Assembly: GCA_017410455.1 (NCBI GenBank)
Contig: JAFQQT010000023.1
Coordinates: forward strand, 1 to 64,000
Direction: 5' to 3'
Length of the DNA: 64,000 nt
Origin: Clostridia bacterium
GTDB taxonomy: Bacteria > Bacillota > Clostridia > Christensenellales > Aristaeellaceae
The position numbers were made by a program, and so were the translations under genes. Positions 1-64,000 of the stretch are shown here, piece by piece; the first letter of the stretch is position 1, and every line of letters begins with the position of its first letter. The notes under the pieces are model-generated. The model saw nothing but the letters and a program-made list of their open reading frames with translations. It made no database searches and was not told the DNA's origin.

Positions 1-1543
1 CATTGTGGGGATCGCAGTAGCGCAGGAAGTACCAGGAGGAACCGGCCCACTGGGGCATGGTGTCGGTCTCGCGCTCCGCATCCGCGCCGCACTTGGGGCA
101 CTTGCACTTCACGAAGCTCTCGATGCGGGCCAGGGGGGACTTGCCGTCGGTGCCGGGCTGGAAGTCGTCCACCGCGGGCAGCTCCAGGGGCAGCTCCTCA
201 TAGGGGACGGCCACCACGCCGCAGCAGGGGCAGTGCACCAGCGGAATGGGCTCGCCCCAGTAGCGCTGGCGGTTGAAGGCCCAGTCCTTCATCTTGTACT
301 GCACACCGGCACGGCCGTAGCCCTTGGCCTCAATCTCCTGCAGCACGCGTTCGATGGAATCCTTCTTGTTGGTGTAGCCGTTGAGGAAGTCGGAGTTGAC
401 CATCTCGCCGTCGCCGGTGTAGGCTTCGACGGTGATGTCGCCGCCCTTGATGACCTCGATGATGTCCACGCCGAACTTCTTTGCGAACTCCCAGTCACGC
501 TGGTCGTGGGCAGGCACAGCCATGATCGCGCCGGTGCCGTAGCCCATCATGACATAGTCGGAGATGAAGATGGGCACTTCCTTGCCGGTGAGGGGATTGA
601 TGCCGGCGATGCCCTCGATCTTCAGGCCCGTCTTGTCCTTGACCAGCTGGGTGCGCTCAAACTCGGTCTTCTTGGCGCACTCCTCGCGGTAGGCAAGGAT
701 CGCGTCCATGTTGGTGATGCGGTCGGCATACTTGTCGATCATGGGATGCTCGGGCGCCATGACCATGAACGTCACGCCGAAGAGGGTGTCGGGGCGGGTG
801 GTGTAGATCTCCAGCTTCTCGTCGGTGCCCGTCACGGCGAAGTTCACGAACGCGCCGGTGGACTTGCCGATCCAGTTGACCTGCTGCTGGGCGATGTTCT
901 CCGGGTACTCGACGGACTTCAGGCCCTCCAGGAGCTTGTCGGCATACTTGGTGATGCGCAGGTACCACACGTCCTTGGGCAGCTGGATGACGTCGCCGTG
1001 GCACACGTCACACTTGCCGCCCTGGCTGTCCTCGTTGGACAGCACAACCTTGCAGGTGGGGCAGTAGTTGACCAGGGTCTTGTCGCGGAAGACCATGCCC
1101 TTCTCGAACAGCTTCAGGAAGATCCACTGCGTCCACTTGTAGTAAGCGGGATCGGTGGTGTCCACCTCGCGGCTGTAGTCGAAGGAGAAGCCCAGGCGCT
1201 TGAGCTGCATGCGGAAGTGATCCACATTGGTTTTGGTGACGATGGCGGGGTGGATGTTGTTCTTGATGGCGTAGTTCTCCGTGGGCAGGCCGAAGGCGTC
1301 CCAGCCGATGGGGAAGAGCACGTTGCAGCCCTCCATGCGGCGCTTGCGGGCGATGATGTCCATGGCCGTGTTGGAGCGGGGATGGCCCACATGCAGGCCG
1401 TTTCCGCTGGGGTAGGGGAACTCGATCAGGCCGTAGAACTTGGGCTTGCTGTGGTCCATGGAGGCAGCGAAGGTCTGGTGCTCATCCCAGTGCCGCTGCC
1501 ACTTCGGCTCGATCTGAGCCGGGTTGTAGGGCTTGAATTCCAT
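1..1543 (-). CDS. leuS: Leucyl-tRNA synthetase (5' part, cut by window edge)
   Basis: Class I aminoacyl-tRNA synthetase that charges tRNA-Leu in the cytoplasm. The minus strand reads MEFKPYNPAQIEPKWQ, then the class I HIGH-type signature in the context PYPSGNGLHVGHPRS, a zinc-type cysteine pair (NYCPTCK), the editing-domain region with TTRPDTLFG and the tryptophan-rich WAGSSWYFLRY stretch. About 514 residues are inside the window; the KMSKS loop and anticodon-binding domain lie beyond base 1. The ATG at 1543 is chosen because AAGGAGGT lies seven to ten bases before it. Expression should be controlled by the T-box leader upstream. Confidence 0.97.
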   Translation of the reverse strand, partial: MEFKPYNPAQIEPKWQRHWDEHQTFAASMDHSKPKFYGLIEFPYPSGNGLHVGHPRSNTAMDIIARKRRMEGCNVLFPIGWDAFGLPTENYAIKNNIHPAIVTKTNVDHFRMQLKRLGFSFDYSREVDTTDPAYYKWTQWIFLKLFEKGMVFRDKTLVNYCPTCKVVLSNEDSQGGKCDVCHGDVIQLPKDVWYLRITKYADKLLEGLKSVEYPENIAQQQVNWIGKSTGAFVNFAVTGTDEKLEIYTTRPDTLFGVTFMVMAPEHPMIDKYADRITNMDAILAYREECAKKTEFERTQLVKDKTGLKIEGIAGINPLTGKEVPIFISDYVMMGYGTGAIMAVPAHDQRDWEFAKKFGVDIIEVIKGGDITVEAYTGDGEMVNSDFLNGYTNKKDSIERVLQEIEAKGYGRAGVQYKMKDWAFNRQRYWGEPIPLVHCPCCGVVAVPYEELPLELPAVDDFQPGTDGKSPLARIESFVKCKCPKCGADAERETDTMPQWAGSSWYFLRYCDPHN

Positions 1544-1601
1544 GGGTGGTTACCTCCTTGATGTGGGTTGAAAGGGGTATGGACAGCTTCTGCAGGGTAA
1601 G

Positions 1602-1639
1602 AAAAAGACTCCGCCCCTGCAAAACGCAAAGACGAAGTC
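1602..1639 (-). terminator. T-box regulated intrinsic terminator
   Basis: Minus strand: 14-bp stem GACTTCGTCTTTGC / GCAGGGGCGGAGTC (with G-U pairs), loop GTTTT, followed by TTTTTCTT. Its 5' arm shares ACTTCG with the antiterminator, so the two structures are mutually exclusive. Confidence 0.9.
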
Positions 1640-1833
1640 GCAATCATGTCACTTCGCGGTACCACTCTGCTTGCCCGCGCGTGGCGGGCCACTCTTGCGC
1701 GTAACGTGCGCCAGGCGCCGGATATGCCGGTCTCACTCCCGGGCGAGCGGCTGCCTGTTGCCTGTCCGCGCTTCCACCGACCGCGCGGCTCTCTGTACAG
1801 GGGAATGGGGCAGCGTTCCCGTTCATTGTGAAT
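1602..1833 (-). promoter_or_regulatory. T-box leader of leuS
   Basis: The transcript upstream of leuS carries the conserved T-box core AGAGTGGTACCGCG (1654-1667 read on the minus strand) preceded by the stem I element AGAGAGCC and a GGTGGAAGC segment. An antiterminator can form between GCGAAGT just after the T-box and ACTTCG about 20 bases later; the alternative is the terminator at 1602-1639. In the known mechanism uncharged tRNA-Leu stabilises the antiterminator and allows leuS transcription. The specifier codon was not assigned with certainty. Confidence 0.93.
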
Positions 1834-1839
1834 GATAGG

Positions 1840-1868
1840 ATTATAGCACGTTCGGCGGCGGTTGTAAA
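1840..1868 (-). promoter_or_regulatory. leuS promoter
   Basis: Minus strand TTTACA, 17-base spacer, TATAAT. The start point would fall near 1833, giving a leader of about 290 bases that contains the T-box. Confidence 0.85.
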
Positions 1869-1970
1869 GCGGGAAATTGCACTTTGTGTGTGTCGCTGCA
1901 GGTGAAGAAAGCGTCACTGGATTTCCCGAAACCCACCCCATGAAATGCGTTGTATACTTCCTTTTCCACC

Positions 1971-1999
1971 TTGACGCTCCCTGCCGCCTTTGCTATAAT
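1971..1999 (+). promoter_or_regulatory. Promoter of LRR protein and lacZ
   Basis: TTGACG, 17-base spacer, TATAAT; start point near 2006, about 60 bases before the LRR gene. Confidence 0.85.
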
Positions 2000-2064
2000 G
2001 CAGGAAGGAACACCCCTGATGAAAATGCTATTCAATGTAGGAATCCCGAAAGGAATGATGCCTC

Positions 2065-3168
2065 ATGCGCAGGATGTGTGTGCCCCTGCTCCTTATGCTG
2101 CTCCTGCTGATGGCCCTGCCCCTGGCTGCCCATGCAGATGTGCTGGGCGTGCCCGTGCCCGAGGGAACCACCACCCTGGACCTGACCGGCGTCACGAAGG
2201 CGGACAACCGGATCAAGACCCTCATCAGCGACCTTGAACAGCACCCGGAGATCGAGACCGTCGATCTGACGGGCGTGAACCTCTCCACCGCCAACAAAGC
2301 CAAGCTCGTTGCCGCCTTCCCGGAGGTACACTTCGTCTGGACGGTCAAGCTGGGCAACGCCACCATCTCCTCCGAGGATACGGTGATGGACCTGGACACC
2401 CCCAAGGGCGAGGTCAAGCTGAGCCAGATCGCCCAGGCGCTGGACGCGCTGCCCAACATTGAGCGCGTCATCATGAACAAGTACCGCCCAAGCCTGAACG
2501 GCATGCGGGATTACCTGCTCACCCCCTACCCGGACGTGTGGTTCGACTGGACGCTGAACTGGCTCATCTGCGATGGCCGCCGGGTGTATCTGCGCTCGGA
2601 TGCCACGGCCTTCTCCACCGGCAAGGGCCGTCAGGATCCCCGCTACACCGCCACGCAGATCTGGGAGCGCCTGCAGCACTTCCCCCATCTGCTGGCCATC
2701 GACGTGGGCCACAACAACGTCACCGACCTGAGCTTCCTGAGCAACTTCCCCAAGCTCCGCCGCCTGATCGTCATCGACTCCAAGAAGCATGTAACGGACA
2801 TCTCCGTCCTGGCGCAGCTGCCGGATCTGGAGTATGTGGAGCTGTTCATGCAGGACATCACGGATATCTCCGCCCTGGCGAACCACGAGCACCTGCTGGA
2901 CCTGAACCTGTGCCACAACAATGTCACAGACCTCAGCCCCCTGTACTCCTGCCCGAACCTGCAGCGGCTGTGGATCTCCTACAACCCGAACCTCACCCAG
3001 GAGGAGATCGACAAGCTCCAGGCCGTGCTGCCGAACTGCGTCATCGAGACCGAGTCCTACGAGTCCACCGGCGCGGGCTGGCGCGAGCATGACAGGTACT
3101 TCATCCTCATCGAGTCCTTCGAGAACAACACCTACATCCCCTTCGCAGAATCCCAGCCGGTGGAGTGA
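2065..3168 (+). CDS. Secreted leucine-rich-repeat protein
   Basis: 367 residues. The N-terminus (MRRMCVPLLLMLLLLMALPLAAHA) is a clear signal peptide, so the protein is exported. Residues about 205-325 form LRR units of the SDS22 type (LLAIDVGHNNVTDLSFLSN, LEYVELFMQDITDISALA, LLDLNLCHNNVTDLSPL), expected to form a curved protein- or glycan-binding solenoid. The N-terminal part has irregular repeats (ETVDLTGVNLS). The start is set by AAAGGA about 10 bases upstream. The next gene, lacZ, begins 57 bases downstream without a visible terminator, so the two may be co-transcribed. No enzymatic motif is seen; the ligand is unknown. Confidence 0.85.
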   Translation: MRRMCVPLLLMLLLLMALPLAAHADVLGVPVPEGTTTLDLTGVTKADNRIKTLISDLEQHPEIETVDLTGVNLSTANKAKLVAAFPEVHFVWTVKLGNATISSEDTVMDLDTPKGEVKLSQIAQALDALPNIERVIMNKYRPSLNGMRDYLLTPYPDVWFDWTLNWLICDGRRVYLRSDATAFSTGKGRQDPRYTATQIWERLQHFPHLLAIDVGHNNVTDLSFLSNFPKLRRLIVIDSKKHVTDISVLAQLPDLEYVELFMQDITDISALANHEHLLDLNLCHNNVTDLSPLYSCPNLQRLWISYNPNLTQEEIDKLQAVLPNCVIETESYESTGAGWREHDRYFILIESFENNTYIPFAESQPVE

Positions 3169-3225
3169 GTCCCGGCGTCATGCACAAGAACATCCCCCCA
3201 TCCATCATGAGAGGAGCTGACCCAC

Positions 3226-6200
3226 ATGAACATCATCCGCGGAGAACGCTTCACCACCAAGTGGCTGTCCGACCCGGAGATCAGCCTGGTAAACGTGCTG
3301 CCCCCCTACTCTGACCATGAATTCTTCGCCAGCAAGCAGGAGGCAGAGGAGGGCGTGTCCTCCCTCGTGCGCTCCCTGGACGGCACATGGAAAGCGCACT
3401 TCGCCCTGAACCCCGCCGGTGCGCCCCAGGAGCTGCTGGAGAGCGGCGCCATGGACGGGACCCTGCGGGAGATCACCGTCCCCTGCGAGTTCCAGCTCGT
3501 CGCCCCCGAATGGGATCCGCCCCACTATGTCAACACCCAGTATCCCTGGGACGGCCACGAGGCTCTGCAGGCCCCCGAGGTCAGCGACGAGTACAACCCC
3601 ACCGTCACCTGCGTGAAGACCTTCGCGCTGTCCCTCAAGGACATGCAGAACCGCATCGTCCTGCACCTGGCAGGCGTGGAGGCCGCCGTGCTGGTGGTGG
3701 TCAACGGCCACGAGGTAGGCTATGCAGAGGATTCCTTCACCGCCCACGCCTTCAACATCACCCCCTTCGTGCGCGTGGGCGAGAACCGCATCGCCCTGCG
3801 GGTGTTCAAGCGCTGCAGCGGCTCCTGGATGGAGGATCAGGACTTCTGGCGCTTCTCCGGCATTCACCGGAGCGTCACGCTGCACTTCTGGCCCGAGACC
3901 CATCTGGCGGACGTGCGCGTGCGCACTCCTCTCACGGATAACTACACCACCGCCCACCTGGAGGCCCTGCTGAGCATCGCCGGCCAGAAGGGCGGCCAGG
4001 CCCGCGTGACCCTGTCCGACCGCAGCGGCCAGGTGCTGTACGAGGAGACCCGCGCCATCAGCGGCCAGGATCAGGTGGAGTTCTCCTCTGTCATTTCCGG
4101 CGTCCACCTCTGGAGCGCCGAGGCTCCCACCCTCTATCCCCTGACCATCACCCTCACCAATGCCCTGGGCCGCGTCACCGAGGTCAGCCGCGTCATGGTG
4201 GGCTTCCGCCAGTTCGAGATGATCGACAGGATCATGTGCCTCAACGGCAAGCGCATCGTCTTCCACGGCGTGAACCGCCATGAGTTCGACTGCGACCGCG
4301 GCCGCGTGATGACCCGCGAGCTGCTGCTGCGCGACATCCACGACATGAAGGCCATGAACATCAACGCCGTGCGTACCTGCCACTACCCCAACACGACGGA
4401 GTTCTACCGCCTGTGCGATGAGTACGGCCTGTACGTCATCGACGAAACGAATATCGAATCCCACGGCTCCTGGGCCCCCTGGCACGACTGGGTCGTCCCC
4501 GGCGACAAGCCCGAATGGCGCGAGGCCGTGCTCAACCGCGGCCGCCACATGCTGGAGCGCGACAAGAACCACGCCTGCATCCTCCTGTGGAGCTGCGGCA
4601 ACGAGAGCTGGGGCGGCTGCAACCTCTTCGACCTCTCCGAGTACTTCCGCCGCACCGATCCCACCCGCCTGGTGCATTACGAGGGCTGCGTGCATGACAA
4701 GCGCTACCTGCACACCTCCGATATGCTCTCCCACATGTACATGAAGGCGGCGGACATCGAGAAGTACCTGAAAAACGACCCCCAGCGCCCCTTCATCAAC
4801 TGCGAATACACCCACGCCATGGGCAACTCCTGCGGCGGCATGAACGAGTACACCGCCCTGGAGGACAAGTACCCCATGTATCAGGGCGGCTTCATCTGGG
4901 ACTATGTGGATCAGGCCCTGCGCGTCACGGGCCCCAACGGTCAGGAGCGCCTGGCCTACGGCGGCGACTTCGGCGACAAGCCCACCGACTGGCAGTTCAA
5001 CACCAACGGCATCATCCTGGGTGACCGCAGCCAGACCGGCAAGTGTCAGGAGGTACGCTACCTCTTCCGCGATGTGTTCCTCAAGCCCGGCAAGACCGGC
5101 GTCACCGTCTGGAACCGCAAGCTTTTCGCCTCCCTGACCGGCTACACCCTGCGCTGGACGGCGGAATGCGACACCCTGCCCATCGCCACCGGCTCCCTGC
5201 CCCTGCCGGAGATCGCCCCCGGCGAGAGCAGGCATATCAACCTCCCCTATGGTAAGCTCCCTGCACAGGGTCAGGTGGTGCTGACCTGCTACCTCGTCCT
5301 GGCGGAGGACAAGGGCATCCTGCCCGCAGGCACCGTCGTCAGCCACGGCCAGACCGTCTATGGCGAGCATGCCGCCGTGAAGCCCGAGGCCCCCAGGGCG
5401 AAGGTCATCCCCTGCGACAACAACATCGGCGTGCGCGGCAATCAGCTGGGCGTGCTCTTTGAGCGCGGCGCGGGCCCCATCTCCTTCCGCGATAAGCTGG
5501 GACGCGAGACCCTGCTGCGCGCCCCGCAGCTGAGCCTCTTCCGCGCCCACACCGACAACGACCGCGGCAACGGCACCGCCATCCGCCAGGGCGTTTACCA
5601 CCTCATCAGCCGCTACAGCTGGCGCCGCCACTGCGAGCTGGCCGAGGGCGAGGAGGCCACGACCCTGACCTACCGCTACGCCTGCCCCATGCTCAAGGAC
5701 TTTGAGATGACCGTGGTCTACACCATCCGCCGCGACGACGAGATCGAGGTGACGGTGAACTGGCCCGGCGTCGCCGATCTGCCGGACATGCCCGCCCTGG
5801 GCCTTTCCTTCCAGCTGGATCCCCGCCTGGACACCGTGACCTACTATGGCCTGGGCCCGGACGAGAACTACATCGACCGCTGCGACGGCGCGCTCCTGGG
5901 CTGGCACACCTACAAGGTGGCGGACGGCATGACCCGCTACTGCAAGCCCCAGGAATCCGGAAACCGCTGCGGCGTGCAGGTGATGACTGTCACTGATGCG
6001 GACAGGCACGGCGTGATGATCACCGGCGAGAACCTGCAAATCAGCGTGACCCCCTGGCTGCCCGAGGAGCTGCAGGCCGCCTACCACCCCGGCGACCTGA
6101 TGGGCTCCGTGCGCACGGTGCTGGACGTGGCCATGTTCCGCAAGGGCGTGGGCGGCGATGACAGCTGGGGCGCACCCACCCTGCCCAAGTACTGCTACCC

Positions 6201-6246
6201 GGCTGACAAGCCCTATTCCTTCACCTTTACCATGAAGGCTCTGTAA
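3226..6246 (+). CDS. lacZ: Beta-galactosidase, GH2 (LacZ type)
   Basis: 1006 residues, full length for LacZ-type GH2 enzymes, which hydrolyse terminal beta-galactosides such as lactose. No signal peptide, so cytoplasmic. The order is N-terminal sugar-binding sandwich (WMEDQDFWRFSGIHR), GH2 immunoglobulin domain, TIM barrel and C-terminal LacZ small-chain domain (GLGPDENYIDR). The acid/base is Glu460 in CGNESW and the nucleophile Glu527 in NCEYTHAMGNS. RBS GAGAGGAGCT precedes the ATG. It follows the LRR gene in the same direction. A lactose permease is not seen nearby. Confidence 0.97.
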   Translation: MNIIRGERFTTKWLSDPEISLVNVLPPYSDHEFFASKQEAEEGVSSLVRSLDGTWKAHFALNPAGAPQELLESGAMDGTLREITVPCEFQLVAPEWDPPHYVNTQYPWDGHEALQAPEVSDEYNPTVTCVKTFALSLKDMQNRIVLHLAGVEAAVLVVVNGHEVGYAEDSFTAHAFNITPFVRVGENRIALRVFKRCSGSWMEDQDFWRFSGIHRSVTLHFWPETHLADVRVRTPLTDNYTTAHLEALLSIAGQKGGQARVTLSDRSGQVLYEETRAISGQDQVEFSSVISGVHLWSAEAPTLYPLTITLTNALGRVTEVSRVMVGFRQFEMIDRIMCLNGKRIVFHGVNRHEFDCDRGRVMTRELLLRDIHDMKAMNINAVRTCHYPNTTEFYRLCDEYGLYVIDETNIESHGSWAPWHDWVVPGDKPEWREAVLNRGRHMLERDKNHACILLWSCGNESWGGCNLFDLSEYFRRTDPTRLVHYEGCVHDKRYLHTSDMLSHMYMKAADIEKYLKNDPQRPFINCEYTHAMGNSCGGMNEYTALEDKYPMYQGGFIWDYVDQALRVTGPNGQERLAYGGDFGDKPTDWQFNTNGIILGDRSQTGKCQEVRYLFRDVFLKPGKTGVTVWNRKLFASLTGYTLRWTAECDTLPIATGSLPLPEIAPGESRHINLPYGKLPAQGQVVLTCYLVLAEDKGILPAGTVVSHGQTVYGEHAAVKPEAPRAKVIPCDNNIGVRGNQLGVLFERGAGPISFRDKLGRETLLRAPQLSLFRAHTDNDRGNGTAIRQGVYHLISRYSWRRHCELAEGEEATTLTYRYACPMLKDFEMTVVYTIRRDDEIEVTVNWPGVADLPDMPALGLSFQLDPRLDTVTYYGLGPDENYIDRCDGALLGWHTYKVADGMTRYCKPQESGNRCGVQVMTVTDADRHGVMITGENLQISVTPWLPEELQAAYHPGDLMGSVRTVLDVAMFRKGVGGDDSWGAPTLPKYCYPADKPYSFTFTMKAL

Positions 6247-6253
6247 TAATCCG

Positions 6254-6357
6254 TACCCCCGATGGGCCGCGCCCGCCGGGGGTACACCCATACCCATTAT
6301 TATTCATTATTCATTTCTTGTCATCCCCCGCACGGCAGGGGGCAATTAATGAATAAT
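6254..6357 (+). terminator. Two hairpins after lacZ
   Basis: TACCCCC/GGGGGTA (6254-6284), then a larger hairpin with outer arms ATTATTCATT/AATGAATAAT (6306-6315, 6348-6357) and inner CCCCC/GGGGG, followed by a short T run at 6361. Neither has a perfect U tract; termination of lacZ is the likeliest role. Confidence 0.5.
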
Positions 6358-6404
6358 TCATTTTGGGGGCACAGGAGGGACGCAACTTTTTTTGCGTGTT
6401 CCCC

Positions 6405-6433
6405 TTGCAAACCTCTGTTCGCTATGTTAAGAT
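6405..6433 (+). promoter_or_regulatory. recA promoter with SOS (LexA) box
   Basis: TTGCAA, 17-base spacer, TAAGAT. Inside the spacer lies AAACCTCTGTTC (6409-6420), one mismatch from the Gram-positive LexA/DinR box GAAC-N4-GTTC. The position between -35 and -10 fits LexA repression of recA. Confidence 0.75.
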
Positions 6434-6490
6434 GGAAGCACCCCAAAGACATCCACGGGCATCCCCCGTTTGCGAAAGGAAGGAACCATT

Positions 6491-7630
6491 ATGGCAGCAA
6501 AGAAGACCGCCAAGGCAGAGAAGGTCGCCGCCCCTGTGAGCGATACGCGCGAAGAGAAGCTCAAGGCCCTTGAGCACACGCTCAGCGGCCTGGACAAGCA
6601 GTTCGGCAAGGGCACCGTGATGAAGCTGGGCGACCGCGCCGAGCAGAGCGTGCAGGTGATCCCCACGGGCTGTCTGACGCTGGACGCGGCCCTGGGCGTG
6701 GGCGGCATCCCGCGCGGCCGCATTATCGAGATCTATGGCCCCGAATCCTCCGGCAAGACCACCGTGGCGCTGCACATCGTCGCCGAGGCGCAGAAGGCCG
6801 GCGGCATCGCGGCCTTCGTGGATGCGGAGCACGCGCTGGATCCCGTGTACGCCGGCAAGCTGGGCGTGAACATCGACGAGCTGTACGTCGCCCAGCCCGA
6901 CACCGGCGAGCAGGCCCTGGAAATCGTGGAGAGCCTGGTGCGCTCCGGCGCGCTGGATGTGGTCGTGATCGACTCCGTGGCGGCGCTGGTGCCCAAGGCC
7001 GAAATCGACGGCGAGATGGGCGACTCCTTCGTGGGCCTGCAGGCCCGCCTGATGTCCCAGGCCCTGCGCAAGCTGGCCGGCATCATCAACAAGACCGGCT
7101 GCGTGGCCGTGTTCATCAACCAGCTGCGCGAGAAGGTCGGCGTGATGTATGGCAACCCCGAGACCACCCCCGGCGGCCGCGCGCTGAAGTTCTACTCCTC
7201 CGTGCGCCTGGACGTGCGCCGCGGCGAGCAGCTCAAGAGCGGCAGCGAGGTGGTGGGCAACCACACCAAGATCAAGGTCGTGAAGAACAAGGTGGCCCCG
7301 CCCTTCCGCGTGGCCGAGTTCGACATCATCTACGGCGAGGGCATCAGCCGCGAAGGCACCCTGCTGGATATGGCCGTGGAGCGCGACATCATCCACAAGA
7401 GCGGCGCGTGGTTCTCCTACAAGGATCAGCGCATCGGCCAGGGCCGCGAGAACACCCGCCTCTTCCTGCGCGACAATCCGGAGATCACCGCCGAGATCGA
7501 CGCCATCATCCGCGCGGAGATCTTCGCCAACCCCTCCGCCCCCGTGGCCCCCGAGGAGCCCGGCGATATGCCCGAGGAGGAAGAGGACGACCTGCTCGCC
7601 CTGCTGGAAGAAGACCTGGGCGACGAATAA
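6491..7630 (+). CDS. recA: RecA recombinase
   Basis: 379 residues, normal for RecA, the ATP-dependent strand-exchange protein and SOS co-protease. Walker [10 protein letters not shown] is at about residues 83-91, followed by [25 protein letters not shown] (Walker B), the L2 region [20 protein letters not shown] and the RecA signature [14 protein letters not shown]. The C-terminal tail is strongly acidic ([18 protein letters not shown]), as is usual. The start ATG at 6491 has GAAAGGAAGGAACC in front; an upstream TTG in frame is unlikely. Regulated by the LexA-like box upstream. Confidence 0.98.
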
Positions 7631-7644
7631 TATCATACACCACC

Positions 7645-7674
7645 GGGGCGGAGCAGCGCGCTTCGCCCCTTTTG
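7645..7674 (+). terminator. recA terminator
   Basis: GGGGCG / CGCCCC arms around an AGC/GCT inner pair, followed by TTTT. Confidence 0.75.
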
Positions 7675-7770
7675 CGTGCCATGAAAAGGCCGGCCGGCCG
7701 GAGCATCGGGGAGTGGGAATCCGCCCCCGGCCATGCGTTGAAGGCATTGCAGTCGCCATCGGAGAATGGA

Positions 7771-7808
7771 TTGACAAACAATGTGTTATGTGGTATAATT
7801 ACATAACA
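7771..7808 (+). promoter_or_regulatory. Consensus promoter with palindromic operator
   Basis: Perfect TTGACA, 17 bases, TATAAT (7771-7799). The perfect inverted repeat TGTTATGT-N9-ACATAACA (7784-7808) is centred on the -10 box. A repressor binding here would block transcription of the next gene. The regulator is not identified in the window. Confidence 0.85.
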
Positions 7809-7834
7809 TCGAACACATGAAACGAGGTGTAAGG

Positions 7835-8950
7835 ATGAACGCTGAACGCATTGCGCTGCTCTTGAACAACTATGCCGCTCTCCTGAAAAAAACCGGCGTG
7901 CCGGAACGCCTGCAGGCGATCTGGAATGCAGCGGAACGCTGCGCCGGCAGCTTTGATCCTGCAGCGGAGGATCTCCCCGGGATGATCCGCGCGCTGCAGG
8001 AGGCCGCAGCCCCGGCCTTTGCCCACGTCGGCAGCGCACAGCCCCTGAACGGCCTGCTCTGCCTGGCCGAAAAGGATCCGGCCCTGCTCAGCGATGCGCT
8101 GCTCCGCCTGCTGGCCGATGACGGCGGCGACCTCGCCCTCCGCCAGGCCATGATGCAGGCCTTCTGCCAGCACTGCAACGAGCGGCTGGCCCTGTACCCC
8201 GAGGCAAAGCGTACCTGGGCGCAGAACATCCGCGCCACGATGAACCTGCTGGCGCTCATCCGCCCGGAAGACAACTTCCTCTACAAGTCCACCGAGGCGC
8301 GCTATGTGGCGGACATGGTGGGCTGCACGGCGGATGTGTCCAGCGGCGCCCTGTTCTCCCTGGCGGGCTACCATGGGCTGGCGGGCGGCGTTGCCCAGGC
8401 CATCGCCAGTCACCCGGTGCTGTCCGGCCTGGTCCCGGCGGATGGCGCGCTGCCGCCCACTGCCCTGCGCAACCTGATGGCCGCCGATATCCTGCTGAAC
8501 GCCGGGCCAAAGAAGCTGGGGCTCTTCGGCGAGGCGACGCCGCTGGTTCTCACCCGCAGCCGCACAGGCCAGGCGGCGCAGGAACGCGCCGTTCAGGTGA
8601 ACGTGCTGCAGCTGCAGCTGGATCAGCTGAACGCGGCACAGGCGCAGCTCAATGAGGAGATCGCCGCCCTGCCCGCGCCCGATCTGGTGGGGCAGCGCTT
8701 CACCAGCCCCGCCTTCGGCACGGTCACCTGCCTGCAGGTGCAGGGGAGCATCCTCACCCTGGAAACGGCCGCCGGCCCCAGGCGCATGTCGCAACCGGAA
8801 TGCTTCCTGAACGGGTTCCTCCTGCCGGAGGATGCGGCCCTCGTCGCCCGCTATGAGGCGGAACGCGCCCTGCTGCGCCGCCTGAAGAAGACCCGCGCCG
8901 ACGCCGTGAACCTGCTCTGCTCCATCCGCCGCCTGCAGAGCAAGCCCTGA
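7835..8950 (+). CDS. Conserved-looking protein of unknown function
   Basis: 371 residues, no signal peptide or membrane segment, so cytoplasmic. I do not recognise the family. Visible features: helical N-terminal half, a glycine-rich stretch (SGALFSLAGYHGLAGGVAQAI, about residues 170-190), a possible coiled coil at about 255-285 (LQLQLDQLNAAQAQLNEEI), and a short beta-rich segment (FTSPAFGTVTCLQVQGSILTL). The start at 7835 is preferred over an in-frame ATG at 7817 because GAGGTGTAAGG lies directly in front. It is monocistronic: own promoter with a tight-looking operator, own terminator. Confidence 0.75.
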   Translation: MNAERIALLLNNYAALLKKTGVPERLQAIWNAAERCAGSFDPAAEDLPGMIRALQEAAAPAFAHVGSAQPLNGLLCLAEKDPALLSDALLRLLADDGGDLALRQAMMQAFCQHCNERLALYPEAKRTWAQNIRATMNLLALIRPEDNFLYKSTEARYVADMVGCTADVSSGALFSLAGYHGLAGGVAQAIASHPVLSGLVPADGALPPTALRNLMAADILLNAGPKKLGLFGEATPLVLTRSRTGQAAQERAVQVNVLQLQLDQLNAAQAQLNEEIAALPAPDLVGQRFTSPAFGTVTCLQVQGSILTLETAAGPRRMSQPECFLNGFLLPEDAALVARYEAERALLRRLKKTRADAVNLLCSIRRLQSKP

Positions 8951-8957
8951 TACACGA

Positions 8958-8994
8958 ACGCCCCTCTCCCGGTCGCACGGAGGAGGGGCGTTTT
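8958..8994 (+). terminator. Terminator of the 7835-8950 gene
   Basis: ACGCCCCTC / GAGGGGCGT stem followed by TTTT. Confidence 0.85.
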
Positions 8995-9085
8995 CGCAAT
9001 AAAAAGGCAGACCCGGAAGGCCTGCTGAATGTTCAATTCCCGCATCAGGGCACAGCAAACAGACCCGGCACAGCTGCCCTGTCCG

Positions 9086-9349
9086 TCAGCCCCGGGGCGC
9101 GTGTCCCGCCAGATAGAACCGCACCAGTTCCTCGACGATCTCATCCCGCTCCAGGCGGCAGATCATGCTGCGGGCGCCGTTGTGGCTGGTGATGTAGGTC
9201 GGGTCGCCGGAGATGATATAGCCCACAAGCTGGGTGATGGGGTCGTACCCCTTGGCCTGCAGCGCGTTGTACACATACAGCAGGATGTCCTGCGCCTTGT
9301 TGCCCGAATCCTGCAGGGGCTGGAGCTTCGTCGTTTCAAACCTGTCCAC
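9086..9349 (-). CDS. ireB: IreB family regulatory phosphoprotein
   Basis: 87 residues, usual length of the IreB (UPF0297) family. Family-typical blocks are [35 protein letters not shown] and [16 protein letters not shown]. In Enterococcus, IreB is phosphorylated by the PASTA kinase IreK on N-terminal threonines and controls cephalosporin resistance through MurA turnover; this protein has adjacent threonines at residues 6-7. The start is GTG at 9349, fixed by AGGAGG seven bases upstream. Usually the gene sits between alaS and ruvX; here it stands alone. Confidence 0.92.
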
Positions 9350-9380
9350 GTGCGCACCTCCTGGTGAATGACTCGCACCT

Positions 9381-9409
9381 ATTATACACGATAATGCCGC
9401 GAAATGAAA
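9381..9409 (-). promoter_or_regulatory. ireB promoter
   Basis: Minus strand TTTCAT, 17 bases, TATAAT; start point near 9374. Confidence 0.7.
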
Positions 9410-9507
9410 CCCCCCCGGCAGCAAAAACTTTGGCAAAGAACGGGGAAAGTACAACAATTGCTCCATTGATGCAGGCACAGGGTGGCAGCGGTGCAGCCCG
9501 CGCGCAG

Positions 9508-9537
9508 TTGACAGCCCTGTTGTGGTTGGTGTAGAAT
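9508..9537 (+). promoter_or_regulatory. Promoter of the Hsp70-like two-gene unit
   Basis: TTGACA, 18 bases, TAGAAT. The -10 overlaps an in-frame ATG at 9536, which argues that translation starts further down, at the GTG at 9620. Confidence 0.8.
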
Positions 9538-9619
9538 GAAAAAAAACGTCCGCAATGACCTCTGCCCGCCCCCGGTGGGATCCGCCGGGACGGATGAAAA
9601 GCAGGAAGGAGAACATACT

Positions 9620-10426
9620 GTGGAAAAGCTGTCTATCGAAAAGAGCCGCCGCCTGGCGGAGCTGGTGCTGTCCGAGCAGCAGCGCAGGGCGCTGGACGAA
9701 GCGCCCGACGAGGAGCGCCGCCGCCTGCTTCGCACCCTTTATGCCCGGCAGAAGAGCGCCCTGTCCTATCTGGACCTGATCACCCTGGACATGGGCAAAC
9801 CTGCCGTCCACCGCGACGATGAGGAGCCGGAGAAATGGCTGCTCTTCCTTGCCCACCCGCTGATGGACCTGCTGCTGATGGTGGCCGTGCTGACCTTTAT
9901 CGTGCTGGAATGGGAACTGCCCACCGTGGCGGCTGCCATCCTGGCCGCGCTGCACACCCTGCTGCGGGTGACCCACCCTGCCCTGCGCCGCAAGACGCGG
10001 CCCGTGCTGCCCGAGGTACACGAGGCCTATGTGGAAGAAACGGAGATGACCCGCTTCCTGCAGCAGCAGGCGGACGGCATCCGCGCCGATGCGGCCAGCA
10101 TCGCCGACCGTCAGGCCGTCACCCTGGTGCGGGAGCGGCAGGACATGGGCGCCGATGCGGTGGAGCTGTACTGCGCGCTGTGCGAGGCGGCGCTGGACAT
10201 CCCCGACCGGGAGCTGCTGGCCTATCCGCTCTCGGTGCTGAAGATGACCCTGACGGAGCGCGGGCTGGAAGCCGTGCCCTACACGCCGGAGACCGCCTCG
10301 CTCTTTGATGTGATGCCGGCGGACTGCGCCGGGGGCATGCGCTGGCCGGCCATCCGCGAGAAGGGCACCGGCGTCGTTGTCAAGCGGGGCCTCTGCCTGC
10401 GTCCCGCGGCTGATATCCAGCATTGA
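9620..10426 (+). CDS. Membrane protein co-encoded with Hsp70-like ATPase
   Basis: 268 residues from GTG 9620 (RBS AAGGAG at 9606-9611). Residues 1-75 are charged and helical, about 75-115 contain two hydrophobic segments ([18 protein letters not shown] and [15 protein letters not shown]), and the rest is soluble and helical. It therefore looks like a membrane hairpin with cytoplasmic ends. I do not recognise the family. It ends 15 bases before the Hsp70-like gene, with an RBS (GGAGGAAG) in the gap, so the two are surely co-transcribed and probably act together. The upstream ATG at 9536 is rejected because it overlaps the -10 box. Confidence 0.75.
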
Positions 10427-10441
10427 TGATGGAGGAAGTTT

Positions 10442-12379
10442 ATGTATTACTTCGGTTTTGACCTGGGTGACGGCGAAAGCTGCATCACCTGGAGCCGCGA
10501 TATATCCGCCAACGAACCCACGCCCATCCCCGTGGCCGGGAAGCTCAGCTTCATTTCCGCCGTGGCCATGCTGGGCGATACGCCCATGGTGGGCAGCCTT
10601 GCTTCGGCGGACAACCCCGCCCTGACGGACCTGCAGGTGTGCTTCAAGCGGCACTTCCTGGAGAACCGGCCGGAGATCAACCAGGCGGTCCTGCGCTTTG
10701 CCACGGGCGTGATGAACGCGCTGCGGCAGAACGAATCCGTGCGCGACATCGTGGATGACCCGGAGCAGACCTGCTTCATCGTGGGCTGCCCTGCGGGCTG
10801 GCAGGATGAGGCCCGCGCGCGCTACCGCAAGCTGCTCTCCGAGGCGGGCATGCCCAACATCCGCCTGGCCTCGGAGTCCCGCGCGGCCTTTGAGAACGCG
10901 CTGTGCCGCCGCGTGGCCCATGTGGACGCCGGCATGATCCAGGACTGCGTGCTGGTCATCGACATCGGCTCCTCCACGCTGGACCTGGCCTATGTCTGCG
11001 ATGGCGAGGAGCACAATGTGGAGGTCGTGGGCGATGTGAAGCTGGGCGGCGGCCTGATGGACGAGATGATCGTGCAGCATGCGCTGTCGGCCATCTCCAA
11101 CCCTGCGGCCCGCGAGACGCTGGAGGGCTTCCTGCAGCGCAATCCCGCCTGGTACAGCCGCATCATGCTCGAGGCCCGCGCGCTCAAGGAGCGCTACTTC
11201 CTCAAGGAGGAGTTCTACTTCTCCTCCGGCGAAACGCTGGAGAAGTTCATCCGCATCCCCGGCCTGCCCGGCGTATCCGGCCTGACCATCCGCCTTTCCC
11301 CCGATATCGTGCAGTTCGACATCATCTCCCGCCCCCACCCCCTGCTGGACGGCATGTCCTTCGAGTCCCGCCTGAGCAACACCCTCACCAGCGTACACCA
11401 GCGCATCCGCGAGCGCGAGCCCCGGGTGGTCATCCTCACCGGCGGCCCCTCCCGCATGCGCTTCTTCCGCGAGATGTGCGAGGAGGAGTTCAGCGATTCC
11501 CTCGTGGTCACCTCCACCGAGCCGGAATTCGACATCGCCCGCGGCCTGGTCTATGCCGGCAGCGTGGACGAGGGCGCGGCGCGCCTGCTGAACGACATGC
11601 GCGCCTATGTGGCCGGCAACGCGGTGGAAACCCTGGTCAGCCAGCGCATTCCGGAGCTCATCACCCTCATCTCCGACGCGTTGGGCGAGAAGCTGATCAA
11701 CCGGTGCGTACTACAGACCTTCCGCCTGTGGCGCAGCGGCGAGCTGGAAACCCTTCGGGACTTCGAGACCCGCACGGGCGAGGCCATCACTGATTACCTG
11801 CGCAGCGCCCAGGGCCGCCTGGTGGTCGAGAGCGCCTGCAAAACCTGGACGCACACGCTGATGGACCAGGTGCAGAAGGCCCTGGACGAGATCGCCCGCA
11901 GGCATGGCATGTCCCTGGGCCGCCTGCAGGCCGGCAGCATCCGCCTGGGCAGCGACGATACGGACTTCGGCGCAGATGGCGCTGCGTCCAACTTCGTGAC
12001 CATCGTGCAGGCCATGGTCACCGTGGTGACCAGCGTGGTGCTGGGCATGATCTGCGGCGGCAGCGGCGCGGCGCTGGTTGCCGCCGGCCCGCTGGGCGTC
12101 ATCGTGGGCGTCATCATCGCCCTGGCGGCCAGCATCGTGGGCGGCGGCATCGTCCGCGAAACGATGATGAGCCTGCGCATCCCCCGGCCGGTGCGCCTGC
12201 TGTTCCCCGAGGCGGCCATCACCACCCAGGGCAACCAGAAGCGCACAGCCGAAAGCATCCTCAAGGTACTGACGGAGGATGAAGCCTTCGTGGGCAACCT
12301 GGCCAGCCAGATCAGCGCCCTGATCGACGAGAACCTCGCCTCCCTGATCCGGGACAGCGAAGTGAAGTTCGTCGCCTGA
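10442..12379 (+). CDS. Hsp70/actin-like ATPase with C-terminal membrane segments
   Basis: 645 residues. The N-terminal about 380 residues have the ASKHA-fold motifs: phosphate-1 ([12 protein letters not shown]), phosphate-2 ([16 protein letters not shown]) and adenosine ([14 protein letters not shown]). No DnaK substrate-binding domain is recognisable. After a helical region there is a glycine-rich hydrophobic stretch at about 515-570 ([35 protein letters not shown]), then a short cytoplasmic-looking tail. A membrane-attached Hsp70-like protein beside a membrane partner suggests a membrane remodelling or quality-control role, but this is inference. No J-protein or GrpE gene is adjacent. Confidence 0.85.
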
Positions 12380-12411
12380 CCCGCCTTTGCGCGCCGAATT
12401 CCCCAAAGCCC

Positions 12412-12441
12412 TTGACGCACCGCCGGGTGTGGTGCTATAAT
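12412..12441 (+). promoter_or_regulatory. yebC promoter
   Basis: TTGACG, 18 bases, TATAAT, about 40 bases before the yebC RBS. Confidence 0.8.
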
Positions 12442-12488
12442 AAAGCGTTGCAAGTTTCATTCTCTTTCATATACAGGAGGTAACACCC

Positions 12489-13232
12489 ATGTCCGGACAT
12501 TCCAAATGGCATAATATTCAGGCCAAGAAGGGCAAGGCTGACGCTGCCCGCGGCGCGATCTTCACCAAGATCGGCCGTGAGATCGCCATCGCTGTGCGTG
12601 CCGGCGGCCCCAACCCCGACAACAACACCAAGCTGCGCGATATCATTGCCAAGGCCAAGGCCAACAACATGCCCAATGATAACATCAAGCGCTCCATCCA
12701 GAAGGCCAGCGGCGAGCTGTCCAACGTGGTGTACGAGGAGATCACCTATGAAGGCTATGCCCCCGGCGGCGTGGCCGTGATCGTCACCACCATCACCGAC
12801 AACCGCAACCGCACCGCCTCCGACGTCCGCCACTGCTTCGCCAAGAACGGCGGCAACATGGGCACCACCGGCTCGGTTTCCTTCATGTTCGACGAGAAGG
12901 GCGTTATCGTCATCGAGCGCACCCCCGGCATGGACGAGGAAGAGCTGATGATGATGGCCCTGGACGCGGGCGCTGAGGACATGAAGGCCGAGGACGACGT
13001 GTTCGAGATCTACACCGCCCCCGCCGACTTCTCCGCCGTGCGCGAGGCGCTGGAGGCCCAGGGCCTGTCCTTCCTCTCCGCTGAGGTGGACATGATCCCC
13101 CAGAACACCGTGGCCATCTCCGACCCCGACACCCTCAAGGCCATCCAGAAGATGCTGGAGATGCTCGAGGAGAACGACGACGTGCAGAACGTCTACCACA
13201 ACGCCGAGCTGCCCGAGGAGGACGAGGAGTAA
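12489..13232 (+). CDS. yebC: YebC/PmpR/TACO1 family protein
   Basis: 247 residues, full length. The opening [19 protein letters not shown] is diagnostic of the family, followed by [27 protein letters not shown] and [14 protein letters not shown]. The family was long annotated as a transcriptional regulator; recent work ties YebC proteins to translation of proline stretches. RBS AGGAGGTAAC precedes the ATG. Monocistronic, with own promoter and terminator. Confidence 0.97.
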
Positions 13233-13250
13233 TCCGCGTCAACAATTTGA

Positions 13251-13278
13251 ACGCCCGAACCATGCGATTCGGGCGTTT
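13251..13278 (+). terminator. yebC terminator
   Basis: ACGCCCGAA / TTCGGGCGT stem followed by TTT. Confidence 0.85.
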
Positions 13279-13329
13279 TGCATTGGGGGCCTTACGATTT
13301 CTCATAGGTAGGATGCTGCATATGTCAGA

Positions 13330-13507
13330 TTATCCCTTCACGGCATTGTGATAAGACGAATGCGTCGGAGCTGGCGAGGGTGTGTGGGCTCTGAAGGCCG
13401 ACGGGGAATAAGTATATGAAGATGATGGGATGAAGCGTTGGGGGACTACTATTATCATGCTATTCTGTTGGTACTTGTGTGGCAGCAGGAGTCGGGGAAG
13501 GTGTAGG
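13330..13507 (-). pseudogene. Decayed C-terminal tail of the BspA-like protein
   Basis: Directly after the stop codon of the BspA-like gene the same minus-strand frame continues with codons for PTPSPTPAATQVPTE and then another stop; a second Pro/Thr-rich run (HTPSPAPTH) follows in another frame. The living gene has an internal Pro/Thr linker of the same kind (about residues 370-400). The simplest reading is that the protein once had a second linker and a further C-terminal domain, lost by point mutation and decay. No protein is proposed here. Confidence 0.5.
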
Positions 13508-15466
13508 TTAATCATCAAATAGCATTATTGAATTACCGTACTCCTTTGCATAGTTCCGAGCCACATAGCACGTATAAGGTATATGAAAATACAAGTCACT
13601 TCCGCCGCGGAAAGCATTTTCTTCAATGGAATAGCAGTTTTTGAGCCTTACATAAGTCAGTTGACTGCATCCTATAAAAGCTCCCGTTCCAATTGACCCT
13701 ACAGTATCAAGGTATATTCTAGAGAGGCTTTTACATTCAAAGAAGGCATATTCTTCTATATACTGTACTTGCGGCAAACTGAGACTCGCCAATGCTGTAC
13801 AGCCCTGAAAAGCACTTTCCCCAATATCTATTACTTGTGGCAAAGATAACGAATTTAGTCTTGAGCAATTATAGAACGCAAATGCACAGATACTTGTTGC
13901 CTGTGGTAATTCTATAGTCTTCAGTTTGGTACAACCAGCAAAAGCATACTCATTTACCGACTTTAGTTGAGGAAAATCCACAGTAACTATATCACTACCA
14001 GAAAATGCACGAAAGCCTATATTGACTACATTAGGGAGTCCATCTACACTTGCAATGCCACTATTATAGAAGGCATATTTGTTGACGGATTCAACCTGCG
14101 GAAACGAGACATCCTCCAAGTAAACCGTGTCACTAAACGCATAGGCACCAATAGCGGTCACCCCTTCACCGCATACAGATTTAATACTCTTTCGATGAAT
14201 CCAGAAAGGAGAATCACTATATGTGCTATAGTAATTGTAGTTTGCCATAGGTCCTTCGCCAACAATAACGAGACGCCCATTCTCATCCAAACTCCAAGTC
14301 AAATTATCACCACAAACACCCGCCGTTGGTACGGGAGTGGGTGTAGGAGTAGGTGTGGCCGTGGGAGTAGGCATAGGGGTAGGTGTTGGCGTAGGAGCGG
14401 CATCCCTGAGCCGATAGGTCACGTCATTTGCAATACACCATTCATGCGCATAGCTACCATCATAAACAAACACAATGGTATTGCGGCAGGATGTTTCAAA
14501 GGTATAGTCACCAATGGAAGTTACGCTTCGAGGCAGATAAATCTCCGCCAGTGCAGTACACTCGCCAAAGACTGATTCGCCAATTGTCATAACACCTTCT
14601 GGAATTGTAATCGAAGTAAAGCTTTCACAGGTCATAAAGGCATAGTCATCAATAGTTCGGAGCGATGACGGAAGTTCTATTGACGAGAGAATGTAACAAC
14701 CACCAAACGCATCAAAACCGATAGTTGCAATATTACCCGGAATAGTGATTTCATTCAAGGCCTGACATCCCTTAAATGCCATTTCACCAATCTTCAGAGC
14801 ATTTAGTGGAATGTTTACCGTTTCAAGATTCATACATGCAAAAAACATACCGTCGCTGATGCAATCAAGTGCTTCCGGCAATTGAGCACTTTTCAGATTA
14901 ATGCAGCTCTGAAAAGCAGAGTCGCCAATGCTTGTAACCGTGTCAGGAATGGCGATAGATGTCAAATGGGTACAATTGGAGAAAGCCAATGCAGAAACAG
15001 CTACAACTTCACATCCGCTAATCTCTCGGGGGATAGCTAATTCAGCAGTAGTGCCAATACACTTACTGATGGTTACCTTCCCATCGGTAATTGTGTACTC
15101 GAAATCAACAGTAGAGCCTTCAATTAGGTAGTCAGGATGATTCACAATGCACCAGGACGCTGCATATGTACCGTCGGTTGCATAGAGGCGCACATCCGAG
15201 CCTTCGAAAGTATCAGGAGCAATATAGGTCAGCGAATCAGGAAGGTTGATGCTAGTTACTCTGCTATATGCAAAGGATTGAGAATGAAGCTCTCGCACAC
15301 CTTGGGGAAGAACAACGTCACCTGCAGCAGTAGTGCCATAGAACGCTTGCTCTTCTATAACCGATACGCCAGCCGGTATACTGTATGTAGTTTCTGCGTT
15401 CGCTTCGGACCAACACATAACAAAACAAACAAGCAGAATAGCGAAAGTAATTGCAATACGTTTCAT
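13508..15466 (-). CDS. BspA-like LRR_5 surface protein
   Basis: 652 residues. A signal peptide (MKRIAITFAILLVCFVMC, then AEA) precedes two blocks of BspA-type repeats. Typical units are VTSIGDSAFQSCINLKSAQLP and ISICAFAFYNCS-like units. A Thr/Pro linker (about 370-400) separates the first block (about 28-365) from the second (about 440-640). BspA-like proteins bind host or microbial surfaces. No sortase motif or C-terminal anchor remains. Codon choice and base composition are far more A+T-rich than all neighbours, indicating recent transfer. The start at 15466 fits the signal peptide and a GGGGG RBS; an upstream in-frame ATG would add a non-signal extension. Confidence 0.9.
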   Translation of the reverse strand: MKRIAITFAILLVCFVMCWSEANAETTYSIPAGVSVIEEQAFYGTTAAGDVVLPQGVRELHSQSFAYSRVTSINLPDSLTYIAPDTFEGSDVRLYATDGTYAASWCIVNHPDYLIEGSTVDFEYTITDGKVTISKCIGTTAELAIPREISGCEVVAVSALAFSNCTHLTSIAIPDTVTSIGDSAFQSCINLKSAQLPEALDCISDGMFFACMNLETVNIPLNALKIGEMAFKGCQALNEITIPGNIATIGFDAFGGCYILSSIELPSSLRTIDDYAFMTCESFTSITIPEGVMTIGESVFGECTALAEIYLPRSVTSIGDYTFETSCRNTIVFVYDGSYAHEWCIANDVTYRLRDAAPTPTPTPMPTPTATPTPTPTPVPTAGVCGDNLTWSLDENGRLVIVGEGPMANYNYYSTYSDSPFWIHRKSIKSVCGEGVTAIGAYAFSDTVYLEDVSFPQVESVNKYAFYNSGIASVDGLPNVVNIGFRAFSGSDIVTVDFPQLKSVNEYAFAGCTKLKTIELPQATSICAFAFYNCSRLNSLSLPQVIDIGESAFQGCTALASLSLPQVQYIEEYAFFECKSLSRIYLDTVGSIGTGAFIGCSQLTYVRLKNCYSIEENAFRGGSDLYFHIPYTCYVARNYAKEYGNSIMLFDD

Positions 15467-15523
15467 CGCAAAAGCCCCCTTGATGAAGTACGTGAATGAA
15501 ATGAACTGCCTTATGCTAACTAA

Positions 15524-15552
15524 ATTATACCATGTAACAACAATTCTGACAA
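15524..15552 (-). promoter_or_regulatory. Promoter of BspA-like gene
   Basis: Minus strand TTGTCA, 17 bases, TATAAT; leader of about 50 bases. Confidence 0.8.
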
Positions 15553-15577
15553 GCCACAATTCACGCAATCATCGTAT

Positions 15578-15610
15578 GCGCTGCTGTGAGCTTTCGCAGC
15601 AGCGCTTTTT
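15578..15610 (+). terminator. Intrinsic terminator-like hairpin before GH42
   Basis: Perfect 9-bp arms GCGCTGCTG / CAGCAGCGC, then TTTTT on the plus strand. No plus-strand gene lies immediately upstream, since the BspA-like gene runs the other way. It may be left from a gene displaced by the A+T-rich insertion, or an attenuator for the GH42 gene. Confidence 0.65.
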
Positions 15611-15690
15611 CATGCCGCTTCTGCCATTTACAAAGCCCAGAAAATCCTGTAAAATGACACTTGAATATATCAGATACGGAGGTACCCGCC

Positions 15691-17706
15691 ATGACCTTCA
15701 CCCCCCGTTTCCCCGCCTTCCTGCACGGCGGCGACTACAACCCCGACCAGTGGATCGACCGCCCCGACATCCTCGACCGCGACGTCGAGCTGATGCACGA
15801 GGCCCACGTCAACTGCGTGTCCATCGGCATCTTCTCCTGGGCCATGCTGGAGCCGGAGGAGGGCGTGTACCGCTTTGAATGGCTGGATTCGGTGATCGAC
15901 CGGCTGTGGAAGGGCGGCATCCGCGTCATTCTCGCCACGCCCAGCGGCGCGCGCCCGGCCTGGATGGCGCAAAAGTACCCCGAAGTCCTGCGCGTCAACG
16001 ACCATTATCAGCGCGCCCACTTCGGCGGCCGCCACAACCACTGCCTCACGTCCCCCGTGTACCGCCGCAAGGTGCGGGAGCTGGATACCCGCCTGGCCCA
16101 GCGCTACGCCAACCACCCCGCCGTCATCCTCTGGCACCTGTCCAACGAGATGAGCGGCAGCTGCTGGTGCCCCCTGTGCCAGGAGCAGTGGCGCGGCTGG
16201 CTGAAGGAGAAGTACGGCACCCTCGATAACCTCAACGCCGCCTGGTGGACCACCTTCTGGTCCCACCGCTACACCGACTGGAGCCAGGTGGAAGCCCCCG
16301 GCGGCCTGGGCGAAAGCAGCACCAACGGCATGTTCATCGACTGGCGGCGCTTCTCCACCTGGCAGTGCAAGACCTTCATGACCGCCGAGAAGGAGGCCGT
16401 GCAGGCGGTCAACCCCGACCTGAAGGTGACGGCCAACCTGATGGAGCGCTTCTGGGACTACGACTACTTCGACCTCGCCGAGGGCATGGACGTGGTGTCC
16501 TGGGACAGCTACCCCATGTGGCATTCCGGCGATGACGTGGCCCGCGCGGCGGAGTTCGCCATGAACCACGACATGATGCGCTCCTTCAAGGATCAGCCCT
16601 TCCTGCTGATGGAGTCCACCCCCTCCCAGGTGAACTGGAAGCCCATCAACAAGCTCAAGCGCCCGGGGATGCACCTGCTGAGCTCACTGCAGGCGCTGGC
16701 CCACGGCAGCCAGAGCGTGCTGTACTTCCAGTGGCGCAAGGGCCGGGGCGCAGCGGAGCAGTTCCACGGCGCGGTGGTGGATCACGACGGGCGGGGCGAC
16801 ACCCGCGTCTTCCGCGACGTGACCCAGGTCGGCAAGGCCCTCGAAACCCTGCAGGCGCCCCTCTACAACGCCCCGAAGCAGCCCGCCCAGGCCTGCATCA
16901 TCTACGACTGGAGCAACTGGTGGGCCATCGACTACGCCCAGACCGGCCAGGCGAAGAACATGCAGTACTTCGACACCGTCAACATGCACTACCGGAGCCT
17001 CTGGCAGCTGGGCGTGAACGTCGATTTCCGCGACGAGCGGGACTGCACGGACCTGAGCCGCTATCAGCTGGTCATCTGCCCGATGCTGTTCATGCTGAAG
17101 GAGAGCTTCGCGCAGAAGCTCCGCGCCTATGTGGAAAAGGGCGGAACGCTGCTGATGACGTACTTCTCCGGCGTGGTGGACGAGAGCGGCCTGGCCTGGC
17201 TGGGCGGCGCGCCCCACGGGCTCATTGACGTGCTGGGCGTGCGCGCCACGGAGCTGGACGCGCTCTTCCCCGAGGATCAGCAGGCGCTGGTGATGAACGA
17301 CGACCGCCGCTACGCCATCCGCGAGCTGTGCGAGATCCCGGAGATGCACGGCGCGGAGACCCTCGGCGTATACGCGGAGGACTTCTACGGCGGCATGCCC
17401 TGCCTGACGAAGCACGCCTTCGGCAAGGGTCAGGCGTACTACCTCGCCGCCAAGGCTGAGCAGGCCGGGCTGGACGCCATCTATGCCGCCCTCGCCGATG
17501 CGCTGGCCCTGCCCCGCGCCCTGACCGACACGCTGCCCGAGGGCGTCATCGCCACCGAGCGCGGCGGCGCCATCTTCCTGCAGAACTACTCCGGCAAGGC
17601 GCAGCAGGTGACCCTGGCGGGCCGCTACACCGATCTGCTGACGGGCGAAGCGGTCAGCGGCACGTTCGACTTCGCCGTCAACGGCGTGATGGTGCTGGCA
17701 CAGTAA
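15691..17706 (+). CDS. Beta-galactosidase, GH42
   Basis: 671 residues, standard for GH42: TIM barrel (1-about 380), trimerisation domain (about 395-600) and C-terminal beta domain. Acid/base Glu153 is in WHLSNEMSG and the nucleophile Glu308 in LMESTPSQVNW; cysteines in CWCPLC match the family zinc site. No signal peptide, so it acts on imported beta-galactosides, often galacto-oligosaccharides or arabinogalactan fragments. The ATG at 15691 follows GGAGGTACCC; an in-frame ATG at 15661 lacks an RBS. Confidence 0.95.
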   Translation: MTFTPRFPAFLHGGDYNPDQWIDRPDILDRDVELMHEAHVNCVSIGIFSWAMLEPEEGVYRFEWLDSVIDRLWKGGIRVILATPSGARPAWMAQKYPEVLRVNDHYQRAHFGGRHNHCLTSPVYRRKVRELDTRLAQRYANHPAVILWHLSNEMSGSCWCPLCQEQWRGWLKEKYGTLDNLNAAWWTTFWSHRYTDWSQVEAPGGLGESSTNGMFIDWRRFSTWQCKTFMTAEKEAVQAVNPDLKVTANLMERFWDYDYFDLAEGMDVVSWDSYPMWHSGDDVARAAEFAMNHDMMRSFKDQPFLLMESTPSQVNWKPINKLKRPGMHLLSSLQALAHGSQSVLYFQWRKGRGAAEQFHGAVVDHDGRGDTRVFRDVTQVGKALETLQAPLYNAPKQPAQACIIYDWSNWWAIDYAQTGQAKNMQYFDTVNMHYRSLWQLGVNVDFRDERDCTDLSRYQLVICPMLFMLKESFAQKLRAYVEKGGTLLMTYFSGVVDESGLAWLGGAPHGLIDVLGVRATELDALFPEDQQALVMNDDRRYAIRELCEIPEMHGAETLGVYAEDFYGGMPCLTKHAFGKGQAYYLAAKAEQAGLDAIYAALADALALPRALTDTLPEGVIATERGGAIFLQNYSGKAQQVTLAGRYTDLLTGEAVSGTFDFAVNGVMVLAQ

Positions 17707-17744
17707 CCGGAAAGCCGCACATCCAACGGAATTTTGCGCAGGGC

Positions 17745-17794
17745 TTGCCAAAGGTGATGAATTACGGTATAATATAAATAACATCCGTAATTCA
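17745..17794 (+). promoter_or_regulatory. ohrR promoter with perfect palindromic operator
   Basis: TTGCCA (17745-17750), 17 bases, TATAAT (17768-17773). Perfect 10-bp arms TGAATTACGG (17758-17767) and CCGTAATTCA (17785-17794) are separated by 17 bases that include the -10 box. The repeat lies just before the ohrR start, so autorepression is likely. Confidence 0.85.
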
Positions 17795-17809
17795 ACCGGA
17801 GGTGCTGTT

Positions 17810-18250
17810 ATGGCCGACCATACCTATGATGCGCTGCTGCTGAAAAACCAGCTCTGCTTCCCGCTTTATGCCTGTTCCCGCGAGGTCATCAAGCAATACA
17901 GGCCCTATCTGGATGCGCTGGGGATCACCTACACGCAGTACATCGCGCTGATGGTCATCTGGGAAGAGGGCACGGTGAGCGTGCGCGACCTGGGCCGGCG
18001 GCTGTATCTGGACTCCGGCACGCTGACCCCGGTGCTCAAGCACCTGGAGGCGGAGGGCTACATCACCCGCCGCCGCTGCACCCAGGACGAGCGCGTGCTG
18101 CTGGTGACCATCACCGCAGCCGGTCTGGCGCTGCGCGAGCGCGCGGCGGACATCCCCGGCAAGCTGGCGCAGAGCGTCCGGCTGGACCCGGACGAGATCG
18201 CCACGCTCTACCGGCTGCTGTATAAGGCGCTGGGGGCGGGGGAAAAATAA
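17810..18250 (+). CDS. ohrR: OhrR-type MarR family peroxide sensor
   Basis: 146 residues, usual for MarR/OhrR winged-helix dimers. The N-terminal block LLLKNQLCFPLYACSREV and the following YRPYLDALGITYTQY match OhrR, whose reactive cysteine (here Cys16) is oxidised by organic hydroperoxides, releasing DNA. A second cysteine is at position 22. The helix-turn-helix is VSVRDLGRRLYLDSGTLTPVLK followed by the wing (RRRCTQDERVLLVTIT). RBS GGAGGTGCT. The usual partner ohr (hydroperoxide reductase) is not in the window; regulation of ohrR itself is suggested by the upstream palindrome. Confidence 0.9.
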   Translation: MADHTYDALLLKNQLCFPLYACSREVIKQYRPYLDALGITYTQYIALMVIWEEGTVSVRDLGRRLYLDSGTLTPVLKHLEAEGYITRRRCTQDERVLLVTITAAGLALRERAADIPGKLAQSVRLDPDEIATLYRLLYKALGAGEK

Positions 18251-18262
18251 TCCGAACAACAC

Positions 18263-18300
18263 AACAGCCGGAACGCTGCGAATGCGCTCCGGCTGTTCTT
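18263..18300 (+). terminator. ohrR terminator
   Basis: AACAGCCGGA / TCCGGCTGTT stem with CTTTAT after it. Confidence 0.75.
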
Positions 18301-18318
18301 TATGGGGACGACAGGCGA

Positions 18319-19350
18319 TCACGGGTGACGCAGCAGGTATGCGTCCACATTGCGCAGCCGCTGCTCCACATACTGGTTGTGGGCGATGACGGCCGTGTTG
18401 TCGCGCATGCTGACCAGGTGGCGGTTGGCCTCTGCGAGGTGTGCGCTCATCTGCGCCGTGCCGGCCTGCTGAAGCCGATGCATTTGCTGCATCTGCCGGG
18501 AGATCCCCTCCATGCTCCTGCTCATACTGCTGCCCAGCTCCGTCAGGTTGCCGTTGACAGTCCGCAGTTCCTGCATCAGCGTTCCCTGCAGGCTGCGGAT
18601 GGCACTGGTCAGGCTCGCCTTCAGATCGTGAATCGAATCGGTGATGCGCGCCGTGCGGACGTCGTTCAGGTACATGGCATACGCGCCACCTGTCCCTTCC
18701 AGCCCATCGCAAACGCCCATTTGCAGGTATGCGCGAATCTGGAACACAGCGACAAGGTTGCGGAAGTCGTTGAAGATAATGTCCTGAGCATACAACTTGT
18801 CAAGCAGGATCCGCATGCCGTCACGCAGTTGCATCTGCTTCTGAATATGACCATCGATAAGAGCCATTGATGAGGTGTAGATCGGCATATTGTTCTGGTA
18901 TATAGTCATGGCGTGAGCATATTCCTGATCACGCTCTGCATTCTGCTTACTGACCTCGTTCTGCCTTGCTCGGTAATCCTCATCCATCTTTCGCTTCTCT
19001 GAAGTATTCATCCAAAGGATAGATGCTATCAGGGAGATGGCGGCTGCTACAAACAGCGGTACAATCAGATCAGTAGAACCTGTTGTATTGGCCATAACAA
19101 TGAAAACCGCAATGTACACAGGTATGTACATATATCCTGCCATCCCGACAACGCCTGATACACGTTCTCGATTCCATTGTATTTCCGTTCTACGGGTAAC
19201 AGCATCATGCGTGGGCTTAGCGGGACAGAAGGGTTGCGGAAGGCGCCGCTTCTCCCCTTCAAGTACTGCAATCGCATCCTCACACGCCTGCACCGCGCTC
19301 TCCGCGTCGCAGACTGCGTCCAAATACTCGATCAACTGCTGCTTGTCCAT
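18319..19350 (-). CDS. Membrane protein with coiled-coil tail, unknown function
   Basis: 343 residues from ATG 19350, set by AAGGAGGTC in front; an ATG at 19374 would overlap the -10 box. Residues about 65-115 hold two membrane segments (GMAGYMYIPVYIAVFIVMA and IVPLFVAAAISLIASILWM). Before them is a short cytoplasmic helical part. The long C-terminal part is helical and coiled-coil-like (RIADSI-type heptads, MSRSMEGISRQMQQMHRLQ), somewhat like a signalling or chemoreceptor stalk but without a recognised domain. It is transcribed divergently from a small HTH regulator, with a palindrome overlapping its -35, so the pair likely forms a controlled unit. Confidence 0.75.
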   Translation of the reverse strand: MDKQQLIEYLDAVCDAESAVQACEDAIAVLEGEKRRLPQPFCPAKPTHDAVTRRTEIQWNRERVSGVVGMAGYMYIPVYIAVFIVMANTTGSTDLIVPLFVAAAISLIASILWMNTSEKRKMDEDYRARQNEVSKQNAERDQEYAHAMTIYQNNMPIYTSSMALIDGHIQKQMQLRDGMRILLDKLYAQDIIFNDFRNLVAVFQIRAYLQMGVCDGLEGTGGAYAMYLNDVRTARITDSIHDLKASLTSAIRSLQGTLMQELRTVNGNLTELGSSMSRSMEGISRQMQQMHRLQQAGTAQMSAHLAEANRHLVSMRDNTAVIAHNQYVEQRLRNVDAYLLRHP

Positions 19351-19372
19351 ATTCCAGACCTCCTTTGCGCTC

Positions 19373-19405
19373 ATTATAGGTCAATTTCACCCTATTGTCA
19401 ATAGG
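19373..19405 (-). promoter_or_regulatory. Consensus promoter with palindrome, divergent region
   Basis: Minus strand TTGACA (19396-19401), 17 bases, TATAAT (19373-19378), a perfect consensus. The perfect palindrome CCTATTG-T-CAATAGG (19391-19405) covers the -35, and the sequence ATAGGTCAA occurs twice nearby (19377-19385 and 19401-19409). The HTH protein encoded at 19441 is the natural candidate repressor. Confidence 0.8.
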
Positions 19406-19440
19406 TCAATCTGCCATAATTTCATCATGAGGTGATATAA

Positions 19441-19671
19441 ATGAGCAGATTGCGCGACCTCCGCAAGGAGCGTGGCTACACGCAGGTCAAGATGCAGATG
19501 CTGACCGGCATCGACCAGAGCGACTATTCCAAGATCGAATCCGGCAAGCGGTATTACACTTTCGAGCAATGCCGCCGCATCGCCATCGCGCTGGACACCA
19601 GCATGGATTACCTCGCCGGACTGACAGACGAACAGGCGCCCTATCCCAGAGCCGCTGAAGGATCAGAGTGA
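19441..19671 (+). CDS. Small Cro/CI-type HTH regulator
   Basis: 76 residues, a single XRE helix-turn-helix domain: RLRDLRKERGYTQVKMQMLTGI, then DQSDYSKIESGKRYYTFEQC and ALDTSMDYLAG. RBS GAGGTGATA. No second domain. It is divergent from the membrane protein gene at 18319-19350 and separated from it by a 90-base operator region, so it most likely represses that gene and perhaps itself. Confidence 0.88.
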   Translation: MSRLRDLRKERGYTQVKMQMLTGIDQSDYSKIESGKRYYTFEQCRRIAIALDTSMDYLAGLTDEQAPYPRAAEGSE

Positions 19672-19807
19672 TCCACACGGGCAGCCGGAACAACGGCATG
19701 CTCCATCATCTGCCATCCCGACAATTCACAAGCAGGTATGCAGGATTCCGGCATTTCATGTCGAATTCTGTATACAAGCAACACTGCCGACAAAGGAGGA
19801 CCACTCA

Positions 19808-20599
19808 ATGCGGCCTGTCAACCCCAATGAATACTGCCACGAACTGGACCTGAAGGCGCTGGAGGCGCTGCAGGCGATCCCGGGCTTTTCCGGCGCGCTC
19901 AAGGGGTTCATGAAGATCATGAACGAGAAGATGCTGCACGGCGTAAACATGGCCTCCAAGGTGCGCCTGGGCCCGCAGCAGCTGCCGGAGATCTACAATA
20001 TGCTGCCGCCCATCTGCCGCAAGCTGGGCATCGCAGAGCCGGAACTGTACCTGGAGATGAACCCCATGCCCAACGCCTACACCTATGGCGATTCGCAGGT
20101 GTTCGTCACCGTGACCTCCGGGCTGATCGAGGCCATGGAGAAGGATGAGATCCGCGCGGTGCTGGCCCACGAGTGCGGCCACATCGCCTGCCGCCATGTG
20201 CTGTACCACACCATGGGCAGCCTGATCCTCAACGGCGGCGCCGAGCTGCTGAACCTGGGGCTGCTCACCGTGCCGCTGAAGCTGGCCTTCTTCCACTGGG
20301 AGCGCTGCAGCGAGTTCTCCTGCGACCGCGCCGCCGCCATCTGCACCGGCGGCTATGAGAGTGTGGTGGAAACGATGATCCGCCTGGCCGGCGGCCCCAA
20401 GTCCATCACCTGCATGATCAATGAGGAGCTGTACATGCAGCAGGCCGCCGAATATGAGCAGCTGATCGGCGACTCGAAGTGGGACAAGCTCCTGCAGTAC
20501 TATGCGATGATGAACAGCTCCCACCCCTTCACGGCCGTGCGCGCCTCGGAAGTGCGCAAGTGGTGCCAGACGGCGCAGTTCAGCCGCCTGCTTGACTGA
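19808..20599 (+). CDS. M48 family zinc metalloprotease
   Basis: 263 residues. The zinc motif is HECGH at residues 121-125 (AVLAHECGHIACRH), with the third ligand Glu169 in SEFSCDRAA, as in peptidase family M48. Ahead of it is the family-typical NAYTYGDSQVFVTVTSGL. Unlike HtpX it has no clear N-terminal transmembrane segments; a mildly hydrophobic stretch follows the zinc motif (ILNGGAELLNLGLLTVPLKL). It may be cytoplasmic or membrane-associated. RBS AAGGAGG precedes the ATG. Substrate unknown. Confidence 0.88.
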   Translation: MRPVNPNEYCHELDLKALEALQAIPGFSGALKGFMKIMNEKMLHGVNMASKVRLGPQQLPEIYNMLPPICRKLGIAEPELYLEMNPMPNAYTYGDSQVFVTVTSGLIEAMEKDEIRAVLAHECGHIACRHVLYHTMGSLILNGGAELLNLGLLTVPLKLAFFHWERCSEFSCDRAAAICTGGYESVVETMIRLAGGPKSITCMINEELYMQQAAEYEQLIGDSKWDKLLQYYAMMNSSHPFTAVRASEVRKWCQTAQFSRLLD

Positions 20600-20640
20600 C
20601 GGCCACCGAACAGAAAATGATTCCCTGTCGGACAAACTGA

Positions 20641-20670
20641 GCCGGGACGTGCATGCGTCCCGGCCATTTT
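20641..20670 (+). terminator. M48 gene terminator
   Basis: GCCGGGACG / CGTCCCGGC stem, then CATTTT. Confidence 0.75.
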
Positions 20671-20675
20671 GCGCC

Positions 20676-20723
20676 AAAAAAGACCACAGCAGCGCACGAT
20701 GAAGAGCTTCATGCGCTGCTGTG
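20676..20723 (-). terminator. Terminator of FMN_bind gene
   Basis: Minus strand CACAGCAGCGCA / TGCGCTGCTGTG stem followed by GGTCTTTTTT. Confidence 0.85.
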
Positions 20724-20789
20724 GCGAAAACAGGCAGGTCCCCAGTGGCGAGAAAGGAGGGAAGGCCGCAGGGGACCGGGAAGTATCGC

Positions 20790-22148
20790 TTACTTGAACA
20801 GGTCGTTGACGGCTTCGACCGCAGAGGCGGAAGAGCCGGTGGCTCCGGTCACCGCGTCGATGCCCTCACCCAGGGTGAAGGGGCCGGCCTTGCCGATAAA
20901 CTGGGCAATGAAGGCCTCGTCCGTGCCGACCTTGGCGCCGTAATCGGCATGCTCGCATGAGGTGTCGATCACCAGGGTGGCGATGGTGCCGTCCTCGTTG
21001 AGAGTGGCGCGGGCGGTGATGGTGCCGTGGAAACCGGCAGCAGTGCCCACAACGGTGCCGTCATCGGGGGTCTCGGCGGGCACCCAGGTGGTCTGCGTTT
21101 TGAGGCCGGCGGCGGTGTTGGGCATCAGGCAGATCTGCAGGCTGGTGGGCGCACCGTAGGCCGCGCAGTACTGGTCCAGCATGGGGTACATGCCGGTGGC
21201 GTAGTGGGCCTCGACCTCGGCCAGGCCCTCGGGGGTGGAGATGTAGGCCGCCTTGTAGGCCACCAGGGCGTCCAGGAAGGACTCGCTCAGCAGCAGGTCA
21301 TAGGCGTACTTCTTCTCGCCCTCCAGCTGGGTGACGAACTGCACGCCGTTGGTCATGGAGGGGCTCATGTTGATCAGGAAGGGCGCGGTGATGATGATGC
21401 GGGTAGGCACGACCTCGTAGATGACCATCGCGCCGCCGTTGAGCTGATTGCCGATGTAGGCCAGCTTGGCCTCGGTGATGGCAGCCTCGTCGGTCAGGCC
21501 GGCGAAGGCAGCGGCATAGCCCGCCCAGGAGGTGGCCAGGGTGGGATAGTACTTGTCAAACAGGTTCAGGAGCTTGGCGCGGCCTTCCTCGGTCTCCATG
21601 TCGGCCGGGGTGAAGACGCGCACCACGCCGTCAAACTGGACGCCGTAGGAGCAGTAGTAGTTGTAGGTCTCCTCCTCGTGGGGGCGCAGCTGGCGGCACC
21701 AGGAGATGGACACGTTGGGGTTGTAGCTGAAGTGCAGGGTCTTGCTGGTGCCCGCCTCGGACACGCCCAGCAGGCACAGGGAATCGATGTCCAGCACCAG
21801 CTCCAGGTTGGTGTTGTTGGGCATGTTGCCGTAGACGGTGGCCATCTGGTACATCTCGCGGTAGTTCCAGCCGGAGTCATCCTGCGCGTAGTTGGCGTCG
21901 CCCAGGTAGTGGCCGCCCTTGAGGAACTCCTTGATGGCCATGACCTGCAGCTCCTCCGTCCACTCGATGGGGCCGAAGTTCACGCCGCCGGCCTTGTTGG
22001 TGGTGGCGGAGGTCAGGGTATCCACCTCCGCCTTGACGTAGCCGTTGGCCAGCGCCCAGGCGTGCAGCTCCTCCTCGGTCATCTCCGCCATGCCCAGGGT
22101 GGGCAGCAGCAGCGCAAGAACCAGCAGAATGGCAAGAATCTTCTTCAT
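20790..22148 (-). CDS. Secreted protein with C-terminal FMN_bind domain
   Basis: 452 residues. Signal peptide MKKILAILLVLALLLPTLGMA. The long middle part (about 30-355) is of no recognised family. The last about 85 residues (GTAAGFHGTITARATLNEDGTI to the end) form an FMN_bind domain with DAVTGATGSS, the Thr-containing motif that in NqrC/RnfG-type proteins receives FMN covalently from ApbE. So it may be an extracytoplasmic flavoprotein. Its terminal domain closely resembles the FMN_bind repeats of the 28.1-33.3 kb genes. RBS GAGGAGGTTC. No ApbE gene lies in the window. Confidence 0.82.
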   Translation of the reverse strand: MKKILAILLVLALLLPTLGMAEMTEEELHAWALANGYVKAEVDTLTSATTNKAGGVNFGPIEWTEELQVMAIKEFLKGGHYLGDANYAQDDSGWNYREMYQMATVYGNMPNNTNLELVLDIDSLCLLGVSEAGTSKTLHFSYNPNVSISWCRQLRPHEEETYNYYCSYGVQFDGVVRVFTPADMETEEGRAKLLNLFDKYYPTLATSWAGYAAAFAGLTDEAAITEAKLAYIGNQLNGGAMVIYEVVPTRIIITAPFLINMSPSMTNGVQFVTQLEGEKKYAYDLLLSESFLDALVAYKAAYISTPEGLAEVEAHYATGMYPMLDQYCAAYGAPTSLQICLMPNTAAGLKTQTTWVPAETPDDGTVVGTAAGFHGTITARATLNEDGTIATLVIDTSCEHADYGAKVGTDEAFIAQFIGKAGPFTLGEGIDAVTGATGSSASAVEAVNDLFK

Positions 22149-22186
22149 GATACGAACCTCCTCTATGAAGTTTTATTGTTATGTCT

Positions 22187-22215
22187 ATTGTAACATTGCA
22201 GCTGTTATCTGTCAA
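22187..22215 (-). promoter_or_regulatory. Promoter of FMN_bind gene
   Basis: Minus strand TTGACA, 17 bases, TACAAT. Confidence 0.85.
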
Positions 22216-22289
22216 GCGCAAAGCCGATGCATAATCCCGGCGGCATCGGCGTATCCTTGGGGTACACCACTTTTCAAGGAGGTATCTTC

Positions 22290-22493
22290 ATGCTTGACAC
22301 CATTTCCCTGCTGCTGACCATCATCGGCGGCATCAACTGGCTCCTGGTGGGCGTGTTCCAGTTCGACCTGGTGGCCTGGATTTTCGGCGGCCAGGGCGCG
22401 CTGGTCAGCCGGATCATCTACACGCTGGTGGGCGCGGCGGCGCTGTGGTGCATCACGCTCCTGTTCCGGCCCCGGGACTGCGGCACGCGCTGA
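22290..22493 (+). CDS. DUF378 small membrane protein
   Basis: 67 residues with two membrane segments (SLLLTIIGGINWLLVGVF and ISRIIYTLVGAAALWCITLL region), matching the DUF378/YuzA family (GGINWLLVG is the usual signature). RBS AAGGAGG. Function unknown in all bacteria. The short C-terminal tail is basic. Confidence 0.9.
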   Translation: MLDTISLLLTIIGGINWLLVGVFQFDLVAWIFGGQGALVSRIIYTLVGAAALWCITLLFRPRDCGTR

Positions 22494-22500
22494 TTGGCTG

Positions 22501-22529
22501 TTGCCTAACGTCCGTTAGTCTGCTATACT
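22501..22529 (+). promoter_or_regulatory. GH26 promoter with palindromic operator
   Basis: TTGCCT, 17 bases, TATACT. Between them lies the perfect inverted repeat CTAACG-TC-CGTTAG (22505-22518), of the type bound by TetR-family repressors. Repression of the mannanase gene is inferred. Confidence 0.75.
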
Positions 22530-22559
22530 GCGGATAAACACCCCCTGAGGAGGTACCCG

Positions 22560-23471
22560 ATGATGAAGCGCCAACTCTGCGACGTGAACGCCATCCCCGA
22601 GGCCGTCCGCCTCTACGACTACCTGTGCAGCCTGCAGGGGCAGCACTGCCTCACGGGCCAGCAGGAGAGCAACTGGTGCGGCACGCAGGAGCACGAGATC
22701 AACTACCTGGTGATGCAGACCGGCCGCATGCCGGCCATCCGCGGGCTGGACTTTCTGGACAATGACTTTGGTGGCGTCGTCCGCCGCGCGGCGGACTGGC
22801 ATGCCCGGGGCGGCGTCGTGACCATCTGCTGGCACACCGGGCCGGACTTTGCCTCCTCCTACCACGAGTGCAGGGAGGGCGAGCTGGACTGGGACGCCGC
22901 CTTCACCCCCGGCACGCAGGCCCATCACGACCTGCTGACGGGCATGGACCGGGCCGTGCCCTACCTGCGGCGGCTGCAGGGCATGGGGATCCCCGTGCTG
23001 TGGCGGCCCTTCCACGAGATGGACGGCAAATGGTTCTGGTGGGGGCGCGGCGGCGCGGAGGGCTTCGTCCGGCTCTGGCGGCTGATGCATGACCGGTACG
23101 TCAACGTGCACGGCCTGCACAACCTCATCTGGGTGCTGGGCTTCTCCGACGCGCCGGGCGACCTCGCCCCCTGGTATCCCGGGGATGACGTGGTGGACGT
23201 GCTGGGCGGCGACAGCTACCAGGGCGGCGCACAGGGCGCGCTGTACCGCAAGTGCGCGGCCATCGCCCCGGAAGGTATGCCCGTGTGCTACCACGAGAAC
23301 GGCGAGATCCCCACCTCAGCGATGATGCGCGAGGAAGCCGCGCCCTGGGCCTGGTTCATGACCTGGCACACCCGCTGGCTCACCTCGGATGAGTTCAACA
23401 CCGCCCAGCGCCTCCGGGAGGTCTATCGCGACCCGTACTTCGTGACCCTGAGCGCCCTGCCACCCCTGTAA
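22560..23471 (+). CDS. Beta-mannanase-like glycoside hydrolase, GH26
   Basis: 303 residues, a single GH26 TIM barrel. The acid/base is in VLWRPFHEMDGKWFWWG and the nucleophile in MPVCYHENGEIP. GH26 enzymes hydrolyse beta-1,4-mannans or manno-oligosaccharides. There is no signal peptide or binding module, so an intracellular oligosaccharide substrate is likely. RBS GAGGAGGTACCC; ATG at 22560 or 22563. It has its own operator-bearing promoter and shares a two-way terminator with the PPK2 gene. Confidence 0.92.
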   Translation: MMKRQLCDVNAIPEAVRLYDYLCSLQGQHCLTGQQESNWCGTQEHEINYLVMQTGRMPAIRGLDFLDNDFGGVVRRAADWHARGGVVTICWHTGPDFASSYHECREGELDWDAAFTPGTQAHHDLLTGMDRAVPYLRRLQGMGIPVLWRPFHEMDGKWFWWGRGGAEGFVRLWRLMHDRYVNVHGLHNLIWVLGFSDAPGDLAPWYPGDDVVDVLGGDSYQGGAQGALYRKCAAIAPEGMPVCYHENGEIPTSAMMREEAAPWAWFMTWHTRWLTSDEFNTAQRLREVYRDPYFVTLSALPPL

Positions 23472-23479
23472 AAAGAGAA

Positions 23480-23528
23480 GCCCCTGCCGGAGCGGACTGT
23501 TCGCGGAACAGCCTGACCCGGCAGGGGA
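23480..23528. terminator. Bidirectional terminator between GH26 and PPK2
   Basis: GCCCCTGCCGG / CCGGCAGGGG stem with A/T-rich flanks on both sides, placed between convergent genes. Confidence 0.7.
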
Positions 23529-23533
23529 TTTCT

Positions 23534-24397
23534 TCATTCCTTGCGCAGCGCCGCCAGCACCTCGGGGATGCGGGCCGTCTCCTCCTCATCCGGCGCGGGA
23601 TACTCCGGGGCCATCTGCGTGAGCACGTCCAGCAGGATCTCGCTCATGAGGTAGCGGGTGAACCATTTGTCATCGGCCGGCAGCACATACCAGGGCGCCT
23701 CGGGGGTCGCCGTGGCGTTGATGGCGGCCTCGTAGGCATCGTCGTACTCCTCCCACAGGGCCCGCTCGTCCAGATCGCTCAGGGAGAGCTTCCAGTGCTT
23801 CTCCGGCAGGGTCATGCGGTCGATGAAGCGGGCCTTCTGCTCCGCCCGGCTCACGTTGAGGAACACCTTCACCACCCGGTAGCCGTTCTCGTAGAGGTAC
23901 TGCTCCCAGTTGCGCAGCTGGGTATAGCGTTTGGGGTAGAACTCCGGGTCGCCGGTGACGCGCGCAGGCATGGCGTAACCCTTCTCCAGCTGGCGCACGC
24001 GGGCGATGAGCACATCCTCATAATGGCTGCGGTTGAACACGCCGATGGTGCCCCGCGGAGGCAGGGCGCGGTTGATGCGCCAGAGGTAATCGTGGCTGAG
24101 CTCCTCCTTGCCGGGGCTCTTGAAGGAGTGCACCTGCAGCGCGGCCGGGTTCAGCAGGCCGAACACCTTGCGCACCAGGCTGTCCTTGCCGGCAGCGTCG
24201 CGGGCCTGGATGGCGATGACCAGGCCCTCCTGCCCGGCGGCGTAGAGCTTCTCCTGCAGCAGGGCAGCCTGCTCCATGTTGCGCGCGGTCTTCTTCACCA
24301 GGGCTTTCTTTTCCCCGGCAAGCTCGCCGGCATCCGTCGCCAGGCCCTTCACGGTCAGCGGGCGGACGCCATCGTAGCGGTATTCCTTCAGAGGCAT
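23534..24397 (-). CDS. ppk2: Polyphosphate kinase 2 family protein
   Basis: 287 residues, as for PPK2 class enzymes that phosphorylate nucleoside di- or monophosphates with polyphosphate. The Walker A variant is QARDAAGKDS, followed by VHSFKSPGKEELSHDYLWR, GTIGVFNRSHYEDVL (Walker B and Arg/His neighbourhood) and the lid region (RFIDRMTLPEKHWKLS). The start is the ATG at 24397 after AAGGAGAGGA. ADP- versus AMP-type specificity cannot be read safely from sequence alone. Confidence 0.93.
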   Translation of the reverse strand: MPLKEYRYDGVRPLTVKGLATDAGELAGEKKALVKKTARNMEQAALLQEKLYAAGQEGLVIAIQARDAAGKDSLVRKVFGLLNPAALQVHSFKSPGKEELSHDYLWRINRALPPRGTIGVFNRSHYEDVLIARVRQLEKGYAMPARVTGDPEFYPKRYTQLRNWEQYLYENGYRVVKVFLNVSRAEQKARFIDRMTLPEKHWKLSLSDLDERALWEEYDDAYEAAINATATPEAPWYVLPADDKWFTRYLMSEILLDVLTQMAPEYPAPDEEETARIPEVLAALRKE

Positions 24398-24498
24398 GGG
24401 AAATCCTCTCCTTGCGTTTTTCTCCATTATAGACCGCCGCCGGGAGAACTTCAAGGGAGCGGAGGAAAAAACACGCAAAAAGCACGGGCCAGGCGCGT

Positions 24499-24550
24499 AA
24501 AAGAACCACGGGCGCCCCTGCTGCATGGCGTGCAGCGGAGGCGCCCGTGG
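24499..24550 (-). terminator. Terminator of sigma-like gene
   Basis: Minus strand CCACGGGCGCC / GGCGCCCGTGG stem followed by TTCTTTT. Confidence 0.8.
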
Positions 24551-24565
24551 CGTGGATGCGGGGGA

Positions 24566-25414
24566 TCAGTACCCGCAGGTCTTCAGGCGCGCGGCCAGGA
24601 GCCTGCGCTTGGCGCCGTTGCTCTGGCGGTAGATGTAGGCCAGCAGGGCCTTGAAGTCCTGCCTGAAGCGGGCCGGGAGGATGTAGGTCCGGGCCTGAGC
24701 CATCAGCTCCTGCAGGTGGGAGCCGGCGTCGTTGTGCAGGCACCTGCTCAGCAGGACGCTGATCTCGCCCACCAGATCGGCCTGGCGCTCGGCGAAGAAG
24801 AGCTCGGCGATGCGCTTGTGCCTGATGCCCAGCGCATCGGCCAGGATGACCGTGTCGCTCACGAAGTCCTGGCCCATGGTATCGAAGAAGGCCATCATCG
24901 CCTCTTCGCGGGCGACGTCGTTCTCCATGTCCAGGGTGGTGGGGTCGCAGGCCTCGCCGGGATCGATGACGCCATACTCATCGTCCTGGGTGAAGCCGTA
25001 GACATTGCCGCTGCGCTTCATGCGGACCTCGTGGCGGCGCTCCAGGTCCAGCGCGCGGTTCCTCGCCACCCGCATCAGGTAGCGGATGGCGTCCACAGGG
25101 CCATCCTCACCGATGACGCGCAGCAGCTCCGTCAGGCACGGGTAGGGCTTATCCGCCTTGGTGCCGCGGCTGAAGACATGGTTGACAAAGTCACTCACCA
25201 TCTCCTCGCGGCGCATGCCGATCTCGCGCCCGATGCTCACCACCGTGGGCTGGGCGCAGGCGACATAGTTGCCCCACAGGAGCAGAGCCTTCCAGAGATA
25301 CGCCCTGAGGGAAGCGTTGGCCAGGAGCGTAGCCACCGTGGAGATCCCGGCGCGCAGCATCTGTTTGAAGATGTGCGCCAGGAAGGCCTCACAATTCGTC
25401 TTGTCGATCTTCAC
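24566..25414 (-). CDS. Sigma-70-like helical protein, unknown role
   Basis: 282 residues from GTG 25414 (AAAGGAGG upstream). It has two stretches that look like sigma factor regions: IRYLMRVARNRALDLERR (region 2-like, about residues 128-147) and VILADALGIRHKRIAELFFAER (region 4-like HTH, about 206-227), between long helical parts. It is larger than usual ECF factors and the similarity is weak, so the assignment is tentative. It follows a structured leader or ncRNA with its own terminator and shares the GTTCACAA-type promoter with the Y RNA and TROVE genes. Confidence 0.6.
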   Translation of the reverse strand: MKIDKTNCEAFLAHIFKQMLRAGISTVATLLANASLRAYLWKALLLWGNYVACAQPTVVSIGREIGMRREEMVSDFVNHVFSRGTKADKPYPCLTELLRVIGEDGPVDAIRYLMRVARNRALDLERRHEVRMKRSGNVYGFTQDDEYGVIDPGEACDPTTLDMENDVAREEAMMAFFDTMGQDFVSDTVILADALGIRHKRIAELFFAERQADLVGEISVLLSRCLHNDAGSHLQELMAQARTYILPARFRQDFKALLAYIYRQSNGAKRRLLAARLKTCGY

Positions 25415-25567
25415 AGGCAAAACCTCCTTTGTCGTAAGAGATGTGCATGGGTGATCGGGATTTATACCGATTTTCCGGCAGCGGGCAGCGCTACCAGAAA
25501 AACGGGAGTCCGTTGCGGTCATGATGCGGGCATCCTTTCACTGCCGCAGGGCATGCGCAGGGGGACG

Positions 25568-25755
25568 AAAAAGGCCGGTCGGGGTGATGGACTGGCCTTG
25601 GGGGAGCAGGTGGATGTGGGGTTGTGACAGCGGTTCAGCGGGAAGTCGGTTCGATCTGTTCTCCGGAATGTGCGTTGTACATTCGCGGCGGGTCGCGGTA
25701 ATTCCTCCTTCATCAGGAAACTTTCACACAAACCCGCCCTGCGGCTTCTGGCGGA
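25568..25755 (-). ncRNA. Candidate structured ncRNA or leader upstream of sigma-like gene
   Basis: Bounded by a -10 box at 25761-25766 and an intrinsic terminator at 25568-25599 (AAGGCC-GTC / GAC-GGCCTT arms, T5). Within it are a CCGCC/GGCGG hairpin near the 5' end, a CGAATGT-N7-ACATTCC-type hairpin (about 25676-25696), and a possible long-range pair GGGTT(T)GTG with CACAACCC. No convincing protein is encoded. It could be a stand-alone RNA or an attenuated leader of the gene at 25414. It lacks the tRNA-like arms of the Y RNA at 48.6 kb. Confidence 0.4.
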
Positions 25756-25760
25756 CCCTC

Positions 25761-25808
25761 ATCATACCACAGGGAACCCGTGCGAATCCTCCGGAAAAAG
25801 TTGTGAAC
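25761..25808 (-). promoter_or_regulatory. GTTCACAA-type promoter (site 1)
   Basis: Minus strand GTTCACAACTTTTT with the -10 TATGAT beginning 42 bases after the first G. The -35 region is poor (GGATTC). The T run may double as the tail of the terminator of the next gene. Confidence 0.6.
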
Positions 25809-25848
25809 GCCCTGCCGCGGCGGATTTCTTCATGCACACGGCAGGGCG
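25796..25848 (-). terminator. Terminator of the 25856-26455 gene
   Basis: Minus strand CGCCCTGCCG / CGGCAGGGCG stem, then TTCACAACTTTTT. Confidence 0.75.
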
Positions 25849-25855
25849 ATGGGCG

Positions 25856-26455
25856 TCAGCGGCCCGCGATGCGCTCCACGCGCCGCGCCAGCAGCTCCGG
25901 ATCCTGCGCGAAGCATTCCGGCAGCGTGAAGGAATCCGCAACGGCAGTCAGCGCCTCCAGTTCACGCGCGTAGAAGGAGGAGGCACGCAGGCGGTTGTCG
26001 GTGTTCAGGGCCTCCACCAGCAGGGCGAAACGGCCCGCGTACAGCATCCGCGCGATGGTGCGGGGCGGGTAGCTCAGCGCGGTGGTCAGGCGCACCAGCC
26101 GGGTCAGCACGGCCATGGCGCCCTCTTCGCCGGGGACAAAGGCCGGTGCACAGGCGGCGTTCTGCGCATCCGGGCGGGCACTGGCACGGTACAGCGCCCT
26201 GCGGATGGCGCCCAGCGACTCCGGCGCACGGTATTGCCACGCCGCCCGGACGAAGTCGTCCATCACCGCATCCATATCGCTGCCCAGCATCGGGCTGAGG
26301 CGCACGCGGATGGCGCAGGCCAGTTCAGCGCTGCGGCCCGCATGAATGAACAGCGCAGCCGCCTCCGGGCTGACGCCGGCAAAGCGGGCCAGCAGCGCCA
26401 TCCTCGTCAGGAAATCCTTGCCGGAAAAGCATGCGCTCATGTCGGTGTCTGTCAT
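25856..26455 (-). CDS. Unknown helical protein in GTTCACAA regulon
   Basis: 199 residues, entirely helical, no signal peptide, not assigned to a family. RBS AAAGGAGG. The middle segment (MDAVMDDFVRAAW, then LGAIRRALYRAS) faintly recalls the region 2-like part of the sigma-like protein encoded just downstream; the two may be distant paralogues, but this is inference. It has a GTTCACAA-type promoter and a terminator that overlaps the next such promoter. Confidence 0.7.
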   Translation of the reverse strand: MTDTDMSACFSGKDFLTRMALLARFAGVSPEAAALFIHAGRSAELACAIRVRLSPMLGSDMDAVMDDFVRAAWQYRAPESLGAIRRALYRASARPDAQNAACAPAFVPGEEGAMAVLTRLVRLTTALSYPPRTIARMLYAGRFALLVEALNTDNRLRASSFYARELEALTAVADSFTLPECFAQDPELLARRVERIAGR

Positions 26456-26548
26456 GGGTATGTCCTCCTTTGCAGGCGGGAACGCATCCGCTGCCGGCTG
26501 ACAGCGCAGCACTGCCGCAACCCGGATGGATGAAGCTCCCGTGCCCGG

Positions 26549-26595
26549 ATTGTACCGCAGAGGCGGCTGCAAACCACGAGAATTTCGTTGTGAAC
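26549..26595 (-). promoter_or_regulatory. GTTCACAA-type promoter (site 2)
   Basis: Minus strand GTTCACAAC with -10 TACAAT beginning 41 bases after the first G; no good -35. Leader of about 85 bases to the gene at 26455. Confidence 0.6.
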
Positions 26596-26619
26596 CGCCC
26601 CGAAGAGGCGCAGCAGGGC

Positions 26620-26648
26620 TTGACCTGCAGCAATGGACGGTATACAAT
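26620..26648 (+). promoter_or_regulatory. Promoter of DUF1015 gene
   Basis: TTGACC, 17 bases, TACAAT; divergent from site 2. Confidence 0.8.
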
Positions 26649-26684
26649 ATCAGCACAGTCACAACGCCTGAAAGGATGAAAACG

Positions 26685-27947
26685 ATGATGGACTTTGGCA
26701 CCGTGGGCGTCCGCCCCGACGCGCTTCTGACCCCCGCAGCCGGCGTCTGCCTGGAAAAATGGGCCTGTGTGGCCTGCGATCAGTACACCTCCGAGCCCGA
26801 GTACTGGGAGGAAACGGATCGCATCGTGGGCGACGCGCCCTCCTGCCTGCGCCTGATCCTGCCCGAATGCTACCTCTCCGGGGCGGCGCAGCGCATCCCG
26901 CAGATCCACCGCACCATGCAGGACTACTGCGCCCGGGGCGTTCTGCAGGGCGGCGAACCGGTGATGATGCTCATCGGGCGCACCACGCCCAGCGGCACGC
27001 GCCGTGGCCTGGTGTGCACGGTGGATCTGGACGCATACGACTTCACGGGCCGCAAGTCCCTCGTGCGCCCGACGGAGGAGACCATCATCGCCCGTCTGCC
27101 ACCGCGCATCGCCGTGCGCCGGGAAGCGCCTGTGGAAACCTCCCATGTGATGCTGCTCATCGACGATCCGGCCGATACGGTCATCGGCTCCCTCCAGCAG
27201 CGCCTGCAGGGGACGGAACCGACCTACGACTTCAAGCTGATGCAGGGCTGCGGCCATCTGACGGGCTGGCGCGTGCAGCGGCAGGAGGATCTGCAGGCCG
27301 TGCATGACGCCCTCTGTGCCCTGCGGGACGCGCTGGGCACAGAGCCCCTCCTCTTCGCCGTGGGCGACGGCAATCACTCCCTGGCCACCGCCAAGGCCCA
27401 CTGGTTGGAGCTGTCCCGGACGCTGCCGGAGGAGCAGCGCGCCAATCATCCCGCCCGCTTCGCCATGGTGGAGATCGTCAACATCCACGACCCCGCGCTG
27501 ACCTTCGAGCCCATCCACCGGCTGCTGACCGGCGTGGATGCGCAGGCGCTGCTGGCGGACTGGGCGCATTACGCCGCAGAGCGTGGCATGCGCCTGAGCG
27601 ACACGCCCGTAGCCGGCGCGCAGCAGGTCGATTTCATCTGCGCGGGCGAAACGAAGACGATCCACATCTGCAGCCCCGACGGCCCCATCCCCGTGGCCAC
27701 GCTCCAGCGCTATCTGGACGACTACCTCGCCCGCTGCCCCGGGGCGCAGATCGACTACATCCACGGCGACGACGTGCTGCGCCGCCTGGCCTGCGAGCCC
27801 GGCTGCGCCGGCTTCCTGCTGCCCGCGCTGGACAAGTCCGCCTTCTTCCCCGCCATCGAAACGCTGGGGACGCTGCCCCGCAAGACCTTCTCCATGGGGC
27901 ACGCGTACGAGAAGCGCTGCTACTTCGAGTGCCGGATGATCCGGTGA
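26685..27947 (+). CDS. DUF1015 family protein
   Basis: 420 residues, usual for DUF1015. Family landmarks are CVACDQYTSEPEYWEE, LLFAVGDGNHSLATAKAHW (a conserved His/Asp-rich block) and the terminal FSMGHAYEKRCYFECRMI. Function is not established; it is a cytoplasmic protein found near serine or phosphoglycerate metabolism genes in some genomes, which is not the case here. ATG 26685 with AAAGG nine bases ahead. Confidence 0.88.
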   Translation: MMDFGTVGVRPDALLTPAAGVCLEKWACVACDQYTSEPEYWEETDRIVGDAPSCLRLILPECYLSGAAQRIPQIHRTMQDYCARGVLQGGEPVMMLIGRTTPSGTRRGLVCTVDLDAYDFTGRKSLVRPTEETIIARLPPRIAVRREAPVETSHVMLLIDDPADTVIGSLQQRLQGTEPTYDFKLMQGCGHLTGWRVQRQEDLQAVHDALCALRDALGTEPLLFAVGDGNHSLATAKAHWLELSRTLPEEQRANHPARFAMVEIVNIHDPALTFEPIHRLLTGVDAQALLADWAHYAAERGMRLSDTPVAGAQQVDFICAGETKTIHICSPDGPIPVATLQRYLDDYLARCPGAQIDYIHGDDVLRRLACEPGCAGFLLPALDKSAFFPAIETLGTLPRKTFSMGHAYEKRCYFECRMIR

Positions 27948-27980
27948 TGGATGAAACATCCGCCATAACAGCGAAAAAAC

Positions 27981-28030
27981 ACATCCGGAGGCAAAAACTG
28001 CTTCCCTTTTGCCCGGATGTATGATACAAT
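27981..28030 (+). promoter_or_regulatory. Hairpin overlapping promoter of the coiled-coil cluster
   Basis: TTCCCT, 17 bases, TACAAT (28002-28030). A 14-bp interrupted hairpin, ACATCCG-GA-GGCAAAA / TTTTGCC-CGGATGT (27981-28020), overlaps the -35 and spacer. It may act as terminator for the DUF1015 gene or as a cis element for the next one. Confidence 0.55.
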
Positions 28031-28111
28031 AGTAAGGAATCGCCGCAGACAGTTCCGCCAGCCGGAGCGGTTGCGGCCCATGTGAGAATTTCACCAAAGG
28101 AGGCGCCCGCC

Positions 28112-31100
28112 ATGACGCAGAAGACCAGCAGCCGCAATCCTCTGCTGATCCCGCTGATCGTTGTGCTGCTGATCGCCATCGTCGCGATCGGCCTGCTGTT
28201 CATGCAGAACAACGACCTGAGCCAACAGGTTGCCAACACGCAGAGCGAGCTTTCGAACACCGAGGTGGCTCTGTCCCAGACGCAGGACAGCCTGACCGAC
28301 ACGGAAGCCCGGCTGTCTGCAACGCAGGGTTCCCTGTCCGAAACGGAATCTGAGCTGGCCTCTGCCAGGAATGTGCTGTCCGAAACGGAAGCCGAACTGG
28401 CCTCCACCAGGGGCGTGCTGTCTGAAACGGAAGCTGAGCTGGCCTCCACCCGCGACCAGCTGACGCAGACGCAGCAGACGCTGGCCGAAACGGAAACCGC
28501 GCTGGGTGCTGCCAATGCGGAACTCAATGAGACCTCCGCCGCGCTGACGGCCACCCAGGGTGAACTGGACGCCGCCAACGCCAGCATCGCCGCCCTGACG
28601 GAAGAGAAGGGCAGCCTGGAGAGCACCCTCGCCGCCACCCAGGCCGACCTGGAAACGGCCGACGGCAACATCGCGACCCTGACGGCTGAAAAGAGCGGTC
28701 TGGAAACGGATGTGGCGACCCTGACGGCCTCCCTGGGCACGGCGAACACCGAGCTGGCCGCGGCCGCCGAAGCCAAGGCTGCGGCAGACGCCTCCATCGC
28801 CGCCCTGACCACCCAGACCCAGGCGCTGGAATCCGAAGTTGCCACCCTGAACGACAAGCTGGCTGTTGCCGAAGCGGGCCTGACCCAGGCGCAGGCAGAC
28901 AAGGCGCAGGCGGACGCCACCATCGAAGCCCTGACGGCCGAGAAGACCGGTCTGACGGTGAAGGTGGATAACCTGACCGCCTCCCTGAACGCGGCGGATG
29001 CGAACCTTGCCGAAGCCGCTGCCGCCAAGGCCGCTGCGGACGCTTCCATCGCCACGCTGACCACCCAGGCGCAGACGCTGGAGGGCGAGGTCGCCGACCT
29101 CTCCGCCAAGCTGGCCGCTGCGCAACAGGAACTGACGGCCGCCGAGGAAGCCAAGCAGCAGGCGGACGCCACCATTGACGTGCTGACCTCGGAGAAGGTC
29201 ACGCTGGAATCCAACGTGGCGAACCTGACGGCCTCCCTGAATGCGGCGGATGCGAACCTTGCCGAAGCCGCCGAGGCCAAGGCCGCTGCGGACGCCTCCA
29301 TCCTGACCCTGACGGCGGAATGCGCTGGTCTGGAGGAGCAGCTGACCGCCGCCAACGAGCAGCTGACTGCCGCCAACGCCAGCCTGGACGCCGCGCAGGC
29401 CGCACTGGACACGGCCAATGCCGGCCGCAGCGATGCAGATGCGACCATCGCCGAGCTGACCACGTCCCGGCAGGCGCTGGAAGCCGAGCTTTCCACCCGC
29501 GAGGGCGAGCTGACCCTGCTGAACGAGCAGCTGGCCTCTGCCGAGGCGGCTGCGGATGCCAGCGTGACAGCGCTGACCGAGGAAAAGACCACCCTGGAGG
29601 GCGAAATCACCACCCTGCAGGACTCCCTGAGCGGCGTGAACGCCGAGCTGGCCACCGCCAACGAGCGCCTGCTGGCCGCCGAAGCCGAGCTGACGAAGGC
29701 CCAGGACAACGTGACCGCCCTGACCAATGACAAGGCCACGCTGGAACAGCAGGTCAACGCCCTGCAGGAGCAGCTGACCGCCGTCAACGCGCAGCTGGCT
29801 TCCGCCACCGCGGCGCAGCTGGAAGCGGAAGGCCGCATCACCAGCCTGACCACCGAAATGGCGACCCTTCGCCAGGACGTTACCAACCTGAGCGCGCAGC
29901 TGGAGCAGGCCGCCGCGGATTATGCGGCTGCCGAGGCTGCCCAGGCGGAGGCCAACGCCGCCGTCGCTACCCTGACGGAGGAGAAGGCCAGCCTGGAAAC
30001 CCAGGTGGAGAGCCTGAAGGCGGATCTGGCGCAGGCCCAGACGGATCTGGCCACCGCCGCCGCGACCCAGGCTGAAGCCGAGGCTTCCATCAACAGCCTG
30101 ACCAACGAGATCTCCGGCCTGCGCACCAGCGTCAACGACCTGACTGCGCAGCTGACCGCCGCCAACGCCAGCCTGGATGAGGCAAAGGCCGCCCAGGAGG
30201 AAGCCGACGCCACCATCCGCACGCTGTCGGATGAGAAGGCCGCGCTGGAGGCGCAGGTGGCCGACCTGACCGCCGAGCTGACCCAGGCCCAGGCCGATCT
30301 GGACGCCGCCGCCATCGCTCAGGCCGAAGCCGAAGCTTCCATCGCCAGCCTGACCACCGAGATGGGCGACCTGCAGACCAATGTGGCCGACCTGACCGCG
30401 CAGCTGACCCAGACGCAGGCTGACCTGGACGCCGCCAATGCGGACAAGGCTGCCCTCACGGCCAACATCGCCGCCCTGGAGGCTGACAAGGCCAACCTTG
30501 AGGCCAACGTCGCCGCCCTGGAGAATGACAAGGCCAATCTGGAGGCCAACGTCGCCTCCCTGGAGAACGACAAGGCCAACCTGACCAGCACGCTGGCCAG
30601 CACTGAAGCCACCCTTGCGGATACCCAGAACACGCTGGCCAGCACCGAAGCGACGCTGGGCAGCACCCGCACCACCATGACCAGCATGCTCTCCCAGAGC
30701 GCGGTGGCGCAGGGCTACGGCGGCGACATCACCGTGACGGCCATCATCAACGACAGCGGCATCATCGCCCACCTGCTGGTGGACGCCTCCTGCGAAACGG
30801 AGGGCCTGGGCCAGAAGGCGATGGATCCCGCGTTCCTGACGCAGTTCCTGGGCAAGTCCCTGCCGCTGACCCTGGGCAAGGATGTTGACGCCATCGCCGG
30901 CGCGACGATCACCTCCCAGGCCGTGGTGGACGCGCTGAACCTGCTGGACACCCAGTACGACAACACCCATGATGAAAAGACCGTCGTGACCGAGCGCAGC
31001 GTCGTGTCTGAAGTGATCTACACCCTGAGCCAGCAAGGCTATGCCAGCGCCGTGAAGGTGACCGTCAAGCTGGATGACAGCGGCGTGATCACCTCCCTGC

Positions 31101-31273
31101 GCATCGACGCATCCGGCGAGGGCAATGGCGCCGCGGTGATGGAGGCGGCCTTCCGCAACCAGTTCATCGGCAAGAGCCTGCCGGTGGTCCTTGGCTCCGG
31201 CGTGGATGCTGTGTCCGGCGCAACGGTGACGTCCCAGGCCGTGGTTGACGCCGTCAATCGCCTCGCGGACTGA
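28112..31273 (+). CDS. Membrane-anchored giant coiled coil with two FMN_bind domains
   Basis: 1053 residues. One N-terminal membrane segment (about 11-31, LLIPLIVVLLIAIVAIGLLF) is followed by some 830 residues of alanine-rich heptad coiled coil with recurrent units such as LTAEKSGLETDVATL. The C-terminus holds two FMN_bind domains (about 865-947 and 974-1053) with DAIAGATITS and DAVSGATVTS. The layout is a membrane anchor, a long extracellular stalk, and terminal domains likely to carry covalent FMN. RBS AAGGAGG. First gene of a four-gene coiled-coil cluster; a terminator follows it. Repeats at DNA level could make the length variable. Confidence 0.85.
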   Translation: MTQKTSSRNPLLIPLIVVLLIAIVAIGLLFMQNNDLSQQVANTQSELSNTEVALSQTQDSLTDTEARLSATQGSLSETESELASARNVLSETEAELASTRGVLSETEAELASTRDQLTQTQQTLAETETALGAANAELNETSAALTATQGELDAANASIAALTEEKGSLESTLAATQADLETADGNIATLTAEKSGLETDVATLTASLGTANTELAAAAEAKAAADASIAALTTQTQALESEVATLNDKLAVAEAGLTQAQADKAQADATIEALTAEKTGLTVKVDNLTASLNAADANLAEAAAAKAAADASIATLTTQAQTLEGEVADLSAKLAAAQQELTAAEEAKQQADATIDVLTSEKVTLESNVANLTASLNAADANLAEAAEAKAAADASILTLTAECAGLEEQLTAANEQLTAANASLDAAQAALDTANAGRSDADATIAELTTSRQALEAELSTREGELTLLNEQLASAEAAADASVTALTEEKTTLEGEITTLQDSLSGVNAELATANERLLAAEAELTKAQDNVTALTNDKATLEQQVNALQEQLTAVNAQLASATAAQLEAEGRITSLTTEMATLRQDVTNLSAQLEQAAADYAAAEAAQAEANAAVATLTEEKASLETQVESLKADLAQAQTDLATAAATQAEAEASINSLTNEISGLRTSVNDLTAQLTAANASLDEAKAAQEEADATIRTLSDEKAALEAQVADLTAELTQAQADLDAAAIAQAEAEASIASLTTEMGDLQTNVADLTAQLTQTQADLDAANADKAALTANIAALEADKANLEANVAALENDKANLEANVASLENDKANLTSTLASTEATLADTQNTLASTEATLGSTRTTMTSMLSQSAVAQGYGGDITVTAIINDSGIIAHLLVDASCETEGLGQKAMDPAFLTQFLGKSLPLTLGKDVDAIAGATITSQAVVDALNLLDTQYDNTHDEKTVVTERSVVSEVIYTLSQQGYASAVKVTVKLDDSGVITSLRIDASGEGNGAAVMEAAFRNQFIGKSLPVVLGSGVDAVSGATVTSQAVVDAVNRLAD

Positions 31274-31290
31274 CCTTTCCCCTGATATTC

Positions 31291-31327
31291 AGGCGCGCCT
31301 GTATCCCCCGATGCAGGCGCGCCTTTT
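31291..31327 (+). terminator. Terminator after the giant coiled-coil gene
   Basis: Perfect 11-bp arms AGGCGCGCCTG / CAGGCGCGCCT, then TTT. Confidence 0.85.
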
Positions 31328-31350
31328 GCAACAAGGAGGAACCCTGATTT

Positions 31351-32274
31351 ATGACCCAGACGAAGAGCACCGCAAAAAGCATCGTTATCGTCATCCTGCT
31401 CGTGCTGCTGGTAGCCGCGTGTACGCTGGCCTTTCTGGCGATGAACCGCGCGCTGAAGGCAGAGGACCTGCTCAACGCCACCCAGAAGGAGAACGCCACC
31501 CTGCAGCGCGACATGACCGCCGCTGACGCGGCCCGCAATCAGGCCGTGGCCGACCGCGACGCAGCCCTGGCCGACCGCGATTCGGCCCTGGCGGAGGTCG
31601 ATCCCCTGCGGAACGCCAACGCCGCGCTGGATGGCTCCGTGGCGGACCTGGAGGGCCAGCTGACGGCCACCACCGCGCAGCTGGAGAGCGCCACCGCTGA
31701 AGTTGCCCGCCTGACGGCTTACAGCGCGGAGCTGGAGCAGACCGTGGCGGACCTGACCAATCAGCTGGGCGCCAAGACTGTGTCCCTGACCAGCGCGCAG
31801 AACAGCGTGACCAGCCTGACCACGCAGAACACCCTGCTGGCCACGCAGGTGGCGGAGCTGACCATCGCCCGCGACAAGGCCAACGCAGGCCTCGCCGCAG
31901 CCGAGAGCAGCATCGCCGACCTGACCGCGCAGAACACGACCCTGCTGAGCGAGAACGCCGGCCTGTCCGCCCAGGTGGATCAGCTGCAGGTGCAGCTGGA
32001 CGCGGCGAACGCCTCCCTGGCCAGCGCGCAGGCCTCCGTGGCCAGCCTCACCAGCGCCAACACCGCCCTGAAAGCGGACAACGCCAGCCTGAACGCCACC
32101 ATCAACAGCCTGACCAGCCAGCTGAGCACCACCCAGGCCAGCCTGGCCGCCTCCGAAGCCAGCAACGCCGCCCTCTCGGCGGAGAATGCCGACCTGGAGG
32201 GCCGCCTGGCCATCGCCAGCTCCGCTCTGGAGCAGGCCATGCAGCTGCTGCAGAGCATTCAGGCCGCGGACTGA
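31351..32274 (+). CDS. Membrane-anchored coiled-coil protein
   Basis: 307 residues. N-terminal membrane segment (about 10-30, IVIVILLVLLVAACTLAFLA), then coiled coil to the end with the same alanine-rich heptads as its neighbour but no terminal domain. It could co-assemble with the neighbours as a stalk partner. RBS AAGGAGGAA. It starts 24 bases after the terminator of the first gene, with no obvious promoter between, so it probably depends on read-through. Confidence 0.8.
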   Translation: MTQTKSTAKSIVIVILLVLLVAACTLAFLAMNRALKAEDLLNATQKENATLQRDMTAADAARNQAVADRDAALADRDSALAEVDPLRNANAALDGSVADLEGQLTATTAQLESATAEVARLTAYSAELEQTVADLTNQLGAKTVSLTSAQNSVTSLTTQNTLLATQVAELTIARDKANAGLAAAESSIADLTAQNTTLLSENAGLSAQVDQLQVQLDAANASLASAQASVASLTSANTALKADNASLNATINSLTSQLSTTQASLAASEASNAALSAENADLEGRLAIASSALEQAMQLLQSIQAAD

Positions 32275-32314
32275 TCCCCGATGAACATGAAATATGAAAG
32301 GAGCTGACCCTGCC

Positions 32315-33343
32315 ATGACTCACATCCGCCGTAATGCATCGCTGCTGCTGACGCTGGCGATGGCGCTGCTGCTGGCGCTGACGCCCGCCTTTGCCACCGA
32401 GTGGAACATCGTCTCCCTGGGCGATGCGATGCGCGAGGCACAGACCGCCCTGGACACGGCTGACGCAGCCTATGACGAGCTGTGCGAGACCGTCTTCGCC
32501 CTGCAGGAGCAGTATGATGCCCTGCAGGAACATTACGACGGCGGCACCGAGGCAGAGCTGCTGGACGTTCAGGACAAGCTGCTGGACACGATGATCGGCG
32601 AGGAGGAAGCCTACGAAGCCCTCGACGAAGCCACCGCCGCGCTGGAGGAGCTTTACGCCATCTGGAGCGACCTGATGGAGGATGCGGACTGCACCAACCA
32701 TGAGCTGACCGCCAGGGGCTACGACAGCACGCTGAACATCGTCGTCGCGCTGGACGAGGACAACTACATCTGGGCCGTCTCCGTTGAGGTGAAGGGCGAC
32801 GAGCGCGACAAGGCCGTGGGCGAGGCGAGCTTCCTGACGCAGTTCATCGGCCGCCAGCTGCCCCTCACCACCGACAAAAAGGACGATGACGCCATCATCC
32901 TCCTCTCCGACGCCCGCGTGACCTCCCAGGCCGTGGTGGACGCCCTGAACAGCCTGGAGGCCCCCACCGCCTCCACCGCTGCCATCCCCGAGAACCCGGA
33001 CAAGCCCCTCACCGACCCGCAGGACATCGCCGACTACATCTTCCTCTACGGAAAGCTGCCGCCCAACTTCATCACCAAGAAGCAGGCGCAGAACCTGGGC
33101 TGGGACAGCAGCTACAACTACGTCTCCGATGTGGCCCCCGGCAAGTCCATCGGCGGCGACCGCTTCGGCAACTATGAGGGCCTGCTGCCCGACAAGAAGG
33201 GCCGCCAGTGGTACGAGGCGGACTGCTACTACACCAAGGGCAAGCGCAACGCCTACCGCATCCTCTTCTCCAATGATGGCCTGGTGTACTACACCGACGA
33301 CCACTATGAGAGCTTCACCCAGATGTTCCCGTCCTGGGAGTGA
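32315..33343 (+). CDS. Secreted FMN_bind-like/barnase-like ribonuclease fusion
   Basis: 342 residues. Signal peptide 1-27 (ALTPAFA end), short coiled coil 40-120, an FMN_bind-like domain 133-214, then a barnase/binase domain 233-338. The nuclease part keeps IADYIFLYGKLP, VAPGKSIGGDRF and DDHYESF. By comparison with barnase, Lys27, Glu73, Arg83, Arg87 and His102 correspond to Lys255, Glu301, Arg311, Arg315 and His330, so an active guanyl-preferring RNase is expected. The FMN_bind copy has DARVTS instead of GATVTS, losing the threonine used for flavin attachment. No barstar-like inhibitor gene is adjacent. RBS AAAGGAGC. Confidence 0.9.
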   Translation: MTHIRRNASLLLTLAMALLLALTPAFATEWNIVSLGDAMREAQTALDTADAAYDELCETVFALQEQYDALQEHYDGGTEAELLDVQDKLLDTMIGEEEAYEALDEATAALEELYAIWSDLMEDADCTNHELTARGYDSTLNIVVALDEDNYIWAVSVEVKGDERDKAVGEASFLTQFIGRQLPLTTDKKDDDAIILLSDARVTSQAVVDALNSLEAPTASTAAIPENPDKPLTDPQDIADYIFLYGKLPPNFITKKQAQNLGWDSSYNYVSDVAPGKSIGGDRFGNYEGLLPDKKGRQWYEADCYYTKGKRNAYRILFSNDGLVYYTDDHYESFTQMFPSWE

Positions 33344-33390
33344 CGGAATCAACGACATGCCCGACCCGGGCTGACAGGAGGAAATGAACC

Positions 33391-34212
33391 ATGTCCAAGA
33401 ATAACAATGCCCCCGCCAGGAAGGCGAACCTGAGCGTCATCATCCCCGTGGCTGCGCTGATCATCGGCCTGGTGATCATGAGCATCTGCTTCTTCAACGT
33501 CAACGGCCAGCTGGCCGACGCCCGCGCCACCCTGGCGGCCACCCAGCAGCAGCTGGCGGATGCGCAGAACGCTGCGCAGGCCGCGCCCGAAGAGCCCTCT
33601 GACGCCACCGTCGCCACCGAGCCCGAAGCCCCCGCCGACAATGGCGATGCGCTGACCGCCGCGGATGACGCGCTGGTCGCCATGGAGGCTGAACTGGCCG
33701 CCGCCAATGAGGCCCTGACCGCCATGGAGGCCGAACTGGCCGCCGCCAACGAAACCCTGGCCGCCACCGAAGCCGAACTGGCCGCTGCCAATGAGGCCCT
33801 GACCGCCCACGAAGCCGAGCTGGCTTCCGTCAACGAGGCCCTGACCGCCACGGAAGCCGAACTGGCCGCCGCCAACGCTGCCATCGCCGAGAAGGACGCC
33901 CTGCTGACCCTGGCCAACGAGGCCATCAACCAGGCCACCGAGGCGCTGTCCGCCATCTACGGTGCTGCTGAAGAGGCCCCCGCTGCCGAGGAGTCCGTGG
34001 AGGCCCCCGCCGCTCCCGCTGCTGAGGAGACCGTGGAGGAGCCCGCCGCCCCCGCCGCCGAGGAGTCCGAGGAGGACCCCGCCGCTCCCGCTGCTGAGGA
34101 GTCCGAGGAGGAGCCCGCCGCCCCCGCTGCTGAGGAGTCCGAGGAGGATCCTGCCGCCCCCGCTGCCGAGGAGTCCGTGGAGGAGCAGGCCGATGAGATT
34201 CCTGCTGAGTGA
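33391..34212 (+). CDS. Membrane-anchored coiled coil with acidic Pro/Ala repeats
   Basis: 273 residues. Membrane segment about 13-33 (VIIPVAALIIGLVIMSICFF), coiled coil about 85-190 with repeats of the type LAAANEALTAMEAE, and an acidic tail of five to six 12-residue repeats of the type PAAPAAEESEED. Such tails are often wall-spanning or low-complexity spacers. No anchor motif follows. RBS AGGAGGAAA. Last gene of the cluster; no clear terminator follows. Confidence 0.8.
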   Translation: MSKNNNAPARKANLSVIIPVAALIIGLVIMSICFFNVNGQLADARATLAATQQQLADAQNAAQAAPEEPSDATVATEPEAPADNGDALTAADDALVAMEAELAAANEALTAMEAELAAANETLAATEAELAAANEALTAHEAELASVNEALTATEAELAAANAAIAEKDALLTLANEAINQATEALSAIYGAAEEAPAAEESVEAPAAPAAEETVEEPAAPAAEESEEDPAAPAAEESEEEPAAPAAEESEEDPAAPAAEESVEEQADEIPAE

Positions 34213-34322
34213 TCTCAGCCCCGACAAAGAAGATCCGCTGTGGAAAAGCGTGTAAGCGGGGAATGAATGATATTTTTTTCACTTTTTCTTTCGAAAAGGC
34301 GATGAAAACTGTCTTCTCCCCC

Positions 34323-34351
34323 TTGCAAAAGCTGCGGAAAAAGGGTACAAT
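34323..34351 (+). promoter_or_regulatory. gap promoter
   Basis: TTGCAA, 17 bases, TACAAT. Confidence 0.8.
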
Positions 34352-34396
34352 ATCAAATGGGCAAAATTGCCCGCGAACTTGAAGGAGGTAATTCCA

Positions 34397-35425
34397 ATGG
34401 CTGTTAAGGTTGCAATTAATGGTTTCGGCCGCATCGGCCGTCTGGCTTTCCGTCAGATGTTCGGCGCTGAGGGCTACGAGGTTGTCGCGATCAACGACCT
34501 GACTTCTCCCAAGATGCTGGCTCACCTGCTGAAGTATGACTCTGCCCAGAAGGGCTACTGCGGCGTGATCGGCGAAGGCCTGCACACCGTCGAGGCTACC
34601 GACGACTCCATCATCGTCGATGGCAAGGAGATCAAGATCTACGCCGAGAAGAACGCTGCTGACTGCCCCTGGGGCGAGCTGGGCGTTGACGTCGTGCTGG
34701 AGTGCACCGGCTTCTACTGCTCCAAGGAGAAGTCCATGGCCCACATCACCGCTGGCGCCAAGAAGGTCGTCATCTCCGCTCCCGCTGGCAACGATCTGCC
34801 CACCGTCGTGTTCGGCGTGAACAACGAGATCCTGACCGCTGAGGATCAGATCATCTCCGCCGCTTCCTGCACCACCAACTGCCTGGCTCCCATGGCCAAG
34901 GCCCTGAACGATGCGTTCCCGATCGTGAGCGGCATCATGACCACTGTGCACGCCTACACCGGCGACCAGATGATCCTGGACGGCCCCCATCGCAAGGGCG
35001 ACCTGCGTCGTGCCCGCGCTGGCGCGCAGAACATCGTTCCCAACAGCACCGGCGCTGCCAAGGCCATCGGCCTAGTCATCCCCGAGCTGAACAAGAAGCT
35101 GATCGGCTCCGCCCAGCGCGTGCCTGTCTGCACCGGCTCCACCACCATCCTGGTGGCTGTTGTCAAGGGCGCTGACGTGACCGTGGACGCCATCAACGCC
35201 GCCATGAAGGCCCAGGCTTCCGCCTCCTTCGGCTACTGCGACGAGCCCATCGTGTCCTCCGACGTGATCGGCATGAAGTACGGCTCCCTGTTCGACGCCA
35301 CCCAGACCATGGTCGCCAAGGTCGACGACGACACCTGGCAGGTGCAGGTCGTGTCCTGGTACGACAACGAGAACAGCTACACCTCTCAGATGGTCCGCAC
35401 CATCAAGTACTTCGCTGAGCTGTAA
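34397..35425 (+). CDS. gapA: Glyceraldehyde-3-phosphate dehydrogenase
   Basis: 342 residues. Rossmann start [15 protein letters not shown], catalytic Cys158 in [12 protein letters not shown], and [13 protein letters not shown] near the end are diagnostic. The enzyme oxidises glyceraldehyde-3-phosphate with NAD in glycolysis. Codon use is visibly biased to GCT, GTC and AAG, unlike neighbours, as expected for a highly expressed gene. RBS AAGGAGGTAA; ATG 34397 gives the usual N-terminus. Monocistronic: pgk and tpi are not downstream. Confidence 0.98.
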
Positions 35426-35452
35426 TCCTTACGGACTGCACTCGCGGGTGTA

Positions 35453-35494
35453 AAAGCCCCTCTGACTGTGATTCGTCACGGTCGGAGGGGTTTT
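35453..35494 (+). terminator. gap terminator
   Basis: AAAAGCCCCTCTGACTGTGA paired with TCACGGTCGGAGGGGTTTT, about 17 bp with a TTCG loop. Confidence 0.92.
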
Positions 35495-35587
35495 CATGTC
35501 CCGGCGCACAAAAGAGGACCATCCTGACAGGATGATCCTCTTAACAGATACGCGAGAAGCACGATAAGCGTGATATCCCCGCGCCCC

Positions 35588-36817
35588 TCACTCAAACACC
35601 CACCGGTACACGCGCCTCCTGCCGGCGGCGTCCACCGTGGACACAGCGGGCTCGCCCTCCCCGGCGGGGAGGATGCAGAACAGGGGCAACTCCGGGTTGC
35701 GGGGCGTGCGGCGGAAGGTCTGGTCAACGATGAAGGCGTCGCCGACGATGTGGCCAGCGGACCAGCTCTCCAGCGTGTCCATGGCCTGCTCGATCCTGGG
35801 GAAGGACGGGTGCTGGGCGTTGAAGCCGGTGAGCAGCATCATGCCACCCTCGCCGGTGTACACGCCCTCCAGGCGGGTCTCGTCGGCGGTGCAGGGGCAG
35901 CAGATGGCGAGGTCCTCGCAGGCCAGGCGGCTGGCGGAGGTCAGGATAGCCTCCGGTGCGCTGTCCACGCCCACGAAGCGGCAGCTCAGTTCCTGCGCCG
36001 CAGCCATGGACGTGCCCGAACCGCAGCACAGGTCAATCACCAGGTCGCCCTCCTTCACCACGGGCTTGAGGATGCGCTCCAGCAGCTTCATGGGCTTCTG
36101 GGTGGCGTAGCCGGTGCGCTCCGGGTCGCGCTGCTGCAGGTGGCTGATATCCGTCCACACGTCGCCGGGGTAGACGGGCGCGTCGTCGTAGTAGCGGTAA
36201 ACCTTGCCGCCGGTCTTGATCTCCGAATAGGCGCGGCCATCCTCGTCCACGGAGCGGCGCATGTGGTTCTTGCGGTGCTCCGTGCGCTCCAGCGGCACGC
36301 GGCGCAGGTCGAAGCGGTAGTCCTTCGTGCGGGCGTAGAGCAGGATGGTGTCATGCTTGCGGGAGAAGTACTTCTTCGCCCGGCCGCCGCTCTCATAGCT
36401 CCAGATGATCTCATTGAGGAAGAGCTCCTCGCCGAAGATCTCGTCGCACAGGATGCGGCCATAGGCGTTGGTGCGCCAGTCCAGGTGCAGCGCCAGCACA
36501 CCCGTCTGGTTCAGCAGCTTGTGGGCGTTCTCAATCAGCCCGCGCAGGAAGGCCAGGTAGCTTTCCCGCGTGCCGTAGCGGTCCGCATAGGCAGGGTACT
36601 CCGGCGCGGGAGTGCCCTTCTTCCAGCCGGACTGGCCGAAGCGGCGGCGGCGCGTGAAGCTGTCTCCCGTCATGAACGGCGGATCGATATAGACGCACTG
36701 AGCCTGCGCGGCATACCCCGCCAGCGCGCCGGAAAGGGGCGCGGAACCATCGGCACACAGGAGCAGGTTCTGCCCCTTTCCCGTGATCTCGCGGGTGACG
36801 GATATCGGTTCAAACAT
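35588..36817 (-). CDS. Orphan beta-class DNA methyltransferase
   Basis: 409 residues. The catalytic motif DPPF is at 45-48 (CVYIDPPFMTGD) and the AdoMet motif FGSG-like DLCCGSGTSMAAA near residue 250, the motif order of beta-class amino-methyltransferases such as type III Mod subunits. The target recognition region would be between. No restriction subunit or helicase is adjacent, so it is an orphan methylase, perhaps epigenetic or a phage remnant. Its start overlaps the end of the cysteine-cluster gene by eight bases, indicating an operon. Confidence 0.85.
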   Translation of the reverse strand: MFEPISVTREITGKGQNLLLCADGSAPLSGALAGYAAQAQCVYIDPPFMTGDSFTRRRRFGQSGWKKGTPAPEYPAYADRYGTRESYLAFLRGLIENAHKLLNQTGVLALHLDWRTNAYGRILCDEIFGEELFLNEIIWSYESGGRAKKYFSRKHDTILLYARTKDYRFDLRRVPLERTEHRKNHMRRSVDEDGRAYSEIKTGGKVYRYYDDAPVYPGDVWTDISHLQQRDPERTGYATQKPMKLLERILKPVVKEGDLVIDLCCGSGTSMAAAQELSCRFVGVDSAPEAILTSASRLACEDLAICCPCTADETRLEGVYTGEGGMMLLTGFNAQHPSFPRIEQAMDTLESWSAGHIVGDAFIVDQTFRRTPRNPELPLFCILPAGEGEPAVSTVDAAGRRRVYRWVFE

Positions 36818-37316
36818 GTGCGTCCCTCCTGAACTGTCGTTGAAGCGCCTTCAGGTCATCCTGCTGCCGGGTGAGGCGGAGGAGGAATTCCCGTTGAACG
36901 GGGTCTTCGGCAAGCATGCGTCCTGCCTGGCGCACCGCCGATACGAATTCGGGCCGCAGCGCATCCTTGCCCTGCCGTGCCAGCGGACACACGGCCTTCG
37001 CCCGGGCGTCGGTGGCAACCTTCACCCCGTCGGGCCGCAGCAGCGGCAGCAGCGGGAACAGCCGGCAGGACAGAGGCCTGTCTGCTCGCTCGCAGTGGCC
37101 GGCACAGGTCAGCAGCGTTCCGGCGGGCGTGGCCGTCATCCGGTAGTCGGGGCGGCCCTCGTAGTATGCCTCCTCGCCGGGGAAGAGCAGCATGCCGGTG
37201 TTCTCGCCCTCCAGCGGCTGGCAGCATGCGCCGGCGCAGGTCAGGCCGCAGTCGGTCCGCAGGGGCGTGAGGTCGTCAAACAGAGCGCGGGCTCCGGCAA
37301 GGCAATCGGGCAGCAT
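36810..37316 (-). CDS. YkgJ-like cysteine-cluster protein
   Basis: 168 residues from ATG 37316 (GGGAGAG in front); an in-frame ATG at 37334 is an alternative. Cysteines are grouped as CGLTCAGACCQ, then CAGHCERADRPLSCRLFPLLP, matching the metal-chelating CxxCxGxCC ... CR.FP pattern of the YkgJ/UPF0153 group. Metal and role are unknown. It precedes and overlaps the methyltransferase gene. A -10 TAAAAT lies about 30 bases upstream. Confidence 0.75.
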   Translation of the reverse strand: MLPDCLAGARALFDDLTPLRTDCGLTCAGACCQPLEGENTGMLLFPGEEAYYEGRPDYRMTATPAGTLLTCAGHCERADRPLSCRLFPLLPLLRPDGVKVATDARAKAVCPLARQGKDALRPEFVSAVRQAGRMLAEDPVQREFLLRLTRQQDDLKALQRQFRRDAHV

Positions 37317-37428
37317 GGTGGTCTCTCCCATCATCCATTCATATACACTATTTTACACCGAAATGTTCTTTTTGGGAAGGGTTCAGCGGAAATTGCCGTG
37401 TATTTTTTCTTCTGATTGCCAGCCGTTT

Positions 37429-37734
37429 TTGCTGACAGGAGAACCGCGCTTCTCAGCGCAACCGGATGCAGAGGCCCCTCACCGATACGGCGAAGCAATA
37501 CATCACCGATTACGTCCGGGCAGCATCACACCCATGCGCTTCCGCACGACGGTGCTGACGGACATCTACGAGCAGACCGGCGACATCAAGCTGACCCAGC
37601 ATGCCGCAGGCCATGCCACGCCGGAGATGACGCTGAAGCACTACGTCAAGGGCCGCAGAAAGGCGAACGATGCCGCGCAGGTGATCGACCGCATCTATGC
37701 AGCGCCAGCGGGAGGCAGCAATGCCTCCATTTGA
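37429..37734 (+). pseudogene. Integrase (tyrosine recombinase) C-terminal remnant
   Basis: The last part reads RFRTTVLTDIYEQTG, DIKLTQHAAGHATPEMTLKHYV, typical of the C-terminal half of Clostridial phage-type integrases (R..., GHA, and the terminal tyrosine in HYV). Upstream homology continues in another frame (RPLTDTAKQYITDYV), and before that in the first frame (LLTGEPRF), so there appear to be two frameshifts. The N-terminal and core-binding domains are gone. It sits about 200 bases from a tRNA-Thr 3' duplicate, as expected for an integrase next to its att site. Confidence 0.75.
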
Positions 37735-37752
37735 CGCGGCGATTGACAACGC

Positions 37753-37792
37753 AAAAAGCCCGGAAAGCCAGTAAAATCAAGGCCTTCCGGGC
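37753..37792 (-). terminator. Hairpin after integrase remnant
   Basis: GCCCGGAA / TTCCGGGC arms; T5 follows on the minus strand. Confidence 0.5.
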
Positions 37793-37938
37793 ATGTAAAA
37801 ACATACGAATTTGATATTCGATTTGACAAAGCAGCGAAATTCGGGACAGGAGGTCTTCAAAATGAAGCCTCCCGCCCCGTTTCCTGCAGAAAATACCGCA
37901 CAAAAAGCAAAAGCTCCTGCATTTCTGCAAGAGCTTGC

Positions 37939-37981
37939 GAGCTGATACCCGGATTTGAACCGGGGACCTCATCCTTACCAA
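37939..37981 (-). repeat. att-type direct repeat: 3' part of tRNA-Thr
   Basis: 43 bases identical to 38873-38915, covering the anticodon-loop-to-acceptor part of the intact tRNA-Thr. Flanking sequence on the 3' side is also related (a terminator hairpin around GCATTTCTGCA in both), so about 190 bases are duplicated. This is the scar of integration into the tRNA 3' end. Confidence 0.85.
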
Positions 37982-38242
37982 CGGATACCCGACAGGCTTC
38001 GCCTGTCGGGTGAAAAGACTAAAATACAATGGGCAAATATAACTGATTTCAGGATTCGGCATCATGGATGAGCATTTCCTCAGTTGCAGGGAATGCTCAT
38101 GGCTTCATCCAGTTGAGGCATGTATTCTTCGCATGCTGATACATGGCATCCGATTCAAAGCCCCGCAGCCCTTTGTAATCACAGGGTTTGCGGGCACTCA
38201 AACAGGCAAAAACTGAAACCTCCTGGAGCTGCGGTGCAGCTT

Positions 38243-38584
38243 TCAGCAGCCCGCGCTCCCTACAGCAACAAAAAAGCGGCCTCTGCCGCTCAGATTCCGC
38301 TGAATCAGGTCAAACAGCCTCCATGGCTGCATAAAAGGAACATCCTGATCGTCCTGTGACCGCTCGATCAGGATGTCCTGCAGGGGAGTATTCAACAGCT
38401 TGCCCAACGCATAGAGGTGATCTACCGAGGGCAGATGCTCGCCGCGCAGCCATTTGTAGATGGCCCGGGGCGACTCGAAGCCGAAGAAGGTCTGCAGCGT
38501 GCGGATGGAAATATGGTGCTGTTTCAGCAGCTGGTCGATGTTTTGTCCGGTCGCGCGGACGTCGATCTGGGGAAAGGGAGACAT
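38243..38584 (-). CDS. XRE-family HTH protein of the remnant element
   Basis: 113 residues. HTH_3-like domain about 10-70 (NIDQLLKQHHISIRTLQTFFGF, PRAIYKWLRGEHLPSVDHLYALGKLL). RBS GGAGGTGAAA before ATG 38584. It is the only intact gene between the two tRNA-Thr repeats, so it is cargo or the regulator of a decayed integrative element. Confidence 0.85.
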   Translation of the reverse strand: MSPFPQIDVRATGQNIDQLLKQHHISIRTLQTFFGFESPRAIYKWLRGEHLPSVDHLYALGKLLNTPLQDILIERSQDDQDVPFMQPWRLFDLIQRNLSGRGRFFVAVGSAGC

Positions 38585-38671
38585 AGTTTCACCTCCGCGG
38601 ATATGGTGCTGTCATTGTAGCATACCGCAGCGGCCGTGGCAATGAAGTTGTAGTACACAGGCAGGATATTC

Positions 38672-38767
38672 TTGTGATAGGATTTGTGATACGCCATTTT
38701 CGCACGCATAAAGTAGAAAGAAAAACTCAAAAAACGCCCGATTTGTGATACGATTTGTGATAAATCG
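38672..38767. repeat. Paired TTGTGATA repeats and hairpin
   Basis: TTGTGATA occurs at 38672, 38684, 38743 and 38755: two pairs, each with 12-base spacing. GCCCGATTT / AAATCGGGC arms (38737-38767) enclose the second pair and are followed on the minus strand by GTTTTTTG. The repeats may bind the XRE protein or be end sequences of the element; the hairpin could terminate minus-strand transcription. Confidence 0.5.
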
Positions 38768-38870
38768 GGCATAAAAAGAAGCGAGGTCTCCGAAAGTGAC
38801 GGAAACATCGCTGAATCCTGCACAAACCACCCCAAAACAACAAAAAAGTCTTGCATTTCTGCAAGACTTG

Positions 38871-38946
<76 letters not shown>

Positions 38947-39022
38947 ACGTTGCTTCATCGGGCAACAAAATTATCTTATCACACTTCGGCGAAAAAAGCA
39001 AGGGGGTAAATCAACTTTTTCA

Positions 39023-39062
39023 AAAAAATTTCGTCCCGGCAGACATGGCGTCCACCGGGACG
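39023..39062 (-). terminator. GH43 gene terminator
   Basis: Minus strand CGTCCCGG / CCGGGACG arms followed by AAATTTTTTT. Confidence 0.88.
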
Positions 39063-39077
39063 TTTTCACTTGGTCAA

Positions 39078-40391
39078 TCAAGCCGTGATGCGGAACCAGT
39101 CCAGGGTGATGCGGCCCGTCAGGCGGAGGGTGAGGTCGTGCTCGCCGGCCAGGTCGCCCAGGGGCAGGGCGTGGGGCGTAAAGTCCGCCGTGTCCACCGC
39201 GATTACACCCAGGGAAACGCCGTCCGCCAGCACCTCGATGCTGCCGGTACCCCGGGCCTGCAGGGTAAGGCGGCTGCCGGGGGCGATGTCGTAGACGTGA
39301 GGATAGCGGGCTTCCCCGGTGCCCTCCTGCTGGGCGATGGCAAAGCCCAGGTGGGCGCCGTCGGCGGCCTTCAGCTCCACCTTTTCCACGCCGGGGGTGA
39401 CGCCCATGTACCACTCTGCCTCGATCTTCTCCCAACCGGCAAAGTACTGGCCCACACCGCAGCGGCGGATGGTCTCGTCCAGCATCAGCGTGCCGTCATC
39501 GCACATGTGGACGTACATCAGCCAACTCTGACGGAAGCTCCAGCTCTCCGTGCCGTGGCTGACGGCGTAGAACCACTGCCCGTGCCATTCCAGGAAGGAG
39601 CCGTGGTCGATGAAGCAGCGGCCGTCGGGGTAGTGGGGGATTTCCTTGCCGATGTCGGCGCGGAAGATGTACGGGCCCAGGCGGTTGTTGCTGGTGGAAT
39701 AGCGGCCTGCCCAGTACATGTACCAGGTGTCCTTGTAGCGGAAGACCTCCGCCTGGTCGGAGCGCAGCGGGCCCAGAAGTTCGGTGGGCGTGCCGTCAGC
39801 GGGATACACGGGGACTTTACGCGCCGTGCCGGGCACCACGTCCACCATGTTTTTGTCCAGCTGCATGGCCCAGTAGTGATCCGTCCAGTCGGAGCCGAAG
39901 AGGATGTAGGCGTTGGGGTCGTCCTCGTCGGGGAGGATGATGTCCGGGTCGTAGGAGTTGGTCGGGGTGATGCCCTTGGGGAGGATGGGCGTCTTCCCGC
40001 GGGCGTCCACGAAGGGCCCGGCGGGGTGATCGCTGACGGCCACGCCGGTGTCGTCGCCCTGGTTGGAGTAGTACAGATAGAACCTGCCGTCCCAGGGGCT
40101 CTGCACACAGTCGCAGGCCCAGCAGTTGACGGAATCATCGGGCATGTAGGTGTCCTCGCGCTTCAGCGAACGGGCACAGCTCCAGTGGACCAGATCCTCC
40201 GACCACAGGACATACCAGTCCCGCATGATGAACTGGTTGACGCCCTCGTCGTGGCCGACGTAGACGTACATGGCCTCGCGGCCGGTATCGGGGTTGGTGA
40301 AAATTTTGATGTGGGGATCGGGGAAGCGGTTGTCGGTCAGGCCCTCGGGGAGGACGGCGGGGGTGAGGGGGTTGCCGATGCGCTCGGGCAC
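39078..40391 (-). CDS. Glycoside hydrolase family 43 protein
   Basis: 437 residues. Five-bladed GH43 propeller with the base in NRFPDPHIKIF, the pKa modulator in NSYDPDIILP and the acid in LRSDQAEVFRYKD. The last about 100 residues form a beta-sandwich like a carbohydrate-binding module (LRLTGRITLDWFRI ending). GH43 enzymes release arabinose or xylose from hemicellulose. No signal peptide, so likely intracellular. The start is GTG 40391, after AAGGAGGTC. Confidence 0.88.
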   Translation of the reverse strand: MPERIGNPLTPAVLPEGLTDNRFPDPHIKIFTNPDTGREAMYVYVGHDEGVNQFIMRDWYVLWSEDLVHWSCARSLKREDTYMPDDSVNCWACDCVQSPWDGRFYLYYSNQGDDTGVAVSDHPAGPFVDARGKTPILPKGITPTNSYDPDIILPDEDDPNAYILFGSDWTDHYWAMQLDKNMVDVVPGTARKVPVYPADGTPTELLGPLRSDQAEVFRYKDTWYMYWAGRYSTSNNRLGPYIFRADIGKEIPHYPDGRCFIDHGSFLEWHGQWFYAVSHGTESWSFRQSWLMYVHMCDDGTLMLDETIRRCGVGQYFAGWEKIEAEWYMGVTPGVEKVELKAADGAHLGFAIAQQEGTGEARYPHVYDIAPGSRLTLQARGTGSIEVLADGVSLGVIAVDTADFTPHALPLGDLAGEHDLTLRLTGRITLDWFRITA

Positions 40392-40412
40392 TTTGATGAC
40401 CTCCTTCGGCGG

Positions 40413-40448
40413 TTGAATTCGGAATTATGAATTCGGAATTCGTAATTT
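40413..40448. repeat. A+T-rich GAATTC repeat upstream of GH43
   Basis: The motif GAATTCGGAATT recurs in direct and inverted form. It lies in the leader of the GH43 gene; a -10 TATACT is at 40477-40482 (minus). Function unknown; it may be a small non-autonomous insertion. Confidence 0.4.
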
Positions 40449-40550
40449 GGTTTGTGGAACGGATGCTGTTAAGGATAGTATAGCACGGGTCGGGGCGACG
40501 GGGCTATGCATTCCGGGGCGGGGATTGGGCAGATTTTGCGCGGGTGCAAC

Positions 40551-40584
40551 AAAAAGCGGACAGGCCGTGGGAGGGCCTGCCCGC
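40551..40584 (-). terminator. Terminator of the TIR gene
   Basis: Minus strand GCGGGCAGGCC / GGCCTGTCCGC arms, then TTTTT. Confidence 0.9.
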
Positions 40585-40592
40585 TTGGGAGA

Positions 40593-43500
40593 TTATTCGG
40601 GGAGGGTGGGGCGGGGGACGGTTTTGAGGCGCCAGTCGGTGACTTTGCACTGGCCGTCACCGTTACTGCCCACCGCCACGACGGTGCCGTCTGCGCGGAG
40701 ACCGACGGTGTGGGAGAAACCCGCAGCGATGGCGACGATATCCGACCAGGCCGAGGTGTTGCACTGGCCGAAAGCGTTATAGCCCACCGCCACGACGGTG
40801 CCGTCTGCGCGGAGACCGACGGTGTGGAAGAAACCCGCAGCGATGGCGACGATATCCGACCAGGCCGAGGTGTTGCACTGGCCGTCATCTTTCCTGCCCA
40901 CCGCCACGACGGTGCCGTCCGCGCGGAGACCAACGGTATGGTGGTCCCCCGCAGCGATGGCGACGACGTCCGACCATGCGGAGGTGTTGCGCTGGCCGAA
41001 AGCGTCAGAGCCCACCGCCACGACGGTGCCGTCCGCGCGGAGACCGACGGTGTGGTAGTTACCCGCAGCGATGGCGACGATGTTCGACCAGGAGGAGGTG
41101 TTGCACTGGCCTAAATCGTTATAACCTACCGTCACGACGGTGCCGTCCGCGCGGAGACCGACGGTCAGGTCGGACCCCGCAGCGATGGCGACGATGTCCG
41201 ACCATGTGGAGGTGTTGCACTGGCCGTCAGAGTTTCTGCCCACCGCCACGACGGTGCCATCTGCGCGGAGGCCGACGGTGTGGAAGTCACTCGCAGCGAT
41301 GGCGATGATGTCCGACCATGCGGAGGTGTTGCACTGGCCGTCAGAGTTTCTGCCCACCGCCACGACGGTACCGTCTGCGCGGAGACCAACGGTGTAGTAA
41401 TCACCCGCAGCGATGGTGTTCTGAACAGCCATGCCCTCCCAAAGCTCCATGCTGCGAGAACGGGCGTCTTTATAATCGCCGAGTTTTCCGAATGCAATGG
41501 CAGCGAGTGCTGTTTCGCCATCTTCTTCCAACGCCACGGCGGCGTTGTACTTGCCCTCCATGATAGCAGTGTTGATCTGCGCCTTACTGTCTTTATAGCC
41601 GTCCAGGGCTTTAAAGGCAGCGATGGCAGCTTCATAGTCGCCGTTTTCCATTAGGGCCACAGCGGCGTTGTACTTGCCCTCCATGATGGCAGTGTTGCAA
41701 TTGTCAATCTGTGCCTTACTGTCTTTATAGCGGTCCATGGCTTCAAATGCAGCGACGGCGGCCTCATAGTCGCCGCTTTCCATCAGCGCCATAGCGGCAT
41801 TGTACTTGCTCTCCATGATGGCAGTATTGCAGCTGTCAATCTGTGCCTGGCTGTCCTTATATCCGTCCAGGGCTTTAAAGGCAGCGATGGCAGCTTCATA
41901 GTCGCCGTTTTCCATTAGGGCCACAGCGGCGTTGTATTTCCCATTGGGGATGATCACCTGCGTCACCAACAGCACCACTGCCACCACCGCAGCCAGCACC
42001 GCCGTGCCGATGCCGATGCGCCGCTGGGCGGCCTTCTTTGCGGCTGCACGGGCGGCTTCCTTCTCTGCGGCCTGTGCCTTCAGCTCCTCGATCCTCCGCT
42101 GGCAGGTTTCGACCTGCTGGTCGGCGTCCCTCCAGCCCGGAATGGTCTGGAACATGCGGATAGCCTCGCGGAGCGTTGCTTCGGTTGGATGGAGAGCTAT
42201 GGAGCTGTGGGCTTCGTCGTAGATGCTGTTTTTGCGTGTTGCTTCGGCCTTCTCGGCGCAAAGCTCGGCCTGTTTAGCAGCGTCCCTCCAGCCATTCAGG
42301 GCCTCAAATTGTTTCTTCGCGGCGGTGAAGTCCTGCTCTGTATAGGCGGCGGCAAGGGCCTGTTCGGCTCGCCGGTACAGGAAATCCATCCGGGCGTCGT
42401 CGCAGCCCTGCGCGCGCCGGGCTGCGTCTTTCCATCCGCCCAGGGCCTCAAACTGCTTCTTTGCGTCGATGAAATCCCGCTCGGTCTTGGCGTTGGTGAG
42501 GGCCTGTTCCGCGCTTTGGTAGGCGGCTTCCTTCGCTGTGTTGTCGTTGCGCTCATTGATATACGCGATCATCCCCCGCAGCTCCCCTGCCAGCTCCTCA
42601 TCCGCGAAGCGCAGGGCTTTGGCATAGTTCGGGTTCCTGTCGAATGGCTGCGCCTGATCCTTCAGCTTCTCCTGCCGGGTCACATGCAGCGCCGCCATCA
42701 GCTTGCCCACATACGCCCTGGCGTTCTCCGGGGCAATGTCCAGCACGCGCTCGCAGTACTCGTCCGCGCTCTTCCAGTCCCCGTCCTCCAGGAACAGGGC
42801 AACGCGGCGCAGCAGGGCCTCCGTGGCGGGGGCGGCGGGCTGGGCGGTGGGGGTGACAGGGGCGACCGGGGCGGGGGCGGCGGGCTTCTCCTCCGCGCCC
42901 ACCACCTTCCGGATGCCGCGCACCAGATCCTGCACAAAGCCGATGCGGCTCATGTCATAGCCCTGCAGCACCGCCAGCTCGTCGGGCATGTCGTAGGGAT
43001 CCATGTCCCGGTAGCAGGGGATCAGCAGACGGCTGCGGTCGTGCTTCATCAGCGCGTGGAAGCGGCTCCACTCGTTGCGCACCCACACGGCGTTCAGGTG
43101 CTCGGGCTTCGTTCCCACCACCACCATCACCCGCGCCGACTGCAGGGCGGAGAAGATGTAGGGCTCATACGCCACGCCGGGCTTGTCCTCCAGCGTGATG
43201 CGCGCGAAAAACACCCGCAGGCCGTGGTCGGTCAGCTGGTAGTAGATATCCTGCGCCAGCTGGCTGTCACGGGTGCGCTGGCCGTCGGCGCCCATCTCCT
43301 TGTAGCAGAGGAAGACGTCGAAGGGCTCCGTGCTCCGGCTGATGGCGAGGATCCCCCGGAGGACCTCGTCGATCTGCTCCGCGCGCTGCTGATACACGGC
43401 GCGGGCAGCGTCATCGGCGTGGGCCAGGGCGGCGAGGGTATCGACATCCTCCAGGAAGCTGTCGTAGCTGGCGCGGTGGCAGGTAGGCAGGTACGCGCCG

Positions 43501-43787
43501 GAGGCGTCGTCCTGCACATACTCAATGCCGAAGCGGCACAGCGCGCAGCACCAGTGGGCCTCGGCGTTGCCCTCGTCCTCGCGGACGATGCGCTCAAACA
43601 CCGTCAGCGCCTTGTCGAACTCGCCGATGCGCCGGAAGTGATTGCCCCGGTTGAAGGCGGCCACATGGTTCTCGTCCGTCACGCGGGGCAGGGTGATCTG
43701 GCTGCCGCAGAAACGGCATACCCCCAGGGATTTCCCTGCGGGCAGCTCATTCTTTCCGCCGCAGTTTGTGCATTCCAGTACGGCCAT
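40593..43787 (-). CDS. Zinc-ribbon/TIR/repeat/beta-propeller membrane protein
   Basis: 1064 residues. In order: zinc ribbon (CTNCGG...CRFCGS, 7-28), helical repeat region, TIR domain about 155-295 (FDVFLCYKEM, YEPYIFSALQSARVMVVVGT), helical repeats (AKKQFEALNGWRDAA), a membrane segment about 592-615, four TPR-like 44-residue repeats (KYNAAVALMENGDYEAAI), and seven 38-residue RCC1-like units (TVGLRADGTVVAVGR) forming a predicted seven-bladed propeller. Glu239 in VWVRNEWSRF is placed like the catalytic Glu of TIR NADases. Start ATG 43787 has GGAGG six bases upstream; an ATG at 43793 abuts the RBS. A sensor propeller coupled to an NAD-cleaving effector is inferred. Confidence 0.85.
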   Translation of the reverse strand: MAVLECTNCGGKNELPAGKSLGVCRFCGSQITLPRVTDENHVAAFNRGNHFRRIGEFDKALTVFERIVREDEGNAEAHWCCALCRFGIEYVQDDASGAYLPTCHRASYDSFLEDVDTLAALAHADDAARAVYQQRAEQIDEVLRGILAISRSTEPFDVFLCYKEMGADGQRTRDSQLAQDIYYQLTDHGLRVFFARITLEDKPGVAYEPYIFSALQSARVMVVVGTKPEHLNAVWVRNEWSRFHALMKHDRSRLLIPCYRDMDPYDMPDELAVLQGYDMSRIGFVQDLVRGIRKVVGAEEKPAAPAPVAPVTPTAQPAAPATEALLRRVALFLEDGDWKSADEYCERVLDIAPENARAYVGKLMAALHVTRQEKLKDQAQPFDRNPNYAKALRFADEELAGELRGMIAYINERNDNTAKEAAYQSAEQALTNAKTERDFIDAKKQFEALGGWKDAARRAQGCDDARMDFLYRRAEQALAAAYTEQDFTAAKKQFEALNGWRDAAKQAELCAEKAEATRKNSIYDEAHSSIALHPTEATLREAIRMFQTIPGWRDADQQVETCQRRIEELKAQAAEKEAARAAAKKAAQRRIGIGTAVLAAVVAVVLLVTQVIIPNGKYNAAVALMENGDYEAAIAAFKALDGYKDSQAQIDSCNTAIMESKYNAAMALMESGDYEAAVAAFEAMDRYKDSKAQIDNCNTAIMEGKYNAAVALMENGDYEAAIAAFKALDGYKDSKAQINTAIMEGKYNAAVALEEDGETALAAIAFGKLGDYKDARSRSMELWEGMAVQNTIAAGDYYTVGLRADGTVVAVGRNSDGQCNTSAWSDIIAIAASDFHTVGLRADGTVVAVGRNSDGQCNTSTWSDIVAIAAGSDLTVGLRADGTVVTVGYNDLGQCNTSSWSNIVAIAAGNYHTVGLRADGTVVAVGSDAFGQRNTSAWSDVVAIAAGDHHTVGLRADGTVVAVGRKDDGQCNTSAWSDIVAIAAGFFHTVGLRADGTVVAVGYNAFGQCNTSAWSDIVAIAAGFSHTVGLRADGTVVAVGSNGDGQCKVTDWRLKTVPRPTLPE
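40615..41420 (-). repeat. Seven tandem 114-base repeats (RCC1-like units)
   Basis: Near-identical DNA repeats encode the 38-residue propeller units of the TIR protein; differences are mostly in the exposed codons after VAVG and before HTVGL. Copy number could change by slippage or recombination. Confidence 0.9.
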
Positions 43788-43876
43788 GGACATCCTCCGT
43801 TCACGTCGTTTGTGCTGATGGCATTATCATACCACATCTGTCACAGGATGACAAGGCCGGGGCGGAGCGTCAGCCC

Positions 43877-45481
43877 TCACCCCTTCACCGGCACCGCCCG
43901 TCCGCTGGTCCTGAGCGCCGCCTCGTCCAGCACGCCCTCCGCCAGCACCTGCCTGCCGCTGATGAACACGCGGCGGATGCCGAAGGGCTTCTCCTGATCC
44001 GGCGTGGCGGCGCGGATCTCGTCCTCGTCAAACACGGTCAGGTCGGCATAGCAGCCGGGGCGGATGTAGCCGCAGCCGTCCAGGCGGAAGCGGTCGGCGG
44101 TGGCGCCGGTCATGCGGCGGATGGTGTTTTCCAGCGTGTCACCCGTGCCCAGAAGGGAATCCCGCAGGAACTTGGGGAAGCAGTCGTAAATGGCGGGGTT
44201 CTGCACGCCGTGCTCCTCCACCCACGCGTCGGTCATGTACAGGCAGCGTTCGTCCCGCTCAAAGGCGGAGATGATCTCCGGCGTGGTGTAGGGGCCCATG
44301 TTGACGCGGCCCCGGAAGTCGCTCTTTTCGCACAGCATCAGGTAGGCGGCCAGGTCGGACAGGCCCTCCTCCTTTGCAATGTCATGCACGGACTTGCCCT
44401 CGTATTGTTCATACCCGGGGCCGATGTAGGCCACCTGGATATCCTTGAAGCCGAAGCCCAGCAGGAGGCTCGAGGCGTACACCAGCACCGCCAGCTTCAT
44501 GCGGTTGAGGGGCTTTTTCCTTTCCGCCGGGGTCATGGCCTGATACCAGGCGGGCAGGATGACGGTGATGACCGACACGCCCAGGAGCTCGTTGTAGATA
44601 TCGAACATGACGTCCACACCCGCGTCCCGCAGATCGCCGATGATGCGCAGGAACTCGTCCTTGTCCTTGAAGGAGCGGCGGCCGACGAAGATGGCGTGGG
44701 AGTAATGCAGACGGCATTTCGTTTCCAGGGCGATCTCCTTCAGCTCGTCCACCGCCCGCAGCAGGTGGGAGCGGCCCAGCAGCTCCGGGTAGGACATCGA
44801 CACGGCGGAATTGGCCCGGGGATGCACTGTCAGCGGACGGTCATACTTTGCGCACAGGGCGGCGACCTTCTTCAGCTCCGGCAGCTGCGCATACAGGCCG
44901 GGGTCGTACATCAGGCCCAGGGAGACGCCCGCCGCGCCCTCCTGCAGCGCCTTTTCCAGCAGGGACAGCATGCGCGCCTCCTCGTCCTCCGTCAGGGGCC
45001 GGGCGGCGCTGCCGGACACTGCCGCGCGGCTGGTGCAGTGGCCCGCCAGCACGGCCATGTTGCAGGGCATGGCGTGGTCGGCTGCGGCGAAGTAGGCCGA
45101 CAGCGAGCCGCTGCGCTCCTTCGCATCCCCGAAGCCGAAGAGGCCCGCGCCGATGACTTCCCGGTGGGGACAGTCGCTGTCAAAGCCCACGGCAGAAATG
45201 CCGCAGTTGCCGGTGACGAAGGTGGTGATGCCCTGGCGGATGAAGGGCGCAAACCAGGGCAGCGGCTCGCTGCGCAGGGCGAACCAGTCGTTGTGGGAAT
45301 GGGCGTCGATGAAGCCGGGGGCCAGGGACAGGCCGCCGAGGTCGATGACCTCATCCGCGCCGTCGGCGGAGATTTCCGTCCCCACCTGCGCGATGCGCTC
45401 GTCCTCCACCAGCACGTCGCCCATAAAGGCGGCAGCGCCGGTTCCGTCGTAGATGCGGGCATTCTTCAGCAGCTTCTTCAT
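43877..45481 (-). CDS. D-aminoacylase / N-acyl-D-amino-acid deacylase
   Basis: 534 residues, amidohydrolase superfamily. Metal site GFIDAHSHND (His61, His63) and FVTGNCGIS (Cys93, as in the Alcaligenes enzyme), with the HCTSRA and TVHPRAN region further on. These enzymes release D-amino acids from N-acyl forms, linked to peptidoglycan or D-peptide salvage. No signal peptide. It starts 33 bases after the multi-HTH gene in the same direction, so the two are likely an operon. Confidence 0.9.
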   Translation of the reverse strand: MKKLLKNARIYDGTGAAAFMGDVLVEDERIAQVGTEISADGADEVIDLGGLSLAPGFIDAHSHNDWFALRSEPLPWFAPFIRQGITTFVTGNCGISAVGFDSDCPHREVIGAGLFGFGDAKERSGSLSAYFAAADHAMPCNMAVLAGHCTSRAAVSGSAARPLTEDEEARMLSLLEKALQEGAAGVSLGLMYDPGLYAQLPELKKVAALCAKYDRPLTVHPRANSAVSMSYPELLGRSHLLRAVDELKEIALETKCRLHYSHAIFVGRRSFKDKDEFLRIIGDLRDAGVDVMFDIYNELLGVSVITVILPAWYQAMTPAERKKPLNRMKLAVLVYASSLLLGFGFKDIQVAYIGPGYEQYEGKSVHDIAKEEGLSDLAAYLMLCEKSDFRGRVNMGPYTTPEIISAFERDERCLYMTDAWVEEHGVQNPAIYDCFPKFLRDSLLGTGDTLENTIRRMTGATADRFRLDGCGYIRPGCYADLTVFDEDEIRAATPDQEKPFGIRRVFISGRQVLAEGVLDEAALRTSGRAVPVKG

Positions 45482-45514
45482 CGTTCATCATTTCCTTTCG
45501 TTCATTGCATCGGG

Positions 45515-46657
45515 TTATGCGTGCGGCTCATCGGCCGCTGCATCTGTCAGGTTCAGTATGTCCATCCGGCTGCGGACGGCGGCCACGGAGCGCCTGAGCT
45601 CCGCAGCCATCTGCTCATCGGAGCAGCCCTGGCGGAACATCCGCTGCAGCGCGCTGATCTCCTCGGGATACCAGGGCAGCCCCTGATGCGCCAGCTCCGG
45701 CGGCAGCTCTTCGCCGCCCAGCAGGCTGTGATCCGCCAGCCCCAGGAAGATCAGGCGGCAGCGCACGAGCCTGTCCCTGCGCCCCATCAGGCGGACAATC
45801 CGTTCCACATCGTCCCCCCGCGCCCAGGCCCGGCGCAGACATGCGTCATCCTCCTCCGTCCACCGGCGGGAAGGGGAGATGGCGGCGGCGACCGTTTCCG
45901 GAAGAGGCGGCGCAGCCACCGAAGCCACAGGCGGCGTTTCTTCCGTCCCACGGGAGAGAATCCGCTCGCGTACGTCCTGCGGCGTCCGGTTCAGTTCAAG
46001 CGCAATGTCAGATATGTTCATGCCGCTGTCAACCAGCTCCCCCAGCGCATCACTGTCGGCTTCCTCCCACCGTCGGGGTTCTCTGGCAGGGGCACTCTCC
46101 AGCAAGCCAAGCTTCTTCAGACGGGACGAGATGGCGCCCCGGGTGCGTCCGAGGGTTGAAGCGATCTCTCCGATGTGCCATCCTTCGCCATGCAGCTGCC
46201 GCAGATGCGCCTCTTCTTCGGGCGTCCAGGGGCTATAGGCAGATGGCAGCACCCCATCCGTCAGGGATGGCGACGCGCCCTTCCTCTCCGGAATCGCCAC
46301 GCGTTCTCCCCGGCCATAGCCACCGCCCGCCAGCAGGTTCAGCTGCAGCCGCACGCCCCGGGGACGGCGGTGGATCAGCCGGGCGATCTCCTCGATGGGC
46401 ATGCCGCTGCCATAGAGCGCCTGCAGGTCGGCCAGATCCTCCTGCGTCCAGGGGCGCGAGGCATTCAGGCAGCCGGAGCGGGTCAGGGGCAGTTCGCCCC
46501 AGGTCTCCTGTGCGCCCATCGCCTGCAGCGCGGTCAGCAGCGCTTCGCGCACGTCGGCACGCTGCAGCAGGTGATCCTCCGGCAACACCTCGCCGGTGTC
46601 CGGATGTGCGCCTGCCAGCAGGCGACGGAGGAAGTCGGCGGCTTGTGATATGTTCAT
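45515..46657 (-). CDS. Multi-HTH (Myb/SANT-like) DNA-binding protein
   Basis: 380 residues from ATG 46657 (AAAGGAGCG). After an N-terminal helical region (AGAHPDTGEVLPEDH) come about five HTH units of Myb/SANT or sigma-region-4 type: RPWTQEDLADLQALY, SPWTPEEEAHLRQLHGEGW with IASTLGRTRGAISSRLKKLGL, RRWEEADSDALGELV, RRWTEEDDACLRR, and LPWYPEEISALQRM. Five HTH units in one chain suggest binding to an extended or repeated DNA site. The downstream D-aminoacylase may be a target or just co-transcribed. Confidence 0.75.
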   Translation of the reverse strand: MNISQAADFLRRLLAGAHPDTGEVLPEDHLLQRADVREALLTALQAMGAQETWGELPLTRSGCLNASRPWTQEDLADLQALYGSGMPIEEIARLIHRRPRGVRLQLNLLAGGGYGRGERVAIPERKGASPSLTDGVLPSAYSPWTPEEEAHLRQLHGEGWHIGEIASTLGRTRGAISSRLKKLGLLESAPAREPRRWEEADSDALGELVDSGMNISDIALELNRTPQDVRERILSRGTEETPPVASVAAPPLPETVAAAISPSRRWTEEDDACLRRAWARGDDVERIVRLMGRRDRLVRCRLIFLGLADHSLLGGEELPPELAHQGLPWYPEEISALQRMFRQGCSDEQMAAELRRSVAAVRSRMDILNLTDAAADEPHA

Positions 46658-46702
46658 GGCAAACGCTCCTTTGTATGGGTCTGCGTGGTTCCTTATACTT
46701 CC

Positions 46703-46731
46703 ATCGTAACAGAGGCCGCCAGCCTTGTCAA
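46703..46731 (-). promoter_or_regulatory. Promoter of multi-HTH gene
   Basis: Minus strand TTGACA, 17 bases, TACGAT. Confidence 0.8.
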
Positions 46732-46751
46732 CCCGCAATACCCCACAGCAA

Positions 46752-46790
46752 AGCGGCGCAGAGCCGTAAAGCCCTGCGCCGCCGGATATG
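46752..46790 (-). terminator. Terminator of DUF4179 gene
   Basis: Minus strand GGCGGCGCAG / CTGCGCCGC arms followed by TTTGC; U tract short. Confidence 0.6.
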
Positions 46791-46797
46791 CGATTGG

Positions 46798-47970
46798 TTA
46801 CTCCACAACGCGCAGCACGATGGCTTCTTCCATGTGCTCGCCGCTCCTGCTGTACACGGGTACCAGCTGCATGTTCTCCACCAGAGCATCCAGCTTGCAG
46901 CTGACGCCGACGGTCAGCTGGCCGTCCACGCCGGAGGAGACCCATTCCGTGCCGCCGTCCGTCACCCGCTGGTCGCCGATGTAGAAGCGCCACTCGCGGA
47001 TGTAATCGATGTCATCGGGGTTTTCCCATGTGCGCTCGATCTCCACCCAGCTCTGGGGACAGGTCACCACCACTTCACCCTTGACGTCGATGGCGCTGGC
47101 GTTCAGGTTCGCCACTGCCGTCCAGCCCTCGCCGGAGGCTTCGCCGGTCAGCGGCACGCCGCCGGTCTTGTCCCGCTGCACGGTGAAGGGGTGCCATGCG
47201 GCGCCGGTACGCTCGCCACGGCTGAGGTAACAGCCGGTCTCGTCCTGGTACCAGGTGTTGTGGGTGGTGAAGGTACCCAGCAGGAAGGTGACCTCATCTG
47301 CCGCCAGCTCCTCAGGCACGACGCACTCCTTCCAGCCCACCAGCGTGCCATTCTCGGTCAGATACATTTCGCCGCCGATGATGTCCAGGTACGTCTCGCC
47401 GATCTGCAGGCCGTCATGGACATTGACAGAATGGGAGGTTGCCCAGCGGGGCGCGCTTCCGTCCAGGTGCGCGACCATCAGGTCGTGACTGGCGCTGTCG
47501 CTGCCGAAGGTCTGGCCGTACACCTCACCCGGCAGCTCCCAGTCCCAGGCGTCCACCGCAGGCTTGCCCTCGCCCAGCTCAACCTGGTCAAAGGGGCCTT
47601 CCACCGTGTAGGAAATAAACACGCGCTCACCGTCATAATAGGCCTGTCCGATGGTGACGGTCACGCCCTCCTCGGTCACGATGGACAGGTTCACATCCGC
47701 CGAGACCCTTTCCAGGCCGGGCAAGCGGGCGTCCACCGCGCCACTTTCGCTCATCTGCCCGAACAGCCCCAGTCCCGCCGCCAGCGCAGCACCTGCCATC
47801 AGCATGGTCAGCAGCATCGCAAAAATAACGCTCACAGAAATTTTCTTCTTCACTTGACTTTCTCCTCTCGCCTGATTCAGCACAGCGGCGCGGACCGAGG
47901 GCAGGTCACCCGCGCCGGAGAGGCAGTCGTCGATGGCCGCACGAACGGCGTCGTTGGTTATTTCTTTCAT
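46798..47970 (-). CDS. DUF4179-type anti-sigma-like membrane protein
   Basis: 390 residues. A short cytoplasmic part (1-41), one membrane segment about 44-66 (ISVSVIFAMLLTMLMAGAALAA), and a large external domain rich in beta strands. It matches the DUF4179 type of anti-sigma factor encoded beside ECF sigma genes in Clostridia. The cytoplasmic part would hold the sigma factor; the external domain would sense envelope stress. Its ATG overlaps the sigma stop codon (ATGA), so the pair is translationally coupled. Confidence 0.82.
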   Translation of the reverse strand: MKEITNDAVRAAIDDCLSGAGDLPSVRAAVLNQARGESQVKKKISVSVIFAMLLTMLMAGAALAAGLGLFGQMSESGAVDARLPGLERVSADVNLSIVTEEGVTVTIGQAYYDGERVFISYTVEGPFDQVELGEGKPAVDAWDWELPGEVYGQTFGSDSASHDLMVAHLDGSAPRWATSHSVNVHDGLQIGETYLDIIGGEMYLTENGTLVGWKECVVPEELAADEVTFLLGTFTTHNTWYQDETGCYLSRGERTGAAWHPFTVQRDKTGGVPLTGEASGEGWTAVANLNASAIDVKGEVVVTCPQSWVEIERTWENPDDIDYIREWRFYIGDQRVTDGGTEWVSSGVDGQLTVGVSCKLDALVENMQLVPVYSRSGEHMEEAIVLRVVE

Positions 47971-48518
47971 GCGTCCTCCTCCCCCAGCGCGCTGGCCAGT
48001 GCAGCCCGCGCCTTTTTCAATCGGTTCATCACGGTGGGCGGGGTGATCCCCAGCGCCCTGGCCGTGTCGCGTATGGTCAGCCCCTGATCGCAGTGCAGCA
48101 GCACCACTTCGCGCTGCTTCGCCGGCAGGGACAGGATGGCCGCCGTCAGCGCGATATGCTCCGCGCTGGGCGGCGCCACGGGCAGCGGCAGGTCCTCGAT
48201 GGCCGTGGCCTTGTCCACATGCCGGAACCAGCCGCCGCGGGTCATGTCGCGGCAGGTGTTGACGGCAATGCGCATCAGCCAGGTCTTCTCGCTCGCCTCG
48301 CCCCTGAAGCCATCCATCTTCCGGTACGCCTTCAGGAATGTGTCCTGCACCGCGTCCTGCGCCAGCTGCACATCATGCAGATACATCAGGCACAGGCGCA
48401 GCACCGCCTTTTCATGGCTGAGCATCAGCTGGTTCAGCCATTCCTCCCGGCTGACGGACGCATCCGCCCTGCCGGTCTTCGTGCAGCTGCAGCTGTCCGG
48501 GCCCTTGACAGCATACAT
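47967..48518 (-). CDS. ECF RNA polymerase sigma factor
   Basis: 183 residues. Region 2: LRLCLMYLHDVQLAQDAVQDTFLKAYRKMDGFRGEA.. with the usual DAxQDTF; region 4 HTH: LLHCDQGLTIRDTARALGITPPTVMNRLKKARAAL. RBS AAAGGAGGTGA before ATG 48518. It is preceded by its own ECF-type promoter, implying autoregulation, and followed by its DUF4179 anti-sigma partner. Confidence 0.93.
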   Translation of the reverse strand: MYAVKGPDSCSCTKTGRADASVSREEWLNQLMLSHEKAVLRLCLMYLHDVQLAQDAVQDTFLKAYRKMDGFRGEASEKTWLMRIAVNTCRDMTRGGWFRHVDKATAIEDLPLPVAPPSAEHIALTAAILSLPAKQREVVLLHCDQGLTIRDTARALGITPPTVMNRLKKARAALASALGEEDA

Positions 48519-48546
48519 GCGGCGCTCACCTCCTTTCACCTTTACA

Positions 48547-48572
48547 GACGAATCACCGCCGGAAATGTTAAA
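48547..48572 (-). promoter_or_regulatory. ECF-type autoregulated promoter
   Basis: Minus strand TTTAAC, 16 bases, CGTC, the arrangement of Bacillus/Clostridia ECF promoters (AAC and CGTC). Confidence 0.7.
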
Positions 48573-48575
48573 CGG

Positions 48576-48622
48576 GTTCACAATCTTTTTTTGAGGATTC
48601 CCTGCGCAGAATATCGTAAGAT
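48576..48622 (+). promoter_or_regulatory. GTTCACAA-type promoter of the Y RNA (site 3)
   Basis: GTTCACAATC and a T7 run, then -10 TAAGAT (48617-48622) beginning 41 bases after the first G. The start point near 48629 coincides with the 5' arm of the Y RNA stem. Confidence 0.7.
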
Positions 48623-48626
48623 GATG

Positions 48627-48785
48627 CTGCACACAACGCTTCCCTGACTGCAACTCTTTGCGTGTGTAAGCAGGGGATCGGGGTTCGAGTCCCCGTCGTG
48701 CCGCGTCAAGCGGAGCGGTAGCTCAATGGCAGAGCACCTTAAAATGGGAAGTGGTGCAGGAGTCGGCGGCCGCCGGCTCCTTTTT
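48627..48785 (+). ncRNA. Y-RNA-like ncRNA (permuted tRNA mimic)
   Basis: The ends pair: CTGCAC (48627-48632) with GTGCAG (48754-48759) and CTTCCC (48639-48644) with GGGAAG (48746-48751), with an internal loop ACAACG/TG, as in Ro60-binding Y RNA stems. The inside holds tRNA arms in permuted order: T arm CGGGG-TTCGAGT-CCCCG (48679-48695), an acceptor-like helix 48696-48704 / 48710-48718 closed by loop GTCAA (with one mismatch), then D arm GCTC-AATGGCA-GAGC (48721-48735). An intrinsic terminator follows (48760-48785, 10-bp stem, T5). Bacterial YrlA RNAs have this layout. The gene for a TROVE/vWA protein starts 190 bases downstream. Confidence 0.85.
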
Positions 48786-48827
48786 CGTGCACGGGCTGAA
48801 GTCACAGTCGCCCCGGAAACGAATTCC

Positions 48828-48874
48828 GTTCACAACTTTTTTTGCTGCTTTCCACGCCCAAAACGTGATAGTAT
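48828..48874 (+). promoter_or_regulatory. GTTCACAA-type promoter of the TROVE gene (site 4)
   Basis: GTTCACAAC and a T7 run, then -10 TAGTAT (48869-48874) beginning 41 bases after the first G. Same layout as site 3. Confidence 0.65.
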
Positions 48875-48972
48875 ATGTCCGTAAGCTTCCCTTACAGCAA
48901 TCCACAGGATGAAAAATGGGAAGTAAAACCGCTGAAATGCATCTGAAATATACGAAGAAGGAGGTCACACAC

Positions 48973-50448
48973 ATGGATTTCAGCCAGCTTCTCCGCCGTC
49001 AGGCACAGTTCACCCACACCACCAATGGCGCGCCCGCCCTCATGTCCACGGGCAACGCGCTGCTCAACATGTTCTCCACCGTCGCTGCCTGCCGCGGCCG
49101 TACGGAAAAGGAGATCATCCACTTCCTGGACGCTGCATGGCAGGCCGATCCCCTGGGCGCGCTGCGCTGCATGTTCTATGTGCGTGACGTGCGCGGCGGC
49201 CAGGGCGAGCGCGACATCTTCCGCGCGATGCTCAACCACGCCGCGACCCGGTACACCGAGGCCCTGCGCCCCAACGTGCACCTCATCCCCGAGTACGGCC
49301 GCTGGGATGACATGTACTTCCTCATCGGCACGCCCCTGGAGGAGGACATGTGGAAGCTCGTCCGCGCCCAGCTGGACGTGGATATTGAGCAGATGGAAGC
49401 CGGCAAGCCCGTCTCCCTGCTCGCCAAGTGGCTGAAGAAGGCCAACTCCCAGAGCGAGACCACCAAGCGCCTGGGCATCTACACCGCCCAGAAGCTGGGC
49501 ATGTCCGTCTACGACTACAAGCGCGTTACCGCCCGCCTGCGCAAGCACATGGGCGTGGTCGAGATCGCCATGTCCGCCGGCGACTGGGGCTCCATCGCCT
49601 ATGAGGGCACCCCCTCCCGCGCGATGATGATCTACCGCAAGGCCTTCCGCCTGCACGATCAGGAGCGCTACGAGGCGTACCTGGCGGCCGTGGCGGCGGG
49701 CGAGAGGAAGATCAACGCCTCCACCCTCTACCCCTACGACATCGTGGAGAAATACCTCCGCGACCAGGGCGATGCGACCCTGGAGGCCCAGTGGAAGGCG
49801 CTGCCCGACTATGTGCAGGATGGCGACAACATCCTGGTGATGGCGGACGTATCCGGCTCCATGTGTGGCCGGCCCATGGCATCCTCCATCGCGCTGGCGA
49901 TGTACTTCGCCAAGCGCTGCCAGGGCGCGTACCACAACCTGTTCCTGACCTTCTCCGAGCAGCCCGCGCTGGTGGAGCTCCAGGGCAACACCCTGGAAGA
50001 GCGCATCTCCTTCCTGCACAGCGCCCCCTGGGGCATGAACACCGACTTCATGGCCGCGATGAAGCTGATCCTGGACGTCGCCGTGCGCAACCATGTGCCC
50101 CAGAAGCAGCTGCCCCGCGCGCTGGTTGTCGTGACCGACATGCAGTTCGACGCCGCCACCCGCCCCGGCCAGATGAAGGAGACCTTCACCGAGCTGTGCC
50201 AGGCGATGTTCGCTGCCCAGGGCTACACCGCCCCCGTGCTGGTCTTCTGGAACGTGAACTCCACCTCCGACGTGTTCCACGCTGACGCGGCCAGCTCCGG
50301 CATCGTGCTGGTGTCCGGCCAGAGCGCATCCACGTTCGAGAACATCCTGCGCTTCCTGCGCGGCGAGGACATCCTCACCCCGGTGGACTTCATGTACCAG
50401 GTGCTGGGCGGCGAGCGCTACGCCGCCATCACCCTGCCCGCGGGCTGA
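48973..50448 (+). CDS. TROVE/vWA (Ro60-like, DUF2828-type) RNA-binding protein
   Basis: 491 residues. An N-terminal helical repeat region of the TROVE type (about 1-280: FYVRDVRGGQGERDIFRAML, IPEYGRWDDMYFL, KPVSLLAKWL) is followed by a von Willebrand A domain with the MIDAS motif VMADVSGSMCG (about 288-298) and later TDMQFD. Ro60/Rsr proteins form a ring that binds misfolded RNA and Y RNA and can feed RNA to nucleases. The immediate upstream Y-RNA-like gene supports the same role. Similarity is closest to the DUF2828 branch, as judged by eye. ATG 48973 follows AAGGAGGTC. Confidence 0.88.
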   Translation: MDFSQLLRRQAQFTHTTNGAPALMSTGNALLNMFSTVAACRGRTEKEIIHFLDAAWQADPLGALRCMFYVRDVRGGQGERDIFRAMLNHAATRYTEALRPNVHLIPEYGRWDDMYFLIGTPLEEDMWKLVRAQLDVDIEQMEAGKPVSLLAKWLKKANSQSETTKRLGIYTAQKLGMSVYDYKRVTARLRKHMGVVEIAMSAGDWGSIAYEGTPSRAMMIYRKAFRLHDQERYEAYLAAVAAGERKINASTLYPYDIVEKYLRDQGDATLEAQWKALPDYVQDGDNILVMADVSGSMCGRPMASSIALAMYFAKRCQGAYHNLFLTFSEQPALVELQGNTLEERISFLHSAPWGMNTDFMAAMKLILDVAVRNHVPQKQLPRALVVVTDMQFDAATRPGQMKETFTELCQAMFAAQGYTAPVLVFWNVNSTSDVFHADAASSGIVLVSGQSASTFENILRFLRGEDILTPVDFMYQVLGGERYAAITLPAG

Positions 50449-50465
50449 TCCCACACAAACAAACG

Positions 50466-50508
50466 CCGCCCCCATCCTGCAGCCTCGTGCCGGGATGGGG
50501 GCGGTTTT
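50466..50508 (+). terminator. TROVE gene terminator
   Basis: CCGCCCCCATCC / GGATGGGGGCGG arms, then TTTT. Confidence 0.92.
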
Positions 50509-50533
50509 ATGCCGTGGCTGCACGTGGGCAGCG

Positions 50534-51340
50534 TCAGGCCTTCTGTTTCGTTTCAGCCCTGGCCGGGCGCAGCTTGCGGCAGTACTGCGTGCAGAGCTTG
50601 TCGGTGCAGGCGGCGCAGGTCAGCGCGGCATTGGCCCCCTCCCAGAACCGCTCCGGGTGCAGGAGGATCGCAATCTCCCACACCAGCCAGGCCACGATGG
50701 CCATCGCCAGCAGGCTCCAGCTGAAGAACCCCTTCAGGAACAGGAAGGGCGAGAACATCATCAGGTGATCCCAGTTGAAGATGCGGCAGGTGGTGCAGCA
50801 CTTGTTGCGCATGATCAGCCGGAAGGGGCACCAGATCAGCACGCAGATCAGGTCGCAGACGTAGAAGATCACCGCCGCCATGAACAGCGCCACGTCCGTC
50901 ATCACGCCCATGGCCGCCAGCACGCCGATCACCGCCACCAGCGCCGTCCACAGGATCAGCACCCACAGGGCCGAACGGGTGGTGTCCAGGATGTGCTTCT
51001 TCAGCTTCGCCACGCCATCGGCCGCGAGCTTCCCGCTGGCGTTGAACACCTCGCGGATGGGGGTGAAGCGCATGCTCCACAGCTTCTGCGACCCCAGGGC
51101 GATCCGCGTGCGCAGGGGGAGGATCTGCGCGGCCATATCGATCACCCAGATGAGCCAGAGCGCATGCAGCCACGACAGGCCGCGGAAGAAGTTCATCCCC
51201 TGCAGGACGCTGAACTGCGTCGGGTCATAGATGCAGAACATCACCGCGACAAGCAGCACCAGGCAGCGCCCCACCAGGCGCAGCGCGTAGCGGCAGCGCA
51301 TATCGCTCATGCCGCGGAAGAGCGAGATCAGGTATTGCAT
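50534..51340 (-). CDS. Polytopic membrane protein, unknown function
   Basis: 268 residues with about six hydrophobic segments (for example VGRCLVLLVAVMFCIY, ALWLIWVIDMAAQIL, LWVLILWTALVAVIGVLAAMG, FSWSLLAMAIVAWLVW). Two Cys groups are notable: CCTTCRIFNWD in a loop and CAACTDKLCTQYC at the C-terminus, which may bind metal. The family is not recognised. Its start lies one base after the stop of the patatin gene, so both are translated from one mRNA and probably act together at the membrane. Confidence 0.8.
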   Translation of the reverse strand: MQYLISLFRGMSDMRCRYALRLVGRCLVLLVAVMFCIYDPTQFSVLQGMNFFRGLSWLHALWLIWVIDMAAQILPLRTRIALGSQKLWSMRFTPIREVFNASGKLAADGVAKLKKHILDTTRSALWVLILWTALVAVIGVLAAMGVMTDVALFMAAVIFYVCDLICVLIWCPFRLIMRNKCCTTCRIFNWDHLMMFSPFLFLKGFFSWSLLAMAIVAWLVWEIAILLHPERFWEGANAALTCAACTDKLCTQYCRKLRPARAETKQKA

Positions 51341-51341
51341 A

Positions 51342-52187
51342 TTACTTCCGTTCCATCCATTCTTTCAGGGATTTGAGGGCTGCGCGGGCGTCGGCAGCGC
51401 CCTGGTCATAGACCCGCTGCACCCTGGCGGGATCGCGCTCCAGGCGGCCGATCTCCAGGGGGCGCGACGGCCGGATGAGGAATGCGCTGCCCTCCTGCGC
51501 CAGCTGCTCCACCAGCGCCAGCTGCGCGTTGTACATCTCGTGCCGCCTTTCCAGCGCGCGCACGAAGGCCGGGAATTTGCGGTAGACAAGCCGGGCCATG
51601 GCAGTCATCTCCGGCTTCTTGCGGTAGGAGGCGTCCCGGGTGAGCACCACCACATTGCGCCCGTAGCCCATGCGGCGCATGGCCTGAACGGGGATGGAGT
51701 CCGAACAGCCGCCATCGAGGTAGCTGTGTCCGTCCAGGTTCACAATGCGCGAGAAATACGGCAGGGACGCGGACGCCCTGAGGTAATCGATCTGCCCGCG
51801 CATGTCCGTGAGGCGGATGTAAGCCGGCTCGCCCGTTTCCACATCCGTGCAGACGGCCCAGTAGGGCGTGGGGTTGGCCAGGAATGCATCGTGATCGTAC
51901 ACGTCCAGCACATCCGGCAGCTCCCGGTAGCAGAAGTCCGCGCCGACGATGTCACCCGTCTTCAGCCAGCTGCGCAGGGACATGAAGCGCGGGTCGCCCA
52001 CGTATTTGCGGTAATAGCGGATAGAGCGGCCCTTCTGCCCGGACAGATACGAGCAGGCATGGATCGCCCCGGCGGACACGCCCATGACGCCGTCGAAGGT
52101 CAGGCCCGCCTCCATGAACACATCCAGCACGCCTGCGGTGTAGATGCCGCGCACGCCGCCGCCTTCCAGCACCAGACCTGTCTTCAT
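51342..52187 (-). CDS. Patatin-like phospholipase
   Basis: 281 residues. The oxyanion loop GGGVRG (VLEGGGVRGIYTAGVL), nucleophile elbow GVSAG (VMGVSAGAIHA), and the catalytic Asp in DGGCSDSIPV define a patatin acyl hydrolase, a Ser-Asp dyad lipase family similar to YjjU/RssA. No signal peptide. ATG 52187 starts at MKTGLVLEGGG. Co-transcribed with the membrane protein downstream. Confidence 0.93.
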   Translation of the reverse strand: MKTGLVLEGGGVRGIYTAGVLDVFMEAGLTFDGVMGVSAGAIHACSYLSGQKGRSIRYYRKYVGDPRFMSLRSWLKTGDIVGADFCYRELPDVLDVYDHDAFLANPTPYWAVCTDVETGEPAYIRLTDMRGQIDYLRASASLPYFSRIVNLDGHSYLDGGCSDSIPVQAMRRMGYGRNVVVLTRDASYRKKPEMTAMARLVYRKFPAFVRALERRHEMYNAQLALVEQLAQEGSAFLIRPSRPLEIGRLERDPARVQRVYDQGAADARAALKSLKEWMERK

Positions 52188-52366
52188 GCCGCTTCCCCCC
52201 CATGCTTCAGGACATACCAATGAATATTATACCGCCATAGCAGCGGGCGCGTCAACCGCAGGCAGCAGTTTTTTTGCGCCGACGTTTCCAGCGCGGCAGG
52301 CAGGAATCCGCCCGATCCGCGTCGAATAGGGAATGAACCATCCTGACTGTATTGGAGGCAACACCC

Positions 52367-53107
52367 ATGGGCAAGCAAACCCGCAGCGCCGCAGAGAAGG
52401 CGCGCATCCAGAAGAAGAAGGCCGAAGACAAGGCCGCCCGGGAAAACAGGGTCTTTTACGCGCTGATCTTCGCCACGCTGGCCATCATCGCAGCCGTTTT
52501 CCTGTTCAACTTCCTCAAGGACGAGCTGACCCTGCCGACGGAGATCCGCAACACGGCCAGCATCCAGGACAACTGGCTCGTCATCGACTCGGACAACACC
52601 ACCCGCAAGCGCTACCATCACCCTGCGTCCTTCGATGCGCCGGCGGGCTATGTCCCGGGTGAATCGGTCTTCAGCAGCACGGGCGAGTCTCACGCCTTCA
52701 CCAAGTACAACGACGGCATCTGCCGCGACTTCTACCTCCTCGCCGAGGACGAGAACGCGGTCGTGAACGCCATCTATGTGGATGCGGCCTCGGAGCTGAC
52801 CGCCGCGGGCTATGTGGACAACATTCTGAGCCTGTACACCAACGCCCTGAGCGAAACCACCACCGCCACGCCGGGCGAGCCCTTCACCGCCACCATCGCC
52901 GGCAGGGAAGCCCTCTGCCTCTACCTGCACTATGCCGAGGATGAAGGGCACTACGGCGTGCTGGTGTGCGCCTTTGACGCGCCCCGCAACGTGTGCGTCA
53001 ACGCGCTCCTCTCCGGCCGCTACACCACCGCCGAAGAGGTGCAGACCCAGGAGCAGCTCCTGGCCCAAGCAGAGGTGCTCCTGGCCGGGCTGACCATCAT
53101 GGACTGA
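52367..53107 (+). CDS. Single-pass membrane protein, unknown function
   Basis: 246 residues. A highly charged N-terminus (KQTRSAAEKARIQKKKAED) is followed by one membrane segment about 33-53 (VFYALIFATLAIIAAVFLFNF) and an external domain of about 190 residues. The family is not recognised. RBS TTGGAGGCA before ATG 52367. Confidence 0.78.
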   Translation: MGKQTRSAAEKARIQKKKAEDKAARENRVFYALIFATLAIIAAVFLFNFLKDELTLPTEIRNTASIQDNWLVIDSDNTTRKRYHHPASFDAPAGYVPGESVFSSTGESHAFTKYNDGICRDFYLLAEDENAVVNAIYVDAASELTAAGYVDNILSLYTNALSETTTATPGEPFTATIAGREALCLYLHYAEDEGHYGVLVCAFDAPRNVCVNALLSGRYTTAEEVQTQEQLLAQAEVLLAGLTIMD

Positions 53108-53123
53108 GCCGCATAAGCATAAG

Positions 53124-53158
53124 AAAAAGCCATGGGCGCGAGGCTCATGGCTTTTTTT
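53124..53158 (+). terminator. Terminator of the 52367 gene
   Basis: AAGCCATG / CATGGCTT arms followed by T7. Confidence 0.88.
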
Positions 53159-53172
53159 CATGTTGACGGGCC

Positions 53173-53517
53173 TCACAGCCATCCCGCCAGATGCACCGCC
53201 CAGTTGGCCGCGAACCCCGCCACCAGCAGCGCCATCAGCGCGCCATTGATCCACCTGCGCCGGAAGAGCCGCCCTTCCCACAGGTACATAGCCAGCAGCA
53301 CAGGCAGCGACCACACCATCCCGTGGTGCCGGAGCGCGCCGGGCACATCCCCCGCCAGCAGCGCCAGCACCGCGCGGGTCATGCCGCAGCCCGGGCAGGG
53401 GACGCCCGTCAGCCGCTGGATGATGCACCCCGCCTGCAGCAGGTACATCACCGCAACGATCGCTGCAAGAGCCGCAAGGCCCGCCAGCTTCTGCCGCCAG
53501 TGCGCAATCGGCCGCAT
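53173..53517 (-). CDS. DUF2752 membrane protein
   Basis: 114 residues with three hydrophobic segments; the diagnostic block is GVPCPGCGMTRAVLALLAGD, the CPxCGxTRA signature of DUF2752. Function is unknown. ATG 53517 has GGTGGAGGTGAAA in front. Confidence 0.88.
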   Translation of the reverse strand: MRPIAHWRQKLAGLAALAAIVAVMYLLQAGCIIQRLTGVPCPGCGMTRAVLALLAGDVPGALRHHGMVWSLPVLLAMYLWEGRLFRRRWINGALMALLVAGFAANWAVHLAGWL

Positions 53518-53590
53518 CCGTTTCACCTCCACCGCCATTGTAGCAGGCGCAGTCGGGTGCGTCAAGGCTGTGCTTCTTGTGTTCCGGGGC

Positions 53591-53619
53591 TTCCCACGGG
53601 GGCGGAATCGTGGTAGAAT
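53591..53619 (+). promoter_or_regulatory. Malic enzyme promoter
   Basis: TTCCCA, 17 bases, TAGAAT. Confidence 0.65.
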
Positions 53620-53652
53620 GGCTGATGAATCGCAACAGAAGGAGTGTCCCCC

Positions 53653-54825
53653 ATGGATTACAATCAGCTGGCATTGCAGATGCACGAGGAGCGCCGCGGC
53701 AAGGTAGCCGTGGTCAGCAAGGTGAAGGTGGAGACCCGCGACGACCTCTCCACCGCCTACACCCCCGGCGTGGCGGAGCCCTGCCGCCGCATCGCCGCCA
53801 ACCCGGCGGAGGTCTACCGCTACACCGCCAAGGGCAACCTGGTGGCCGTGGTCAGCGATGGCACGGCGGTGCTGGGTCTGGGCGACATCGGCCCGGAGGC
53901 CGCCATGCCCGTCATGGAGGGCAAGGCCATCCTCTTCAAGGAATTCGCCGACGTGGACGCCTTCCCCATCTGCCTGGCCACGAAGGACGTGGAGGAGATC
54001 ATCCGCACGGTGAAGTTCCTCGCCCCCACCTTCGGCGGCGTCAACCTGGAGGACATCTCCGCCCCCCGGTGCTTCGAGATCGAGCGCCGGCTGAAGGAGG
54101 AGCTGGACATCCCCGTCTTCCACGACGACCAGCACGGCACGGCCATTGTCGTTTCTGCCGGGCTGCTCAACGCCCTCAGGCTGGTGGGCAAGCGCATGGA
54201 GGACGTGAGCATCGTCATCAACGGCGCGGGCAGTGCGGGCATCTCCATCGCGAAGCTCCTGATGCTCTTCGGCGCAGGCAACATCGTGCTGGTGGACCGC
54301 CAGGGCGCTGTGCATGTGGATGAAGACTGGCTCAACCCCGCCCAGCGCGCCATGGCAGAGGTCACCAACAGGCACGGTGAGCGCGGCCCGCTGAGCGAGG
54401 TCATCCGGGGCAAGGATGTGTTCATCGGCGTGAGCGCCCCGAAGGTGGTCACGGCGGAGATGGTCAGCACCATGGCGCAGGATGCCATCGTATTCGCCAT
54501 GGCCAACCCCACCCCGGAGATCATGCCCGAGGAGGCCGCCAGGGGCGGCGCGCGGGTCATCGCCACCGGCCGCAGCGACTACCCCAACCAGATCAACAAC
54601 GTGCTGGTCTTCCCCGGCATCTTCCGCGGCGCGCTGGACGCGCGGGCCACGGACATCACCGAGGGCATGAAGCTGGCCGCTGCCCGCGCCATCGCCGCCA
54701 TCGTGACGGAGGGGGAGCTGCGGGAGGATTACATCATCCCCGGCGCCTTTGACAGGCGGGTCGTGCCCGCGGTGGCACAGGCCGTGATGGACTGCGCAAA
54801 GGCGGAGGGCGTGGCACGGGCGTAA
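53653..54825 (+). CDS. NAD(P)-dependent malic enzyme
   Basis: 390 residues, the short bacterial malic enzyme type. Motifs: STAYTPGVAEPCRRIA, GDGTAVLGLGDIGPEA-like block, DVFHDDQHGTAIVVSAGLLNAL region, the dinucleotide site INGAGSAGISIAKLL, and AMANPTPEI. Oxidative decarboxylation of malate to pyruvate, giving NAD(P)H. RBS AGAAGGAG. Confidence 0.96.
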   Translation: MDYNQLALQMHEERRGKVAVVSKVKVETRDDLSTAYTPGVAEPCRRIAANPAEVYRYTAKGNLVAVVSDGTAVLGLGDIGPEAAMPVMEGKAILFKEFADVDAFPICLATKDVEEIIRTVKFLAPTFGGVNLEDISAPRCFEIERRLKEELDIPVFHDDQHGTAIVVSAGLLNALRLVGKRMEDVSIVINGAGSAGISIAKLLMLFGAGNIVLVDRQGAVHVDEDWLNPAQRAMAEVTNRHGERGPLSEVIRGKDVFIGVSAPKVVTAEMVSTMAQDAIVFAMANPTPEIMPEEAARGGARVIATGRSDYPNQINNVLVFPGIFRGALDARATDITEGMKLAAARAIAAIVTEGELREDYIIPGAFDRRVVPAVAQAVMDCAKAEGVARA

Positions 54826-54870
54826 TCCGGCGCAGGCAATGGCCGCGCGCGCCGGAGTCTGAAAATTCAG

Positions 54871-54907
54871 AAGGCCAGGCATCCACGATACGGATGCCCG
54901 GCCTTTA
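54871..54907 (+). terminator. Malic enzyme terminator
   Basis: AAGGCC-GGCATCC / GGATGCC-GGCCTT arms; short T run. Confidence 0.78.
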
Positions 54908-55019
54908 CAATCATATGAGGGATCGACGGCTGTCCGACGATCCCTTTTGCATTTTTCTCCGACCTCCTCACAGGACAGGGGCATGCTTCCGTTGCCGCTG
55001 ACACCCGTTCATGCGCTGT

Positions 55020-55877
55020 TCAACGCCCGCTCTGTACCTCCTGCCAGACATACCAGTCCGTGCCGTCGGTTTCCATTACGATCTCGCCCTCGCCGGAGAA
55101 GAGCAGCGGCAGCCCCCGGCTGGCGGCCTGGCGGGCAAGGTCGGGGGCTTCCTCCGCGCCGGAAGTGCAGAGGATCAGCAGGGGATCCACCGCCGTGAGG
55201 AACTCCTGCACCATGGCGTTCTCCCCGTGGTGGGGCGCCTTGACAATCTCCGCCGCCAGCGCGCCCTCCGGCAGATCCGCCAGCAGCGCCTTCTGCGCGT
55301 TGCCGGACAGGTCGGCGCACAGCAGGATGCGGCTGTCCCCGAAGGTGATCAGCTCGATGGCGCTGCAGCTGTTCATGTCCGTGTAGGCGGTGCTGCGGTA
55401 GATGTGCACCTCCGCCGCGCCCAGGGCGTATACGTCGCCGTGCTTCACCATACGGAATCGCACGCCATTGTCCCAGGCAGTCTGCATAGCCTGGTCGTGG
55501 TAGCTGCCGTCGTGCCAGTCCACCGAAAAGGGGGACATGAACCGCTCCGGCAGCACACCCTGCTGCATCAGGTAGATCAGGCCTTCAATGTGGTCGTTGT
55601 GGGGGTGGGTGTTGAGGAAGTAGCGGAAGCTGGTCAGGCCACGCTCTTCCAGCACCTGCTGCACATCCTGCGCCCAGGAGGCGCTGCCCCCGTCGATCAG
55701 CATGGCCTCGCCCCCGCATTCCACAAGGATCGCATCCGAGCGTCCCGTCTGCAGGATGGTCACGCGCAGCAGCGGGCGCTCCGCCCAGTCAGCCGGGGGC
55801 TCGGCGTCATAGTACACCTCTGCCAGGGCGGTCAGGGGCAGCAGAAACAGCAGCATCATGATCAGTTTACGCATCAT
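55020..55877 (-). CDS. Exported MBL-fold hydrolase (ComEC-like domain)
   Basis: 285 residues. N-terminal hydrophobic leader (MRKLIMMLLFLLPLTALA), then a metallo-beta-lactamase fold with NTHPHNDHIEGL as the metal motif and VKAPHHGENA later, as in the C-terminal domain of ComEC/Rec2 but here a separate exported protein. Its start overlaps the end of the acetyltransferase gene. Substrate unknown; nucleic acid or phosphoester is possible. Confidence 0.87.
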   Translation of the reverse strand: MMRKLIMMLLFLLPLTALAEVYYDAEPPADWAERPLLRVTILQTGRSDAILVECGGEAMLIDGGSASWAQDVQQVLEERGLTSFRYFLNTHPHNDHIEGLIYLMQQGVLPERFMSPFSVDWHDGSYHDQAMQTAWDNGVRFRMVKHGDVYALGAAEVHIYRSTAYTDMNSCSAIELITFGDSRILLCADLSGNAQKALLADLPEGALAAEIVKAPHHGENAMVQEFLTAVDPLLILCTSGAEEAPDLARQAASRGLPLLFSGEGEIVMETDGTDWYVWQEVQSGR

Positions 55878-56433
55878 TTTCTCCCATAAAGGTGGTTATT
55901 GGGAATTCTATTCCACTGACAGGCTTCGGTTCGGCAGGTTCGTCCTCAATTTCTCCCAGAATTCTCCCCAGCCACACCACATCATGCCAATTTCCCATTT
56001 TGTACCCTGTTTTGCGAAATACCCCCAGCTCCTCAAACCCGAAGCGCCGGTGCAGCCCCACGCTGCGCTCATTTGGCAGGGTGATGCAGGAATAGGCATT
56101 CAGATACCCCTGCGTCCGGAGGATCCGCAGGCAGGCGTCCATCAGCCGTGCGCCCGTTCCACAACCTTCGCAGCCAGGTGCGAGATAGATGGTCAGCTCC
56201 ACATCCCAGCGGTAAGCCTCCTTGGTGCGGAAGGGCGCCGCATAAACAAATCCCACAATGTACCCTGAATTTTCCGCCACCAGGAAGGGGTAGCGGTCAT
56301 CGGCGATGCGTCCGGCGAAGTCCGCAGCAGAGGGCGCAACGGTGGCAAAGGTGATGGCTGTGTGGCGGACGTAGTGGGCATAGATCTCTGCGACAGCGGC
56401 AGCGTCGGCAGCGGCAGCACGGCGGATTTGCAT
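55867..56433 (-). CDS. GNAT acetyltransferase, phosphinothricin type
   Basis: 188 residues. Blocks MQIRRAAAADAAAVAEIYAHYV, VELTIYLAPGCEGCGTGARLMDA (acetyl-CoA loop), and LPNERSVGLHRRFGFEELGVFRKTGYKMGNWHDVVWL match the phosphinothricin N-acetyltransferase group of GNAT enzymes. An extra C-terminal tail of about 20 residues runs into the next gene. RBS AAGGAGGGAT; ATG 56433. The true amine substrate is unknown. Confidence 0.9.
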   Translation of the reverse strand: MQIRRAAAADAAAVAEIYAHYVRHTAITFATVAPSAADFAGRIADDRYPFLVAENSGYIVGFVYAAPFRTKEAYRWDVELTIYLAPGCEGCGTGARLMDACLRILRTQGYLNAYSCITLPNERSVGLHRRFGFEELGVFRKTGYKMGNWHDVVWLGRILGEIEDEPAEPKPVSGIEFPITTFMGENDA

Positions 56434-56593
56434 GGGCGATCCCTCCTTCGCACCGATTATAGCACCCCCGGGCAGGAAAATCCACTCCCTTTCGCCGCAA
56501 AGACGCGCGAAACCCGCATTTCCCGATTGCAAGCCCGGCTTTTCTGTGGTATCATATACCCGTATACCCTTGAAGCAAAGGAGCCGAAATGCT

Positions 56594-58312
56594 ATGGATA
56601 TGATGACCCGCATCGCGACGCTGACCTCCGAGTGCCTCGCCTCCACCTGGCCCGAGGCGCAGGGCCTCCCCACCGCTGATGAGATCCGCGGCCTGCTGGC
56701 CGTTCCCCCGAACCGTGAAATGGGCGACTACGCCTTTCCCGTCTTCCGCCTGGCGAAGGCCCTGCGCATGGCCCCGCCCATGATCGCCAGGACCCTGTGC
56801 GAGAAGTGGCAGAGCCCCGAGGTGGCCCGCGTGGAGCCCGTCAACGGCTATGTGAATTTCTTCCTCAACCGCGTCAACTTCGCCAAAGAGACGCTGGACG
56901 CCGTGCTGGCGCAGGGCGAGCGCTTCGGTTCCTCCGACATGGGCGCGGGCAAGACCGTCTGCATCGACTACTCCTCCATCAACATCGCCAAGCGCTTCGG
57001 CGTGGGCCATCTGTCCACCACCATGATCGGCCACTCCCTCAAGCGCATCCACGACTTCCTGGGTTATAAGACCGTGGGCATCAATCACCTGGGCGACTGG
57101 GGCACCCAGTTCGGCAAGATGATCTACGCCTACAAGACCTGGGGCACCCGCGAAGAGATCGAGGAGAAGGGCGTTACCGAGCTCCTGCGCCTCTACGTCA
57201 AGTTCCACGAGGAGGCCGAGAAGGACCCCACCCTGGATGATCTGGGCCGCGCCTGGTTCAAGAAGATCGAGGATCACGACGAGGAAGCCATCGCCATCTG
57301 GGAGTGGTTCAAGGACATCACCCTCAAGGACGCCGCCCGCGTTTATGCGCTGCTGGGCGTGGAGTTCGACTCCTACGCCGGCGAGGCCTTCTACAACGAC
57401 AAGATGGACGTGGTCATCGACGAGCTGCGCGAGAAGGGCCTGCTGACCATCTCCGAGGGCGCCTCTGTGGTCGACCTGGAGGAGGACAAGATGCCCCCGT
57501 GCATCATCCTGCGCTCCGACGGTGCGACCCTCTACGCCACCCGCGACCTGGCCGCCGCCGTCTACCGCAAGAACGTCTACGATTTCGACAAGTGCCTGTA
57601 CGTCGTGGCCTACCAGCAGGATCTGCACTTCCGCCAGCTCTTCCGCGTGCTGGAGAAGATGGAAAAGCCCTGGGCCAAGGACTGCGTGCACGTCTCCTTC
57701 GGCATGATCTCCTTCGAGGGCCAGGCCTTCTCCACCCGCAAGGGCCGCGTGGTGTACCTGGAGGATGTGCTGAACCAGGCCATGCAGAAGGCCCTCGATA
57801 TCATCAACGAGAAGTCCCCCAACCTGGAGGACAAGGAGACCGTCGCCCGTCAGGTGGGCATCGGCGCGGTGATCTACTCCGACCTGTCCGCCGGCCGCAT
57901 CAAGGACATCGACTTCTCCTTCGAGCGCGCGCTGAACTTTGACGGCGAGACCGGCCCCTATGTGCAGTACACCCACGCCCGCTGCTGCTCCGTGCTGCGC
58001 AAGGCGGCGGAGATGGCCCTGCCCGAAATGGACTACGCCGGCCTCGATGATGACGAGGCCCAGCACCTGCTGCGCCTGATCAGCCGCTTCCCCGACGTGG
58101 TGAAGGACGCGGCCGACAAGTACGAGCCCTCCATGATCACCCACGCCGTGACCGACATCGCCCAGGCGTACAACAAGTTCTACTACGAGCACCGCGTGCT
58201 GGACGCGGAGCCCGCCGTGTCCGCCGCCCGCGTGGCGCTCACGAAGGCCGTTAAGGACGTCATCAAGACCGGCCTGTGGCTCATCGGCATCGAGGCGCCG
58301 GAGCGCATGTAA
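56594..58312 (+). CDS. argS: Arginyl-tRNA synthetase
   Basis: 572 residues. N-terminal add-1 domain, class I core with SSINIAKRFGVGHLSTTMIG (HIGH region) and FSTRKGRVVYLEDVL, and the C-terminal DALR anticodon-binding domain (YVQYTHARCCSVLRKA onward). Charges tRNA-Arg. RBS AAAGGAG, ATG 56594. No T-box is seen upstream. Confidence 0.97.
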   Translation: MDMMTRIATLTSECLASTWPEAQGLPTADEIRGLLAVPPNREMGDYAFPVFRLAKALRMAPPMIARTLCEKWQSPEVARVEPVNGYVNFFLNRVNFAKETLDAVLAQGERFGSSDMGAGKTVCIDYSSINIAKRFGVGHLSTTMIGHSLKRIHDFLGYKTVGINHLGDWGTQFGKMIYAYKTWGTREEIEEKGVTELLRLYVKFHEEAEKDPTLDDLGRAWFKKIEDHDEEAIAIWEWFKDITLKDAARVYALLGVEFDSYAGEAFYNDKMDVVIDELREKGLLTISEGASVVDLEEDKMPPCIILRSDGATLYATRDLAAAVYRKNVYDFDKCLYVVAYQQDLHFRQLFRVLEKMEKPWAKDCVHVSFGMISFEGQAFSTRKGRVVYLEDVLNQAMQKALDIINEKSPNLEDKETVARQVGIGAVIYSDLSAGRIKDIDFSFERALNFDGETGPYVQYTHARCCSVLRKAAEMALPEMDYAGLDDDEAQHLLRLISRFPDVVKDAADKYEPSMITHAVTDIAQAYNKFYYEHRVLDAEPAVSAARVALTKAVKDVIKTGLWLIGIEAPERM

Positions 58313-58332
58313 GACCATCCGTGACATAAACG

Positions 58333-58371
58333 ACTCCCCCGCTGTGCTGCAATGGCATGGCGGGGGAGTTA
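58333..58371 (+). terminator. argS terminator
   Basis: ACTCCCCCGC / GCGGGGGAGT arms followed by TATCTGTG. Confidence 0.7.
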
Positions 58372-58372
58372 T

Positions 58373-58734
58373 CTGTGTCATCGGGGCATGCTGAGCCGCA
58401 GCTGCCGCGTGCCCTGCATTGCTGCAAGGGCTGGTGCCAAAGGCTCCCTCCCCGAGGAGTACTTTTGTCAAGGGTGTTTTAGCATTTTCACCACATAGAA
58501 AACCGGTTATTGTTCATTTTAACAAGCACCGGTTCTTAGATTTTGAAAAGCAATTGTATACAACTGCTGAACACCAGGCCAGCAGAGAATACATCTGTTG
58601 GAAGCGAGGACTCTATGACTATGTAATGGTTAGCAAAACGAGGAATAGCATCAACCCAACTCATAGTCTTTCTTGAGAGAATGATTGTTGCACTGGAAGC
58701 GCTGAACAACATTACCGAAGACCATTGGCGACAT
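58373..58734. other. A+T-richer stretch without an assigned gene
   Basis: An open frame at 58419-58676 on the plus strand could encode a piece ending in EYICWKRGLYDYVMVSKTRN, which reads like protein but has no RBS or promoter and no family I know. On the minus strand a TTGACA at about 58466-58471 is the only promoter-like element. Probably a relic of a lost gene or element. Confidence 0.3.
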
Positions 58735-59526
58735 TTACATTGCTTCTCGCAGGAAGCGTGCCGCCTGATTCGGCCAGTCCTGCGCTTCTGGAATCAACTT
58801 GGAGGGCATGCTGGCAGTACTTTCGTCACACAGCGCACCTCCATGGGGGCCATGGGGATATATATGCACCTCTGCAGGAACACCATGCCGCCGCAGCGCC
58901 ATCGCCATCAGCAGTGAGTTTTCGACCGGGACAAGCTGATCCTCCCAAGTGTGCCACAGAAACGTGGGCGGAGTCGATGCTGTGACGAAATTCTCCAGGG
59001 AATAGTCCTTGTGGACGGATAACTCGCTGCTGCCCGTGAGGCACTCGAAGGAGCCTCGATGGGCGAATTCACCGCCGCTGATCACCGGGTAGCACAGCAC
59101 CATGGCATTAGGCTTAACCTGCCTGCAGGTGAGTCCCAAAGGCTTCCAGAGATCCTCCCGGTGCCACATAACGCCAAGTGAACCAGCTGCATGAGCTCCG
59201 GCAGAGAAGCCCATCACAGCAATGGCTTCCGGGTTGACATGGTATTCCTCCGCATGCTGCCGGATATGCGCCAGTGCAGCGCCTGCATCATGTACCGCTG
59301 CTGGAAAGCGACTTGGCGCAGTGTGGTAAAAAACCACAAAGGTGATAAAACCGAGGCCGGCAAATCGCATCGCCACAGGTTCGGCTTCGCGAGAAGACAA
59401 GTGGGAATACCCGCCGCCGGGACAGATAACCAAAGCACGCAGGCGGCGTGTCGGATCAAGGCATGAGGGCGTGGCATAGATATCCATTAGCGCTCCAGTG
59501 AGCAGGGTAATTCTTTGATACAGCAT
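58735..59526 (-). CDS. Alpha/beta-hydrolase esterase of the glycan operon
   Basis: 263 residues. The oxyanion motif is CPGGGYSHLS, the nucleophile elbow GFSAG (AVMGFSAGAHAAG), the acid in WEDQLVPVENSLLM and the histidine in HGPHGG. It fits the acetyl-xylan or feruloyl-type esterase group without signal peptide. Its ATG (59526) overlaps the stop codon of the upstream glycosidase, so coupling is tight. Confidence 0.88.
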   Translation of the reverse strand: MLYQRITLLTGALMDIYATPSCLDPTRRLRALVICPGGGYSHLSSREAEPVAMRFAGLGFITFVVFYHTAPSRFPAAVHDAGAALAHIRQHAEEYHVNPEAIAVMGFSAGAHAAGSLGVMWHREDLWKPLGLTCRQVKPNAMVLCYPVISGGEFAHRGSFECLTGSSELSVHKDYSLENFVTASTPPTFLWHTWEDQLVPVENSLLMAMALRRHGVPAEVHIYPHGPHGGALCDESTASMPSKLIPEAQDWPNQAARFLREAM

Positions 59527-61319
59527 CACTTACTCACACTCCATGTAACGTTGCTGAGACGCACAACCGTTTCATCCACCGGATCTTCTGCGCCGGGTAG
59601 TATCTGATTCTTCGTGCCCCATTTACCGCAGTCGTCCACTGTGGATAGATGGGGTATCTTCTCCTTTGTCATCAGACGGAAACGGGTCAGTTCCTCCACT
59701 GCTGCACTGAAGCCGCAGTTCTTCTCCTTCCCCAGCGCTTTCACGATATAGCGGGCAGAGGCGCTGTCAAAGACGATCTCCACTGGGATGGATGCCCCGT
59801 TCTTGTATGGGATCCACGGATCGGTACGGCCGTCGCCGCGCACATAGAGCATGCCGTCTGGCCGGAACACAAGGCGGATGGGCGTGCGGCCTGTGTCGTC
59901 CTGCACCTCAAAGGTGATGCTGCCCTCTGCGCCAAGGGATTCAATTTCCAGTGTGAAACAGATTGTGCCCTTCAGTGCCGGAGCTATCACCATTTCCGTG
60001 CGGGCCTGATCGTAGGGATCGCGGTCATGCAGCACCAGCGTGTTTTCCTCTGCTTCTACGGGCGCCCAGATGGGGGCATACACCCCCCAGTCGGCCGGGA
60101 GCTCGCCGGGCTCGCAGCGCAGTTCTCCGCCCGGTGCACCCACGGACGTCAGCGGTACAGGGATGCGGCTGATCCACATGTCTTCCTTGTTGTTGGAGTA
60201 GGCCAGCCACACATCGCCGTCGGGAGACTGCTGGTTGCACTCGGCGATGCCGCGCATGTACTGCGGGCCGAGGTTCTTGTCCAGACCGCCGTAGCGTTGG
60301 GGGGACATGTCGCCCGTGATAGCTGCCATGCCATCGAAATAGTGGCCGTCATCGCCCACCACCGCTGCAATAGGCCAGCGGTGCTGACCGTCTGTGGTTG
60401 GGTTGTACATCAGCGTGTAGCGCCCGTCGGAGGTTTTCTGACCCCATACCTTGCCCGTTGCGGTGCAGATGGTGCCCTGGCGTTCCACATCGCTCCAGGT
60501 TTTGCCCTGATCGCTGGAGACTGCCACCAGGCCCTTCTTATACATGCCCAGCATCTCGTTTTCGCTAACGGTGTAGAAGGAAAGCGCCTCGCCTGCGGGG
60601 TTCGGGAAGAGCTTCTTGTCAAAGCGCTGCTCCTCGTACATCTGGCGCATGGCCGCACCATTGTCCAACAATTCTTCGCAGGCCGCGATGAAATCAGCGT
60701 CCTGGCTGGTGCGGAAGGACGCGAACACGCCTGTATTCTCCTCGGTATACCCGGCAGGCTCGTTGTAGAGCAGGAAGTAGATGTTCTCCGCCGGCGAGCC
60801 GTCGGGCAGGATCTGCCGTACGGCTCGGCCCACGCCCCAGCCGTCGCAGGGCGCGGACATGCGTCGGTCGTGCACCAGTCCATAGAAGGCCAGCGCCAGC
60901 AGCACACCATTCTTTGCGTGATAGAAGCCCATGCGCTGGTGTGCGCAGGTCAGGTGGGGATCCTTGAGCAGCTCGGAACGGGGGCCCTTGTACTGCCAGG
61001 TCGGCACCTCCACCTCCGGGAAAATCACAATGGGCTTTTCCCAATGCGCGCCATCCCGGGACTTCGTCAGCAGGGTGTGTCCGGGCGTTTCATGCTCATC
61101 CACGGGGTTGGACAGGTATTCGCAGAAGAAATATCCGTATGCCCATGTTAGTGCAGCGGCATGGTTATATGTCCAGCCAATATCGTCGGCCAGCTGGGGA
61201 TGCTTGCGGTTGCAGCGTAAGATCTGGTAGCTCTTCACGCCCTTCAGATGCGGAAGCGCGCCGTCCTGAAAACGTACATCAGCGCGACGGGGGTTGTTCA
61301 CACGGATGATTTCTTTCAT
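59526..61319 (-). CDS. BNR/sialidase-fold glycosidase-like protein
   Basis: 597 residues. A six-bladed propeller of the sialidase superfamily is suggested by Asp-box sequences such as VSSDQGKTWSD and KSRDGAHWEKP, with a C-terminal beta-sandwich (about 440-597, concanavalin-like, SITFEVQDDTGRTPIRLVF). Sialidase arginines are not placed by eye, so specificity is open; members next to GH106-like genes occur in rhamnosidase or pectin loci. RBS GAAGGAGAG, ATG 61319. Between the GH106-like and esterase genes in one operon. Confidence 0.72.
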   Translation of the reverse strand: MKEIIRVNNPRRADVRFQDGALPHLKGVKSYQILRCNRKHPQLADDIGWTYNHAAALTWAYGYFFCEYLSNPVDEHETPGHTLLTKSRDGAHWEKPIVIFPEVEVPTWQYKGPRSELLKDPHLTCAHQRMGFYHAKNGVLLALAFYGLVHDRRMSAPCDGWGVGRAVRQILPDGSPAENIYFLLYNEPAGYTEENTGVFASFRTSQDADFIAACEELLDNGAAMRQMYEEQRFDKKLFPNPAGEALSFYTVSENEMLGMYKKGLVAVSSDQGKTWSDVERQGTICTATGKVWGQKTSDGRYTLMYNPTTDGQHRWPIAAVVGDDGHYFDGMAAITGDMSPQRYGGLDKNLGPQYMRGIAECNQQSPDGDVWLAYSNNKEDMWISRIPVPLTSVGAPGGELRCEPGELPADWGVYAPIWAPVEAEENTLVLHDRDPYDQARTEMVIAPALKGTICFTLEIESLGAEGSITFEVQDDTGRTPIRLVFRPDGMLYVRGDGRTDPWIPYKNGASIPVEIVFDSASARYIVKALGKEKNCGFSAAVEELTRFRLMTKEKIPHLSTVDDCGKWGTKNQILPGAEDPVDETVVRLSNVTWSVSK

Positions 61320-61341
61320 GCGGAAACTCTCCTTCACAGCT

Positions 61342-63840
61342 TTACTCTTTGCGTACCAGCCATGTAACGGGACCGGTCAGCCCGGACGGTTTGATGTAAT
61401 TATAGAACGAAAGCTGATCTCTGTGGGTAAATACCAGCGGTACAGTGACCTCAATGGTAAGGCGGTGAGGGCCTTCCGCCACCTCAGCACAGAAGCGATA
61501 GGGTGGTGCGTCACGTTGGCCAAGCAGCTGCTCATCCAGCCATGCGCTGACCGAACCGGTTACATCCTCCAGCAGCAATCCGTCGGCATGCTGCGTCAGC
61601 GTCACATCCGCCTCATACCGGGCAATGCCGGAGAATCGCGGATGCGTAAGACTCAGGTTCTGTGGCACGTCGGTCTGCAGGGCAGGCAGCGCTGTGCCGG
61701 GGAAGGTGATCATCCAGCGGGGATTCATGGCTGCTGCAGGGACGTACTGCGCCTGCGGCTGGGGCGCGGGCCAGTCCGATTGTCGGTTGCCAACGACCAG
61801 CAGCTGACCAGGCTCGACTGTAATGCTGACGGGGCCGCCGTCTGCCGTCTGCCAGCATTTCTGCTCTTCGCTGTCCCAAATCACCGGCTGACGGAAGCAT
61901 CCTGCTGTCAGGGTAATGCTGTGCGCAGTACGGGGATCCTCGTTGAACAGCAGCGCGAAAATCTCCGCGTTCTTTTCGTACAGATACAGGTGGATATCGC
62001 GGCTCTGCGTCAGTGAACGCAAGGGCTGTGCCGCATGCCGTTCTGCGTCTGCTGCAATCTCCGCCAGCGGCAGCGCAGGAATACCCTTCGTCAGCATCCC
62101 AATGTCGCCGCTGCCCTCGCTCAGTCCCTCCGGCGCAGCGTCCACGAACACCACACGGCACCCGCTGTCCATCAGCTCCGCCAGATGATCGAACAGCTTG
62201 CGGGGCCACTGTTTGCCGCGCGGAATATACAGCACGTCGTACCGCCCCGGCTGCAGCAGGTCGATGGGGACGATCTCACAGGGAATATGCGCCTGATTGA
62301 GCGCCTTCACCAGCACCTGCGTCTTCATGCAGGCCTTGCCCTCTGCCCATTCTGCCTCTGCGTAGTACATCACGCCCACACGGACGATCATCCGGCCGCC
62401 ATCAATGAGGGAACCCACCCGCGCCATGTGGCCGTGCAGGCGGGTCAGGGCGGGCATCAGCGGATTGAAGCAGCCGAAATGCGGAGGCGAATCCGGATCC
62501 GGGAAGGGCTTGAGGGTGAAGGCGTGGGGCGTGAAATGGTTGACGCCCCGGGACAGGAGGAGGTTTGCCAGATACCGCATTTCCTCCGCGTCCTCCTGCC
62601 AGCCGTATGCGCCGAAGATTTCGCACAGGCTGCGGCCCTTCTTCTTCGGGTCAAGGTGGGCGCAGGAGACCGTCATCTGGGGCAGCATGTAGCGGAAAAA
62701 GTCGTCGTCGGCCTCGAAGTCCTGGGAGTGCCATGCATGGGACGCATTGCGGAATTCCGGCTTCAGCTCATGCAGCACGAAGTCCATGCCAGCCATATCC
62801 TGTCCGCTCATGGCCCGGAAGAAATGCCCGGCGCCCTGTCCCAGGCGGCTGTGGGCATTGTTCTGCTCGATGACATGCCCGATGTATTCAATGCCATGGG
62901 CACGGCACCAGTCGCCGATGGGCTGAGAGTAATTCTCAGCATACAGGCGGCTGACGGTATCCATCAGGGCGTAGCGGATGCGCGGGGTCATATCGCCGAT
63001 ATCGTACCACAGTCCCGGCAGCAGACAGCGTGCGGGTTCGCCCAGCTGGGCAGAGAGCAGCTCCGGCAGATCCAGCCTCCACGGGATGGGCAGCTGCGGG
63101 TACTCGCCCAGCACCGCCCTGCAGCCCCGGCCTGCACGCAGCGCCGGTTCATCGGAGAAGAAGCCCTTGAAGGTCTTACCGAACTCGTCCTTCAGATGAG
63201 CATAGTGAGCCTCATAGACCGTGTCGATCATCAGCTGACCGCCCTGGGGCAGCAGCGGATTGGCGAAGAACTGGGGCGGATTGCGCTCAGAGACATAATT
63301 GGCTGTCATCACAAAGACGCGCCAGTCGCCCTCAGGAACATCCCAGTACACCAGACCGTCCTGCACATGGTCGGTCAGGTCGATCATGTCCGTCACTGCC
63401 CAGCCGCCAAGGTCCACATGCGCCTCGACAAGGCCGTCCCGGTGCACCCGGCGCGCCGCGACCACAGCGACCAGCATACCCCTGTTGCCGTCCGGTATAG
63501 CAAGAATCGCGCCTCCCTGGCGGGGGCCGGCCACGTCCATGTGGCGTTCGGTGAGCATCATGCGGCACCAGGGCGTACCCTGCGCCGCGCCGTTGGCATA
63601 CCCGGAGGGGAAGTGTGTGTCATCCAGCAGCCAGTAGGTCAGACCGAGACGTCGGCATTCGTCGGTGAGGATATCGATCTCCTTCCACCAGGAGGGGCCG
63701 AGGAAATCCGGGTGCGTCCGGCTCTCGGCGCACAGGGAGCCGCAGCCTGACGCAGCGATGCTCCTCACACCCTGACGCAGGGTTTCCTCGTCCTCGCCAT
63801 GCAGCCACAGAAAAGGCAGAAGCCGCTGCTTGTCCGTCAT
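61342..63840 (-). CDS. GH106-like (alpha-L-rhamnosidase-type) glycoside hydrolase
   Basis: 832 residues. The N-terminal barrel has WWKEIDILTDECRRLGLTYWLLDDTHFPSGYANG, as in GH106-type enzymes; the middle continues the barrel (FKGFFSDEPALRAG, a possible catalytic Glu). The C-terminus has a galactose-binding sandwich (FSGIARYEADVTL, PHRLTIEVT). No signal peptide. The assignment to GH106 is by pattern only. RBS GAGGAGGGAC, ATG 63840. It heads the visible part of the operon. Confidence 0.68.
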   Translation of the reverse strand: MTDKQRLLPFLWLHGEDEETLRQGVRSIAASGCGSLCAESRTHPDFLGPSWWKEIDILTDECRRLGLTYWLLDDTHFPSGYANGAAQGTPWCRMMLTERHMDVAGPRQGGAILAIPDGNRGMLVAVVAARRVHRDGLVEAHVDLGGWAVTDMIDLTDHVQDGLVYWDVPEGDWRVFVMTANYVSERNPPQFFANPLLPQGGQLMIDTVYEAHYAHLKDEFGKTFKGFFSDEPALRAGRGCRAVLGEYPQLPIPWRLDLPELLSAQLGEPARCLLPGLWYDIGDMTPRIRYALMDTVSRLYAENYSQPIGDWCRAHGIEYIGHVIEQNNAHSRLGQGAGHFFRAMSGQDMAGMDFVLHELKPEFRNASHAWHSQDFEADDDFFRYMLPQMTVSCAHLDPKKKGRSLCEIFGAYGWQEDAEEMRYLANLLLSRGVNHFTPHAFTLKPFPDPDSPPHFGCFNPLMPALTRLHGHMARVGSLIDGGRMIVRVGVMYYAEAEWAEGKACMKTQVLVKALNQAHIPCEIVPIDLLQPGRYDVLYIPRGKQWPRKLFDHLAELMDSGCRVVFVDAAPEGLSEGSGDIGMLTKGIPALPLAEIAADAERHAAQPLRSLTQSRDIHLYLYEKNAEIFALLFNEDPRTAHSITLTAGCFRQPVIWDSEEQKCWQTADGGPVSITVEPGQLLVVGNRQSDWPAPQPQAQYVPAAAMNPRWMITFPGTALPALQTDVPQNLSLTHPRFSGIARYEADVTLTQHADGLLLEDVTGSVSAWLDEQLLGQRDAPPYRFCAEVAEGPHRLTIEVTVPLVFTHRDQLSFYNYIKPSGLTGPVTWLVRKE

Positions 63841-63841
63841 A

Positions 63842-64000
63842 TCAGGTCCCTCCTCGGATAGGATAATCGTAGGATATACTCTCTGTATTCCCCGAGCGGC
63901 AGTCATTTCCCTGCGTGGGGAATATAAAAGGCTCTTCACGGAAAGTTTGGGGATATGCAATCAATGCACCGTCCACTATCTTCACTGCCACTGCGGCTGC
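63842..64000 (-). CDS. Possible 3' end of an upstream operon gene
   Basis: From the window edge a minus-strand frame runs open (VKIVDGALIAYPQTF) to a TGA at 63842, two bases before the next start codon. The tight spacing would fit another operon gene, but 52 codons are too few to judge. Confidence 0.3.
   Translation of the reverse strand, partial: AAAVAVKIVDGALIAYPQTFREEPFIFPTQGNDCRSGNTESISYDYPIRGGT

Follow-up and report, generated by a model that had tools for sequence, protein, structure and literature searches.

Candidate Y-like RNAs beside genes for a distant Ro60 relative, DUF2828, in bacteria and phages

A predicted Y-RNA-like gene beside a DUF2828 gene

The DNA analysed here (the window) is a 64,000-nucleotide stretch of contig JAFQQT010000023.1 from a Clostridia bacterium of the Aristaeellaceae. 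On its plus strand, a predicted noncoding RNA gene is followed by a gene of the DUF2828/DUF7788 family, and a related RNA gene lies on another contig of the same genome, C76. The features are as follows.

48576-48592, plus: promoter-associated motif GTTCACAATCTTTTTTT, located in the sequence; a related 15-mer precedes DUF2828/RNA arrays in relatives
48617-48622, plus: weak -10-like TAAGAT, by eye
48627-48785, plus: predicted Y-RNA-like noncoding RNA gene (permuted tRNA-like module within a basal stem, terminator)
48627-48632 (CTGCAC) with 48754-48759 (GTGCAG), plus: outer basal stem, located in the sequence and partly paired in the minimum-energy fold
48639-48644 (CTTCCC) with 48746-48751 (GGGAAG), plus: inner basal stem, the putative protein-binding stem, located in the sequence and present in the fold
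48647-48653, plus: ACTGCAA, a variant of the family's ACAGCAA motif, located in the sequence
48679-48695, plus: T arm CGGGGTTCGAGTCCCCG (YrlA match, location, covariation)
48698-48716, plus: acceptor-like hairpin GTGCCGC-GTCAA-GCGGAGC, the joined acceptor strands (YrlA match, location, covariation)
48721-48735, plus: D arm GCTC-AATGGCA-GAGC (YrlA match, location, covariation)
48746-48759, plus: 3' strands of both basal stems, located in the sequence; directly before them comes AAAAT (48741-48745), the A-rich side of the internal loop
48758-48785, plus: intrinsic terminator, a 10-pair stem and then a T run, with two bases in common with the outer stem
48828-48843, plus: second copy of the promoter-associated motif, GTTCACAACTTTTTTT, 0 mismatches
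48886-48923, plus: second, short stem-ACAGCAA hairpin, CTTCCCTTACAGCAA..GGGAAG, from the stem and motif scan, in the presumed DUF2828 mRNA leader
48958-48964, plus: ribosome-binding site of the DUF2828 gene
48973-50448, plus: DUF2828/DUF7788 gene, 491 aa, Ro60-like fold with a vWA domain (Pfam profiles, structure comparison)
C76 (locus L231), 20429-20444, minus: third stem-ACTGCAA RNA gene, in trans (exact GCTTCCCTNACWGCAA match)

A first-pass annotation of this DNA had described a 159-base unit with paired end blocks and, between them, a T arm, an acceptor-like helix closed by a five-base loop and a D arm in permuted order. All of these elements lie where it placed them, as does the terminator. 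The acceptor-like hairpin spans 7 positions, with one mismatch and one G-U pair, around the loop GTCAA. The promoter that it also described is less clear, since a consensus scan of the RNA unit found no sigma-70-like site and what stands is the TAAGAT recognised by eye. When the 431 bases around the unit were searched against Rfam, YrlA (RF02553) was the best match (25.4 bits, E 0.0027, model positions 1-114, in permuted order), followed by tRNA at 21.7 bits. The proposed YrlA likeness thus holds for rank and for architecture (permuted T arm, closed acceptor and D arm on a basal stem), while the score stays far below the curated YrlA threshold of 69 bits.

Folding, too, bore out only part of the expected structure. 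The minimum-energy fold (z -2.59; 2 of 200 shuffles equally good) retains the basal stems without clean tRNA-like arms, and support for these arms was therefore taken from covariation. Among seven permuted RNAs adjoining DUF2828 genes, the window's included, 96.4% of cells in the T, acceptor and D helices are paired and 12 of 16 pairs have changed on both sides, with none of 500 shuffles matching the set on any of five measures. Covariation in homologous loci, whose absence had been named in advance as counting against the proposal, is therefore present.

The protein encoded next to the RNA exceeds the Pfam cut-offs for both DUF2828 (PF11443; 127.2 bits against 29) and DUF7788 (PF25043; 134.2 against 27.1), in line with its first description as DUF2828-like rather than a classical Ro60. 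That description had also included a TROVE-type helical domain plus a vWA domain. The fold is borne out, in that most of the predicted model can be matched to Ro60/Rsr structures, with a helical domain and vWA domain in the Ro60 arrangement and an intact DxSGSM at residues 292-297. The family name is not, as Pfam TROVE (PF05731) gave no match to the window protein at E <= 0.001 and was absent at E <= 1 from the nine families matching the 17 members examined. Identity in the structure alignments with Ro60/Rsr is 11-16%, and the DUF2828 and TROVE proteins have a PHROG in common. A sequence search of solved structures returned no relative (a single unrelated match, E 0.73), and PADLOC and NCBIfam gave no match at E <= 0.001. 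Structural modelling and the intact motif show the DUF2828 protein to be a distant Ro60 relative.

Two other loci in the window were noted on the minus strand. A DUF4179 gene comes after an ECF-type sigma factor gene (46798-48596), both divergent from the RNA unit, and a 1066-aa frame at 40593-43793 appears by eye to combine a TIR domain with C-terminal tandem RCC1-like repeats.

The protein's distribution is patchy, since none of the 6 other listed genomes of the window's genus carries it; in the window's family it is present in 20 of 150 genomes (the window's own included, and one match marginal). Among 299 genomes of the phylum, Pfam DUF2828 occurs in 4, again counting the window's own, and TROVE in 6. 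Confirmed relatives number at least 573 in the genome collection and at least 546 in the viral collection, of which the best 80 of each were analysed. In addition, 675 of 50,697 phage records match the DUF2828 protein, including FelixO1, Listeria P100, Campylobacter phages and cluster L mycobacteriophages. The gut Firmicute setting assigned at first is drawn from the named relatives and stays presumptive.

In the 3.3-Mb genome, GCTTCCCTNACWGCAA has three exact occurrences, the two window copies and one on C76; the short window copy and the C76 one are additions to the first-pass annotation. All three copies fit a pattern of a stem of at least 6 pairs, C[AT]GCAA within 3 bases and an A-rich 3' side, and the two in the window precede the DUF2828 gene on the same strand. 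The copy on C76 shares the promoter-like start GTTCACAACCTTTTTTTGAGGATTCC with the window and has a closing AATGGGAAG and a terminator-like hairpin; its loop is different, and a scan of that loop found no T-loop motif. With one or two mismatches allowed, the stem and motif pattern falls to chance level in this genome (12 sites, control 15). A T-box leader (101 bits) was noted near the C76 copy, on the opposite strand (L231, 1627-1844).

The promoter-associated motif was also followed as a 15-mer, GTTCRCAACTTTTTT. With <=2 mismatches it has 21 sites in the window's genome, where the reversed pattern has 3; of 29 loci scanned with <=3 mismatches, 12 contain it (the window locus has two sites, counted once). 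It often lies about 30 bases 5' of a -10-like box and precedes several genes and RNAs. Besides the two listed above, its sites include 25794-25808 (minus) and 6378-6392 in the window and others on contigs C48, C68, C76, C83 and C89; one site with two mismatches precedes a reading frame that is RecA-like by eye. That the 15-mer is specific to the DUF2828/RNA system was considered and dropped, because it also precedes other genes, such as a frame that by eye is phosphofructokinase-like. The 15-mer seems to be a regulatory or promoter element that several units share.

Stem-ACAGCAA hairpins near DUF2828 genes

Upstream of DUF2828 genes we found repeated hairpins with a stem (for example AAGGCACG/CGTGCCTT), ACAGCAA, a variable interior and an A-rich end. 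The scan covered 181 loci (184 minus the partial matches L020, L023 and L024), except for two with fewer than 100 upstream bases. At least one element lies within 800 bases upstream, on the gene's strand, in 137 of the 181, giving 307 elements from 409 motif copies. The same scan detected elements at 4 loci on the opposite strand, at 2-12 loci with seven permuted motifs, at 7 inside the gene, at 22 downstream and at 8 in the interval 2.0-2.8 kb upstream. When near-duplicates were removed, an element was present in 125 of the 162 loci that had 100 or more upstream bases, against 4 for the opposite strand and 2-10 for the permuted motifs.

The collection comprised 323 distinct elements from 134 loci. 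From it, 69 short, non-redundant elements of genome contigs were taken, and 64 were aligned, the other five being near-copies or badly registered. The alignment has both-side changes at 8 of 9 pair positions and in 129 cells, compared with 38.6 in shuffles, counts that are inflated because the elements had been preselected for a stem of at least 7 pairs.

A covariance model built from these 64 genome-locus elements (R1) was applied to viral-contig loci held out from its construction. Of the 80, 72 were used, and the eight excluded were duplicates, one locus cut at the gene start, and L120, which is the same stretch as L042. At E <= 0.1 there were 173 matches, all on the DUF2828 gene's strand. 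At E <= 0.01, 147 matches remained in 56 of the 72 loci, 142 of them with an exact CAGCAA; 113 lie upstream (94 within 1.5 kb), 34 downstream and none inside the gene. The held-out stems covary as well (281 cells against 87.2), as counted on a model-fitted alignment. Applied to 12 whole genomes, R1 gave 25 matches at E <= 0.01, spread over 11 of them; by their coordinates, 23 closely precede a DUF2828 gene on the same strand, and the other 2 are about 5 kb past the gene end (G151). For eleven of these genomes, 150 first-look candidates were scored with R1.

Twenty further loci were then searched at E <= 3, yielding 35 matches, all on the gene's strand (L196 being taken unturned). Loci with matches include FelixO1, P100, CP30A, 6ec, Gabriela, FADO and EfsSzw-1, together with Synechococcus phage B23, which has a single match at E 2. 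Nothing was found at this cut-off in Vibrio phage R11Z, Fusobacterium phage Fnu1, L001, L193, L197 or L198. In FelixO1 (L204), stem-ACAGCAA hairpins at 4879-4938 and 5333-5402 (25.9 and 20.6 bits) sit among ordinary phage tRNA cluster genes, just 3' of the DUF2828 gene.

On the window itself, the best R1 match, a weak one to the short hairpin at 48886-48923 (10.4 bits, E 2.6, model positions 8-51), falls outside E <= 0.01, and the model has no useful match in the window's genome. R1 thus misses the window's RNAs, whose stem has another sequence. They form a divergent branch; motif, stem, promoter motif, position and module link them to the family, and R1 does not.

Searching from the RNA, with one exact form of the element, identified 69 stretches in the viral collection. 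A DUF2828 gene is contained in 42, always on the same strand (judged by the first match per stretch), and in 31 the element lies upstream of it. For 18 of the other 27 the gene is elsewhere in the record, which brings the total to 60 of 69. The nine stretches without a detected DUF2828 gene in their record comprise six fragments of <23 kb and three in records of 75-192 kb. This set overlaps the previous one, in that at least eight contigs were already among the loci found by protein, and two stretches are on one contig.

Across genomes and viral contigs, DUF2828 genes prove to be accompanied by one to several predicted hairpins that share a core and carry exchangeable modules. The common core consists, on this comparative evidence, of a covarying stem with ACAGCAA on its 5' side and an A-rich 3' side; some of the modules are tRNA-like.

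Another conserved, structured-looking leader, extending up to about 450 bases upstream, was observed at L008, L012, L013, L018, L019, L021 and L022. In this DUF2828 clade of the window's family, it consists by eye of repeated GGCTGAAATGCC-type hairpins, without clear ACAGCAA elements, and an Rfam search of three of the loci (L008, L012 and L013) returned nothing at E <= 5.

tRNA-like modules in three layouts

A five-pair T arm is present inside 34 of the 323 elements, compared with a mean of 0.42 (largest 2) in 50 shuffles of the interiors. The tRNA-like modules occur in three layouts. In layout (a), T arm, closed acceptor and D arm follow each other in permuted order, as in the window, L016, L025 (two copies), L143, L170 and L182; the two L025 copies, from Blautia, score 41.4 and 37.4 bits with YrlA, below threshold. 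In layout (b), recognised by eye in L057, L101 and L091, among others, D arm, anticodon and T arm keep their normal order and the stem takes the place of the acceptor. In layout (c), the tRNA is complete except that the hairpin, turned inside out, stands in for its anticodon arm.

A search of 200 loci for this inverted form of the motif gave 75 cases in 59 of them, whereas five control motifs were found in 5-11 loci. Acceptor and T arm are in place in 30 of the cases, counting near-identical pairs from related contigs. Independently, the Rfam tRNA model reports 28 above-threshold 'tRNAs' of 110-127 bases in 22 loci, and in 27 of them C[ATG]GCAA falls in one column. The one without the motif (L112, 1991-2117) is probably an ordinary tRNA with an insert. 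In this set, pairing reaches 99.5% in the acceptor, 92.3% in the D arm, 100% in the T arm and 70.4% in the hairpin, and 21 of 23 pairs have changed on both sides, with the proviso that the tRNA model used to find them itself favours paired arms. The composite of Synechococcus phage B23 carries the annotation tRNA-Undet-???. L112, a viral contig, also has a HEARO RNA (108-350, 139 bits) about 3 kb before its DUF2828 gene.

Layouts (a) and (c) are circular permutants of each other, with the putative protein-binding stem at the place of the anticodon arm in both. Going beyond the first description, what the loci have in common is the stem-ACAGCAA hairpin, and the tRNA module in permuted order is one of several carried on it.

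Interpretation and comparison with known systems

The RNA-protein pairing is seen again in numerous gut bacteria and phages and, on that ground, seems to represent a second form of the Ro60-Y RNA system. Membership of the window's genes in such a system, including the mechanism proposed here, is the best explanation that we can offer, with a probability of roughly 0.8. The suggestion made at first, that the locus extends the known pairing, is supported by the comparative evidence, with hairpins at 137 of 181 loci, and by the protein fold. The best supported model is a Ro60-like ring with its own Y-like RNAs, the stem acting as protein handle and the module as working part; transcription, binding and function are assigned by analogy with Rsr/YrlA. 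The hairpins would be made as RNAs, and a ring-shaped DUF2828 protein would bind the stem and the ACAGCAA/A-rich internal loop, much as Ro60/Rsr binds the basal stem of a Y RNA. The protruding tRNA-like part could then be a gate, or an adaptor recruiting to the ring a nuclease or enzymes that handle tRNA, and the resulting RNP may serve RNA repair or decay under stress or infection. Through the copy in the mRNA leader (48886-48923), the protein might sense its own free level and throttle its own mRNA. The window's permuted RNA and the tRNAs with a hairpin for an anticodon would be the same molecule opened at different points. A more far-reaching form of this proposal, to which we give even odds, makes DUF2828 a parallel Ro60 lineage with a stem-ACAGCAA code, its modules arranged in arrays, some of them anticodon-replaced tRNAs of which the YrlA-type RNAs are circular permutants; phage RNPs of this kind would redirect, titrate or gate host tRNA-handling enzymes or nucleases.

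The hairpins might instead be cis-acting leader elements only, through which the protein (or another factor) binds and represses its own mRNA and whose tRNA-like modules are leader sensors comparable to a T-box, with no separate Y RNA. The 94 of 147 held-out matches within 1.5 kb upstream on the same strand, and the hairpin in the window's presumed mRNA leader, are what this would predict. It does not account for the 34 matches downstream of the gene or for the 18 of 69 RNA-first stretches whose gene is elsewhere in the record, and complete tRNA folds are ill-suited as leaders. Furthermore, the window's main RNA has its own terminator, and the exact stem and motif copy on another contig has its own promoter-like motif and terminator-like hairpin. 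We consider this explanation unlikely.

Somewhat less probable still is that the RNAs are real but serve another partner, such as a nuclease, a tRNA enzyme or a phage factor, with DUF2828 as a frequent neighbour only. The nine of 69 RNA-first stretches without a detected gene, three of them in the long records, would fit such an arrangement, but the other six are short fragments, the association holds in genomes and viral contigs alike, and the DUF2828 protein has the fold of a known Y RNA binder. The least probable alternative, which we regard as very improbable, treats the tRNA-like parts as decayed or interrupted tRNA genes on phage-derived DNA and the hairpin as a mobile insertion into tRNAs. 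Ordinary tRNA genes do occur in the same arrays, and the hairpin does occupy the anticodon region of otherwise complete tRNAs. Yet the composites keep their acceptor, D and T helices by both-side changes (subject to the tRNA model's preference for paired arms), the motif stands at one column in 27 of 28, 289 of the 323 elements have no T arm, and the permuted forms require a new order of parts rather than decay.

If DUF2828 proteins do form rings with Y-like RNAs, two families of unknown function, DUF2828 and DUF7788, gain a testable partner and mechanism. The unpermuted tRNAs with a stem for an anticodon would give the permuted YrlA fold a simple origin, and would explain odd annotations such as tRNA-Undet-??? 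in Synechococcus phage B23. Because the 675 phage records noted above carry the gene, the system can be tested in laboratory phages.

Among open-licence PMC papers, we found none that connects DUF2828 with Ro60, and the DUF2828 literature there appears to consist of plant studies. Functional studies of bacterial Ro60-Y RNA appear to draw on few species (PMC7790460). DusA and TruB modify the tRNA-like part of YrlA, and Rsr/YrlA has a link to PNPase (PMC8394870). Some of the phage results may already be in print: several phages are reported to have YrlA (PMC7765460), and these earlier mentions leave priority uncertain. Phage proteins annotated 'Ro-like RNA binding protein', for example those of cluster L mycobacteriophages, belong to the same family (about 37-40% identity over 97-99%, tblastn). 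The phage annotation thus already says Ro-like, without naming such a partner RNA in the ten annotated regions examined, where one is hidden as tRNA-Undet-???; hairpins adjoin 7 of these ten genes at E <= 0.01.

The RNAs resemble tmRNA in placing tRNA mimicry within a longer RNA, but the Rfam tmRNA model was never matched above threshold (L016 reached 18.9 bits against 47). With Ro60/Rsr (TROVE), the proteins share the fold over most of their length, DxSGSM and a PHROG, whereas they have no Pfam TROVE match, their structural identity is low (11-16%) and they form families of their own, DUF2828/DUF7788. With YrlA/Rsr, the likeness lies in a permuted module on a basal stem, an adjoining gene of the Ro60 fold and YrlA as best match of the window RNA. 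The differences are the score (25-41 bits for the window RNA and its relatives, 29.4-41.4 for the relatives themselves, against 69), the DUF2828-linked ACAGCAA/A-rich core, the several copies per locus and the two further tRNA layouts.

TROVE genes themselves were compared at six loci of the phylum, two with fragmentary genes (L212 and L217). These six loci gave no convincing R1 match, the single weak one (L212, 14.1 bits, E 0.088) being opposite in strand to the TROVE match, while YrlA scores of 27.9-39.9 bits, all under threshold, were found in 4 of the 6. The RNAs upstream of TROVE genes (L213-L216) read by eye as CGAGGCG..CTTCG..CCTCG, unlike the ACAGCAA core. From this contrast, which covers few loci, two protein families seem to be paired with two stem codes, the tRNA-like module being common to both. 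As the same tRNA-like module comes with a different stem and a different protein, what the protein binds would be separable from what the module does.
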